Assembly (NCBI GenBank): GCA_946699065.1
Contig: CAMPDV010000008.1
Location: 1,054,001-1,118,000 of the forward strand
Source: Loxodes magnus
Lineage: Eukaryota; Ciliophora; Karyorelictea; Loxodida; Loxodidae
DNA length: 64,000 nt
Reading direction: 5' to 3'
The first letter of the stretch is position 1. Every line of letters begins with the position of its first letter. Made by a program: the position numbers and the translations under genes. Positions 1 through 64,000 of this stretch are shown one piece after another. The notes below the pieces were generated by a model. It was not told the origin of the DNA, made no database searches, and was given only the letters and a program-made list of their open reading frames with translations.

Positions 1-276
1 AAATATTATAATACTACATTCATATGTTTAAATAACTGAACTTACATTAATAGAACCTTTAATTATAGTCTGGGCTTTTATACCAATGAATAAACAGAAA
101 TATAGTTTTATCTACATCCAACTACTTAAACATAAAAGCACTAGCTGATAGGAAAAAAGATGTTTAGCATTTTGATGTTATAAAAGAAAAATAATGTAAG
201 TAAGAGTTACTTTGAGTGCTATATTACCTGTTGATAATTAAAAATAAATTATGTTGAGTTTAATAAATTAAATAAA

Positions 277-612
277 ATGTGCCTTGTATTATCCAAATAT
301 TGCTTTGTGATTTCGATAATAGGCTTTTTAGGCTTAGGACTTTACGGTGCCGTTAATTTAATGGACTATTATTATTTGCACTGCAAACACACAGAACTTG
401 CAGCCATGAATTGCTTTTGAGGTGCACTTATTTATTTAGCCTTTGCTATTATTTGTCGCTTGGTTTATACAAGAAAAATTAAGCCGGAAACTGAGAATAA
501 AAGAACATCAGAAATAATGATGACAAAGTATCCTTTTAAAGATGAAGTAGCAGCTAAGCCTAATCCAGCTTTTTTAACGGCAAACAAAAATACTTAGCTG
601 CTCATAAAGTGA
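277..612 (+). CDS. Small two-helix membrane protein, possibly ribonuclease kappa / V-ATPase f-like
   Basis: Encodes 111 aa. The frame opens at ATG 277 after an A-rich leader and closes at TGA 610-612. An in-frame TGA at 418-420 is read as Trp in the segment NCFWGALIYLAF, and a TAG at 595-597 as Gln. Two hydrophobic helices (about residues 8-30 and 45-65) flank a short loop with Cys and His, followed by a polar Lys-rich tail. The small size, the paired helices and the NCF-x-A-x-Y pattern at the start of helix 2 recall ribonuclease kappa, a small subunit associated with the V-ATPase. This is inferred from general layout only; the loop is shorter than in animal RNASEK. It could equally be an unrelated ciliate-specific two-helix protein. 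Confidence 0.55.
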
Positions 613-981
613 ATTTACGATGCTAACAATTTAATTAATTTTTATTTAAGTATATAAAGTTTGATAAAAACACTTAATTTATTTCTATCTAAGAAACTAT
701 CAATCACCATCTCTTACCTTCTATTCCTTCCTTTGATTACCTTAGCAATTTAGAAATTGTAACTCTTTTAAGAAAAATAAAAATATAAAAGTAATTTTAA
801 GGGGAACTAGCAGCTATTAATTTTGCTCCTAAATTCTATTTAAACTAAATTTAGTCCGAATATATCAATTTACTTAAGATAATTCAAACTTATGCCTTTA
901 TATAACTTAATCAGCCAATTGTTACTAGTTTAGCTAATTAAATAAATAGATAGTTATTTGAAAGCAGACTTAATTATAAAA
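613..981. other. Intergenic, AT-rich
   Basis: Very AT-rich spacer between two genes in the same orientation. It must hold the 3' end of the small membrane protein transcript and the promoter of the kinase-like gene. I see no ORF, RNA gene or repeat in it. Confidence 0.5.
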
Positions 982-3323
982 ATGGTTCACAGTTTAAGCT
1001 TCTACAATTTGAAATTCAAGAATAGATAAGCTGAGATTTAGTATTCGGCTGACTTAGCACCTAAACAATAAAATATCACGCTGTTTTCTTAGTTTTTTTT
1101 CCTGGCTCTTTTGTCAGTTTAGGCTACAACTACGTGCTTTGTTCTATTAACCCTGAATATTATATAATTGGTAATTTCTAGAAAATACAATTGAATGATA
1201 GTTCTTTTATCGAATCAATTGATGATCACAATGATTGCCCTATGATTTTTAGAAGCTGTAGAAGGTATTTTGATAGCTACTTTTTCAATGACTTTCTTTA
1301 ATATTTTGGTCACTAATAGTCTATACTAGCAATGCTTAATCTAAATGATCATAAATATTGCTGATATATTCCTAAAATAGAACGAGATTTCCTATATCTT
1401 AACCCTTTTTATATTGAATAACATGGCTTTTTATATGATTGTGACTTTATTTAAGTCACAGTGAAACTAACTAGAGAAGGAAAGAAAAGCAGAGTAGAAC
1501 TTAATGAATATCGTGAGCCATCTGCCTATTGGATTTATCATAATAAACTATTCCTTTAATATTGAGTTCATTAACTAATACCCACTCCTGGAAGGTATTG
1601 CTACTAGTACAAATATCCTTGATGTATTTTAGGATTTAAAAACTACATTAGAGCAGTACGTTAAGAATAAAGATAGCATTAATCTAGATTGCAAGTAGTT
1701 TCTAGACTATTAAGGAACTGCTCTTAGAGTTTATGGAAATAAAATCATATGAAAGTAGAAAAATGCTGTGCAGCTTATTATTTGTGATTGCACTGCTTTT
1801 TCTTAATAGTTTCTTTTTCTCCAAGAGTAGCTTGCAGTCATCTATAACTCCTATAAAAGCCCTTACATCTAGAATTTGGTAAACGTGCTTAAGTTGAAGA
1901 ATTTTCATTAAAGCTAGAGCTTTAAGCTTATAGATGCTTTCCATTATATTGTCCTAGAAACTCAAGCCTTACATAACTCCATTAACATCTCAGTGAAGTT
2001 TCATAAATCAATACCTCAAAATATAAGCTGCTCTTCTGATGAATTCAGTTTACTAACTAAGAACGTTATTTTTTTGATTATAGAGCACTTTAAAGCTATT
2101 CAAAATATTGAGATTAATGTTAGTACATTCGAAAAAAAAGATAAAGCATGCCAACTTATGATAGTTTTCACGTGAATAGGAGAAGGAAACGAATAGAGTT
2201 TTAGAGATAGCTTGTAAAGTGAGAATAACCAGTAATTTTTAATTTTAGGGTCTATAAATACGTTTTAAGTTAATTGCTTACTTAATTCAAAGCTAAGATA
2301 GCTTTCTAATTATCAAATGAAAAGTAAAATCAAGGATTGATGATGCAAATTACTATTTAAACCATAGGAAACGATTCTCTAACATAAAGCCAATATATAA
2401 AATCTAATAATTCAGGTCTTTAATATATTACAGAGGCAAGTCCAGCAAAAAGTAGGAGACAAACAGAATAATCAGCAAATAAAGATTGCCTTAACAATAA
2501 AATGAGCGCTTTGAAATTACAACAGTTCAAAATGATGCCTAAAAGGTCCTTAGACGATCCACCTCATCTTAGTTATTCTAACGACTATTAAATAAAGCAA
2601 AGAATGTATTTCAAAATACAAAATTAAAAAAGATAAGGATATAAAAGCGAATTGACATATGAAGAGGTTCTATAGTAGCCTTAAGAAAACTTTTTCAGTT
2701 TTGACCTATATAACTTCAATAGCTTAATGGTATTTACATAAAATCAGTATATTTAAAACAGTCACTAAGAATTATAAGTTTCAAAGAATAAGCTATGAAG
2801 TGATATGAAGTTCACTTAATAGAAAAACTATTTATAAAAGCTTTCAAGGGGGAAAGTAAAATAGAGATGGACTAAAGAAGATATAGTGAACTAATCTCCT
2901 TAAATCAGTGAAAATGAATAGTACATACTGATAGTTGATGATAGTCCTTTTTAATAGTCTTCCTTATAAACTATTATTTAAGAGAATTTTAAACTCTAAA
3001 ACTTTCACACAGCTTCAAATGGAAAAGAAGCTTTAAAAGTATTCGAAACCTTTGCTAAATAGAAAAAACTTTTTAACTTAATCTTAATGGATATTTAAAT
3101 GCCTGTAATGGATGGATTGCAGTGTACAAGGGAAATTCGTAGTATTGAACAAGAGCGAAAATGAAACTAGACATACATTTGTGGAATTTCTATGGAAGTA
3201 TTTACAAATGCTGCGTCACAAGCTTTTAATGCAGGAATGAATAACTTCATAGTTAAACCAGCTAGCTAGCAGTCATTATCCGAATTATTTAAAGTAGCAC
3301 CTGGCTTAAATACCATAGTTTGA
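982..3323 (+). CDS. Hybrid histidine kinase-like protein with C-terminal receiver domain
   Basis: 768 aa after removal of a 35-nt intron at 2214-2248, which is required to keep the ATPase-like fold in frame. Order of parts: three or four hydrophobic helices (about residues 30-155); a PAS-like region from about 174 (LMNIVSHLPIGFIII); a dimerisation/ATPase-like region up to about 450; a Gln/Ser-rich linker; and a receiver domain from about 634. The receiver is intact: acidic pair Asp641-Asp642 in LIVDDS, phospho-acceptor Asp692 in LILMDIQMPVMDG, and Lys747 in IVKPA. The kinase half is degenerate: I find no phospho-His motif and no DxGxG ATP-lid motif where one would be expected. Membrane-bound hybrid kinases are common in ciliates. 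I infer that this protein receives or relays phosphate rather than autophosphorylating. It ends at TGA 3321. Confidence 0.85.
2214..2248 (+). other. Intron, 35 nt, in histidine kinase-like gene
   Basis: Starts GTAAAG and ends TTTTAG. Removing it joins frame 1 upstream to frame 0 downstream and restores a continuous ATPase-like segment (RDSLVYKYVLSQLL). Confidence 0.8.
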
Positions 3324-4614
3324 TATCTAACTGACTTCTTATTCATATTAATTGGTAAATATTCTCTCATTCTTCCTTTAAGTTTTATAGAAAAAAGTAA
3401 ACTGATGAATATCTAAATCTTATTCACTTTCTTATTTCTTTAATCAGCTTAATTTAAATGAGTATTGCAAAGTAGTAAATTAATCAGATAGAGTTAAAAT
3501 AAAGAGTCTGAATATGATATAGTAATAAGCGTATTAGTTATATATAAAACTTTATGTAAGCAGAGCAATTTAGTACTAAACTATTATATCTCAAATTAAA
3601 TTATAATTATTAATGAGATGCATATTTTATAAATGAGCTTTCTTTTAAAGTAACTAACTGCATATTAACTTTTTAGCTGAAATATTAAACATTGTTATTA
3701 GTATTATAAAACCATTCATCATAATCCTTTTATATCATTTTCTCTTTATCTTATTTTAAAGTTGTACAGTCGCTTATTCTAAAATAAATAGTTTCTTTAA
3801 CTAAATTTAGGAAAAACTATATAAAATTAATAGTTAAGAGACTTAAAAAGAATTAAAAATTAATTTATTTTGCTGCCTTAATTGCTTTAGTTCCTTTCAT
3901 TTTTTATAAACTAATACAGCTAAATTGAGTTTAAAGCATAATTTTTAGAAAGGACGAGTTGATTATGGGTAAAATGATAAAGTATTAATAAATATTTAGT
4001 AAATAATCTGCCAAGTATCTTTGCTAAGTCATTTATCTTGCTTAAAATCGTTCTTTTTTTTAGAAATTAAGAAGAACTAAAGATAGCAATAGTTCTCTTG
4101 CAAATGAGAATGTTCCAAAATAGATTATTATAAGTTTATATTCTTCTACTCCAAATAAAAAGTACATTGAGGTATCCTCTCTAATATATAAAAATTTCCC
4201 CAGGATGAGTAGTTTTTCTTAAATCTATAAAAATAATATAATAAATAAGTCTTTAATATAAAATCTCTTAGTTTCTCCTTTAATAATTACAGTAAAATTT
4301 AAGATGATTACTGAAGCTTATATTTTAATAGAAGCCTCTAGTACACTTACATTTACAGCTTATCAAACATTTTTAAGTATTTCAGTTATATGATATATTT
4401 AAGCGCTTAAGTTATCTTTGAAATGGTTTCATAATCTTATTGGTGCATATAAGTAATTTACAATGTTATAGTGCTTAATAGCATATGAATATAGATAGTT
4501 TTATAAAGTATTGACTATGTTGGTCTATTAAGATATTTGTATCTAAATACATATATAGTCTAAATATTATCTTCATATATTAGATTTTCTCTTTAACATA
4601 CTTTTTTGTTTTAA
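3324..4614. other. Intergenic, AT-rich
   Basis: About 1.3 kb with no recognisable gene. Sequence becomes coding-like again near 4616, possibly an unrecognised 5' exon of the following channel gene. Confidence 0.5.
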
Positions 4615-4714
4615 GGAATCGCAGTAAGCTCTTCAGATTAAAAATGATAGAGATAGTAAGATACAGAGTGCTTAAAGGAATGCATCATTAACATAATTTA
4701 GAAGTTCTTGCTAG

Positions 4715-7700
4715 ATGACTGTGCTATCTTTTTAATAGGAAGTTTAATTCTTTTATAAGTCGTTTTTGCTGCTTGAAATGATTACTAAAATTAAATCAAA
4801 TCATTATCATTAAAAAAATGGCTCATTTTACAAGTTAGGTAAGATTATTAATACAAGCGTTCAATTGCTTAAGGTAATGCCAAAAAGACAAACATAACTA
4901 AGGTGAAGCATCACACGTTTTGAAAAAAGATAGAGGATTATAAATAAGAAGATTAAGCGAAGAAAGAGTATAAAAAGATGTAAATTTTCCCTTTATTTAT
5001 ATAGTTTAAACTAGAGTATTAATACTTAATGACAGTAGATTGAAAAGCATCAGACTATTTAATTATATGATCTAATTAACTTATATTGTGCTTCTACTGG
5101 TGTGGCTGCAGGGATACTTTGATATGAGATACTTACAAGTGGCTTTTTTGAAAATGATGGCCTTTAGGAAACTGCAGGGAAGTTTTGCTTAAGCATTTCT
5201 ACTATATCGACAGTATTTCTTTTAATAGGTGTCTATTAAAGGAAAAAAGTAGAATTAGAGTATTTTAAGAGCAAGCAAATCTTTAGTCCTTAAGATACTA
5301 TTAAAACGAGCGGCTTACTGAAGCCTCTAATATATGAACTAATTATTAACCTTATTCATCCAATAATTCCCTACTATAATACAACTTTTTCAAACTACAA
5401 TCCTCCTACTGATTCAACTGTTGAATATTATATGAACTCAATTTTGCTCGTTCTAAGTCTACTTAGAATCTACCATGTAATAAGATGATGGCTTAGATCA
5501 AGTGAATGAAATCTACCAAGAGCTACAAGAGTATGTGAGATTTCTTAATGTAATGCTAATATTATCTTCGCTCTTAAATGCAAAATGGAATAAGAGCCAA
5601 AAAAAGTGATAGCCATTTTGTTTTTACTAAGTGTACTAATAAGTTCCTACGTAATTAGGATATGTGAAAGACCTTTATCGGAAATAACTCATAAAGACTT
5701 TAACAGTCTATTAAATTGCATGTGATACGTTGTAGTTACTATGACAACTGTAGGATATGGAGATTACGTTGCAGTTACAAATCCTGGTAGAGTTATAGGT
5801 TTCATTGTTTGCATACTAGGAGTTATAATCGTTAGTTTTACTGTTGTGCTGGTAGATACAAGTCTTAAATTTAGTTCCAATGAGGAGAGAAGCTATAGAT
5901 TACTAGAAAGACTTAAACTAAGAGAATAAATAAAGCATAGAGCAGCTTAGGTAATTATAACAGGTTGAAAATATTCAAGACTAAAGCAAAATAAAGAATG
6001 CCCATTCGTATACATTAGATCCTACTTGACTAAGTTCAAAAATACAACCAAGCAGTTCTAGAAGGAACTATTAATTTATCAAAGCAGCCAAGAATCGCAA
6101 TCTTAGTAAGAAAATGTTGAGTACTAAGTAGAAATAATAAACAAAGATGTATTTGCTTTAAAAAACAAAATGGAGAACATAACAAAGCTGTGCAATGAAA
6201 TCTACTCTCACCTAAACGACTAAAACATAATAGTAAGAGGCAAAATTAAATCGAATGACAAAATAGGATGAAACCAATTAAATAAATTTAGAAACATTTA
6301 AGTAGATCTTATTTATACAACCATCAAAGCTAGTATTTCTAACTTAATAAGAATTAAAATATGGAAAATATTTCTTCTCTATAAAGTAAAAAATTAGCCC
6401 TGTAGTAAGTCCCCTAAAACTAAAAAGGGACACAAACGTTTTAAATCAACATAGGTAAATTTAATATTCCTATTAAAACCTATCGAACGGTTCCTTCCAA
6501 GTGAAAATCTGAAGGGGATAATTTTTAAAGGGGTTAGTTATGAAAATCTCAAAACTTAGATAAAATTTGATCTAAAGATAAACTAAAATACAAAATAAGA
6601 TCCTAAAATATTTTAGACTCTATAAATAATGAATAATTCCTAGTTATGAATAAAGAGATAGCTACTTAGTTTGATCCTTTAAAGCTTTTTCAAACTTGAT
6701 AAATAGAAAAGGATTAAAATTAAAAACATAAGAATTAGAAATCAAGAAGCAGGAAACAAAATTAATAAGAAACTTAATTAAAATTCACTAAAGAAAAAGT
6801 CAATATGAGATGCTTTAGGTATTTACGAAGATCATAGGATTTTAAAGTTGACTGAACGTAGGTTAGTAAAGATAAAAGATCAAATTCCAGTGAGAAAAAG
6901 TCCTAAGAAAATAGCAAAAGCTTTAGAAATTTGATGGATTTTAGAAGCGAGTTAACTTCTTCATAAACATAATCTACTTTACCCTTTATAGAAAATAAAA
7001 TAATAGAAATCAGCAAAAAGAAAATATACAGCTAAAATAGGGAAAATTAAAATGCTAATTTCAAATTATAATATCAAAATAATGTGAAATCACATAACAG
7101 TAGTAAAGATGAAGAGTCTATGCTTAAAAATTAGTATGAAATAGAATGAACTGAAAAGGAGATATTTTAAATAAGTAACGCATGTTAATACCTGAAATGG
7201 CATTTCAATAATAATTAAAAGAGAATTTTGGTCTAAAATTAGAGGAACATTCCTTAGCCTGATCCTTCTTTTTTAAATTATTGTGCTAATTCTAAAAAAT
7301 CTATTCTGCATCTAAAAAAAATGATAAAAGCTAATAAGAATTAAAAATAGCAGACAAGCTATATGACTCATAAAAAGATTCCTCCTATTTAAAATAAGCA
7401 GTAGAAACATTAACGATCAATTAGTGAGTCTAAAAGATTTATAAAACCTTTTAATTAAACAGTAAAAGAGGAAAATAAATACTTATGTTTAGAACAAGTA
7501 TAAGTAGAGGCAGAGTATACAAAATATGATGCAATGCAAAAAATCTAGAGTCCTTTAGAGGGTTGGAAAACAAATGAAGAAAGAGGGCATAATATATTAG
7601 ATTTAACTATTGTTTAATAATAATTCTAATTATCACATAGAAAAGCAGCTTTTAGATATTTATTCTTATATTTGTTAAGATTAAAATTTTAATTATTAAT

Positions 7701-7836
7701 ATTATATAAGCCATTTCTAATTAAACAAAGTACTCTATAAGAAAGATTTATTCTAAACTTATATTTTATTCGGAATTTAAAAAAGAGAGCATTTATTAAT
7801 TATTAAGCAAAGCAAGCACTGTAGTAATTGAAATGA
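4715..7836 (+). CDS. SK-type (small-conductance, calmodulin-gated) K+ channel with long C-terminal tail
   Basis: Six-helix K+ channel subunit of the plasma or ciliary membrane. The pore is unmistakable: TMTTVGYGDY at about 5741-5770, preceded by a pore-helix Trp encoded by TGA at 5723-5725. S1 lies in the segment around GVAAGILWYEILTSG, and S2/S3 contain IHPIIPYY, the IHP motif typical of SK channels. After S6, AAQVIITGWKYSRLKQ resembles the SK calmodulin-binding domain, so gating by Ca2+/calmodulin is inferred. Frame 2 is open from at least 4616 to 6232. A 34-nt intron (6233-6266) moves to frame 0 (DETNQINLETFKQILF), and at least one more intron between about 6400 and 6560 leads to a Ser/Gln/Lys-rich tail in frame 1. 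The start is uncertain: ATG 4715 is the first Met in coding-like sequence; ATG 4517, or ATG 4818 with a possible 35-nt intron at 4839-4873, are alternatives. The end is also uncertain: three TAA at 7615-7623 precede the first in-frame TGA at 7834. Confidence 0.85.
6233..6266 (+). other. Intron, 34 nt, in SK channel gene
   Basis: GTAAGA...AATAG. It connects the calmodulin-binding region (frame 2) with a clearly coding stretch in frame 0. A further shift to frame 1 by about 6560 needs another intron that I could not place uniquely. Confidence 0.65.
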
Positions 7837-8315
7837 TTTATATTATAATTAAGATCGAGTATATTTATGATATCAATGCTTATATATGAATAGACTTCTA
7901 GAAAGTAATTTATTTATTAAGAGTTTAAAAATTAAATATTTCATTAACTTAAATCCTCAGCTAATTATAGATATATCAATATATAGTTTTTCCTAAATAT
8001 TTTAATACTATCTATTCCCCTTTTTTAAATATAAACATAGCAAGATATTTAAATTTTGAAGTTCCTATAAATTACAAATACATTTATATATTGTAAGGCA
8101 CTTGTATAAAAATTAAAATAAAATAGAATTATATTTGAATAAAATGCATCATACTTATAGAATTTAACTAGACAAGATAATTCATTTGAGTTAATTTTAT
8201 GCCAAATAGAGAACTTATTTTTAAGAATTAAGTTTTAAAAAAGTATGATTTCATATGAATTTTGCTGAGCTATTTATAAAAATTAACAAAATAAATTAAG
8301 AAATTACGCATTTCT
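7837..8315. other. Intergenic between convergent genes
   Basis: AT-rich spacer between the 3' ends of the K+ channel (+) and MND1 (-). Nothing else seen. Confidence 0.5.
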
Positions 8316-8935
8316 TCAATTTTTTAAAGGTTCAAACTCTTTTGGCAATTCAAAATATTCCATTATCTAGCTTTCTATCATTTATGTATTCTTTTTCATA
8401 TAAAACTTGAAATTTTCAACATTATCACTTCAAAAATAAGCAAGTTCTTCGTTTTATTGTTCTTCTTCTTTAATTTTTTAAATAGTCTCAGGTGCATTTC
8501 TCTCAAATTGTTATCACGTATTTTCTAAACTTCCTCTTTCTTGAACTAGATTTTGTAAAAGTTATAGCTATTTCGTGTACTCTTCTGTGTTTTCACAACC
8601 TTTAATAGAATTTTAGAGTTGATTTTATGCATTTTCTAATTTTTGGTCTAACTCTTAAATAGATTTTTCAACGTTTTGTATTTAGTTCTGTAGAGATAAC
8701 GAAGTTTTTGATTTAAATCCTCAAAAGAAGTTTCCAATTCCAATTTTATCATTTTAAATTAGTTCATCAGAAACTAAAGAGTCCACTACTTCCTTAACTG
8801 ACTAGAATATAACACCGTGCTTTGGAGCTATCTTTTCCATCTCCTTTATGTTAAAAACTTGCTTATGGTCATGAAATATTTTTAGAACGACTTTACGTTT
8901 CTATTCAAGAGAAAGTCTTTCTTTTTGCCTCCCAT
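8316..8935 (-). CDS. MND1: Meiotic nuclear division protein 1 (HOP2-MND1 recombination complex)
   Basis: About 205 aa, the usual MND1 length. It normally pairs with HOP2 to stimulate Dmc1/Rad51 strand invasion in meiosis. The conserved N-terminal winged-helix region reads LSLEQKRKVVLKIF, then EMEKIAPKHGVIFQSVKEVV, then GNFFWGFKSK, where the Trp is a TGA at 8723-8721; Trp is conserved here in other MND1 proteins. A coiled coil follows, then the typical C-terminus YFELPKEFEPL and TGA at 8318-8316. The likely start ATG at 8935 gives MGGKK but is one base out of frame with the conserved domain. One extra A in the following A-run would fix this, or a roughly 103-nt upstream intron could supply a different start. 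See findings. Confidence 0.9.
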
Positions 8936-10032
8936 TTATTGTAATAGCAGAAATTCAAATTTGAAATAATGAATTGACTAAATTTTCAAATTAGAAGTTT
9001 CAAAGCAACATTTAAATAATTACTTTTAATTATCATTTTTTGTAACCAATAGATGTCTAAAATTACCTTATATCTTTAAATCTTTAAGTCTTTTACTTGA
9101 AGTATGCTATTTTACACTTTAATTCTTTGTAAATGCTTTATCTACAGATGAGATTTAATATTCTTTTTATCTATCATAATTCTTTCTTATTACATTAACC
9201 TAAAAATATTCAACATTTTGAGAAATCAAAGGATCATTTGAAATTTCCTCGAATTTCAAGCAATTTAATTTGAGTGAAGCAGAGAAATAATAGATTTTAT
9301 TTATCTTAGTTAATTTAAATTATCATTTATTTCTCTTTTAATATTCAAATATTTCTTACCTCCAGCTCTTTCCATTTATTGGATCTCTGTCTTAATAGTA
9401 TTTACTGAGCATTTAATTTGAATATCTAAAATTAGCTTAGTTTCTAGGTTCCATCTAACTGTATTTTATATTAGTGACACACTGTTTAAGTCTTAAATAT
9501 AGATACTAAAGATATTTATTATTAATTATACTTTCTTTTATCATTTTCTATTTTTTAACTACTCAACTAAGCTAACACAAATCATAATTGCTTCTAGCGA
9601 ATGGTGCACAAATGATGATTATTAAGATGCTATAGAAATAGCTTTAGTAATAGTTTAAATTAATGTAGATAAATATATGTTTGCTATTTAAATAGCATCA
9701 GTAGTAGTTATAAGAGAAATCATTTTCTCACTATTCTAGAATGTAATTTATTATAAAAATAATAACTAAAAGGAGCATATCCTTTTTATAAGATTCAGAG
9801 AGGCTTATAATTTAGCATGATAACTAAGCCTTTTAATTATTTTTAATATTTAAATTTATTAATTAAAAAGGCATTAAAAATCACTACTTTCAATCAAATT
9901 TAATGTATTTTTCGTATTAAACTAATTTTCCTTATTGGATATTTAGTAGTCATTAATGCTATTGAGGCATTAACATACTTAGTACATATAATAATAGAAA
10001 ATTATTATTCAATAGAACATTATAATACAATA
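8936..10032. other. Intergenic between divergent genes
   Basis: About 1.1 kb of AT-rich DNA upstream of both MND1 (-) and the next plus-strand gene. It may contain an upstream MND1 exon near 9045. Otherwise nothing seen. Confidence 0.45.
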
Positions 10033-11253
10033 ATGGAGTTATATAAGGAAGTTCGCATAAACCAGTTTTAGCATTGTTATATTATGACATAGTAATTAGA
10101 TATTTGGAAAGTAAAAGTACCTAATTGGGATTCAAATACCAGGGTTCGAGTATTAGATTCGCTTGCAGAGGATGGTCAGATGATATGAATTTTCTTTCTA
10201 AATTTTCAGAGTAGATGTAAGAGTTTATACATGAAAAAAAGTGGATTTTTGCATAAAATTATTTAAAGATCAATATTACTAAATCTGAAGGCATCTAAAC
10301 TCTAAAGAAACATTAGAAATAAAAAAACTTAGATCTATGAACAGAAAACTAACCAACTATTTAAAAAAACAAGTAACTAAATTAGGTGCAATTCAAAATA
10401 AGAAGAAGAATTTTAATCCCCATTGCAGAGAAGTCGCGTTAAAATATATAGCTGTAATGAAAAAAAGCTATTTTTTAATTGATGAGATATAAGAATCTAA
10501 TTCCTTGACATTTTAAAATTTTATGCATACTTTTTGCATTACCTAAAGAAGAATATGGAGGAAAAACTAGTACTATGATGTATTCAGAAAGAAAAAACTG
10601 GAGTTTTGCATAGAATCGAATCAAGCATGAAAAATTTTCAAGAAAATCTTTTAAGAAACAATCTCAACATTTTATGAGTCATGTTAAATAGATTTAAACT
10701 GATTACCTTTCAAGCACATTATGCAATATTTTTTTAATTCTATTATAAAATAAAATAAGAAAATATCCATTTTCCAAGATCGACAATTACCTCTCTTTGC
10801 ATTACCAACTGGAAAAAAGGATTTCAATAATATGATCAAATTTAGATTTTATAGGATCTTTATAGTAAAGACCTGTAGAATTCCTAGATTAGTACAAGTT
10901 TAAAAGCTACTAAATATATTAGAGACAAAATTCAACATTATTTCTATGATGCAGCTACTCAAAAGCTTAAGAAAATGAAAACAGCTGAAATATATACTGA
11001 ACAGATTAGTAATCTTTACCAATTCCCTCAAATTACTTACAACTAAGTTGAACAAATAATTTAGACAAGAAATTTTCAGTAGATATAAACTTAGAGTCCA
11101 ATCCTATAATTTTCGAAAAGATCTTTAAGATCGTCATTTTACATTTATCATCCCTATTGTATATATAGAGAGTTTGATACATTAGAGCTCATTTTTAAAT
11201 GTATATACTATTCTGATATAAGATATTAGTTTTCGTAAAGATTGAATCTATGA
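10033..11253 (+). CDS. Protein of unknown function with four short introns
   Basis: 366 aa in a five-exon model that keeps one open frame from ATG 10033 to TGA 11251-11253. Introns: 10175-10209 (35 nt), 10386-10402 (17 nt), 10454-10493 (40 nt) and 10865-10892 (28 nt). The exons read as well-mixed, mostly basic protein: VPNWDSNTRVRVLDSLAEDE near the N-terminus, KYPFSKIDNYLSLHYQLEKR in the middle, and LKATKYIRDKIQHYFYDAAT near the C-terminus. I recognise no domain, signal peptide or transmembrane helix. The exon evidence is the change of protein-like frame at GT-AG boundaries, without support from homology, so individual splice sites (especially the second) could be off by a few codons. Confidence 0.55.
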
Positions 11254-11626
11254 CTTAAGACGTCTTATATTATATGATTAAGAACTTATAAACTCCTTTC
11301 TAAACTCTTATTTGGGATATTTAGATTATATTTAAAATATTTCAAAAGAAATTTAAGCCAAGAAGAAAAGAATTTATAGAAATGGAAAAAGCAAAAAGGA
11401 AGAAATAAAAGATGAGACTATAACAAGAGTAATTAAAAAATTGAATATATCTAAATATATTTAAAAACATTAAAAACATTTACTAAGTTCTATAATTGAA
11501 AGAAGCAATTCTTATAGCTATATATTTCAAAAAACTCTTTTTTTTTAATTTAAATTTAGAAAATATGATTATAAACGGAGATATCTAGCTACAACAAATA
11601 GCTTATTATTTAAAAAAATAAATAAA
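11254..11626. other. Intergenic, AT-rich
   Basis: Spacer upstream of the first seven-helix receptor gene. Nothing specific seen. Confidence 0.5.
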
Positions 11627-12772
11627 ATGAAATTAGAGTCTTTTAGTGAGGTTGCTATTTATCCTATTCTAATATTAATAATGACCAGCATTTCTATGAT
11701 AAGTACTTTGTTCATGATATTTTGCTATTTCTTTCTGTATGAAATTAGAACTATTTAAAAGACTATTATTAATATCTGAGCTAGTACTAAGTCATTTAAC
11801 TATGTGCTTGTTTTTATTTTTGGAATTAGTAGAGAACATAACTGAAATATAACGTACTTAAACGTCTTTGATCGTATATTTTTAAGCACTATTTGGTACT
11901 TCTATTTCGTTTCTACTAACATAGTTGTAGTTTCTAGCTATTTAATTTGAAAATTTGTTTTTGGTAAGAAACAAAGGATGGGAAAAGTGAAGACGAAGTA
12001 TATAATATATGCATTTTCAATTCCCTTAATCTTTTATTTTCTTATGATGCTCTCTGAAATAGTTTACTAATCCAATGACATGACTAGAAAATAACTACTG
12101 ACACTCCAGATTTTAATATGAATATTTTCTTATTAAATACCTATGTGAATTATGATTTTTTATAACTCTTTTGTTTTGGTAAAGATATCTAACAGTAAAA
12201 TTTAGCAGCAACTGAAGAATCATTCATCTGATTATGAAGAACTTTATGAAAAGAAATTAAGATGAATACCTGTAGCTGATTTAGTTCTTCAGTTCTGTGG
12301 AACTTTTCCTTATTTTTACTTTTTCATGAAATATCTTTTCTTAGATTATAGTCTTTAAAATAAGATTGTTGACTTTTGATTCGGACTAGCAATTTTATGC
12401 TAATGCTCTATTGGAGTAATAAATGCAATTATATATGGTTATAATGTGGATATCAAAAACGAATTTATTTATAAACTAAAAAAGAAAAGATAATCTACAA
12501 GCGAAGAAGGGTAATTGATGTAGAGTAAAAATATGTCAAATAGTTATTTAGAAAGCGATTTTGAAAGAAGCTTTTTGACAATTTAGTTTGATAGCTTAAA
12601 CCAAGTAGAATCATTTGTTCTTTAAAAGGATTTTTATTGTTTATTAATTTTATTTATTCTGTTCTCTTTAACTACTTATACTCGCAAATCTGCTTCTTCA
12701 AGCTAATCTATAAAATATAATCCCAAACTTATATAATTTACCTTCTCAAATATCTTTAAGATTTTTATCTGA
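11627..12772 (+). CDS. Seven-transmembrane (GPCR-like) receptor, copy 1
   Basis: 381 aa, intron-free, ATG 11627 to TGA 12770-12772. Seven hydrophobic segments can be placed: about residues 10-35, 45-70, 90-120, 130-155, 165-195, 225-250 and 260-285. The last one contains SIGVINAIIYGYN, a pattern like the end of helix 7 in cAMP-receptor/secretin-like GPCRs, followed by a charged helix-8-like stretch. A Ser/Gln-rich cytosolic tail ends in an extra hydrophobic stretch (DFYCLLILFILFSL). Closely related to the receptor at 14517-15647. At aligned sites this copy has TGA (11948, 12146) where the other has TGG, and CAG (12107) where the other has TAG. The ligand is unknown. A cAMP-receptor-like GPCR is the best guess, from topology only. 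Confidence 0.8.
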
Positions 12773-14516
12773 AAAAACTTTATAATTTTATCTTTTTACT
12801 TTTTATTTTGTAGATAAAAATTAACTAAATTTTAATTAGGTAGTTAAATCAACTATTTCTTTATAAGACATTTAGTTAAAAATTAATTTTCTTTATCATA
12901 AACTATGCTATTATTAAAGTATTATTTAAGTCGAATGGGCTATAAAAAATCAACAATTTAATAGATAAATTATGATGTATCTTTATCTCCTTAGTATTTA
13001 TAAGCTACCTATTAATATATTTATTTTAGATTTAAGTTATTTAATTATTTTAAGCTATAAAAAGTGTTTAATATAACTTAAATTTATTAAATTATCTCTA
13101 ATTATTCTAATTCTTTATTTTTCTTTTGAAATTTGAAAATGAAAATCTATAAAAAGAAACTTTAACTATTTAGTTTATTTCCACGATTGTTTGTAAAACT
13201 AATGATTAACTAAATACAGTAAACTATTTACTATGCTATATAATTATATTTCTTTTAAATAAAATATTCAAAGCATTTACTTTTTGATCTATTTTTACTT
13301 TACTTATCTATTTTTAATTTTAAGTTTTAGTATTTATATTTAAATGGTTATTGACTCCAAATTTTAGTTTTAGATCTTTCTTTAATTAACTTTAATTAAA
13401 TTTGCTCTTCATATTCTCTAAAAATACTAGAAGTTAAATTATCTTTGAAAGCTTAATGCCTATTTCCTTTATTTGGCAGTATTTAAAATTATTAAGTATT
13501 TATTAAATACCCATATCTACCTTTAAGACAATTGTTTGTGTAGCTACTTAACTATTAAATAACAGGATAATTATCTAAATTCTTTATCAAGTAATAATAT
13601 AAATATATTGCTTAGTATAATAGCAAAGCTAATTTTGGTTGTCCATTCCTTTATATGCTTTATCTAAATAAATAAGGAAATTAATTATAGCTAAATATAG
13701 CTAAAAGTAATTTGTAATAAGTTATGCTCAATTTAGTATAGAACTATCATATATCATTTATTAAGATTTAAATTATAAATAAGAGATTATAATTTACAGT
13801 CTATTAGATCTTTTAACTAGGTACTATTTTATAATGAGCTATGCCTTTATTTTCTTTGTAAGCAGAAACTAGATCTAACTAAATTATTATGCATTAATTA
13901 AATTAATAAAGCTCTGAAGTATGATTTGATATAAGTTGTAAGTTATAATTATAACTAAGCAACTATTAACTAAGCCTTTTTTATGATAAGCAATTAGTTG
14001 CATCAGTAGTACTTTATATTATCTTGTTTAGTCTAATCTTTACAATCATATCACTTTATTTTCATTATTTCTTTACTTTTATCCTTACGAGAAAAACATT
14101 AAAAATCCAATTTAAAGCTTAATAACAAAAAATGAATTAAGTTAGTAACTAAAAAAGGAATCAGTAGATTAAAATTAAATCTAATAATATATTTTCTTTT
14201 AACTTTAAATGCTTAAGATGCATCTAAACCTTGCTTGTTAGATTTAAAGAAGTTGCTTTAACATTAGTCTGTCTGCTGCTTAATCATTTAAGTCATCAAG
14301 CATAAAGAGTTAGAGTAAGAAAAGATATTTCTTAAAATAGCACATGTATCAATTTATTCTCTTCATACTAGCTGAAAAGCATAATATTTTTAAAGCAAGT
14401 GATATAAACCACATTAACATATTTGAATATAAGTTGTGGTAAATATAGCATATGAAAGATAAAGAAAATAAGTAGAATGATAAACTTTCTTTACTTTTCT
14501 TTATTACTTTTATAAA
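12773..14516. other. Intergenic spacer between tandem receptor copies
   Basis: About 1.7 kb, extremely AT-rich. I looked for a third, decayed receptor copy and did not see one. Confidence 0.5.
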
Positions 14517-15647
14517 ATGAAACTGAGTGTTTTTAATGAAGAAGTCATTTATCCTACGCTAATTTTAATAGTTTCTAGTGTTTCTATTGCAAGCACTTTG
14601 TTCATGATATTTTGCTATTTCTTTCTTTACGAAATTAGAACGATTTAGAAGACTGTTATTAACATTTGAGCTTGTACATTAACATGTAACTACATATTGG
14701 TTTTTGTTTTTTCTTTTCGTAAGAACCACAACTGAAATATAACTAATTATGACACCTTAGATCGAGTATTTTTGATAACTATTTGGTATTTCTATTTTGT
14801 TTCTATTAATATAATAGTGATCACTAGCTATTTATTGTGGAAGTTCGTTTTTGGTATGTAAAGATAGATGGGAAAACTAAAAATAAAGTACGTTTTATAT
14901 GCTTTTTCATTTCCCTTAATATTTTGATCTTTGGAGATGGTCTTTGAAATTATTTATCATACAACTGACATGAATAAGAAATAACTTCTGACAAATTAGA
15001 TCCTAATATGAATATTTTCCTATTAAATACCTATGTGGATCATGATTTTATACAACTCCTTTGTCTTAATTAAGATTTCTAATTGAAGGATTTAGTAATA
15101 GTTGAAGAGTCATTCATCTGAATATGAGGAACTTTATGAAAAAAAATTAAGATGATTGCCAGTCACTGATTTGGCTCTTCAGTTCTGTGGAACTCTACCT
15201 TATTTTTGTTTTTTCGTGAAATATCTAATTTAAGATTATAACCTTTAAAGTAAAATTGTTGACTTTTGATTTGGAATAGCGACTTTGTGCTAGTGCTCGA
15301 TAGGGTTTATAAATGCAGTTATATATGGTTATAATGTAGATATTAAAAATGAGTTTATCTATAAGTTAAAAAAGATTAAGCAGGTTACATAATAAGAAAG
15401 CTTATAAAGTATAATGAAAAGGGAAGGGTCTTCTACTAGTTAGCTAGATAGTGATTTTGATAGAAGTATGCTATCAATATAATATGAAGATCTTAAAATT
15501 GTAGATTCCTTCATGTCTTGAAAGATATTTAAGCTTAGACTTTTCTGCTTGGGAATATTTTATTTTATTTTTGCTTAGTACGCTAATACTAGGAATACCT
15601 TATTTTAAATTGATTACTTTACATTTAATTCTCTTTAGGCTTTGTGA
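14517..15647 (+). CDS. Seven-transmembrane (GPCR-like) receptor, copy 2
   Basis: 376 aa, intron-free, ATG 14517 to TGA 15645-15647. Collinear with the receptor at 11627-12772 over its whole length, including the helix 7 motif (IGFINAVIYGYN) and the tail motif SDFDRS/SDFERS, so the two are tandem duplicates. It differs most in the loop after helix 2 and in the cytosolic tail. Trp codons TGG at 14838-14840 and 15036-15038 lie opposite TGA in the first copy; Gln codon TAG at 14997-14999 lies opposite CAG. The tail again ends in an additional hydrophobic segment (FCLGIFYFIFA), so that feature is conserved. Role inferred: surface chemoreceptor coupled to G proteins; ligand unknown. Confidence 0.8.
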
Positions 15648-16538
15648 TATAGCAAGGACAGGAGAAGATAAAAATAGCTTAAGAGTATTGTTTTTATATA
15701 TAAGCTATAATTTAGTTTCCTTAGCAAAATTGAAATGACTTCTTTCTTATAGCCTTTTATATTAGATACTTTAACATAGTTATTACTACCCTAGTAAGAA
15801 AGAAGATAGAATTATGTAAAGAAAACTAAGCAGCTGTTTAATCTTAATTTAAAGAGTAAACTATAATCTTATAAAAGTCTTAAGATCAAATATTAACTAG
15901 AAGGAGTTTTATTTCATACTTAGATACTATTAATAGCATTAACCAAAGCTAGCTCCTCTAAAATAAAATGCATCATAGAAGAAAAAAGTTAAATAGTTTC
16001 TTATTTTCATGCTTATAATAATGGGGAATATTTAGGTGAGATACAAAAGTAGGATATTTATTATATTTATTATATTTATTTTGTGCTAAAAGAAGAGCTT
16101 TAGGACAATAAAGCAAATAAAGTGCATTTATAATTTTATCTGCTTGCTAGATTTATTCTGTATACTAAATGTTAGCTAAGCTTACTATAAATATAGAAGA
16201 TAGAGCTTTTTAAAGCAGGGATATGTTAGCTTATTATTTGGATGTGTAAAACTGAATTTATCTGTTAATATAGAGTTTTTATAGATTTATTTATAATTAT
16301 AGCCATCAAATAGTATGAAAGCTAATTTTCATTAAAGAAGCCTTCTCATTGCTGTTAATTTATAATTAAAGACAGATAAGTAAACTAATATTACTCTAAT
16401 AAAGATTATGCCTAGCATAGTCTATTATATGTAATAATTACCTTCCATTCTGCTTTTGGTAGACCTGGCTTGAATAAAGTGTAATATCTCTCATATAAAA
16501 TATGAGTTTAATAGCAAATTTATTATTTCTTCTTAATA
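15648..16538. other. Intergenic, with a short AT tandem repeat
   Basis: AT-rich spacer. Near 16056-16080 a unit of about nine bases of the TTATATTTA type is repeated nearly three times. No gene seen. Confidence 0.45.
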
Positions 16539-18317
16539 ATGCAATATAATTCAGAAGATTCAAAACACGAAATAAAAGACAATACTGACCAAAAGCCTGA
16601 AAATGGTCAAAAGTCTAACACTTTAGCAGATCAAAAAGAACAGAAAGTAAAATAAGAGTAGAAGACTAGGCAGAAGGGTATGATAGAGCCTTCTTAAATA
16701 TATGAGATGTAGAAGCTAGATAATATATAAGAAGAAATTTAGTAAGTCAAATTAAATTAATGAAACTAAGTTCATGCTTCGAAGTTGGAAAAAAATGACC
16801 CAGTTTAAGTGGATTAATAGAATGAAAATTAGAACTAACAGATAAAGTCAAATCTTAAAAAAAATCATTTAACTAAATAACAGAATTTGATCAGACAAAA
16901 AAAACGACATTCGACAGATTTCAAGTCTCTTGGATTATAAATTAATGAAAAGAGTAAAGAAAAAGTAAAAGATAAGCTAAATTTTTTAAATAATATAGAT
17001 GTCGATCTATTAAACTCTCCTAAAAGCGCTATTAAGCAAGAATAGCAAATTTGCTAATAGAAGACTATTTAAGAATATAACCAATCAATAGGTTCTATTG
17101 CAAGCACGCTATAAAACTCTTCCTCAGCACTTTATTTAAATTTAAATGCTTCAGTGGAGAATCAACCAGAGTTGACTAATACAATATGCGAAGAAAACTC
17201 AGCCAAGTGCTTAATTTGCAAACAGGAGGGTTTCTGCGTCTGTCAAAGTTTATGTCAATAGCTGGGAGTTAAATATTAACCTCCTGCTAAATGAAGACCA
17301 AACTGATATTTATCACCAATTGAAGTACCACTTAATGATATAAGAAATCTAGAAATATAGAGAATGAGTAGTTTTAAGGAACCTAAATATTTTAAGGATA
17401 ATTATTGATATTACTTGGATGAAAATACTGAAGTGCTAAGTTAAATACGAGGTCCAGTTTCGAGCGAGTAAATTCCTTTCAAAGATAATCCTTCAATTTT
17501 TATTTGACACCCTTGCCTTCCTTTTTGGACTCCCTATTCTGCTTTATAGTAAAACAAAAAACTAGACCTTCAACTTGCTATAAAATGAGGATAGCCATGG
17601 CCTTAACTTCATGGATGAGTTTCTTTAGAATTTCAAGAAAAGCGTCTAGATTGTTGGGCAGTGCTACACCATGGAGTTTTAAATTTTTATAAGCATTACA
17701 ATGAAGTATATACTCAAGATCCATGAGAGCGTTTAATACTACTTGGTATGAAATCTAAGTTTGGAATAGAAACTCAGTAAAACAATGTAGAGACTTTCTA
17801 TATGTAAATTTGATCTGAAAATGTGATTATTTATGTTTTAAGATCGCTATATTTAATTAACCTAGAGTTAGTAGACTGAGCAGAAGCAATTAATCAAAGT
17901 ATCGAATGATACAGAAGAGGAGAAGAAATTCCAGAATCACAACTAGTCAGTCCACATCTTTGTAATGTAAATCACAGTCCAGATTATGTTAGCGATATTG
18001 TTTACTAAGGAATTTTGAAAATTCCTGGAGATAAAAAAAGTTTTATTGCCTATTACTTCACATTATATCCATAGGGTAAAATCTATTTTTACGAAAACTA
18101 TAGGCAATAAAAAATAATAGGAATAATAGACTTAAAAAACAGTTTAGTCGAGTACTCATAAAATAGTCCTTCGAAATCAAATAACTAATTCTCTTTGACT
18201 CTTACAACAAAGAAAAAAAAGTGAATACTTTACGGAGATTAAGAAGAAATAATAAAGAAATGGATTGATGCTATTTCGAAGGTAATAGATGACTTCCAGA
18301 CTTTGTGTAATAAATGA
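16539..18317 (+). CDS. GYF-like plus double pleckstrin-homology domain protein
   Basis: 592 aa, one uninterrupted frame from ATG 16539 to TGA 18315. The N-terminal 200 residues are hydrophilic and Gln/Lys/Asn-rich. A short Cys cluster (CLICKQEGFCVC) follows. About residues 287-340 resemble a GYF-type domain: WYYLDENTEVLSQIRGPVSS, then FIWHPCLPFWTP. Two PH-like domains follow, at about 356-455 (GWVSLEFQEKRLDCWAVLHH ... DWAEAI) and 487-590 (KKWIDAI); each ends with the C-terminal helix Trp typical of PH domains. Several of these Trp are TGA codons. PH domains bind phosphoinositides or proteins, and GYF-like domains bind proline-rich peptides, so I infer a membrane-recruited adaptor. It is a soluble protein with no predicted membrane segment. 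Confidence 0.75.
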
Positions 18318-19270
18318 AAAATGCTATATCATATATTAATTATTCTATATCAACTTAAAATAGCTATTAATATCAACTAACTAATAATAATTTTTATTTA
18401 CATCATCTGACTGACTAAGTCTAAGTTTAAAGATTGAAGAAAATAGTCATTTCAAAAATAAAAGGTAAGATTAAAATTTTTTGCAATATGATTATTCAAA
18501 AAATTAAATATATTCTTAATTATGAGTAATGCTTATTAATAAAGCTAAAGTTCTTGTATCAATTAATTTCACAATTAGCTAGATAAAAGTTGTTTTAGAT
18601 TTCTTAGAAAATTACTAAAACGTCATTTTACAATCTTTACAACTAAAATACCTTTAAATTTATACTTGTTTTATATTCAGATTCCTAATATTTTGAACCT
18701 TCTTATATTAATGTTTCTTTAATAAAATCAAAAAAATTAAATAAATTGAAGTAAGCTATCATACAGTTCAGCTTCTAAATTCAAAAATTATTTAGATTAT
18801 AATTATAAATAAATATAGTTATTAGATGTGCCTACTAAGCTAATTGGCTTTTATGAGAAATATTCTATATTAAAGCATTTAAATAATTATTTAATATATT
18901 TTTATCTTCATAGTACAATACAGTGAATTTAAGCTATTATTTTATTTAAGTAGATGCTTTTTATTTATATCATATCTTTTAACCTATTTCTGCATATTTT
19001 CGCTTATTTAGATTACTATCCTACCACATAACGTAGAATAGAGTTAATAACTTGCTTACATAGTTTTAATTCTATAATACTTACAATATTTAGGCATTCT
19101 GACTTATGATAAGCATTAAATTAAAAGCTTCTAATATTTAATTCTATTTGTACGCTTAAATAAATAAAAAAATAGGTAAATATCATTGAATTGCCTGTTA
19201 AAGCAAGTAAAAGAATATAAGATTATATTTAGAATTTAAAGTTTATTATTTAGAAGTCTTAAAGTTACTC
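18318..19270. other. Intergenic between convergent genes
   Basis: About 950 bp of very AT-rich DNA between two 3' ends. No gene or RNA seen. Confidence 0.5.
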
Positions 19271-21182
19271 TCAAATATCAAAACATTCTCTTGAAAATAG
19301 ATTGCCATATTTTTGTGCTTGCTATTTTCTTTCATCGTATAGGACTTTTCAACTTGTCTTACTAATGTAGTCATCTATTTCTTTATTAGCAACTAATAAA
19401 AATTAGATCTATATCATTTATTCAAGAACTTTGTATTAGAGATCATATTTTCCTTTCCTATCACCACTTAGTGATGGTCCAGTATTACTCTCTATAAGTC
19501 ATATATTCTCTGTCTTGTCTAGCATTAAATCAACTCCCAAATACTAGAAGGAGTTGTTTTCTGTTTCCTTTATAATTTACCTATTCATAAGCACAAAATG
19601 TAGTAGCTTCGTCTAAATTTACTTTTCAATTCTATCTCAATCAGCTTTTGAATACTCTTTAAACAACTAGAGCATTTCATCAAAAGTAAAATCAGTAGAA
19701 GACTTTTTATAGCTTTCTCTATCTTTCATCTCTGGCCTATGAGTAAGATGAGTCCAAATCTGTATAAATAAATAAACATACATCAAAGGATTCAGGATTA
19801 TAATTATCTATTGACAGACGAATATATCCTGGATGGTATAATGCTATCAAAGGCTTTGAATTAGCAATTAATAAGTAAACTCTCATATCGAATTTTTAAT
19901 TATCCACAGTGGCTGTATTAGCAACATAATTTTATATTATCGTTTCTTTCTAAGATTAAGCTATTTTATTTTTATCGTTTACACATTCAGCTCCATAATT
20001 AAACCATTAGTTTAGCAGTTTCGCTCTATTTTTATCGATGATGAAGATTTATGATCCCTTGTGTTGCATTCCTTTTTGTAGTCATTCTATTTTATTTATT
20101 GACTCTTAAAATAATTCTTGATTCATATATTTAAACCACTCTAAGCATTAGATTTTATCATCTAAGATATAAGTTTTTGGATGGAATAAATCAGCATCAA
20201 AGCAATAATCTTTTCCTATATTTTCCAAATACTCGACATAATCCAGAACATTTTGCTAAATTTTCTTTTTGACTGAAAAGCTTCCTTTTCCAAATTATTA
20301 AGTTCTTTATTATTCGCATGCAAATGTAACTTTATGTATTCATAGATTATCTATTAGCCTTCCCTAAGGATAGAAAATAACTATTTTAGGACTTAATTCT
20401 ATTCATTTTAAATTATTTATTTTTTCTTCCTTAATGACTTTTTAACTTTCAAAAGGCTAACTTTGATTAAGAACTTATCCATATTTTTCGTTTTATTGCA
20501 TTTATCTGTTAGGATTAGAAATTCTTCTCTAATCTAATTTTTCATCCGAAATTTCTTAAACTTATTCAGAAGTTTCGTTATATGAATTAATAAACTTATT
20601 GAAAACATCCCCATATACTTAGGATTTCGAATTTGTAAAGATTACTTATTAAGAATGAGAAATTAGTCCTGTTTCGTTATCAATCTAGAAAGGATTCTCT
20701 TTTCTATATTCTTAAACTTTGTTACAATAGTTAGCGTCAAAATTTATATAATCAGATATAGAGCTAAAGGCTTTTTGTTGACCTTTTACTACTTTTGGTC
20801 CACCTGAAGGGTTTCCTAAATCATATTTAATTCTTAAATTGAAACTTCTTCTCTTTGTTAATTTAGAAAATTAGATATCTCTGTTTATATTAGGGATTCT
20901 CTAATTAATTTGCTAATCTCTCCCTTCTAATAATATTTAAGTGAAATTTTCCTTCTAATCAGTTTATCTCAATATAGTTTATTCATCTCCATCCTACTCA
21001 TAATTAAGTTAAACTCCTTTATTATTAAAATCATTCTGTTCCTTTATTTACCTTTAGATTTAAATCAAGTAATCGTAATCAGGTCTTCACATGAAGGAGA
21101 ACAACTGGTATTTAATTTAGGTGACAAGAGAAATAATGCTGAAAGCAACAATGACAAGTAGAATTAGTTTAAGTTTTCTCAT
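19271..21182 (-). CDS. Tubulin tyrosine ligase-like (TTLL) enzyme
   Basis: 629 aa with one 22-nt intron (19760-19781). The TTL/ATP-grasp core is clear: [20 protein letters not shown] (Trp is TGA 20084-20082), then [20 protein letters not shown] with GYIRLS, then directly across the intron WTHLTH, and finally GVDLMLD and [14 protein letters not shown], with the Glu and Asn that bind Mg-ATP in this family. TTLL enzymes add tyrosine, glutamate or glycine to tubulin tails; which one cannot be told from sequence alone. The N-terminus has a hydrophobic stretch (about residues 4-18) that may be a signal anchor, unusual for a tubulin modifier, followed by 300 poorly conserved residues. I ended it at TGA 19273-19271, the last TGA before AT-rich DNA. 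It is divergent from the CFAP77-like gene with a 332-bp shared upstream region. Confidence 0.88.
19760..19781 (-). other. Intron, 22 nt, in TTLL gene
   Basis: Reads GTATGT...ACAG on the minus strand. Removing it joins NPESFD to the conserved TTL motif WTHLTH, which is otherwise out of frame. Strong homology support. Confidence 0.9.
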
Positions 21183-21514
21183 TGTTTTAAATAAATCCTT
21201 TTCAATTAATTCTATTAAACTGCTTTAAACCTTTTTATTCTATTACCTCTCATTCCCTTCTACCTCTCCTTACTCTTCTTCATAGAGATTAGCATTTCTA
21301 AGCTTTAATAGTCCGCACTTTTGAATTATGGTATTTGAATACAAGCAAGCATTCTAGATGATATATCAGAGTAAATTTAAGCAGATATTTTCTTAAGTAA
21401 TGTTAGAAAAAGCCAAATTGATATGAAGATTTAACTTTTACACTATGTAAAGTCACCAGCTTTATACTTCAGTGCTTTATTATTTTTTATTTATAGAGTT
21501 TAGGAATTTTTAGA
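21183..21514. promoter_or_regulatory. Shared upstream region of divergent TTLL and CFAP77-like genes
   Basis: 332 bp separates the two start codons, so both promoters must lie here unless the plus-strand gene has an unseen 5' exon. I cannot identify specific factor sites. Confidence 0.4.
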
Positions 21515-22404
21515 ATGTTATTTGATAGAGATTTATGGTTAAGAATTTTACAAATTTTTAGTAACGAAAAGATGTAGCTGGATATTGGTATTTTCCTCCA
21601 TTTTATTAAAGTAATGTATAAGTGGGATAGAGACTTAAATTTTTCCAAGAAACTTAATAGCTCTAGGAATTGTATACTTGTTAAAGATGATCTTGGCAAG
21701 GCTAAACCTTCTGTTAGAGATCTTCCTCCTAATTACTGAACCTATGGAAAGGTGAGTGGTTATGATAGAGAGAGCGTTGCAGTTCTTACATCTTCATGGA
21801 AACAACATGTTCCTTCCAATTAAAAGAAACCAGATTTAGACTTCGTAAGGCTTAACAAAGAAGGATTGAAAAGCAAATGCGTTTCAAGTAAAGATTTAGG
21901 AAATTTCAAAAGAAGTAATTCAGAAATAAGAAAGAGAGTTGTTCAAGGATCAAGTAGAACTCCTGATATTTCTTTCATCAAATAGACATTATTTGGAAAG
22001 CCTTGCAGACCTCCAACTCCCATTGATGGTGTGATAGGTAATCTGTATGGAAACTTGGCTATTTAACATATTGATGATATTTACAGCAAATAAAAAGTAT
22101 TATTTTTATTCAGAAATCAAACTCTAAGCTTTCATAAGTACGACCTACTAAAGCTACTTAACTAAGTTCAAGTATGATGACTTAGAGAATAAAAATTTAG
22201 GAATTAGGACCTTAATATGATTATTTCAAAATGAAAAAATTCTTAAAAGTAAGACCTAGAACTTAATCATATTCTTAAAGAGTGCCAACTGCAATAAAAA
22301 AGATAAGAGAATATGAAAGAGAAAACGAGGGAAGTATTCCTAGTAAGTCATTTGCAACCGAAAGAAGTTCTCATTAGATTAATGATTACAACTATGAAGC
22401 ATGA
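21515..22404 (+). CDS. CFAP77-like axonemal microtubule protein (DUF4483 family)
   Basis: 290 aa after removal of a 17-nt intron at 22097-22113. The family pattern is visible in order: VKDDLGKAKPSVRDLPPNY, then TYGKVSGYDRESVAVLTSSW, LDFVRLNKEGLKS, DLGNFKRSNSEIRKRV, and GKPCRPPTPIDGVIG, the last like the RPSTPI motif near the end of CFAP77. CFAP77 is associated with doublet microtubules of motile cilia. After the intron the Ser/Gln/Lys-rich C-terminus runs in a new frame to TGA 22402. The N-terminal 45 residues (MLFDRDLW...) are not recognisable. Next to a TTLL gene, this is a second cilium/tubulin function. Confidence 0.75.
22097..22113 (+). other. Intron, 17 nt, in CFAP77-like gene
   Basis: GTATTATTTTTATTCAG. 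Without its removal the frame runs into two adjacent TGA and poor sequence. With it, a clear hydrophilic C-terminus follows to TGA. Confidence 0.8.
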
Positions 22405-22630
22405 TAAACATAATATTATATTTGTTATTCTTATAGATGCACTCATTATTCTTTATTTAACACTCTGAATCAGATAAAGCATCATTAGTATTATTATTCA
22501 TTTCTTAGGAAAATGATAGATCTTCTTCATAGTTTAAAGCTATACTTACTAATTCCTTTTTCTTTAAATACCTTAATATAATTATAAATTAGGCTTTTAA
22601 ATTAAGGTTTAGAAGTATTTCAGTTATTGA

Positions 22631-24147
22631 TCAAAACATGTGAGACTTTTCTACTTTTTTTACTGTTCTCCAAATGCAAACGCTAACAAGAATGATCTGA
22701 ATTATAAACTTACTATACCAAAAATAAAGTAAATTACATAAAAAAAGTAGTCATAACTACTCTGGTTTCCGTATTCAGTAATTGAGTTGTTTATTTATTT
22801 AAAGATCTGATCAAATTATTCTTCTTCTTCTTCTTAGTCATCAAGAAATTCGTCAAGATCCTTCTAAAAGTCTTCTAGGTTCTTTTCCTCATTCTAGAAC
22901 TCTTAGCTTATTTACTAAACGTTTTTCGTAATTTAACTTGAGTAGCTCTTTAACTCAGCTGAAGAGATAGGGAAATATTTCTTGACAGTAATATTTAAGA
23001 TTCTTAGCGTTCCTCATATCATCTCTATTGTTTGGTTGATATGTCTAAACTGAACTTTAACCTTTTCTAACTAAGCATTTGTTTCATTTATTAAGTTAAG
23101 AGTTTCTTAATCCACTTATTATGAATTATCTTACTAGGAAACTGCTTAAGTCTATTGACTCTAAGAGTTAGAAACTGTTCCTTTTTGCTAATTTTCATTT
23201 GTCTCTTAATTTTCTGATTTTTATTCTTACTGATTTTGAGTTTCTTAATTCTTAATCTCTTAATTCTGCTTTTCTTAGTTCTTTTATTCCTCAACTTGCT
23301 TTTCTTAATTTTACTGCTAGTTCGTAACTAAAGGCTCTTAGTCAGTTTCCTGCTTTGCTTCTTCTTGCTTTTTCTGGTTTTAGTTATCTTGAGTTAATTA
23401 AGCACTTCCCATTAAATTATCTTCTGAAATAAGGGGGAAATCAGCGTAGTAATTAGAATTAGTGTTATAGAATAAAATTTCTTTTACAAAGTGTAAATCT
23501 CCTTACTCTCCATTCATCGCTGCTAATCCCAAGTAAGTTGTTCCAACTGCAAGAAATCCTTTAAGTTGTAAGCATTTTGAGAAATCTGGATCTGAATCCA
23601 ACTTCTAAGAAACTTCAATACTCTTCCCTTAAATAATTTTAATCTGAAGGTCAAATTCCGTACCAATCAGTTTGCATTGGGATTTGACTCTTCTTCATGA
23701 ACCAAATTCTATGGCTGTAAGCTTTTTATAGTAACTAGCGAAAATGTTTTTCTATTCTACTTCTGTATCAATAGTAATAAGGTATCCTTGTAACTCCTAT
23801 AAACCAAAAATTGGCCCTCCCGTAGTAATTTTATCTAGAGGCTATTAGCTAAGAAAGATTCCAAATCCTTTGCCTTTAGTCTACTAGTTAGACTATCCAG
23901 TGATTTAAAATTATAAATTAATAGTAGCAGAGTCAGTCATAATAGGATTGCTATTTCATATTATTCCATACATATCAGGTTGAGCTATTGTAAGCTGAAC
24001 CTTTTCGTTTATGAATTGGCTAGACCCTACAGTGAGCCAGTTTTTGCTGAAATGTTCTTCATTAGAATTGAAAGAATGCTGTCCTATGAGTTATAGGTGC
24101 TCAGAATATGTCAATACCACTAAAATGAAATAAATTATATTTTTCAT
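22631..24147 (-). CDS. L-type (legume-like) lectin cargo receptor, ERGIC-53/VIP36-like
   Basis: 499 aa after removal of a 17-nt intron. Signal peptide MKNIIYFILVVLTYS, then a beta-sandwich lectin domain at about residues 20-240: HSFNSNEEHFSKNWLTVGSS, the GKGFGIFLSQ strand with GGPIFGLQE, a YLITIDTE strand, and FLAVGTTYLGLA. A roughly 70-residue Gln/Asn/Lys/Glu-repetitive spacer and a coiled-coil segment follow, then a single transmembrane helix spliced across the intron and a short basic tail (WRTVKKVEKSHMF). Type I membrane lectins of this layout carry glycoproteins between ER and Golgi. The KK in the tail may aid ER retrieval, although it is not at the usual -3/-4 position. Ends at TGA 22633-22631. 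Confidence 0.88.
22697..22713 (-). other. Intron, 17 nt, in lectin gene
   Basis: Minus strand GTAAGTTTATAATTCAG. It lies inside the transmembrane helix. Splicing gives YFIFGIIILVSVCIW and a tail ending in TGA; without it the frame continues into low-complexity sequence. Confidence 0.88.
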
Positions 24148-24670
24148 TTTTTTTATTTCTCCTTTTAATTTATCCCCTTTATACCTTCTGTCAAATTATG
24201 ACAGTCTAAATACTTTTAGAGCATCTTATTAGAAACATAGGAAATTTTTAATCTATTAGATTAAAAGCTTTGCAACTAAAGGCTTTCCATCTAATTCTTA
24301 ACTCTTTTATTAGTATCTTTGTCTATGACTGTTAACTAGTATACCTTTGGCTTTTACTACTCTTATAATTACTAGCATAGACTTATTTCTAAATATCTTT
24401 GGCAGATTATCTTCTTATTACTTGCTCTTATAGGAAAGCAGATATATCAATTAAAGATAGAAGGATTTAAATTTCTAAAGTATAGGCGAAATTAAATAAA
24501 TAAGAAGGGAAGTAAGTTGATTAAAACGTACTAACTTGAATAATATAAAAGGCAAGGCAGCAAGATAAAAGGGATACTATCAACTTAAAGAGTAAGTAAA
24601 GTAAATAATACTTATAAGAGCAAACTAGTCTAGTAAGATATCAGCTGCCTTTAATTAGCTGTTTAAATAA
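24148..24670. promoter_or_regulatory. Upstream region of divergent lectin and CH-like giant genes
   Basis: 523 bp between two start codons pointing away from each other. No motif identified. Confidence 0.4.
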
Positions 24671-27600
24671 ATGGAAGTTAAGGAGTTTATTTATTAATGA
24701 CTTGTGGATAAAAAAGTTGCCACTGCTAGACATACTTTTAACTAGGAAACACAAACCTATTAACTGAATTAAGAGACTACCCTCTCTCTTGAGAATGGAT
24801 TTGGAATTATTCCTTTGCTAAAAACTAAACCTAAGTAATTAATCAAAAACGCTTAGGACGTTACTACTAAAACTTATAACTGGACACGTATTTAAGAAGC
24901 ACTTAAAGAGCAAGGAATGGAAATGGATTAAGATACTAAAGCTTTAATCATAGCTGGAGATACTGCCATTCTTAGTATGCTTTTAGAGTCAATTTATTTA
25001 GCGTAAAATAAAACAGAAACAAAAGAGAAGGCATAAAATGAAAAACCTTAAAAGAATTTTGATAGCTAGTAAGCTCTTGGATTGAAAAGCACCAAAAACT
25101 GTACTGAATTCCTAGTTTAAAGTTTAATTATTGGAATGGGATTAAATAAGAGTTAAGCAGCCAGTATGCTAACTAATGAATAAAGATATTTATGCTAGAC
25201 TTTAACCAAGGGAATTAAATATGATTTTGATCCAATAATATAATGATTGAAAGTTGTCCTCGAAAATAGTAGTATGTTTGTAGAATAGATGAAATAAGAA
25301 AAAAGCTGATGTCAATTTTTAAACGGTATAATATGTGGACTAACAAGTAATGATTTGAAAACTGCTTAGTTCACAGCAAGAGTGCTTACAGAAATATCTT
25401 ATGAGTTATCCTTAATAGATGCTTAAGAAAGCACTACATATTCATAGCAGTAAAGCTTATAACAGCAAGCTTTAGAATGATTTATTATACAGAAGCAAGG
25501 CTTCTAGATTATATTTAGAGCTTTGAAATAACATAAGGAATGCTTAACATCTATAATGGAGTTTATAATTTCCTTCTACATGCATTAGTAAATAGTGTCT
25601 CTCTCTTTCTAGTATCTAAAAAGCGTTGAAAAGATTAGTTTCTTACACTATTTACTAATTTATCTTTAAATAAACAAAAACATAATGGAGCAGTTCAAAG
25701 AAGAAGGGTTACTTAATATAATCATAACTAATGTTATTGAAGAACTTAATAACAGTGATGACCACGCAAAAGCAGCAGCACTTAGTTGTACAGATTACAT
25801 ATGGGAACTATATAACCCTCTTATTAGCATGCCTCAAACTCTAGGAATCATTAAAAATGCATTTAATAATTCTTCTAATGGAAATAAAATACTTACTATT
25901 AATGTATTGTTCAGGATATTAGATGTGCTTATTAAATGGAAGCATAGTGTAGCTGCTAACGTGTATAAAGCCATTATCTCATTGTTGCTAGAGAACTACA
26001 AGTAGCATCTAATTAGATAGAACATATTAATGTAACTTAAAATTACCTTTGCAAAAGAGCCTTCTATACCTGTAGGCTTAATTATTGATTCATTAGCTAA
26101 GCATTTATAGTAGTCACAAGAAGTTTGGTTTTTAGGTGATTTTGAATTCCTGAATGAGTGTGCTAAGCATCCAAAGTTAAATTACTAATCAGCTGTATAA
26201 CTATTGGATATTCTTGGAAGAGTATTCATTAATGATCCTATATTTGGCAGGGTTTCAGGAATGATATTTTCCATAATAGTCACAAGATTCAGTAGTAGCT
26301 AGGCTGTCTACGATTTCTTACTAAAATTCTATCCACTGTGCAGTAAACATGTCGTCCAGTACTAAAAGCAATTTCTGAAGTCAAATGATTAACTTAATAC
26401 TCAATATTCAAGATCTTAGAGGAACATAATTCTTTACTTATTAGAACAGTTATCTGAATTCTAAGTCTTCAATGATATTCTACTAAACACTCTATATGAA
26501 GCTTATTATGAGATCAATAGTTTTAATGGAGGATAAGAATGGAGAGGTTTAAAATAACTGCTTATGAAGATAGGTTGGAAAGAGGAGACTAATTTAGTTA
26601 CGAGAAGTTATTAAGTACTTACTAAAATTAATTTTAACCTTTAGCAAAACGAGTACTAAACATATAATTCAGATGCTTATGATGGATCAAGTTAATAGAG
26701 ATAAAAATATCTAGCAGTGTCACAGAGTTTAGCTCCATAAAGTACTAAAACGGTGGATCAAAAATCTAGTTTACTTTAATCCACTTAAGGCTATTAGAGT
26801 ATTACACCTCGTCCTAATGATATTTTTAAAAAGTAGAAAATAGCATTATAACAGCTTAAAAAATAAAGAGATGAAAAAGTTAAGTAAAATGAAGAGAAGA
26901 TACTCTAAGATGAGGTTATTTTTTAGATAAGACATGAAAACTGGAAAAAGAAAAACGAACTAAGGAAAATAGAACTAGCAAAGTCATAAGAATAGAAGAT
27001 CTTGAAGGAAGGTTTCGATATTTCCATCAAATCTAAGATATTCAAAGATATTGTTCTTAAAAATATGGAGGATGAAGATCCATATGAAATACAAGGCATT
27101 TCAGGACTATTCTCATAATATAAGAACTTACTACAAATGCTATTTAGAACTTGTTTACACTAAGTCACTAGAAATAAAACTTAGCTATTTAGCATATATA
27201 ATGAATTCCAAAATCTAGCTCATGATGGAGATATTGTATCAATGCTAAGATAGCGAGGGTTTACAAAGGAAATAATTCAAACAAATACAATTTCGTAGAT
27301 AGTAAGCAAGCTTAATTATGGGAAAAAGGATTTGTAGTATTGCAGCTTTCAAACCTTCAAGCAAGTCTTACTCTAAATAGCCTTGTTACTGGTTCCTAAT
27401 TTAAGCCCTACTCTTAGTTTATGCCAATTTTTAGATTTTATGAAAGAAGGTACTAAAAAAGCCAACTTATCTACCAAACTTTTTGAAGATCCTGATTTAG
27501 GAGGAATTGGAGACCCTGAAGTAATAAAGACATTAAATGAACAACTCGCTTAAGATCCAAATACTATAATTCCTGATGGGTATAAATTAAAGCAATCACT

Positions 27601-29705
27601 TAATGTAAAGGTACAATATGGAGGACCATAATAGATGGGATAGGAGTATTAAATAGCCATTTAGGTATTGGATCAAATCATATTTGACTAATTCTAGTTT
27701 CATATGATAGTTCCTCAAATCAAGGTCTTCACTGTTCTCAAAGTTAAAGGATATCTCAAAAAGCCTGATTTATCATATTTAGCTCCTTTATATTAAAGAA
27801 TAGACTATCAAGACCCTTCCAAAACTTAAACTATATTTCGTAATAAACTTGCTAATAAGAGTGAAGGATCTATTATCAAAAAATCCCAGGAGGATTTTAA
27901 GGAAATTAAGCCTAAACTAAGACCTATTTTAAAAATAGAAGTTGCAAAGTAGCCGGCTTCTTAATAGCCTTTTTATTAAGAAGTTGCAGAAGTATGTGAA
28001 GAGTTATTGGTAGCAGTTGAATTTGGTATGGACTAACTCCCAAGAAGAGCTCATTTAGGTCCTAGAAAAATAGAAAACAATGCTATAAGAAGAAAAACTC
28101 AAAAAATAGAGGAGGAAAAGTATTAAAAGTTTATACAAGAACAAAAATTCTAGCAGCATGCTAAAGTAACAATGAAATAGAAAATGATATATGAGATATA
28201 AAAATAAGAATAGAAGCAGCAGTAAGAAGAATAGCTAGCAGAAAGAATGAGATTAGAATAAGAAGAAAAATAAAGATAGAAAGAGATTGAGAAACAGTAA
28301 AAAAAGGAAAGAAAAAAATTCCTAAAAGAGTGTAAGGAAAAACGTATGTAAGATAAGAAGCGAAAAGAATTGGAGAAGCAAGAAGCAATGAATTAAGAAA
28401 AATAGCATAATAAAGAAAAAGCAAGAAAAGCTTTAGAAAGAGAAGCAAAGGCGAAAGAATAGTAAATAAAAAGGATACAAATAGTGGTAAAGTAAAAGCA
28501 ATAAAAAATGGACTAAGAAGGAGCTATTGATTATGAATTTATTGAAAGACACAAAAAATAAGAGAGAAAGGTATTGGAGCAAAGCATAAAAAGAAAAGAG
28601 CTAGAAAAAGAGAAAATGATCCTACTAAAAGAAGTAGTAAAAAGGCCTGATATTCAAAAAGTACTTAGACAATATAGATTATAGACAAAATATATGTTCG
28701 ATTAGATGATTAAAATTAACACTAAAAAAATAGAACAAAACATATCTGAAGCTTTATAATAAATGCAGCTTCTAGAGTGAATGAGATTCAGCGCCTTTTT
28801 AAACGTTATTCCAATTCTAATTACTCGTGAAGATTGTCTAAATATTTTTAGATAACTCACTATAGAAAAATAGTTTCTACCTGGAGTGAAACCTTTTATC
28901 ACCTATGATGAGTTCCAAGACGGATTGGTAAGGATAGGAATATTTGCATATGATGTCTTGAAGTAATATTATGGAGAAGAAGAATAGCAAAAAGGATTTA
29001 AAAACAGTAAAGATGTGATTGAACTCCAGCCTTAAGCTTTCACAGGAGAAATGCTTCATTATCTATTTGAGTAATTTTTTATAATACAGATATTTATAAC
29101 TACCAAAAGAAAAAAAGAAGCTAGAAGAAAGGTTTAAAATGTTCCAAGGAGGTAATTTTAAAACCTAATAAAAAAACAAAGTGGTATCTTAAATGCTATT
29201 TGGAAATTAGCTTCCAGAATATATTCAAAAAGATGTAGAAGAAAACAAACTTCATTAAGCTGAATAAGCTAAGCTTGAAAGAAATAAGAATTAAAACTCT
29301 TAAGATCTTCAAGATTAAAAAAAATTTAAGGTGTAGCAATAGAATTAAAACCCTGTAAAATAAAAAAGGCCAAGATATAAAGAAGATGAAGAATAAAAAT
29401 ATTAAGAAATAGAACAGTATTAAGAAAGCTATTAAAGTAGCAGACAAAAAGCTAATGAGCAAGGTGATATAGAAATATATTAAAATTATTAAGAAAAATA
29501 GAGTAACTCAGATAAATCAAATTTAGAAAACTAGTTGGAAATAGATGAAAGAGTTAGTTAGGATTCTTAGGAAAGGATAAGAGAGAAAGCAAAGGAAGAT
29601 AGAAATAAAGACATATAATTTAATAATAAAGCCTAGAAATTTCAAAAATAAAGCACTAAGACTGAAAAAAAGAGCAAATATCACTCCCACTCTACAAAAA
29701 AATGA
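24671..29705 (+). CDS. Large CH-like / alpha-solenoid / coiled-coil protein, cilium candidate
   Basis: 1671 aa with one 19-nt intron (29071-29089). ATG 24671 opens a frame running 4.4 kb without interruption. Residues 1-115 (FIYQWLVDKK ... KTYNWTRIQEALKEQGMEM) resemble a calponin-homology-like or LisH-type N-terminal module as found in several cilium proteins. About 130-720 is a helical-repeat region of armadillo/HEAT character (for example NVLFRILDVLIKW). About 720-1130 is helical and unassigned. 1134-1320 is a highly charged Lys/Glu/Gln coiled coil. Around 1400-1440, GVKPFITYDEFQDGLVRIGI looks like a single EF-hand-like helix pair. The C-terminus is Gln/Glu/Asn-rich and ends at TGA 29703. 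The whole-protein family is not recognised. An axonemal or basal-body scaffold is inferred from architecture only. Confidence 0.7.
29071..29089 (+). other. Intron, 19 nt, in giant coiled-coil gene
   Basis: GTAATTTTTTATAATACAG. Joins HYLFE to YLQLPKEKKKLEERFK and moves from frame 2 to frame 0, which stays open to the final TGA. Confidence 0.85.
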
Positions 29706-31724
29706 ATAAGTTGCTAATAACAAAAAGTATTTTTTTATTCGTATGTAATTATTCTTAATAAAGCATTTTGATATAAATCATTTAATCTTTACTTATTAAT
29801 TAAGAATAATCTTTTAGATACTATCTTATGACTAGATTTCTAGTTCTTGTAATTTTTAGTTTGCTAATTATCCTAGAATTGTATCTTAAAGTTATTCAAT
29901 CAGCTAGAATTTAAAGTATTGCAATTTAATAATAATTTTTAGATGAAGCATATAAATAGTTTAATTAACTAAAAATACTTCGATGTAAAAGATAAAAGCT
30001 AATGGTTTCTAGGAGTGGATATAGTTTCTAAATGTAATATTTAACTTATTGGAAAGTATTTTAATTTTAAGTTAAGAACTTGAAGCATCTAATGAGTATA
30101 TATATTATAATGGTATCATATTAAAAGAAACAACCTTCTTTATCAATTATAAACTCTAGATATCAAATTAATTAATTTACCAACTTTAATCTCCATTAAT
30201 AAACTTTACCCATTTTGGAGGTTAATTAACATTATAATAACTGTCTCTAATATATAAACTTGGCCTTTATTGGTTATAAAAATAGAAAAAGCTTTTTATA
30301 TAAATTGAAATAATAAAAGACTATTAGATGAATATAGAGAATCAGGTATGTTTAATTTTAATTTTACATATAAGTAATATTGTACTATTTAAGAAACTAA
30401 TTTAGGTATAATTATGATATGATGGTTATTAGGTGTGAATATTAACTAAATAATCTTTTATTATAAATGGTTTACTTAATTCTTGTATTGGATTTTAAAT
30501 AAAGGGACTTAAAGTGATTTGTATTTATTAAACTATCCTAAATCTAATTAGTTTTTATTATAATGGAAATATTTTTTTTAATTTCTTGCTTGCTGGCTAA
30601 ATATTATAAAATAAGGATATCAGTTTATTATTCATTAAATGAAAGGTGTAAATTAATGCTATCATAAAGTTAGAGCCTTCATCATAAAACTAAAGCTGGA
30701 ATGAAATAGGAATAATATGTTTTAAATTCTTCCATTAGCAGCTAAATATAGTGGAACTTAACTTGTTTATTATAATCAAAGATATATTTGAATTCCTTTT
30801 CTTTCAAAATCTATTAAGCTATTTCTTTTATTTCAACTTAGTTAAATTTCATTTTAATAATAAGATTTTGCACATATCCTTCAAGTAGAAAGTGCTAATG
30901 CCTGTATAAATTCGTTCATTATATGTAGCTAGAGAAAAATTTAAATGCTAATGATATATTTTTATATAGTTTGCTTCTTATGACAATCATATAGAAATTA
31001 ATTTATATACATCTAAATTTATCTATCTAAGAGTCATTATCACTTTTAGTACTACAACCCAATTAATAGTTTTTATGGGTGTAATTTATTTGATCTTCAT
31101 CTAAAAGTACAAATCGTTCTGCTTAAAAAAATCCTAAATTAACTTTATTCATTTTAAACTATAACTAATATTATCTATCTCCTCAAACAAAAGTCATGGT
31201 ATTTAAGAGTCATAACTACCATCACAAACTGAGAATCATAATTAAGTTTTTCATAAAAAGGATTTTAAACTTATTGCTATGATCTCAAATTAGTATGATG
31301 CTCATTATAATTTAAGAAGCTTTAATTTAAAGTGAGCATGATAACTATAAGTTTATTTATAGAGGAAAGATAAGGAAATAATTATTTAATTATTAATCCA
31401 ATAAATAAAAGCAAATATGATAAATTGATTCATTAAGCTTTAGAAAAGCACTGATTTCTTTAAAACGCTTATTATACTATTATAGCTTAATTTTTATCAA
31501 TACATTACAAGAAATCAGCTTTTTGTACTCTCTATTCTTTATTTATATACTCTTTATTTTAAGGAATTTTTAAATGAGATGAAGATAAGATTGTAAGGGA
31601 AAGTATTAAAATACTATTTATGTTTCTATTTTATATATAAATTGTACTTGAATACCTTAATTATGATGTACTTATTTTGGAATTATAAATGCTATGTAAA
31701 TTTTAAGATAATAAGTTTAAGTTA
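29706..31724. other. Gene-poor AT-rich spacer between convergent genes
   Basis: About 2 kb between the 3' ends of the giant gene and the ABC transporter. I see no coding-like sequence, repeat family or RNA gene. Confidence 0.5.
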
Positions 31725-34700
31725 TCAAACTTCATTAGCTTGCTAATTTGCAGTAGCATTCTCTTGTCTGATCATCTCAATGTTAGCATGCTAGCCCTAT
31801 GCCTGCATCTACTGATACTGGTTCACTACTAAGTTATCCTCTAGATGCTAAAAGTTTTCTTAGTCCTGTAATAGAAATCTTACACTCTATTTTGCGAAGA
31901 AATTGAAGATCTATTCAAGAGTTGTTTAGCTAAGGGAATACTCACTTATGGATAAGCTTTGTTTCTATATAATTAAATTAATTTTACGTTATCTTCAATA
32001 AGTCCAAAAATGTAGCCAATGCTTATATTCTCCTGCTTTTCAATTCTATATTTAAAGAAGTTTCCCCAATGCTCTATCAGTTCGAATTTTTTAAAGTAGT
32101 TACTCATTCAATGTTCTATTTAAAGACCTTTAAACTCAATTATACACCATTCAATTAGTCCACTTGTTGATATTGCTCTTTCCTTTTCAACCAAAGCTAG
32201 TAACTATTAGGCTTTTTTGTGCTTTGATTAAATTAGTTAATTTAGGATTCCATAGCCTAACTAATATACTGCTATTTAAGTTTGCTCATAAGGAATTTAA
32301 TCTTGAACTAATACATTTTAGATATTTGGTTCTAGAGCTAAAATTTAAGCTTCTTCAGGGGAGATTATTTTAATTTCAAGTTCATAACCTGATCCAAACT
32401 TATTTTTAATATGCTAAGCTGTACCAATGCACCTTAAATTTCCATTTACTTAGATTGCCATTCTTTCACATAGAGCCTCTGCTTCCTCCAAAGAATGAGT
32501 AGTTAATACCACGGAAGTTCCTTTTTTTGTTATTTTATTAATTATCTATCACATAAACTTTCTAGCCTATGGATCCATTCCAGCTGAAGGTTCATCTAAA
32601 AAGACAACTGGAGGATTACCAATTAGAGCCATTGCCACGTTCAATTTTCTTTTATTACCTCCTGATAAATTTCCTGCTTTTACAAATTCATATTTTTTTA
32701 GATCGAGCTCATTGAGCATATCCTAAACCATTTATGGTATAATTCTTTTAGGTATTCCTTTTATAGTAGCGTATAACTCTAAATGCTCTTTACAGTTCAT
32801 AGGATCGCTGATTGAATTGAATTAAGGACAATATCCTATTTAATAGCGAGCTTATTGCATGTTTGTATTAACGTTAAATCCTCCTATATATGCTTCTCCT
32901 CTTGAAGGAGGAAATTCTCCTGTTAAAATTTTAAAAGTGCTAGTTTTCCCTGATCCATTTGTACCCAGCAGCGCAAAAACTTCATTTTTGTCAACTTTAA
33001 AGCTTACGTTGTTAACTGCTACTGTTACCTTTTTGGAGCAGCAGTTTCCATATATTTTTTAAATGTTTTTGACTAGAATAGATGACTTTTGAGGATCTGT
33101 ATTGAGCACTTAACTAGTCTCTCTAATAACATCATCATCCAAATTTTAATTAGATTCTTAAACCAATTTCTTATCAAACATCCTTCTAAAGCCAGGCCTT
33201 GTAATTAAGTTTTCAACTAAAAATATTAAAACGAAGTAGAATAAACTTTCAATACACAAGTACATTATGCAAGCACCTGCTATTCTAAAATGCCATGCTG
33301 AAGGTATTTCCCTAAATCCTTCTTGGTAAACATAGGTTTCTCTAGATGATATATTTAAGAGGCCATATCCAAAGCTATAGCCTGGAAAGAATCTGAAAAA
33401 GTAGGAAAGTCCTTCATTCACATCTGATGTATGTCCTCCAATTATTCTAAGGATTCAGGATAAAACTGATAGTAAAGAACCTGTAATAAAATGGAAGAAC
33501 ATAGTAAGAGTTTATGCATTTCCTGGTTCTTTAAATAAGAAGGAAGTTAGATAACTCAAGGATGATACAGCTGGTCCATATAAAAAGAATAGAAGTAAAA
33601 CGCAAAACCATGTGGATGCTGAGTCAGTATAAGATTTAACGTTAAATGCAAGAACCATTAAAGCACCAACTAAAGCAGGTAGTATATGCTTTACAATATC
33701 CCAAATATAAGTTGAGCATCAATATGCACCAACACTAACTCCACTAACCATATGTTAATGCTTAATTCCTCCTTCTCTTTCTTTAACTATAAAAGCAATA
33801 AGTGAGGTAGGAATAAAAGCAAGTCCAATGTTAAAGATAATAGCTGAGAAAAAGCCATCTCCTGAATTTTATCTTGATTTTAACCTTTTAGTTAATGGTA
33901 ACGGATCATTTCAAACTTTCATTTGGAATTTTGGATTGTATTACATCAAAATTCCTTACCCTATAGTATTTTAAAAACTAGGCGAAGCTTAATGACCAGT
34001 TGTATTGTGGAAAACAATTACGGAATATTAATCGTTCTATGCTTGAGTAAAATAGAACGATCCCATTCTATACGGATCAATATTTCTTTAATCGAACAAA
34101 TAGGAATCAAATTCAAAAATATCATTAGTATCATTCATTTAATAAGAGCTCAATTCAACATCATCTTTTCAATATGTTTTTATGTTTTGCATTACTTCTT
34201 CTACTAAAATACTTTATTATTAATCCCATAGATTACTGTTATATATTAAATTCTAAGGACTTTTGTATTAGTTTATATTACTTTCCCAAGGAACTTAATC
34301 AACCCAAAAATCTCCTATAAGTTATAGAAGCAGGCCAATAATAACCACAATAATTGGGCAATTAATCTCTAAGCAAATTCCTTTTATATCTCTTTTGCTA
34401 TAGATAATTCTCTTTTTCAGTAGAGCTTTGAAATGAATGAAGAAAATACCTTTCTAAATTCTATCTTTTGTTATATCGAATTCAATATTATTTTTAACAT
34501 CTATCTTTTGATCTTTATTTTCTTCAATTAGAGCATTATCATCTCCAGATTATAATTACTATCTTTCAGATGGCTATTATTCTTATGTCTCTTTATCAAT
34601 CATTTTATGCTTGGCTTTATCTTTCATCTTAGATTTTTCTTCAAGTTATTACTAAGAAGCAGTAACTCTTATTTGAATTTGATTTTCGTTAATAATCTCT

Positions 34701-37384
34701 TTCTGTTCTACTATATCTTCTTCCTTTTTATTTTATGCCTTTTATGTTTCTCCAATACTTACAACTTTTAAAAATACCTCCTCTAAAGTTGTAACTGACA
34801 TTCCATAGGATTAAATCTAGAGATTTTGCAGAGAACTGTCTAAATCTTGAAATAAAAATCTGAATTAACTGCTTTATTCTAATGGAAGTTGCACTTCAAA
34901 ATCTGTTCCTATATTACTTAGTATAATAGGATCGTCAATATACTTTTTTATCAGCTGCATTATTGTTTCTTGAACTTAGATTTTTTAAGAAGAATGAATG
35001 TCATTGTTAAGAACCATTGTCAGATTATATCCTACTCCATATCTATTTTTCAGTCACAACGATCCTCCACAACAACTTAGCTTGCCTTCAGACATAATGC
35101 CAATTCTATCTCCTAAAATATCAGCTTCTTCCATATAATGTGTAGTTAGTATAATTATCTTATTCTCTTTTTTCATCTTTAGCATATCTCACATCATTCT
35201 TCTTGCTGTCAGATCCATTCCACTAGTAGGTTCGTCAAGTAGAATTAAATCTGAGTTTCCTATAAGTGCTAGGCCTAAAGACAACTTTCTTTTTTATCCT
35301 CCACTTAGTTATTTAGTTTTGAAATTAGTTCTATGATTAAGCTTTACATCGTTTATTATTTGCTATACTTATTAGTTTCTTTCTTACTTTTTGGTAATTC
35401 CCTTAAAAACTGCGTACATCTATAAATGCTCTTAGACAGTCATTACATCATACAGAACATCATGCTATGGGCAGACTCCCATTCTTTATCTTATTTCTTC
35501 CTAGTTATCTTAAATATCCTAATTATGGAATAGCATTTATCCTGAAGATGGTTTTATCAATCCTGTTAGCATAGATATACTAGTCGTTTTTCCTGCACCA
35601 TTGTGACCCAGAAGCGCAAAGATTTATCCTTTATAAATAGTCAAATCTAATCCATCTACCGCTGTCTTATTACCAAACTATTTCCTTAAATCTCTTATTA
35701 GTAAAGCATCTCCATTAGACTCCTAAATCTTTAGATTAGCATCTACCTTCTCAATAGTATCTTCATCTACATTCAAGCAAGGCAATACTTCTTTAACCAT
35801 TATTTTCTTTTTCTTACATCAGAAGTCCTTTTAACACAAAAAATACCATTTTTTGGGAGAACCATTTCCGATTGGAAGAACTTAGTCCAAATAGATTCCA
35901 AGAAAAGTAAAAACTAAAAAGTCAATAAAGAAGAACATCAAAGTTAAACCAAATCAGTAGTTATGGTACTAATCTCTTATGCTATCTCACTACATTCCTT
36001 CTTCTCCTGCTTCATATAAACCTAAAGACTCACACCCAAGAGTTAATGCCGTGTTTGGAAGTATAGAAGCTGCTTATTTGTTTTCTAAAGGAATATCTGG
36101 GTTTATAACAGCAAAAGCTATAAAGTAACTGAAAAAGAAAAAGCCAAAGCCTAGCATTGTAGCTATTTTAACTCTGACAAAGAACACACTAATTATTAAA
36201 ATAAGTTACCTGATAAAAACGCTATAGGCTAAAGTGCTTAATCCATAAAGTAAGTAAAATACGAAAATTAGTCCTTTGTCACTGTAAGGAAATATGCTTT
36301 TTCCCGATAGCCCTGTATTCACTAAAGCTATAAAAATGTAAATAACAAAATAAAAAATTAAGTAACTAGACCAGAAAGCGCTATCTGTCATTCCCATCAT
36401 CTTCATATTTTCTTTTATTGTTGTTTCTTTTTCATAAACTAGTTTGGAGAGAAGTCTTGCAAAAGGAACAAAGTAGGAAATTATAAGTAGAAAAGGTAAG
36501 GCTCCTTGTATTATTCCTTAATAAGAGTCTTCCACGTAGTCATCTGAATGGAACGGAACGATGCCTTCTTCAATATAAGCATCTTCGTTCTTTGACATTT
36601 TCTTTATTAAAAAATTCTGAACCAAGTTTTATATGTGTAAATAGCCGATTCTATGGAAATCACTGTGATAATCAAGATTTGGCCCTATAGAAAAAGTATT
36701 GTATGCTTCTCCATCTCAGTTTTTAGTTCATAGAATATCAATGAACTCTTAGTTTTAATCGTAATTAAGAGGATCCGTGTAATTAAAATGAATTCGATAT
36801 TCTATCTCACTTTCTCCATCTCATTTATCTATAGATAAGGCTCACATAACCTTAGGTCCCTCTTCATAGTCTTTACTTCTAACATAATCCTTTATTTCAT
36901 CATAGGAGTTAAAGAATCTAAATTACTAGTTAGATAGAATATTCCCTCCTTCAAATCCTACAGACGTATCTTTATAACTTTTAACTTGCTGCTCAATATA
37001 CCGAGTAAGTTCGTTATCAGGTGCTAGAGCTATAATATTTTGTACATATTGATCAGGAAATGCAAGAGGTAATTTGTTCCACATGAACATTAAATCTCTA
37101 TTGACAGTATAGTAATAGGCTGTTTAATTATCATCAAAAACAGGCTAAGCAGAGTTTTCAATTAATGTAAACTGACTATGTGAAGGAGGTGCAATGAGAT
37201 TCAGATATATAGGAATATAAGCTGCTGCTTTTTTATCCTTTGAATCAATCGCTTAACGAATCAAAATCATCGCGATAACACAAAAGATTGGGAAGAAAAC
37301 TTCGCATATAGAACCTACTGGCTTTCTCTTGAAAATAATTCAGTTCTTTCACAGCAAAGCTCGTAATTAGTTCCAATAGGCCAT
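31725..37384 (-). CDS. Full-length ABCA-family lipid-type ABC transporter
   Basis: About 1871 aa: two halves of membrane domain plus nucleotide-binding domain. The N-terminus (MAYWNQLRALLWKNWIIFKR) is typical of ABCA, with a large loop between helix 1 and the helix bundle. NBD1 (from about residue 555): Walker [11 protein letters not shown], signature [15 protein letters not shown], Walker [13 protein letters not shown], switch [12 protein letters not shown]2 (from about 1430): [46 protein letters not shown]. Both sites look catalytically complete. The C-terminal ABCA motif SQTTLEQIFNFFAKQ appears only after removal of a 23-nt intron (31965-31987); a roughly 45-residue Gln/Asn-rich tail then runs to TGA 31727. 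A second, in-frame 21-nt intron is likely at 36189-36209. ABCA proteins move lipids across membranes; the substrate here is unknown. Confidence 0.95.
31965..31987 (-). other. Intron, 23 nt, in ABCA transporter gene
   Basis: Minus strand GTAAAATT...TATATAG. Splicing restores the conserved ABCA C-terminal motif (LSQTTLEQIF), which otherwise sits in another frame. Confidence 0.92.
36189..36209 (-). other. Probable in-frame intron, 21 nt, in ABCA transporter gene
   Basis: Minus strand GTAACTTATTTTAATAATTAG. It is a multiple of three and has no TGA, so it would be translated silently as QLILIIS. Without it, [19 protein letters not shown] matches the usual ABCA helix better. Confidence 0.65.
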
Positions 37385-39154
37385 TTTTATAATGCAAGGA
37401 ATATTAAATGAACTTAATAAGTTAAAAACGCTTATAAATATCAAAGCAAATATACACTTCTCACTTAAATATTTAGCTTAAAATCAACTAACTTGCCTTA
37501 AACTCACAGATGTTTTTAATTGGTTATTTTATAAATAAACTTAGCATGCAAATAAATGCATAGGCATATAAAGAATAAGCATTTCTATATTTCAAAGTAA
37601 ATAATAAGTAAATTTAGCTTTATTAAATACTAAGAAGCAAAAACTTAATTAAAGCTAAAATATTCTAACTTAATCTTAAATCAATGAGTGTAATAATAAT
37701 TTTAGAAGCTATTTAATATTTATTATCTATCTAGGCTCATTTGCTAAAAAGCTAAACTACTAATATTTCTATTCATTTATAGAGATTAAAATAATTAGCT
37801 GTTCAGTGATTTGAAAATATTTTGAAGCTTTGGAAAAGGTAATATGTGATGATAAGTGGTAGAAGCTAAATGAGTTATGGGTTTAATAAAGATGATCTGA
37901 TAAAAAGCGGGATAATAAGAAAAAAAAGGGAAATGGGAATCATAATTAATAAGAAGGATAAAAGCTACAAATAAGTTATTGGACTAAATTAAATCTTGCT
38001 AATTATAAGAAGAATGACTAATAAGAGTCTAAATACTAAGCCTTTTATAATCTCAAAATTTCTAGCTCTTTCAAGAAGCTTATTTTCTGATTTTAACCAA
38101 GTCTTGATTTCATTTTAAATGGGGGGAAGAAATAAACAAAGCTAAGAAAAGATATAACAAAATAATAAAATGGAATTATAAAGTTAAATACAGTTAAAAA
38201 GAAAAATTTTCACATCACTTCAAGTACACCAACCCATTCTCTGATAAAATTAACATGAGACGTAAATATAAACTAAATATTCCTTACATACCATAAAATC
38301 TAGCATTTCAAATGAAAAAATGCATCTACATAAGCATACATAAATTAATGATATATTAATGAAAGCAATTAATTTAAAGCATATAAGTAAAATAATAAAT
38401 TAAGGGTTGTTCTAATATTATGTTCACAAGAGTTAAGTTACTCAATTTTATGTTTAATGAATTCATCATCTTTACTATAATTCATAGTAAAATAGGTATC
38501 AGATCTGAATATATTATGATATTTTAATCAAATCAAATTCTTGAATGAGGTTAATTTGAATACTTAGAGAAGTTTCTATATAAATTTTTTTCCAAAAGAA
38601 GATTATCCCAAAAAGCGTGAATAGAGAAAAAATAGACAAGAAATAGTTATAATCTAGATAGTGTCATATATTCACTCCGAGATTAGAAATAATAGAAGTA
38701 AAATAGAAGTAATCGAAATAGTTAGTTAGGAAACTCCAATAATCTTCTTTATAAACCAATGATACCTAAAATAAAATGTCTTGTTATTATTCCTTTACTA
38801 CTTATACAAGTTTAAGCGAATTTATTTAGGATTAAAGTATATCAAACTAATTGAATAATGATGCTAAATAATTTTTCTCTCTAACTGGAAATTACAACCC
38901 TTTTATATTTAAAATCCCCTTTATTAATATCTAATTTTACTAAATGAATAGCAAAAATCTTAGCGTTAAATAAGAAATTACATATGAAACTTATTAATTT
39001 TATATTAAGACATGAAGATAACTCCACATTATTTTGAAATATTTAAACACTTATATAACTAAATGATTTTTACCTAACAATCATTTTTTAGTATTAATTA
39101 TCCAAAAATGTTAATTAATCATATATATGCCCAGACCATATTTAAGAAAATAAA
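37385..39154. promoter_or_regulatory. Long upstream region of divergent ABCA and TmcB-like genes
   Basis: About 1.8 kb, AT-rich, with a slightly more G-rich patch around 37800-38130. I see no convincing exon or RNA. It holds both promoters. Confidence 0.4.
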
Positions 39155-42100
39155 ATGTCAGCATTTCGCTTAAAACTAGAAAATAACATTTTTTAATTTT
39201 TTAGCTTTAGCCTCATAGAGTAAAAGTAGGTAAAGCAAAATTTTAGTGTGATGTTGCTGCTGCTGCATAATTTGTAGCTGCTAAGTTTTATTTTGGATTC
39301 AGCTTATCTGGATAATTTTGTGAGCAAGAAAATTAATATTTTAAGATTGTTTGGAAATAGCGAATTTGAACTGTGAAGGTTTATAGTGAGTACTCTTGTG
39401 CTAGTTGGATGCTTTTCTTTAATATTACTAAAGAAATACAATTATATAGTTAATATTTTTAGCATTTTACCTTGGATTATTTCTCCTCTACTTAGTGAAT
39501 GATTCTTGTCACCTATCAAAGATTTAAGTTAACTGACTTCTTAAATATTGGCAGCTCCTGGACTTATTTTATGAGCGTAAGTTTATTTAATCTTAAGTAT
39601 GAATCTGATATTTTAAGGTCTGATAATAGGCTTATACAATAACGTTTAGTATGAAGTTAAAGATTACTTGTCTGTGTAAGTTTACTTTATGGTTATACAG
39701 CTAAGAGATGTAGATTAAATGGATTGTCTTATTTCTATTTTTCAGAGAGATCTCTATTGCACTATATGTACTTAAGCTTTACTCCTTAAACCTATATTTC
39801 ACTTTAGTCTTGCAACTCATATACTTGCTTATCTGCTTCAAAAAGAATGTGTTTATGTAGATGGAAACTGAAATAAGGTTTAGTAGCATATAAGCAGTAA
39901 AGTGCTGAAGCTTATTTCTGGTAGTAATAGAAGTGAATTATGAAGTAGAAGTTCTACAAAAGATAATTAGCTTGCTGTTTATAATTCCTATCATCTTTAC
40001 CATGCATAGATTTAAATGCTTATGAGCTCTTTATGAGATAAATATCAAAAGCTTGAATGCTGGTAAAGTGAATAACTTTATAGTTTTAATGCTTAGTATG
40101 TGCAAGAAAAAAAATAAGGAGTTGATCCTAAAGGGAATACTGCTTGAAAACTTACTAGAGTTAGAGGATATAAAAAGTAAAAAGATATAATAGAGATTTT
40201 TTGAGGCTATAAGCTAAAGAGTATCAAGATACTTATAAAAGATGACTAAAAAGAATATAAAAGTACCTTCTATACTGTACTTGCAAGTAGCTAGAATTCA
40301 TTTTTTCTACTTAAATGATATTAAAAACACTTTGATATTTCTATCCAAGGCATAAAAATAGAATGGTGGATTTATCTATAAATTCCAAATTAAATATTTT
40401 GGCTTTTTACTTAATAAAAAATTGCAGAATATGAAACAATAGCAGTTGTAAACCTATATTGACAAATATGTTAGTAAGACTAAATAGTCAAAAGGAACGG
40501 AGATATTAAACCCACTATAAGTCTTAAAACTAGAGGAGATCATTGATTATCTGCAAGATGAGATCTCATAATTATAAATCCATTATTCTAATTTCTGAAG
40601 TGCTATGTTATAATAGGGAGAAGATCATTAAACCTTTATAGACTTGAACTCAAAATGTTTAAAAGGATTAAATAATGTTAAAAAATTGTGAAAATAAGCA
40701 TAAGAAATTTGCTTTTATAACATATAAGCAACAGCTGTATATTGCTACTTTCTTTCTCACATTCGAAAGGAGCATTTGAAGTCATAAAAATGCTTTAACA
40801 GAGCTTTAAATATGAAATAAGAAAGATTCAAGTAATAAATGAGACATAGTAGCAACTAAATTCTGAGCTTCATTTTTAATGAAGACACTGTTATTTTTAG
40901 AATTAGTACTTCTGCCTAAAAGTTTGGCCAAATTATCTAGGCTTCATAGAATTGCTTTTATGTTTTTGGCTATAAACCTTAAGAGTTACAAAGTATGAAA
41001 ATAGGAATTTTGATGCCAACTTAGATTGCTCTCTATCACGATAAATACATATCAGAATATTTAGATAAGCAAACTTAGACAACAAATATGGATAATTTAT
41101 ACGCAGTGGATAAGCATGGTCTATTGTTTCCTGTTTAAAAAATGGTTCAGAAAATATATAGTGAGAAATATGAAGAGGATATGGAGCTAATAGTCATACT
41201 ATAGTAAATCAAAGAGAAATATGACAGAGCTACTATGTTTCTAAACTAGAACTTACAAATTATGTATGTATCTCAGAACTTAATCAACATTATGGGTAAA
41301 TCTTTGTGCGAATCTTTATATTAGCATAATGTTCATCTGTCTTGCTTAATTCCTGAAGTTGCTGATAACTTAAAAGAATTTTCTACTCCTACAGAAACAG
41401 ACTTACTTTTTCCCTAAGGTGTTCATTAAATAAATTGTATGCTAGGGTTGAATAGAATGTATACTGTCTCTATAAAAGCTTAAAACCCTCAAAAAAATAA
41501 TAATAAAGAAAGTTAAGCGAAAAACAAAAATATGACATACAATGATTTTTCCTAAGTTGGAGCCTTAAACTAACAAGAAGAAAATTCTATATGGGAAACT
41601 GCCAAAACATTTACAAGCTTTTAGTTCATTGTTCATATAGAGAAAAAAATAATAAGAGGATCTAATACTGATTTCTATTATATTGTCCATCTTAATATCA
41701 GTCAGAGCTAAATTAACAAACTCAATTTATAACTCCAGCCTCTATAAAAACTACCAACTTAGTAATTAAGATTTGCTTAGATTAATTTTTCTGAAATTTA
41801 AACTTCAGATCCTGAGAATGAAGTATATTAGGCAAGTGTTTCTAGCACAAAAGAGGTTAGAATTGAAAGGGTGATTAAGAAGCATATTAAGGAAAAGTCT
41901 CTTCTTTCTGTTCCTAAGTGAATAAGATTTTTATATTATGTGGGGTTTTTGCTCTTCTTAATTTAGATTGGATCTGTTCTAGTTTTTACTTCAATTATGA
42001 GCAGTTTAGCGAACTAAGCTCATAGTGTAGGAATTTATTAATTTCACTTATCAGATATGGTAAAAAATTTAAGAAACGAAGGTAAAAGCACAAGATATAT

Positions 42101-43901
42101 TTCCTTATTTGCATCTAATATGCTAGATACTAACCTATTAGTGGAATAAGGGAAAACAACTGAACAATTTGAAGCTTACTAAAGAAGTTGAGAGTACGAA
42201 AGTGCTATTGAAATACTTGACCACTTAAATTCATTATGTGGAGATAACTTTCCAGAAAGTTTAGAAGATGATTTCAAATAAATCTGCTTTTCAATATTAT
42301 AAGTGCCTGATATTCTTGAACCTAAAAATTATATTTAAACCAGTATTTTTCAGTCAGTAAACATGCTAACAGCTACAGTTTTTCATAAGAATCCAGAACC
42401 TTTAAACTTTTTAGTGATTGATAATCCTTAAATGAAGCATATAAACTATATGAGTTATAACACTCTTCTAGGCTATTTTTACGATGAATCTAACTATTAT
42501 AGGAGCCATTTTAACGATAAGTATAATAAAGATTCTTATAAAAGCATTATTTCAGGACTCATAATGCTCCTCATATGCTTTTGCATAGGGATTTTGCTCA
42601 TAGTTGCATTTGTTAAAGTTCTTATTGATATTCAAACAAATGAACTTAACATTATATCTATTATACTTAATATCCCGTTAAAGGAAAAATAATTGCTTTA
42701 TAAAAGTTATTGAGCTTAGAACGCTAAATCCAATCTAGTTAATCACCTGGCAAATGAAGAAGCAGTTATTCAAGATTTTTAAAAGCAATTTAAAGATAAA
42801 AAAGATGCCTAAAACAAATCCTAAGAATAGACAATAGGAAAGTTCACTAAGAGCTGTGAAGAAAGTAACTACATTTAGAGTGATATAAATGAAGAATAAT
42901 CTGGATAAGTTATTCCTGCTGAGTACTGTGATAACAAAATTATATCATCTATACCTTCTGAGTCTAAAAATTCAGAAGACAATAAATTTTCTTCTAATTA
43001 CTCTGGAGATAAGAAGAAAGAAAAAAAAAATTATCTTCACAAGTTCAAAAAGAAGTAAAAGAAAGAATCAAAGCAGAAAAAATTAAACTTAAAACGGTAG
43101 CTATATAGTTCATAGTACAAGCAGATAGGTTTACTTTTACTATGTGTACTATTTTGCTTGGTGTATTTGATAGTAGTTTTATACATATTCAATATAAAGC
43201 TTTACTTTATATACAAGAGGCTTGAATTGATGAATGCACTTGAACTATTAGAGATTGACTTGAACATTGGATCCTCAATTCTTTTGGAACTTATTACATT
43301 AAATAATACCACTAATATCTTAAATGAAAACACGTATACTATTAGTCAATATTGATAAGAGCGCATTGAAAAAGAGAGAAAGAACTTTAACACCAAACTT
43401 AAGAACCTAAAAGGCCATTATGAAAATGAAGTTAAAGACTTTTATAAGAATTATTATTAAGATGATTTATGTTCTCTTCCTTCACTATCTCAGGACGAAA
43501 ACTGCTTAACTGTAGACAATGGTTTATTAGCTAAAGGAGGAGATATAGCCATTTTGAGAATGACTGATATCTTCATTTAAGTAGTTGAAGGTTATAAAAA
43601 TAAATTTGTCATTTATGAATAGATCGAAAACTATACAAACATACTTAATGAAGAATTCAGAGATTTACTACACTAGTCATTTGACAATTTTAAAAATGAC
43701 ATTAAAATCTATTAGATTCATTTTGTACTCTGATATGGCTCAATATAAATAGTCGCTTTATTTATATGATATAAAATAGTTAACATTCTCAAGAAAAGAC
43801 TACTTAGTGTCAGAATGACTTTTAAGAATGTTCCATTATATTTACTAGCTTAGTCTAAAGAAGCCTATAAATTCCTTGTGCATATTGATGTAACTAAATG
43901 A
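39155..43901 (+). CDS. TmcB-like multipass membrane protein with PAS domain
   Basis: About 1573 aa with one 25-nt intron (39676-39700). The N-terminus MSAFRLKLENNIFQFFSFSL and the following Leu-rich helices (to about residue 330) resemble the tiny-macrocysts (TmcB)-type family expanded in ciliates. A PAS-like domain lies at about 555-690: HSSNQILSFIFNEDTVIF, KIGILMPTQIALYHDKYISE, with the LMP and HD motifs typical of the PAS domain in this family. More helices follow at about 915-940, 1118-1148, 1315-1340 and 1513-1540, separated by large hydrophilic loops, some rich in Lys/Glu/Asn. Ends at TGA 43899. The family role is unknown; a sensory or signalling function is inferred from the PAS domain. 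ATG 39155 was chosen over ATG 39251 because it adds the conserved N-terminal block in the same frame. Confidence 0.75.
39676..39700 (+). other. Intron, 25 nt, in TmcB-like gene
   Basis: GTAAGTTTAC...TATACAG. Moves the frame from 2 to 0 and joins KDYLSV to QEMQIKWIVLFLFF, the start of a transmembrane segment. Confidence 0.85.
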
Positions 43902-44255
43902 TAATTGTTAATTTTTAAATCTGCATGCTTAGTAATATTATCCTATGTCTCAACTTTATAATAGTAGCCTTTCAGTTAATTATATGCTATAACTATATTG
44001 TAAATTAAACCATTTTCAGTAATAGCTACCATTCTCTCTTTATAACATTTCTTTAATCTTTAGTTAAATTATCATACTAAGCTAAAATCAATCTAATATT
44101 TTGTATTTAAATCCTTTACTTACATTCTTAGAGGTACTAAATCTAAGAGACTTATGTTGCTATAGCATTCAATCCTTTTATTGGAAGACTATAAAGTTTA
44201 TTTCTAGTACGATTGTTAAATTTTGAACCATCTTAGCTTTCTTTTACCTTCTACT
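43902..44255. other. Intergenic, AT-rich
   Basis: Short spacer between two plus-strand membrane protein genes. Nothing specific seen. Confidence 0.45.
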
Positions 44256-46708
44256 ATGCACTAGATTCGGATCTACTCTCTGCTACTGATTTAGAGTAAT
44301 ACCGTTATATTTAAATACTAGTAGAGATAGTAGCGTTTAGAATTAAAAGCCTTAGTAGAAGTAAATAGAGGGATTATAAGATAAATGTAAATTAAATAAA
44401 AGAATGTTAAAGCTAGAACTGCTATCAAGTCTATTAGCATTGCAGTAGGTGATATGGAATTTTAGAACTTCTAAGAATCTCCTAACTCCCTTAACCCTAG
44501 ATTTAGCCAAAGCAAATGCAACTTCCATCAGTCTTAATTATTTGACTTTTAGTGCTTGAAGTAAAGATATAAAATTCACCGTTAAAAGATTAGGGAAGGA
44601 AATAAGGTCTAGAGTTTGAACTTATCTAAATCAAAGTATACTTTCAAACTTTCGTAGCTTAACCGACCTGAATAAAACTTTAAGCAAGCAAACGAAAATT
44701 AAATTAGCAAAACTGTGGGGAACTCGCTTGCTGATTTCTCCAGCTACTTGGACGAATCTATTAAAAGTAAGAAAGTAAAGAAGAAAAAATGAAAAGAGTA
44801 CAATTCTTTTGAAGCTAACCTTTGATAGAAAAGATTGATAAATTCTAATTCTTCTCCATTAAGAAAAATAAATTTTGGAAAGATATAATGCTTAAAAAAT
44901 CTAGTTAAGATCATTAATAAAAAGTAAAAGAGATTTGAATTCGTTTAGCAGCCACTTCAATAAATCGAATAGCTTCCTTATGGAAGCTAACTTCTTAATG
45001 CAATTATCTCAGGCACGTGCACCCCTAAAGATAAAAGTACTGACAATTTTTTTCAATATGTTCAAGGAAATTAAAAAGGCTCAAAAAATCCTTTGAATTT
45101 GTAAAAGAAAAAGGCAAGAAAGAAGTTTGAAGAAAGACAAATAGTATTTAAAAGGCAATAGAACTAATTAAATAGGGCTGAGGAACATGTACAAGTTGAA
45201 TAAAAACAAAGGAAAATAAGTTTGTAGCAAATAATTCCTGCTATAAAAAGCATATCTGATTAAAAGCCAAATGATAACTAGTAAGAATTAAATTCTCTTT
45301 TAATTTAAGGGAAGCTTGGCTTAAGACTTTTACCATCTGTTTCTATTAATTCCTAAGAATAACCACTATCCTTTATATAAAAACTATAGCTAACTAAAGA
45401 AAAGCCAAAAGAACCTTAAAAAAATTCAATGTTTTCTAAATATTTCACTGTTAAGAGACCAAAATCCTTTTTGAAAAAAATAATATTATCAGACTATATA
45501 GATAGTGATGAAGAAAATCAATAGCTGAAGAAGATTAAATAAGGACTTATTATGAGCAACATTTTCAGGAAAAATAAACCTATTAAAAAGAAGAGATCTT
45601 ACAATAGGTTTAAAAAGCAGATTATTAACCTTTGAAAAAAGCAAGCTTAATACTAATTAGAAGTGCATCGTTTTGAAACGTACTTTAAAAGTATAAATTA
45701 AGATATAAGTATAACTCATAAAAAGTATATGGAAATATCATGCATGTTCATTACCAAGTTTCTTAAGAAATATGTTTTCGATATCGAAACTGATATCAAT
45801 AACTAATTTTAAATACTAATAGAGCAGAACTAGATGAATTATGATTCAAAGTAGTTATTTTAATAAGTATAAATTATCAATAAATATATCAACTAGATCC
45901 TTACAGCACTCATCTAATATATTAAACAAATGCCTCCACAAGTACTTTATTGAGTTTTTTGAGTGTTTTATTCGGATATTGACTATCCTGTCAATTTTTT
46001 CCCACCTTTCGTAAAGAGTAGAATTGATTTTAGCTTTCAAAGGATTTTGTAAGTTTTTAATTTAGATCTAATAATGAATAAAAATAGTAACTGAACATGA
46101 TCTTCTTTTTCTTAACTTAGTAGGTAGTAGACAAGATATTGCTGAATAGATAAATAAATATGGTTTCTACACTGAATGAAATAAAGTCAACTAATAGAAA
46201 AGTGATAGCTAGTATTTTTCAAATATTTATACTGAAGGCTTTCTTATTTTTTGGCCGATAACCTGCTGAATAAGAAATAATAAACCGTGATATGGAGTTT
46301 GCTAACTATCGATATAAAGGAAGCGTAAGTTTATTTTACATTTAGAAACAATATGATGGAGTCGAAGGCTTGTTTTCAATTTCAGAATTAAAATCTGCTC
46401 TCAAGATATTTTCTTCTTATGAATCTGAAATTATTTAATCAATAAACAGTTTTGCAGAATAGTTATATGATTATATATACAAAAGCTTCTTGAGCAAATA
46501 CTTCAAGATCAAACTGAATTTTTAAATTAATTTTGTTTATAAGATTCTTGATCTAATGTCTTAAATGCTGTTTTTATATTTTATCCCTTTAATTATCTTA
46601 CAATTATAAAAGTATTTTTTATAATAGCTCAAGGTATTTAAAGAGAGCAGATAAAATAAATAGAAGAAAAATTTTTTAAATAGCGCATGTTCATTTTGCA
46701 TAATTTGA
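44256..46708 (+). CDS. Basic protein of unknown function with C-terminal hydrophobic segments
   Basis: About 804 aa with a 17-nt intron at 46049-46065 and a probable in-frame 21-nt intron at 46325-46345. The first 480 residues are Lys/Gln/Ser-rich and probably disordered (for example SSYLDESIKSKKVKKKK). A helical region follows, then hydrophobic stretches (YWVFWVFY; MIFFFLTQQVVDKILL; LFLYFIPLIILQLQKYFL) that may be membrane-embedded. Ends at TGA 46706. It lies 354 bp downstream of the TmcB-like gene on the same strand, but I see no sequence relation to it. I recognise no domain. ATG 44256 is the first Met in clearly coding sequence; ATG 44385 is an alternative. Confidence 0.6.
46049..46065 (+). 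other. Intron, 17 nt
   Basis: GTAAGTTTTTAATTTAG. Splicing continues a coherent protein (FSFQRILSNNEQKQQ) for another 210 residues to TGA 46706; without it a TGA occurs 33-35 bases after the acceptor. Confidence 0.85.
46325..46345 (+). other. Probable in-frame intron, 21 nt
   Basis: GTAAGTTTATTTTACATTTAG has a canonical donor and acceptor, is a multiple of three and lacks TGA. Reading through adds VSLFYIQ between YRYKGS and KQYDGVEG. Confidence 0.6.
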
Positions 46709-47416
46709 TTTTTAGACTGCTTAGGATTTTAAATCTCTTTTTCTTCTACTTTATTTTCTATAACCTAAAATACTAATTTTCTTGGACAATAAATTTTAAT
46801 TAGGTAGGCTATAACGATTAACCCTAAAATAAATATTAAGTAACATAGAAAGTGCATATTTTAACTTATGCCTCTGTCTTTGATTAGATTCTTAGCATAG
46901 CAGTTAGTACTTTAGTTGATTATTAGAAAATTCAGTTTTTACCTTTGTAACTAAATATTAGTTTTATGAAAATACCTAAATAGTTAAATTTAGTAAATCA
47001 AGAATGTGCTTTATAAATATATTCTAAGTACTCTTTCATTCTTAAACGAGCTTAAATAATTTTAATCTCTCTTAAATTAAAAATTCTTAAAATACAGAAA
47101 AGCCTTTAGTCTTTCTAATAATTCCATATCTTTTAAGTTCCTTAAATGAGCTAAGCTATATACTCGAGTATTTAGTTTGATGTTTAATCTATTTAAGTAC
47201 AATTTTCTATTTGCTAGATTTATTTAGACTAAGCTATACAAACTTACTAATAGAATATTAGTCTACAAACACATTCAATAGTCTAAAAGCTGCATAATAT
47301 GGTCTGTATGGTAGTCTCTTATATAGAGAATGAAGTAGACTTAGGGGATAAACATGTTAAATAGGTATATTAATCTTATACTAAGAAATTTCTTAATTTG
47401 TTTTAATTTCCTATAA
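46709..47416. other. Intergenic, AT-rich
   Basis: About 700 bp spacer with no gene or repeat seen. Confidence 0.5.
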
Positions 47417-49688
47417 ATGTCATTGAGGTAATCAATATCTGACTCTAGTTTTTCTCAAAACACTTCTTAAAGTGAAGAATTATTTGACTTGCATAAAGCA
47501 TGTAGAATAGGAGATTTATAAGCTATCAAAAGGTCTCTTTAACTTTTAAAATAAAGCATCAACGAAAGAGACGAAAAATTAGGTTGGGCTCCTCTTTATA
47601 GAACTGTGATATGTGGACATGTTGAGGCTACTAAGTTACTACTTGAAAATGGAGCAGACTGTAATGTAAAAAACCATTTAGGAGAATCATGTTTACACCA
47701 AGCTGCTGATAACTCTCAATATGAAATAGCTAGAATTCTTCTGGAAAATGGAGCTAACCCAGATTTATAGTAAAACGATGGAGATACTCCCTTACATCAT
47801 GCTGCTTTTAGAGGAGATCTAGAAATGATTAAAATACTTCTAAGCTTCAAAGCAAATCCTAATGTATAAAACGTAGTATTCGGAAGAACTCCTTTTCACT
47901 ATGCTATTGATTGTAACCATATAGAGGCAGTTAAGATTATGTTGAAGCATAACGCTAATATATTTATTAAAGACAGATAAGGAAAATCTGCATTCGATCT
48001 AACGAATAATAATGAGATAAAAAGCTTGCTCAAAAAAATCTTCATCTTCGATAAAGTAGAATCAGAGTCTACAACTAGCACTAAACCTTTTACCTTCTAT
48101 GAACAATCCAAGTTATAAGAAAAAGATAATTTGTAACATTTAGTTTACACTCAGTAATGCTAAACGGCTTAGGAATAAGTTTCAAACCAGAAAGAAGAAA
48201 ACATTTAGAGAAATGAGGGGAGTTTTAAAGAGGAACCTTCTCAAGATTGCTAAACTAATAATTTTGATGTGCTATCCTAATAAGATTTGTCTGGTACTGG
48301 TTAATGTATATCGTTTATTAAAGAAGAAGATAGCAAAGATGAAGAAAACTTCGAAGAAAAATAAAGTGAATAGATACAAGAAAGCATTATTAAGGATTAA
48401 GACTTTGAATCTTTAATTTTGTCAGAAAGCTAAGATTTGTATGAGATAAGTTAAAGCGAGGACTTAAATTAAGAAGAAAACAATTAGAATTCTAAGATAA
48501 ATCAAATCACTGAAGGATCATAATTTGATAAATAGTTAGATAGTGAAAGTGTATTTTTTAATGATCCAAGTCATTCTATTCAAAGTGAATTGTCTTTTAT
48601 TACTTCTTAAACATAAAAGGATACATCCATTGCTTCAAAGGGGAATGAATCTGAAGCAAAACCAGTTTAAAGGAAAATATAGGATTCTACTGAAGCTAAT
48701 CCAAATTCTAATGAAGCATCATAAATTAAGAAATAGAAATCAATGAAATCTCCATTCAGTCCTTAATGAGACAAAGGTTTCTAAGAGCAAGATTAGAATT
48801 AAGTAATACCAAAAAGTCCTTTTCAACTTCTGAAAGATTAGAATTTTACCATTAGTTAAGACTAATTATAAGGAAATCTTAAAAATAATTAGCTAACTCT
48901 TGAATCAGAATAAAATTAGCAGCATCAAAGAAACCTTTCTGTTAAAAGCTAGTTTACAGAGTCAGAATTCGAAGCTGTTTCTACTAAAAATACAAGTCCT
49001 TTGAAAAGTTCAAAACTTACAAGAGATCATTAGTTGATGGCAACTTAAACGAGCTTAAGGAATCATGAAGAAATCACTCTCTTTTTAAGACATCTCAAAC
49101 TAGAGTATCTATTGGATAATTTCTTGGAATAGGGTTTTGAGGATGTTTCTTAATTGACAGAAATGATAAAAAAAGGGCTATTAACGGATTAGATCTTAGA
49201 CTAGCTAGGAGTTAAACTTCCAGGACACCGTTGCAGAATTATAACGTTTTTAGAGCAGAAGGCAGGACTTCTGCCAGTTCTTAATAGTAAAAGTACAAGA
49301 AGAAGCACACCAAAGGCTGAAAACAACGGAATATTTTCTTGTTGTAGAAGTGATAGAACAGTCATGAGATAGACATGTAGGTGTTTATTTAGAATTATGA
49401 AATGTTCCTCCAAATCTAGAAGCTTGGTTGATGTAATTAAACATGGAAGAGTACCTAAAGAATTTCTAATAAGTTGGATTTGAAGATTTCGATTGACTGT
49501 TAGCTTAAATGGTAAGCAGATCTCCTCTTACCGATACTATGTTTAAAAACCTAATTAAAATAAATAAGATAGGTCACAGGTAGAAAATTATTATGAAGTT
49601 ACAAGAATGTAAGTCATTCTACAGATAAAGACGCTGTTATAAAGCGTCAGCAACAAGAAGAATAACAAATGATAGCATCGGAAAATGA
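47417..49688 (+). CDS. Ankyrin repeat protein with two C-terminal SAM domains
   Basis: 751 aa after a 16-nt intron (49377-49392). ATG 47417 is followed by a short Ser-rich leader. Four or five ankyrin repeats span about residues 56-220, for example LGWAPLYRTVICGHVEATKL, DGDTPLHHAAFRGDLEMIKI and GRTPFHYAIDCNHIEAVKIM. A 320-residue acidic, Ser/Gln/Glu-rich disordered region follows. SAM1 lies at about 547-615 (ITLFLRHLKLEYLLDNFLEQ ... LPGHRCRIITFL). SAM2, at about 657-715, becomes readable only after splicing (PPNLEAWLMQLNMEEYLKNF ... IGHRQKIIMKL). Ends at TGA 49686. ANK and SAM domains are both protein-interaction modules, and tandem SAM can polymerise; a scaffold is inferred. Confidence 0.85.
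49377..49392 (+). other. Intron, 16 nt, in ankyrin-SAM gene
   Basis: GTAGGTGTTTATTTAG. The shortest intron found here. It brings SAM2 into frame with the rest of the protein. Confidence 0.8.
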
Positions 49689-50232
49689 CAAAAAAGACAA
49701 GAACTGCACTGGATGCTATATAATGTGAGATATTTTGCATTTAATTGTTTGTTTTATATTTAATATTTCTACGTATTTTACACGTAATTTCTCAGTCTAT
49801 TAAAGTGAAATCCTTATGAAAGGTAAAGATTGATTAGATATAATTAAATAATCTAATTAAATATTCGATAACTATAAACCTATTTAGAAACTTTGTAGCC
49901 AATCAAATTATCATAAATAATTAAATTTCCATCGAATCCTTTATTAAAATTTAGAGATTAGAGTATGCTACTATCTTAAGTTTAAGGCCATTAATATTCA
50001 TCAATTACAAAATTAATAAGATTGCACTTTAGTTATGAGGCTTTTCAAAAGTTAATTCATTTTTGATGAAGATCCAGGTCTCTAGTGGATTTAATTTCTA
50101 TACATTAAAGCAGAAATGTTTAGATAAATAAATTAAAGTTAATTATGCACATTTAATGTTTATAAATAGTAGCCTTAGCTTTTTGCCACGTAGTAGCATA
50201 TTTAAATTAGAACTTTTTCCTTTTTATTAATT
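49689..50232. other. Intergenic, AT-rich
   Basis: About 540 bp spacer; nothing specific seen. Confidence 0.5.
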
Positions 50233-51675
50233 ATGGTGCTGGCAAACATCAACGCTGCTGACAAGTTTTATATCTTCGTTAGAAGTTGTATTGGAATTAG
50301 CTTCTTTTATTTCTTTAACTGATATGGAATTTTCGTTTTGTTCTTCGCCTCAATCTTGTATAACTAAGTCATAGCTTTAATATTTGGACTTAGATCAATG
50401 AGTTTGCTAGATTTAGGAATGTTCTGTGAAACTTAAAACAATCCTAATAATATTGGATGTCTCATTAAAATCAAAAAGATCACTTATTAAGAAACGCAAG
50501 AGCTTTGCATAGAAAAGAACATAAAGCCTTTCTCTAAATTCAGAAGTAAACTAGTAAAAATTTTAGGGTCGTTTTATCTAAAGCCTATTACTAATTAGGA
50601 AGCTCTGAAATAGTTAATCAAAGTTGAAGAAAAAATTTAATCAAAATAAGAACTAGAAAGTTTCCTGGAAAAAATAGTGAATGTTCCATTCTCAATAGGA
50701 GAACCTTTTTGGAACTTATATTTCATTGAGAATTATGACCAGTAACATTCAATTCTCATTTATAAAGCTCACCACTATGTGATGGATGGTCTCACAAGCA
50801 CTTTCTTCATTTGTGCTATGAATGATAAATATGACGTTTCAACTGTCCCTGAATTACCATCGATTGGATTTTGGAAGAAAGTCTATATGTCTTTGTTAGC
50901 TCTTTGGTATATTCCTAGAGATCTATTCAACTGTAACTTCTGTAAGAGAGATCATAATCCTATCTCAACTCATAGTTAGTTTGATGGAAGAAAGTCCCTT
51001 ACTCTAGGTAATACCCAATACAAGCTTAATGATATAAAAAAATATGCGAAGGAATTATAAATGACAGTAAATGGATTTATGATGGGTATAATTAGCCAAA
51101 GTATCAAATAATACTTTTTGAAAAAAGGATACAATGGCGATAGTATAAGAATTGTAACTCCTATAAGCATAAGATTCGAAAAGCCTACTTCTGTCGATAA
51201 AATTGATGTAGATAATCTAATTTCCTGCATGATTTACAAATTACCCTTAATAAATGATTTTAAGACTGAAAATAAAACGATCGCAAAAATATCGAATGCA
51301 GTTAGAACATCTCTATCCTGGTTCAGTGCTAATTACATATGCTAGTTTTGGGTTGCAGTATTACCTCTTACTTTGATGTATAATTCAATACTATACATGT
51401 GCAATAAATGCACTCTAATATTTTCAAATGTCGTTGGGCCTAAAAAAACTATCTATGTTCAGGGAAAACCTATAGAAGAAATCTACGGGTTCATAAACGG
51501 AAATCCAGGAATCGGATTATGCATAGTTCTTTACTCCTATAATGATAAAATTAACTTCAACATATTAGCTGACTTAAATAGAGTTGAAAACACTAGAGAA
51601 TTAGCTGACTTAATAGAGAATAACATTAGCACTTTTTCACAAAGTGACATCCATTAACCATTTTATAATAAGTGA
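50233..51675 (+). CDS. Wax ester synthase / diacylglycerol acyltransferase (WS/DGAT)-like O-acyltransferase
   Basis: 480 aa, intron-free, ATG 50233 to TGA 51673-51675 (an earlier TAA at 51655-51657 is read as Gln). The catalytic motif HHxxxDG is present as HHYVMDG at residues 180-186, preceded by LIYKA, as in WS/DGAT enzymes that esterify fatty acyl-CoA to alcohols or diacylglycerol. Helices near residues 13-50 are hydrophobic and may anchor it to the ER or lipid droplets. Further family features are a central IRIVTPISIR strand and a late segment FSNVVGPKKTIYVQGKPIEE followed by GNPGIGLCIVLYSYNDKINF, the N-x-x-GP signature of the second half-domain. Role inferred: neutral storage lipid or wax synthesis. 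Confidence 0.88.
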
Positions 51676-54600
51676 AAGTTTATTTATGTATATCAATTAT
51701 TAAATAACCATTTAATCCTTCTTTTCCTTATATTCAAATGGATTAACTAAGTAGAAAGTATATCTTTTTAAACTTTTCTAGTTTATTAAACTTAACTTAA
51801 CTAGTCTAAATTGTTTATTTTTTTAACTTTAAGCTATAATATCTTTACTAGATGCTTCTTCATGTTTCAGCATATTTAATATATACCATTGCTATATAGA
51901 CAGTACATTAATGTTACCATACTTTATAGATTTTTTTAATTTCTTTATGATAATTAGTTTAATACAACTCTATGATTTTATCAATAAATTATAATAAAGT
52001 GAGAAGCTCTATGCATTATAAGGAAAAAGTAAGATTTAAGTAATAAAATCAAGTACCTAATTAATTTTCTAGCTAAGGAATTTAATTTTGATCCTAAGGC
52101 AACTATTCTATTCTTTGCTAATTTAAACAAATAATTTTACTTTAAATCCTTCACTATAAAGCCACTATCTACTAACTTGTTTATCTACTTTACTAAATTA
52201 AATATAAAACTCGACCTAGGAGTAACTAACTGGAATATTCTCTAAAATCATAGTATGATATTTTAAGCAACACAAAAGAGTTAGTTTAAGTGAAACTGTA
52301 TAATAGTTCTTATTTGGTTAAGAATACTTTAAGTTTAGATTATTTAAGAAAATTAGATTTAAGAGTTTAAGTAATTAAGTCCGAATTGATTAGAAGCACA
52401 ATTAAATACTATAAGATATACTAATATAAAGCTTGTTTTAATATATCAGTGTTGAAAAGTATAACTAAAGCAATTTTAGCTTTGGTAGCAAATATTAACT
52501 ATCTGCTTATTTTTAGATCACGATATTTGTTTATTTATACTTTAAGATTTGAATTTTAATAGTTGAGATTCAATCTAAAGTACTTTAATATTTTTAATTT
52601 GATGCCTATGTAGTAATAACCATTAAATTCAAGTATAAAGTCTAATTTTAATTTGTTGCTATATATTAATTAGAGTCAAACTAAAGTCTTTGATCTTGCA
52701 GGTGATGTTTACATATAATGATATGGTAAGAAAAATGAATATGTAATTAAAAATCTCAATTTAGAAATAAATATCCTAAGCAGCTTCGTCATGATAATTC
52801 TACCTGTATAAAATTAATTAGATCAGTACATTCTACTATCATCTTACTAAACTATACTTTTTTATAGTATTTTTGCTCATCTTATAAAGGTGAAGGATCG
52901 TTCTTTGAAAGATTGTATTTCAAGCTTTATCTAATAAAATAACCTTCCTTTTATTACTTATAAGCAATTGATTTTAAAATTAACTTAAATTGCATAACTA
53001 ACACTAATTCTATTTTATGAACTTACACTTTAATAAATAAAAAGAACTAAAGAATACTTCAATACCTTCTCTTAATAGTTCATATGTTTGATAGAGTTAT
53101 TTTCAGCTACTTGTTTACCAGAGTACCTCCAAACTGTGATATTATTGAACTAAACTTTTGAAGGAGATTAATGAATTATTATAGCTTAAATCTAATTGTC
53201 TTAAGACGAATTTCCTCCTTTAGTATGGCTAAAACTAGATAGTAAGAGAGCTTATTTTATATAACTTAAGTAGTTAATAAAATTTACAATTCCTTCTATT
53301 TTGCTGTTGTCAACTAATTTATGAAAATATTAATCTATAAAATCAACTTAGATTTAATTATCTAGCGTTTAGGAATGCATCAAATAACCTAAAGATTAAA
53401 TGAAGTAATGTAATTATGATATTAAATTAAAGCTTTACTCTAGGAGAGGCTTATATAACTAACTATCTGGCAAGTTTTAAGAATGTTAGTGTTCTCTAAA
53501 GCAGGTAACATGAATATAAGTAGTTTATAGCATCCAAGTAAGCTAAAAGATTATTCTAAACTTTATTTATTTATATTCTTTCATTTTAAAAAATCAGCAT
53601 AAAACATTATTTTTACTGAATCAAACCCGCTTAAATTAAATTTACCCACTAATGATCTGCTAGCTCATCCACTTAAGTTATCGAACCTATAAGTAAATAG
53701 TTTAGGCTTAATTTGGAATCTAATAATAAACTTCAAAGATTAACTAAAAATAAGCAATAATAAGATCTAATCATAGGTCTAAGCAATGAAAATTTATTCA
53801 TCAAAGAGGATTAAAAGGCTATTTTAGAATTAATTTTTATAGAAGATCTAAAATTAAATTTCATTATATATTAAATGTGTTTTAATGAGGATAGAGTTCA
53901 ATCTAAAAATCATTAATCAATTATTTTCCCAATTATAGTCTTTTGCTATTTTGTTATTTTGCTAATTAAGCTAATATGAATTATTAAGATAATATTTTAT
54001 CTTAACACACGAAAAGATTATTATCTATCTTTTTATTTCATTTTACTAAAATATCAGAATGAATTTTCATTTTTCTTAAAAGACGTAAAAGTAAAGTCTT
54101 TATCTAATTAAGGAGATAAAGACATTCTCTCCTTTGCTTCTGATAAAATGGTCTATATTTATTTCAGTTTCTAAACTACTTTAAATACAGCACAGTCTTA
54201 ATCTACATCTTCATTTGGTGATATAGATTTATCTAATATTTTAAAATTTTAAAAAGAAATACCTGTTTTTAATATTTACCTTATGATTTTTAATTAATAT
54301 TTCACTAAGTTAAGATAAAATTCTTTTTTATAACTTTATTCATTTTCAATAGAAGAATTCAAGCTATTTTCTTTTATTAACGAAATCTGGCATCCTTTAA
54401 GTTGAATAAATAATGGTTAGTTTATCTTATATTTGTTTGATTAAATCATTCTAATTTTAAAGTTAGATGTAGAATTGATAATCATTGTATATTTCCTACT
54501 ACAATCAAAGATTTTTAAGCTATAAAATATCCCATTAATTATAAATAATATTGCTAGCTTCTTCTATCTTTTGTTAAGTTATTTTAAGTTATTTTGGATT

Positions 54601-56952
54601 TAAAAACGAAAAATAATTCCTTTATTCTTTAATTAATCTCTAAATATTTGAGCTTAACTATATAGGTATGTTATATTCAATTATCAACTAATAAATCTTT
54701 AAAATTATCTAAGATTTTTCATTTTTAGCTTCCTAATTTAATAATAGATTTTTTAATATTCCTTCCATATTAATTAATCCTATCTTATAATCTATTTAAA
54801 ATCAAATTGCTGATATTAGTAAAGCATTTAATTATTATATATTTACTATTATTACCTGCGTATATCTCTAATTCATACAACTTAAAGCATCTCTATCTTA
54901 TGATAGTTGTAAACAGATTAAAGTAAGAATTGATTCAAAATATTTTAACTTTAATTTACTAAATTACATCGTTAATTCACCTCTTAATTAAGAAAGTTAA
55001 ACTTAATTAGCTTTATACTTAAAATAAATAGAATCACTAAAATAAATTTCCAGGCATGTAATTTAAATTTAGCTTTTCTGGCTAAAGCTTTAAAGATTTC
55101 CTTCTTTTTATTAAATTATTTTATAAATTTGCAATCTAAAGAATAAAGTTATGATTAACCTTGCAATTACTTTCTTAAATATTAATTTATTTAATCTAAA
55201 GTGCAGATGTAGACTTTAACCAGCTTACTAAACTTATTATACTTTATAAACATTTTTAGTCTTCTCCACTTAAGAAATAATTTTGATCTATTCTGTTTAG
55301 CTTAAAATTTTATTTAGATTAGTCAATACAATGCTAGGGCTTTTATAACTGCATAAAATTTTGATTATAGAAATTTGATTTAAATTAAGTTTTTAATATA
55401 AAAGTCTTTTAAAGCAAAGAATTTCATTAAAAAAGTAAGCAAACTTATTACTTTTAACTAAGCTTAGTTCAATTCCATTCTGTCTTTTTAATTATAGGTA
55501 GAAGGCATTTCTAAAAGGATAAATTTAAATTTAATTAATTAAAAATATTAGTTAGAACCTGCAAATATGTACATTCAAGCTATCCATTGAGTTTAATTAT
55601 TTTTTTATTATAAATGAGATTTTTTCTTTCGCTATTTATTAATTTGCTCTCAATAAGTGTTTTTCTATCAAAAGATTGCTAAATTTAAGAATAGTTAGTT
55701 TTATATATTTTTTCTTAGGTTAAAGGTTATGAATGCTGTTAATAAAATATATTATTTATAGTATTTTTTAGATTATATTTCATTAGTCAGAATCCTTAAG
55801 ATAAATACAAGCTTCCTATTTATTGCTAGTCCAACTTATAATAAGTGGAGATAAGCTTGATTATATATTCAGTGATTTATCTTTTATCTTATTTATTTTT
55901 CATTTTGTTTCTTATATAGTCTAAAGAGTAAATCCTCTCCCTATAAAAATATCAGATTCATTTTGAGTTTCTCATTCTTGAATAGATAAAGAGCTATAAG
56001 CAATAAAATCATTTTAGTAAAGCATTTCTTTATTTCTTATAAGCTGATTTCATTTTAGACAAATGTAAGAATATCCAGATTAGACTCTAGATAAACTATC
56101 ATAATCATATATATAAAATTTACGAAGAACAAATCAAGTTAAAAGATAAAAACTAATACTTTAACTAGAGGCAAACAGTAATTAAGGAGATATCTCCAAG
56201 TTGTTTTCATAATAGAAAAGTATTTAATAGTTTATCCTTTTAAGTAAGCTAAATGCATAATTCTTTATGAAATAATAAAAATTGGAAAATATAGAATGCT
56301 TAGATGATTCCCTTAATTATGTATTTAAGCTATTTTATCTTTTTCCTATTTTAAGTTTAGTAATTAGTATTTTATAATTGCTATTTCTGAAATCCAGCTT
56401 TTATGTTCATTATTTAAGAATATATACTTGAATATCTATTTAATGGCTCGTATTATCCTTATAGGTATTTTATTGTAAAAAGGCTATAAGTTCAATAATA
56501 GGGGAACTTATATGGAGTTTCTTTAAATTTAATAAATTATTGGACATAAAACTATTTCAGTAGTGAGGTATAATGATAGCTTTGCTAAGCTAGAAGTTAA
56601 ATATGAAATAATTGATAATTAGTAACTGCAATGGAACTATACAAGCTAAGTAATTTAAATTGCATTTATAGCGATAATTAAGTTTAAATGTATGAGAAGT
56701 GCATCTTCGTTTAGAATATAATATTTGATTTAGTTATATCTTAAAATTATGCTTGCTATAGTATTATGAAGATTAGTTAATTTACTAATAAGTTAAAAGC
56801 TGCTAATCTAACTACTAAGGAATTATTTATAGGCAATGTAATTATAAATCTATAAGACTAGAAAGGGAACTTTATTTAGAGCTAATATGTAAGCTTTATC
56901 TAAATTAATAACACTTTTCTTATTTATAGAGATAGGAAATGAAAAGTATATA

Positions 56953-56988
56953 ATATGATAAATGTGATAAAAAGCATTTATATCATAT
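56953..56988. repeat. Imperfect inverted repeat / hairpin
   Basis: TATGATAAATG and CATTTATATCATA can pair around an A-rich loop with one two-base bulge. Function unknown; in AT-rich DNA chance formation is possible. Confidence 0.35.
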
Positions 56989-58299
56989 TTTTTAAAAAGC
57001 TTTAATCGCATATTTTATGTTCTAAAAGAGTTATATTTCTAAAGAATAAAGCTATTAACATTGGAGATATTAAATACTCTTAAAATTAAGAATTTAAACA
57101 GAAGAAAAATAGAAAGTTAGTTTGATAATTAGAGCAATCAAAATATAAAATCCTAAGTTATTTTAATAGAACTATCTAAAATACCTTTTAAATTAATAAT
57201 TTGGTTACTATCAAATAACTAGGAAATAGTATTTAAGAGCTAATTTATTTTTACATTTTCAGTACTCATTTACATTAAATGAAAAGCAATATTAAGGTAG
57301 TAATAATAATGTAATCTTAAGCAAAAATATACCAACAATAAAGAAATAATTAGTCTAATTTAGAAATTGTACAGCCTTTGTTTTTTATTAGTTGTTTCTT
57401 AAAATAATAGCTAATAAATAAAGAATTTCAACATAATTAAGTAATAAGAGTAGAGTTTATATTCAAAATCAAAATAAAAGTTCAAATACATTAACTTATA
57501 TATTTAGATCTGATATATAGGAAACTCATACTAAAAACCATAATAGATAATATCTGAGCATTATGCCAATTTAACTTTCTATTTTCATTTCTTTAAAGAC
57601 TGAAATATCTAGCCTTTTCCTCTTTGGAATTGATTAAGTGACAAAAATGTAAAGATGAATAGATGGAGATAAAATTCTTGGTGTGTTATATGATTATAAA
57701 TAAAAAGTATATAGAGAGAATATTAAATATACCTAATGACTTATTATAATTAAATGAAATTCTTCATTATAGTATTTAATAAATAATTACTTAGAATTTT
57801 TAGAGCAAACTTAGATAGAAAGGATACCTTTATAATACAATTGCGCTTAACTTAATATTAAATCCATAATAGCTTAAGTTTCTATTTATTGCCTTTATTA
57901 ATTTCTAAAATAAATAGACTAATATTAAGTTGAAAATTCACTAATTTATTCAGGTGTAGAGTAAAAGCAGGTACTAATGTGTTGATGATGTGATTTTGAA
58001 AGATAAAAGCCTTAAGCTTAATTAAAGCAAATTTATTTAGTAATTTATTAAAACTCAATTAGCTTGTAAAGTATGATGAATACTAGCTATTTAAATTAAA
58101 GGGCTACTTAGAATAAATTATAATCTTTATTCTTCTTCATTTATGATTAATTTAAAATAATCTTATAACTTAACTGAGTAAAGACTAATAAGGACTTATT
58201 CAAGAAGCAGGAATAGGAGATAATTTTTAAATACTTTGATGGAAAGTTAAATTTAAGGAATGTTTCTATCAAATTTTAGAAGCTAAATTCTTTAAGTTG

Positions 58300-58320
58300 A
58301 ATAGAATAGAATAGAATAGA
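58300..58320. repeat. Short AATAG tandem repeat
   Basis: Four perfect copies of AATAG plus one base. Simple microsatellite in the gene-free region. Confidence 0.7.
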
Positions 58321-58473
58321 CTTGCAAATTTATAATTTTAATTTCAAAAGTTCTGCTCAATTAACTGGGATTTATGCATTCTCAGATCATTAACTTATAT
58401 ATAAACTAATAAACTTAAAATTTTAAGTTAAGAAATTTACCGGATAATTAAAATGGTTTAGTCGGAAACTTTA

Positions 58474-58502
58474 ATATACCAAAACTTTTTGATATGGTAT
58501 AT
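58474..58502. repeat. Perfect 8-bp inverted repeat
   Basis: ATATACCA and TGGTATAT separated by 13 bases. Could be a small hairpin or a palindromic binding site. Confidence 0.35.
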
Positions 58503-59287
58503 AGACAATGAATCTAGATTTATGCAATACGTAAAACTATTATGTCTACTTTCTTTAAACATTATACTTTAAATTCAAACTCACTTTAAAATATTTAGAA
58601 AGACTGCTTTTTTCTTGATTAAAACCCAATTATTAATTATATTTTGCTTCCTACTTTGAGCATAGAAATAACCAAGTAGTTGAAATCCTTAATACCTTCC
58701 ATAGTTTTATTACTTCTTATCTATTCATATTCTCTTCAACTTTGCTATCATTTTCCCCTATAATATATAAAATTTCTCCTTAAATTACATAAGAACCATG
58801 TAAGTGTCTTAAAGGATAAAAGTAAGATGATATACTCCTTTATAAAATTCTAAAGGTACATAAAGATGAATACAAATTTCTTGAAAAGTAGTGCTTATTT
58901 AATTTAAAAGGCTTCATAATAATAGATTTAGTATTTTAGCTATTAAACGATATGATACTAAGAATAACATTCATTCTTCTTTTAATGTAGCTCCAACTTC
59001 TATTCTTTGTATGAATTTTATATCCTTTATGTTAAATGAGACTTATACAAACGCTATATTTAACTGATTTGTAAGGTTATTAGTATATTTCTAACTAATA
59101 GGCTTAAGTTAGTAATATAAATAGTATTAACTAACAAGTAACAAAGTAGCAGCTAGAAAGCTATATAACTTAAATTTCTCATAAAAAGAAAGAGGTAGTA
59201 AAGAGTTTAGTGCATAGTCATTTTTAATTAATAACTTGCATTCTGCTAAATTACTGTTTTGACATTTATTATAACTAATTAGTTGAT

Positions 59288-60955
59288 ATGGACTTGCTTT
59301 TTAAATCCAAGCTAGATTTTTGGTTTTAGAAAGAGCAACATCAATATGATATCATTTGAAGAGCTCTTAGTAGAGTGCAAAAAACTAGGTTTGACATCGA
59401 AAAACTCAAAAACTTTTTCCTGAAACTGTTTCCTTTCTGTTTACAGTTCAAAGAATTAAACCTAGAGTAGTAAATTAGCTTTGTGAAAGCTACTTAATAT
59501 AAAGCTCTTCAAAATCAAGAAATTCTGTTTAAGTAGGGAGACAAAAGTAGCTTTTTCTACATACTAGCGAAAGGTTAAATCGATATGTGGGAGTAAAGCC
59601 CAACTGGACTCTTGACTAATTTTATTGGTTCTGTGTTTACTGGAGAATCTCTAGGAGAACGAGGCATATTAAGATAAACAGCAAGGAGTCTTACAGCAAT
59701 TTCATAGGGAGAAACTGAGGTAGCCTATGTTAGTGCTGAAGACTTTATTAAAATAAAGAAAGAAATTTGCTAAATTTTTGAGAAGAAGTTAGAGTTTCTT
59801 TAAACTTATGTTCCTACCTTTAAAAAAGCAGCTAGACATTTAGCTGAAAAATGTTCATATTTCTTCAAGTCTTAAGAAGCCAAGAAAGGAAACTATATAA
59901 TTAATGAATAGCAATTATCAGATAAAATTTATCTTATCAAAGAAGGATTATGCAGATTGGAGTAAACAATAGGAAACAAAAGTGTTGTCATTTCAGAAAT
60001 TTAAGAAGGATCTTGATTTGGAGAGGAAGGAGTCTTTTTGTAGCAGTAGTCAAAGTTTTCTGTAATAGTTTAATCAGTCACGGCTAAATTTTATTACTTA
60101 AGGTAAAAGGATTTAGAAAAAATACCCGAGTAAATATAGAAAGCATTATAAAAGTCAGCAAAAGTTAAATTAAATTTCAGGTCCAGTTAGAATGAGATGA
60201 TATTAGGCTTTTTCAAGAGTCAAAATAAACTAACGGATTCTTCAGAAATAAAACTTAAAAAGTATCGATCGATATCCACTGACTATGCTTATAAGAATAT
60301 ATAAGAACAGATCGAAAAGAAAAATTAATCAGCTTAAGTATCTCCTTCAAATTTCAATTCTAAATAAAAAAAAATCTAGAACTTTTTATGTGAAATGAGA
60401 AGGAATCCCTTCAAAGATATTGAAAAAGGAATTTCTTTAAAAGTTCAAAATGTGGAGCCTATTCTTAAAATAATTAAACCAAATAAAGCGAGGACTTCTA
60501 ATTTAAAAAAACAGTATTTAAGATCAGTAAAATGCAAGTATTCTCTTCCAATGCTATCAAAAGTAGATGAGATAGAGAACAATATTATTTAAGATAAAAA
60601 GAAAAATTTTTAAAACTCTACAGCCGATATTGCTAAGTTCTAGACGAAGTCCTTTACAAAAATAGGGAACAAGATTAAAATTCCTAGGGTTGAAATCGGA
60701 AATAATTTACTTGCAACAAGCAAAGCAGATATAGTAAAAGCTTGCTTCAGTACAAAGAACCGAAATTTATTATTAAGTTAAAGAGGTTACTTTTAATAGC
60801 TTTTTGTTATTTACTAAGTTACTGCCTTAAATTTTTATTACCAGTAAAATAATTTCATAAGTCAACCATATTTAAATACATTTCTTCTTATTAGTTCTCA
60901 ACACTTAATGTTATATAGTATTATATTACAAAACCTTTTCAAACAAAATGAATGA
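59288..60955 (+). CDS. Double cyclic-nucleotide-binding-domain protein
   Basis: About 550 aa. ATG 59288 starts MDLLFKSKLDFWFQKEQ and the frame stays open through two cNMP domains. The first (about residues 60-180): EILFKQGDKSSFFYILAKG, then the phosphate-binding-cassette-like GESLGERGILRQTARS. The second (about 189-290): YLIKEGLCRLEQ, then GSWFGEEGVF, with Trp encoded by TGA. The first cassette has the GE and R of nucleotide-binding PKA-R/PKG domains (GE-x8-R-x4-R in part). The second lacks the arginine and may not bind. No kinase domain or membrane helix follows, only a Lys/Ser-rich tail. The 3' end is unclear: a 17-nt intron (60734-60750) is likely, and the only TGAs available (60949 or 60953) overlap the next gene's start. 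See findings. Confidence 0.8.
60734..60750 (+). other. Probable intron, 17 nt, near end of cNMP gene
   Basis: GTAAAAGCTTGCTTCAG has the size and borders of the other introns. Splicing gives ADIYKEPKFIIKLKRL, but the sequence after it is AT-rich and hard to judge. Confidence 0.5.
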
Positions 60956-62981
60956 AAGACTATTATAATATCTTTAATATCTGAGTAAGAAGATTGAAGT
61001 CTATAAAATGAAAGTTAAAAGGGCTAAGTTTATAAGTTTCGGTGATTGCTTTTAGAAGTAGAAAGAGAAATAATTGAATGAGAAAAATGAACTTGAAAAG
61101 GATATAGGATTTATTTAATAGCTAATGAATGAAAAAGCTAGTTATAAGATAAAATTATTTGAAAATGATTTGAGTGCTTTTATTATAAATAAGGAGATAT
61201 AATCTGAATATAACACTTAGGATAATTTTAAATGAAATAGAGTTGATGAAATATAGTTTAACAGTAGATTATTAAATGATAAAGAGTTTTAATAAAGAGG
61301 CAAATAGCTGATAGCGTAAAATGAAGAAAGGGATTTTAGTAAAGAAATAAGCTAAAATAACTTACTATAAATGATGAGCGAAATAGATTTCTTAGACATT
61401 TAATTATCAACTTACTATCATGAAGATACTAAGCTTATATTACAAAAAATTAGCTTCAATTCACCTGATTAATAAAGCGAAGAAATATTTAATTTACGAA
61501 ATTACGAAATTAAATTTAGCAAGCAGGAAATAAAGAAGGAAGCATTTTTTAATTCTTAAGCCTATATAGTATCTTCATAGTCTAGCACAGGAAGTTTTTA
61601 GTAAATAGAATCTCCTTAGCTTATAGCTTTATAATCAAACAACGTTTTTAAGTTTAATTAAATTTATTAACCAATCAAGTAAATTGAAGAAGATGAAAAC
61701 GCTTACTCCTTGAAATGTTAAAATCTAGAAGTTCATTTTGATAAAAGGGTATCTTTTAATTAAAATTGTTTAGGAGAGAAGCAAAGAAAATTATTTATAG
61801 GTTTTGAAGAAAGAAAATAAAGCCAAAGTTAATAGTTTTTCTAAATAGAGTTACCTTATTTAGAAGATTTAAATATATACTAATTCCAAAGACCTAGTTT
61901 TCTTAATCTTCTTTAAATCCCTTAAATTTAACCTCCATATTTGCATGATTTTTCAATCAATTAAATAATTAAACTTGATCAATTAGCAGAACTTCCTGAT
62001 AATTTTAAGGATAAGAATATAAAAGTCCAAATATTCCCTTAGAATTGAAAAAGTCTTGGATCTTAGTCATTTTAGAACTGATTTGCTTGATAATTTGAGG
62101 AAGATTAGAGTGATTATCACTAAGAAATTGATGTTACAAATTATTGAAAAACTAAAAGCCACTAGATTGTTGGTTAGAAGTACTTTCTTTCCAAAATACG
62201 CTATTCACTTTTAATTAGTTAATCTTAAAAAAGTAATCCAATCAAAAGAAAATCTTAAAAAAGAGTTAAGCTTGAAGATTCATAGAAAGAAATATTAGCT
62301 ATTAATTTGAATTAAGATAAAAATATACCTACTATTTTTTAAAACCAAGATCAAAGTTAAAAAAGTTTAGGAAGAAAGTAAATGGAAACGATCTAAAAAA
62401 CCCCTAATGAAAAGCTTGAGCAAGTTGAAGATATGACGCATAAAACTGACTAAAAACAAGAAAAACAAAAATAATAAACAAAAGAAGTTGAAAAGATATC
62501 ATCGTAAGCAATTTCAAAACTAAATGTTTTGATATCTGATGAATTAGCTAATTTTATTCCTACTTTACTAGAATAATCAAACTTCAATATTATAATAATG
62601 AGAAAATTAGATATGGATTTATGTGACGTGTAATTGGGGGAAATGTGCATTTTGCTTAGAAACGCATAGTAAATACATAAATTTTTGACAGTTTCACTTA
62701 TAAATTTGAGCTTTAAATTCTAGCAAATAATATTAATTGTTCTGACAAACGAAATTGATGATTATAAAAATTTTCATGAGCTTTATAAATTTTGCTACGC
62801 TATAAACAAAAAGAAATAATGGAATATATAAATAAACTTCGCTCTTACTTGTGAAGACGTTTAAATAATAATCGAAAATAGCATAAATCACCAAATTCAG
62901 AATTTTAATTAGATATAAGTTTACTATAACTAATTACTTTCTTAGCTTTAATTAGCTAGTAATTAAGAGGTAAATAAATGA
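60948..62981 (+). CDS. Hydrophilic coiled-coil protein of unknown function
   Basis: 677 aa in one frame, from ATG 60948 (context AAAATG) to TGA 62979. The N-terminal 90 residues are helical and charged (KIEVYKMKVKRAKFI; KEKQLNEKNELEKDI). The middle is Ser/Gln/Asn-rich with scattered aromatic motifs (SLGSQSFQNWFAWQFEEDQS, Trp from TGA). A Lys/Glu/Gln coiled stretch near residue 490 leads into a more ordered C-terminal region (ISKLNVLISDELANFIPTLL). No recognised domain, signal or membrane helix. It begins directly at the end of the cNMP gene on the same strand and might be its continuation rather than a separate gene. Confidence 0.65.
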
Positions 62982-63517
62982 TAGAAATTTGGAATAAGCA
63001 TTTATAACTCTGCTATGATCTAACTTTATTGCTAGAAAGTTTAGATTAATTATATTGATGAACTTAATCCGATACTATCTGATAAACTAATAACACATAT
63101 GAAAGCTGTTATAAAAAAAGTGAAACGATGATCCTTAATAAAAATGCAAATATTATTTTAATTTTGTAAATTTTTTGATTTTCTTATAAAAAATTGATCC
63201 AATATAATTTTATCATTATTTCACTATCTATTAACCTCTTCCCTTATTTTTATAGTTTAGAAATAAATCAGCAATATACTTTAACCAATTCTTGTTTGTG
63301 ATTTTTAGTTTGACATCTTAAGTTTTTAAATTAAAGAAAATGCAAAATTAATATTACTTAATTTAGTGGCAATTATTGCTAGACTTATGAACTATAATTT
63401 ATATTATAAGCTTATTTACTTCACTTAGATATATTATGCTACAGTTTTACATCTTCATATTAATAAGTGATAGCTTCTGTATAATATAATAGTTAAAATT
63501 TATATTTATTAGATTTC
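62982..63517. other. Intergenic between convergent genes
   Basis: About 540 bp of AT-rich DNA between two 3' ends. Nothing seen. Confidence 0.5.
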
Positions 63518-64000
63518 TCATTTTATCAGATTCTTCAATCTTTTTGTGTATTTATATGCACCTGAATTTATAAAATATTATAATCCAAACTCATAGTCTC
63601 TGCTTCTACTTTCTTTAACCTCAAAATTCTACTTTTTATTTTCTGGTTATTTTGTTTTATCTTTTTTTGTTTTGACTTATTGACTTTAGATGATTTATTT
63701 TTCTTTCACTTTTAATCCCTTGGGACTATTGATAAGCGACTTGGAATTATTCTCCCTTTATTCCTGTGTTTAATTCTAAAAAGTCACAATTGATTTACTT
63801 TTTTAAGATAACATTATATGAGGAAGCTTAGGTGATGGCGTTATTGATAGAGATATTTTGATATTAGAGATATCATTAAGTTCGCTTGATATTGAAGATT
63901 TTAACTTTTTAAACTTTCACGCTTTATGTTGCTTACTCCATTTGTCGTTTTAGAGTTGATAGGTAAACTACCTTAAGCTCATATAATTTTTATTATTTAT
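63518..64000 (-). CDS. C-terminal part of an unknown hydrophilic protein (gene leaves the window)
   Basis: Minus-strand frame open from the right edge to TGA 63520-63518, about 160 residues. The composition is clearly coding-like: Ser/Lys/Gln-rich with SSISSELNDISNIKISLSIT, then KSLINSPKGLKVKEKQ, and an ordered end SRDYEFGLQYFINSGAYKYT. An in-frame TGA is read as Trp within HKAWKF. No domain recognised. The start lies beyond position 64000. Confidence 0.65.

What the first reader, a model, noticed from the sequence alone, without database searches (positions are those of the whole stretch)
11627..15647. Tandem receptor pair proves all three reassigned codons inside the window
The two duplicated seven-helix receptors align without gaps in their cores. 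TGA at 11948 and 12146 in copy 1 lies opposite TGG at 14838 and 15036 in copy 2. CAG at 12107 in copy 1 lies opposite TAG at 14997 in copy 2, and TAA and TAG replace each other at the conserved Gln after helix 1. Recent duplicates swapping stop-looking codons for standard Trp and Gln codons is direct evidence of TGA=Trp and TAA/TAG=Gln, independent of any database.
Basis: partly seen in the sequence, partly recalled or inferred. Interest (0 to 1): 0.75.

Follow-up and report, generated by a model that had tools for sequence, protein, structure and literature searches.

The report
Ciliate receptor pair showing recoded stops
Two neighbouring receptor genes of a ciliate show that its "stop" codons are read as amino acids, a code already described for this kind of organism; the gene ends hint that one further codon, TAA, may sometimes still mean stop.

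Summary
Copy 1 (11627-12622) and copy 2 (14517-15518) are paralogous seven-helix receptors, 69% identical, and every codon pair named in the finding is there. They are not recent duplicates: dS is about 1.1, dN/dS 0.18, about 1.0 in the two wrong frames. The window lies in a 705,730,643-base genome that fits the Loxodes magnus macronuclear assembly (706 Mbp). Its code, UAA/UAG=Gln and UGA=Trp or stop (NCBI table 27), is published. The pair alone supports TGA=Trp well, TAG=Gln fairly, TAA=Gln weakly. An ABCA-type transporter in the window and H3 histones support the full code. [quoted passage not shown] One point is open: copy 1 carries TAA where its paralogs carry the terminal TGA, and so do two other genes (L009; histone variant L050, with TAA TAA TAA and the next in-frame TGA 168 codons on). 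UAA may be a residual second stop; transcripts must decide.

The parts
11627..12622 (+). receptor copy 1 (332 codons): seven-helix GPCR-like protein with in-frame 7 TGA, 8 TAA, 3 TAG
12623..12625 (+). TAA at the place aligned with the terminal TGA of copy 2 and L003: candidate UAA stop, or stop loss with the next in-frame TGA at 12770
14517..15518 (+). receptor copy 2 (334 codons), in-frame 7 TGA, 10 TAA, 7 TAG
15519..15521 (+). TGA, probable stop of copy 2 (TGA in L003 at the same aligned place)
11948..11950 (+). TGA read as Trp, opposite TGG 14838-14840
12146..12148 (+). TGA read as Trp, opposite TGG 15036-15038
12107..12109 (+). CAG (Gln), opposite TAG 14997-14999
11756..11758 (+). TAA after helix 1, opposite TAG 14646-14648
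12491..12493 (+).
31985..37321 (-). ABCA-type transporter gene used as an independent test of the code: Q-loop Gln (recalled label) as TAG (35465-35467) and TAA (32822-32824); Trp shared with ABCA1 as TGA (35189-35191 and 32549-32551)

Best explanation
The region is a tandem pair of old, conserved GPCR-type seven-helix receptor genes in the macronuclear genome of the karyorelict ciliate Loxodes magnus (species inferred), written in the known ambiguous karyorelict code. Within coding sequence UAA and UAG are read as Gln and UGA as Trp; at the gene end UGA is the usual stop. UGA is most likely read as Trp by a multi-copy tRNA-Trp(CCA) whose anticodon stem has only 4 base pairs (gene and structure shown here; decoding inferred from published work on other species). 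Nearness to the transcript end tips the balance to release factor (published model, not tested here).
For: Codon pairs and frame. Purifying selection in the correct frame only (dN/dS 0.18 over 332 codons, 0.15 over the ungapped 291; wrong frames 1.00 and 1.06). TGA faces Trp in 8 of 12 unambiguous cells of the trio, TGG in 6 of 6. ABCA-type gene in the window against ABCA1, stop-like codons masked as X: TGA faces Trp in 4 of 7, and TAG and TAA sit at the Q-loop Gln of the two ATPase domains. Five H3 genes: TAA faces Gln in 11 of 18, TAG in 10 of 13, CAA in 11 of 18, CAG in 3 of 3. TGA right after the conserved end in 5 of 5 H3 genes and 8 of 11 receptors. Genome size and published code. tRNA-Trp(CCA) with a 27A-43C mismatch; model of termination near transcript ends: passages of PMC4967479.
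Against: Copy 1 has TAA, not TGA, at its expected end, which table 27 does not foresee. Against ABCA1 TAA faces Gln in only 5 of 29 and TAG in 3 of 14 (CAA 2 of 6, CAG 0 of 1), so that distant comparison rests on the Q-loops and not on the totals. tRNA-Gln(UUA/CUA) and eRF1 could not be looked up because the search machine did not answer. No transcript or protein data were available.
Confidence: 0.93

Rival explanations
1. UAA is a second, rare context-dependent stop in this ciliate: copy 1 ends at TAA 12623, and a TGA-to-TAA change at a gene end is tolerated because release factor still reads UAA near the transcript end.
For: Of 41 gene ends examined (11 receptors, 30 histone-fold genes) one, L008, has no clear end; 3 of the other 40 lack TGA at or near the expected end, and all 3 have TAA exactly there: copy 1, L009 (opposite L011's TGA, next in-frame TGA 130 codons on) and H3 variant L050 (TAA TAA TAA where L048 has TGA, next in-frame TGA 168 codons on). 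No GT..AG stretch of 15-80 nt overlaps the TAA of L009; of 3 such stretches in L050 none of 15-30 nt, one of 67 nt, would bring a TGA within 30 codons. Published L. magnus transcripts show UAA, not UAG, depleted over about the last 20 codons.
Against: The same paper calls UGA the only stop. Three cases, found after looking, read by eye. In copy 1 a 24-nt GT..AG stretch would remove the TAA. Chance of meeting no TGA over the gaps is not tiny: 0.48, 0.14 and 0.08 for copy 1, L009 and L050. GC falls after the TAA (0.28 to 0.22, 0.30 to 0.22, 0.40 to 0.17) but it rises after L011's TGA (0.28 to 0.33), so composition does not mark stops reliably. L047 has TAA at the same place as L050 but a TGA five codons on. 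Pseudogenes are not excluded for L009 and L050.
Confidence: 0.42
2. Copy 1 lost its stop: TAA 12623 is Gln and the protein runs 49 codons further to TGA 12770, or a 24-nt intron is spliced at the end of both copies so that both end at the later TGA (12770 and 15645).
For: Both copies have GT..AG stretches of 24 nt at the same aligned place; the tails give a weak protein score, reached by 36 of 1000 shuffles.
Against: Tail DNA is no more alike than shuffles (score 19, shuffle mean 22). L003 has TGA at the place (codon 336) and no other in-frame TGA before codon 554. Introns of a length divisible by three are depleted in L. magnus.
Confidence: 0.4
3. The frames with stop-like codons are pseudogenes of a standard-code organism.
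For: No table-11 ORF of 150 aa or more in 64 kb, ORFs running off the ends not counted.
Against: dN/dS 0.15-0.18 with wrong-frame controls at 1.0; histones and an ABCA gene with the same codons at Gln and Trp sites.
Confidence: 0.01

Closest known systems
Karyorelict nuclear code, NCBI table 27 (Loxodes; Parduczia)
   Same: UAA/UAG read as Gln, UGA as Trp inside genes and as stop at the end; tRNA-Trp(CCA) with 4-bp anticodon stem reported for Loxodes
   Different: three gene ends here show TAA in place of the terminal TGA
Condylostoma magnum code (all three codons both sense and stop)
   Same: sense meaning of the three codons; context-dependent stop; a UAA stop would match (passages)
   Different: no TAG at an expected end among the 40 clear ends read; TGA is the stop in nearly all
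Blastocrithidia nonstop code
   Same: all three codons reassigned, UGA=Trp with a 4-bp-stem tRNA-Trp, UAA also a stop (abstract, passage)
   Different: UAR is Glu there and Gln here
GPCR superfamily in ciliates (families A, B, E and F reported; passages)
   Different: no Pfam family reached its cut-off and no PDB sequence matched copy 2, so the class is unassigned

Membership tests
Karyorelict code (NCBI table 27) | UAA and UAG encode Gln | tested here: met
   H3 genes: TAA opposite Gln 11 of 18, TAG 10 of 13, CAA control 11 of 18; Q-loop Gln as TAG and TAA. Receptor trio alone inconclusive for TAA
Karyorelict code (NCBI table 27) | UGA encodes Trp inside genes | tested here: met
   8 of 12 unambiguous cells in the receptor trio; 4 of 7 against ABCA1
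Karyorelict code (NCBI table 27) | UGA is a stop | tested here: met
   5 of 5 H3 genes end GERT-TGA; read by eye, 29 of 30 histone-fold genes have TGA at or within five codons of the expected end and 8 of 11 receptors at the homologous end
Karyorelict code (NCBI table 27) | UGA is the only stop | tested here: inconclusive
   copy 1, L009 and L050 carry TAA at the expected end
Karyorelict code (NCBI table 27) | tRNA-Gln(UUA) and tRNA-Gln(CUA) genes | not tested
   the pattern search was sent and never answered
UGA decoding by 4-bp anticodon-stem tRNA-Trp(CCA) | anticodon CCA with the 27-43 pair broken | tested here: met
   ATCGA/TCGAC around CTCCAGA in every copy readable in L073-L083 (C67 array), my hand reading gives 27A-43C; the 5' half of the C148 copies was not fetched
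UGA decoding by 4-bp anticodon-stem tRNA-Trp(CCA) | no cytosolic tRNA-Trp(UCA) | tested here: inconclusive
   no UCA among the 100 listed of 128 matches; 28 not listed, and only this pattern was searched
Condylostoma-type code | all three codons also serve as stops | tested here: inconclusive
   TGA yes, TAA possible, TAG not seen at the 40 clear ends read
GPCR | seven-transmembrane fold | tested here: met
GPCR class E (cAMP receptor-like) or any named class | sequence match to a class profile | tested here: inconclusive
   11 of 11 family members without a Pfam match above cut-off; no PDB sequence match for copy 2
GPCR | couples to a G protein | not testable with these tools
   needs an assay

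The most novel reading that the evidence does not exclude
In Loxodes UAA is a second ambiguous codon: Gln inside genes and a rare stop near the transcript end. Copy 1 of the pair, whose closest paralogs end at UGA, is a natural stop-codon swap (UGA to UAA) tolerated by selection, so the Loxodes code lies between table 27 and the three-way ambiguous Condylostoma code, and the published scarcity of UAA just before stops has its explanation.
Probability: 0.42. Interest if true: 0.6.

Novelty: already known. Interest (0 to 1): 0.33.

Why it matters
The code itself is published, so the pair is a neat worked example rather than a discovery. What could matter is the end of copy 1. If UAA still ends translation in Loxodes, then two codons are ambiguous there and not one, which bears on how stop codons are reassigned and how nearness to the transcript end selects termination. 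Paralog ends give a simple way to look for that. The high copy number of the 4-bp-stem tRNA-Trp(CCA) gene also raises the question whether dosage helps it to compete at UGA.

Tried and rejected
Rejected: pseudogenes (dN/dS and frame controls); recent duplication (dS about 1.1); proof of TAA=Gln by the pair alone. The full 11-member alignment was too diverged to score codons: best scores Tyr for TGA, Lys for TAG, Gln (negative) for TAA, and Tyr for the TGG control too. My first alignment of copy 2 was one base out of frame and useless (corrected), and the Pfam scan of copy 2 used that wrong start; one search scanned the right frames of all 11 members. In one search five minus-strand loci were read on the wrong strand; one search corrected that. 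Pfam, Rfam and tRNA scans of the pair or window gave nothing useful for identity. The Foldseek and VIA-align rows mix several GPCR classes (class names recalled), so they do not give a class; dictyostelid cAMP receptors, which I had expected, were not among the rows shown. A first tRNA-Trp pattern was too strict and gave 0 matches. The comparison with ABCA1 covers six printed blocks and one domain of the second ATPase half; it left out one block (query 306-404, one stop-like codon) and all that the output had cut. The census of gene ends was read by eye; L047 was counted as TGA because a TGA follows five codons after its TAA, and L008 was left out as unclear. Searches for Rab GTPases (PF00071), tubulin (PF00091) and tRNA-Gln did not complete, and eRF1 (PF03463) was sent once (not completed).

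Full report
What was checked. I aligned the two genes codon by codon. Copy 1 starts at 11627 and copy 2 at 14517. Every pair in the finding is present: 11948 TGA/14838 TGG, 12146 TGA/15036 TGG, 12107 CAG/14997 TAG, 11756 TAA/14646 TAG; three more TAR/CAR swaps lie at 12206/15096, 12209/15099 and 12491/15381. Shuffling the codon order of one copy 20,000 times gave means of 0.08 TGA:TGG and 0.35 TAR:CAR pairs against 2 and 4 observed, and 0.67 same-class stop-like pairs against 12; the largest values in any shuffle were 2, 4 and 5. Some stop-like codons face other residues, as expected of diverged paralogs.

Selection. By the Nei-Gojobori count under the recoded table, copy 1 and copy 2 have dS 1.14, dN 0.20 and dN/dS 0.18 over 332 codons. 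Over the ungapped 291 codons the ratio is 0.15, and in the two wrong frames 1.00 and 1.06. The frame is therefore real and under purifying selection, but the duplication is old.

Where it lies. The window is G000:C8:1054001-1118000 of a genome of 705,730,643 bases in 7843 contigs. The published Loxodes magnus macronuclear assembly is 706 Mbp, and the same paper states that karyorelicts use NCBI table 27, where UGA is the only stop and can also encode Trp (passages and section 9 of PMC11441545). The code paper it cites (Seah et al. 2022) I saw only as a reference; it did not come up in my listings and I did not look it up by id. The species is an inference from size and code.

How far the pair proves the code. 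In the trio of copy 1, copy 2 and a third paralog L003 on contig C19, TGA faces Trp in 8 of 12 unambiguous cells, and the TGG control in 6 of 6. TAG scores best as Gln (45; Glu 40). TAA does not single out Gln (Glu 18, Lys 18, Gln 16). So the trio supports TGA=Trp, supports TAG as Gln or Glu, and needs help for TAA.

Independent help. An ABCA-type transporter gene lies on the minus strand at 31985-37321. With stop-like codons masked as X, its alignment with ABCA1 puts TAG and TAA at the Gln of GVCPQ and GYCPQ (the Q-loops, a recalled label) and TGA at Trp in 4 of 7 cells, including the corresponding Trp of both ATPase domains. Over the blocks compared, TAA faces Gln in 5 of 29 and TAG in 3 of 14 (one TAG faces Trp); CAA faces Gln in 2 of 6 and CAG in 0 of 1, so Gln columns are poorly conserved at this distance. 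Five H3 genes are clearer: TAA faces Gln in 11 of 18, TAG in 10 of 13, CAA in 11 of 18 and CAG in 3 of 3, against a recalled human H3.1.

Stops. TGA stands right after the conserved C-terminus in 5 of 5 H3 genes (GERT-TGA) and, read by eye, at or within five codons of the expected end in 29 of 30 histone-fold genes (the search reported 31 matches and gave 30 loci). Of 11 receptors, 8 have TGA at the homologous end, copy 1 and L009 have TAA there, and L008 has no clear end. In the histone set, L050, an H3 variant, reads GEKHLTDM-TAA-TAA-TAA with the next in-frame TGA 168 codons on, where its paralog L048 reads GEKQLTDV-TGA. L047 reads GEKHLTDM-TAA and has TGA five codons on. So 3 of 40 clear ends lack TGA and all three have TAA at the place. 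GC falls after L050's TAA from 0.40 to 0.17, after copy 1's from 0.28 to 0.22 and after L009's from 0.30 to 0.22, but it rises after the TGA of L011, so this is weak. No GT..AG stretch of 15-80 nt overlaps the TAA of L009; in L050 none of 15-30 nt was found and one of 67 nt would bring a TGA 22 codons past the old end; in copy 1 a 24-nt candidate leads only to the TGA at 12770. Published introns are mostly 25 bp or shorter. The tails behind the two receptor copies do not align as DNA (score 19, shuffle mean 22) and only weakly as protein (36 of 1000 shuffles reach the score). The chance of meeting no TGA over these gaps is 0.48, 0.14 and 0.08 for copy 1, L009 and L050, so the long gaps alone prove little; the weight lies in TAA standing at the exact place in all three. 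The published depletion of UAA, but not UAG, over about the last 20 codons fits a residual UAA stop. I rate it about 0.42. My literature searches that bear on UAA stops in Loxodes (listings, and passages of PMC11441545, PMC4967479 and PMC6935857) showed no report of one; PMC6935857 gives UGA as the stop and UAR as Gln in Loxodes.

tRNA. A pattern for the anticodon and T arms of tRNA-Trp has 128 matches in G000 and 5 for the reversed control. Of 100 listed, 98 are identical over the 30 matched bases with anticodon CCA, 48 in an array on C67 (spacing about 187 bp) and 50 on C148 (spacing mostly 241 bp); one other lies on C12 (no tRNA called there by ARAGORN) and one on C110. In the C67 loci ARAGORN calls tRNA-Trp(CCA). 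The stem is ATCGA/TCGAC in every copy readable there, so by my reading pair 27-43 is A-C and four pairs remain. A 4-bp-stem tRNA-Trp in Loxodes is already reported (passage of PMC13092985, citing Swart et al. 2024, which is not held). I did not search print for the size of the array; the genome paper's main text has no occurrence of the word tRNA.

Verdict. Observation confirmed; meaning of the codons right and already known; "proof" and "recent" overstated. The end of copy 1 is the part worth a second look.

Noticed in passing
G000:C67:482.3-491.2 kb (L073-L083) and C148:155-169 kb: Two tandem arrays hold 98 listed tRNA-Trp(CCA)-type matches, identical over the 30 matched bases; the C67 copies have a 4-bp anticodon stem. 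The dosage might favour UGA decoding.
   Followed up: partly
G000:C78, C103, C158 and other contigs (L012-L041 fetched): tRNA-Lys(UUU) genes, often with tRNA-Ala(UGC), lie in many near-identical, partly tandem copies, so amplification of tRNA genes is not limited to Trp.
   Followed up: no
L050 (G000:C327:221690-222034): H3 variant ends in TAA TAA TAA with the next in-frame TGA 168 codons on; its paralog L048 ends in TGA.
   Followed up: partly
L059 and L060 (G000:C243:292627-292941 + and 303439-303753 -): The same divergent H3-like protein is encoded twice in opposite orientation about 11 kb apart; a 590-nt stretch around the gene start is identical.
   Followed up: no
L063 and L064: Histone-fold genes that look like NF-YC (name and its conserved Trp recalled) carry TGA where NF-YC has Trp, another likely TGA=Trp case.
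   Followed up: no
window 19725-21017 -, 22765-24177 -, 47561-49462 +, 50230-51627 +: Further genes readable under the recoded table: tubulin-tyrosine ligase family, legume-like lectin, ankyrin-SAM protein, wax ester synthase/DGAT.
   Followed up: no
window 51655-51675 +: The WS/DGAT gene seems to end ..SDIH-TAA-PFYNK-TGA, a TAA six codons before its TGA, inside the zone where UAA is reported to be rare.
   Followed up: no
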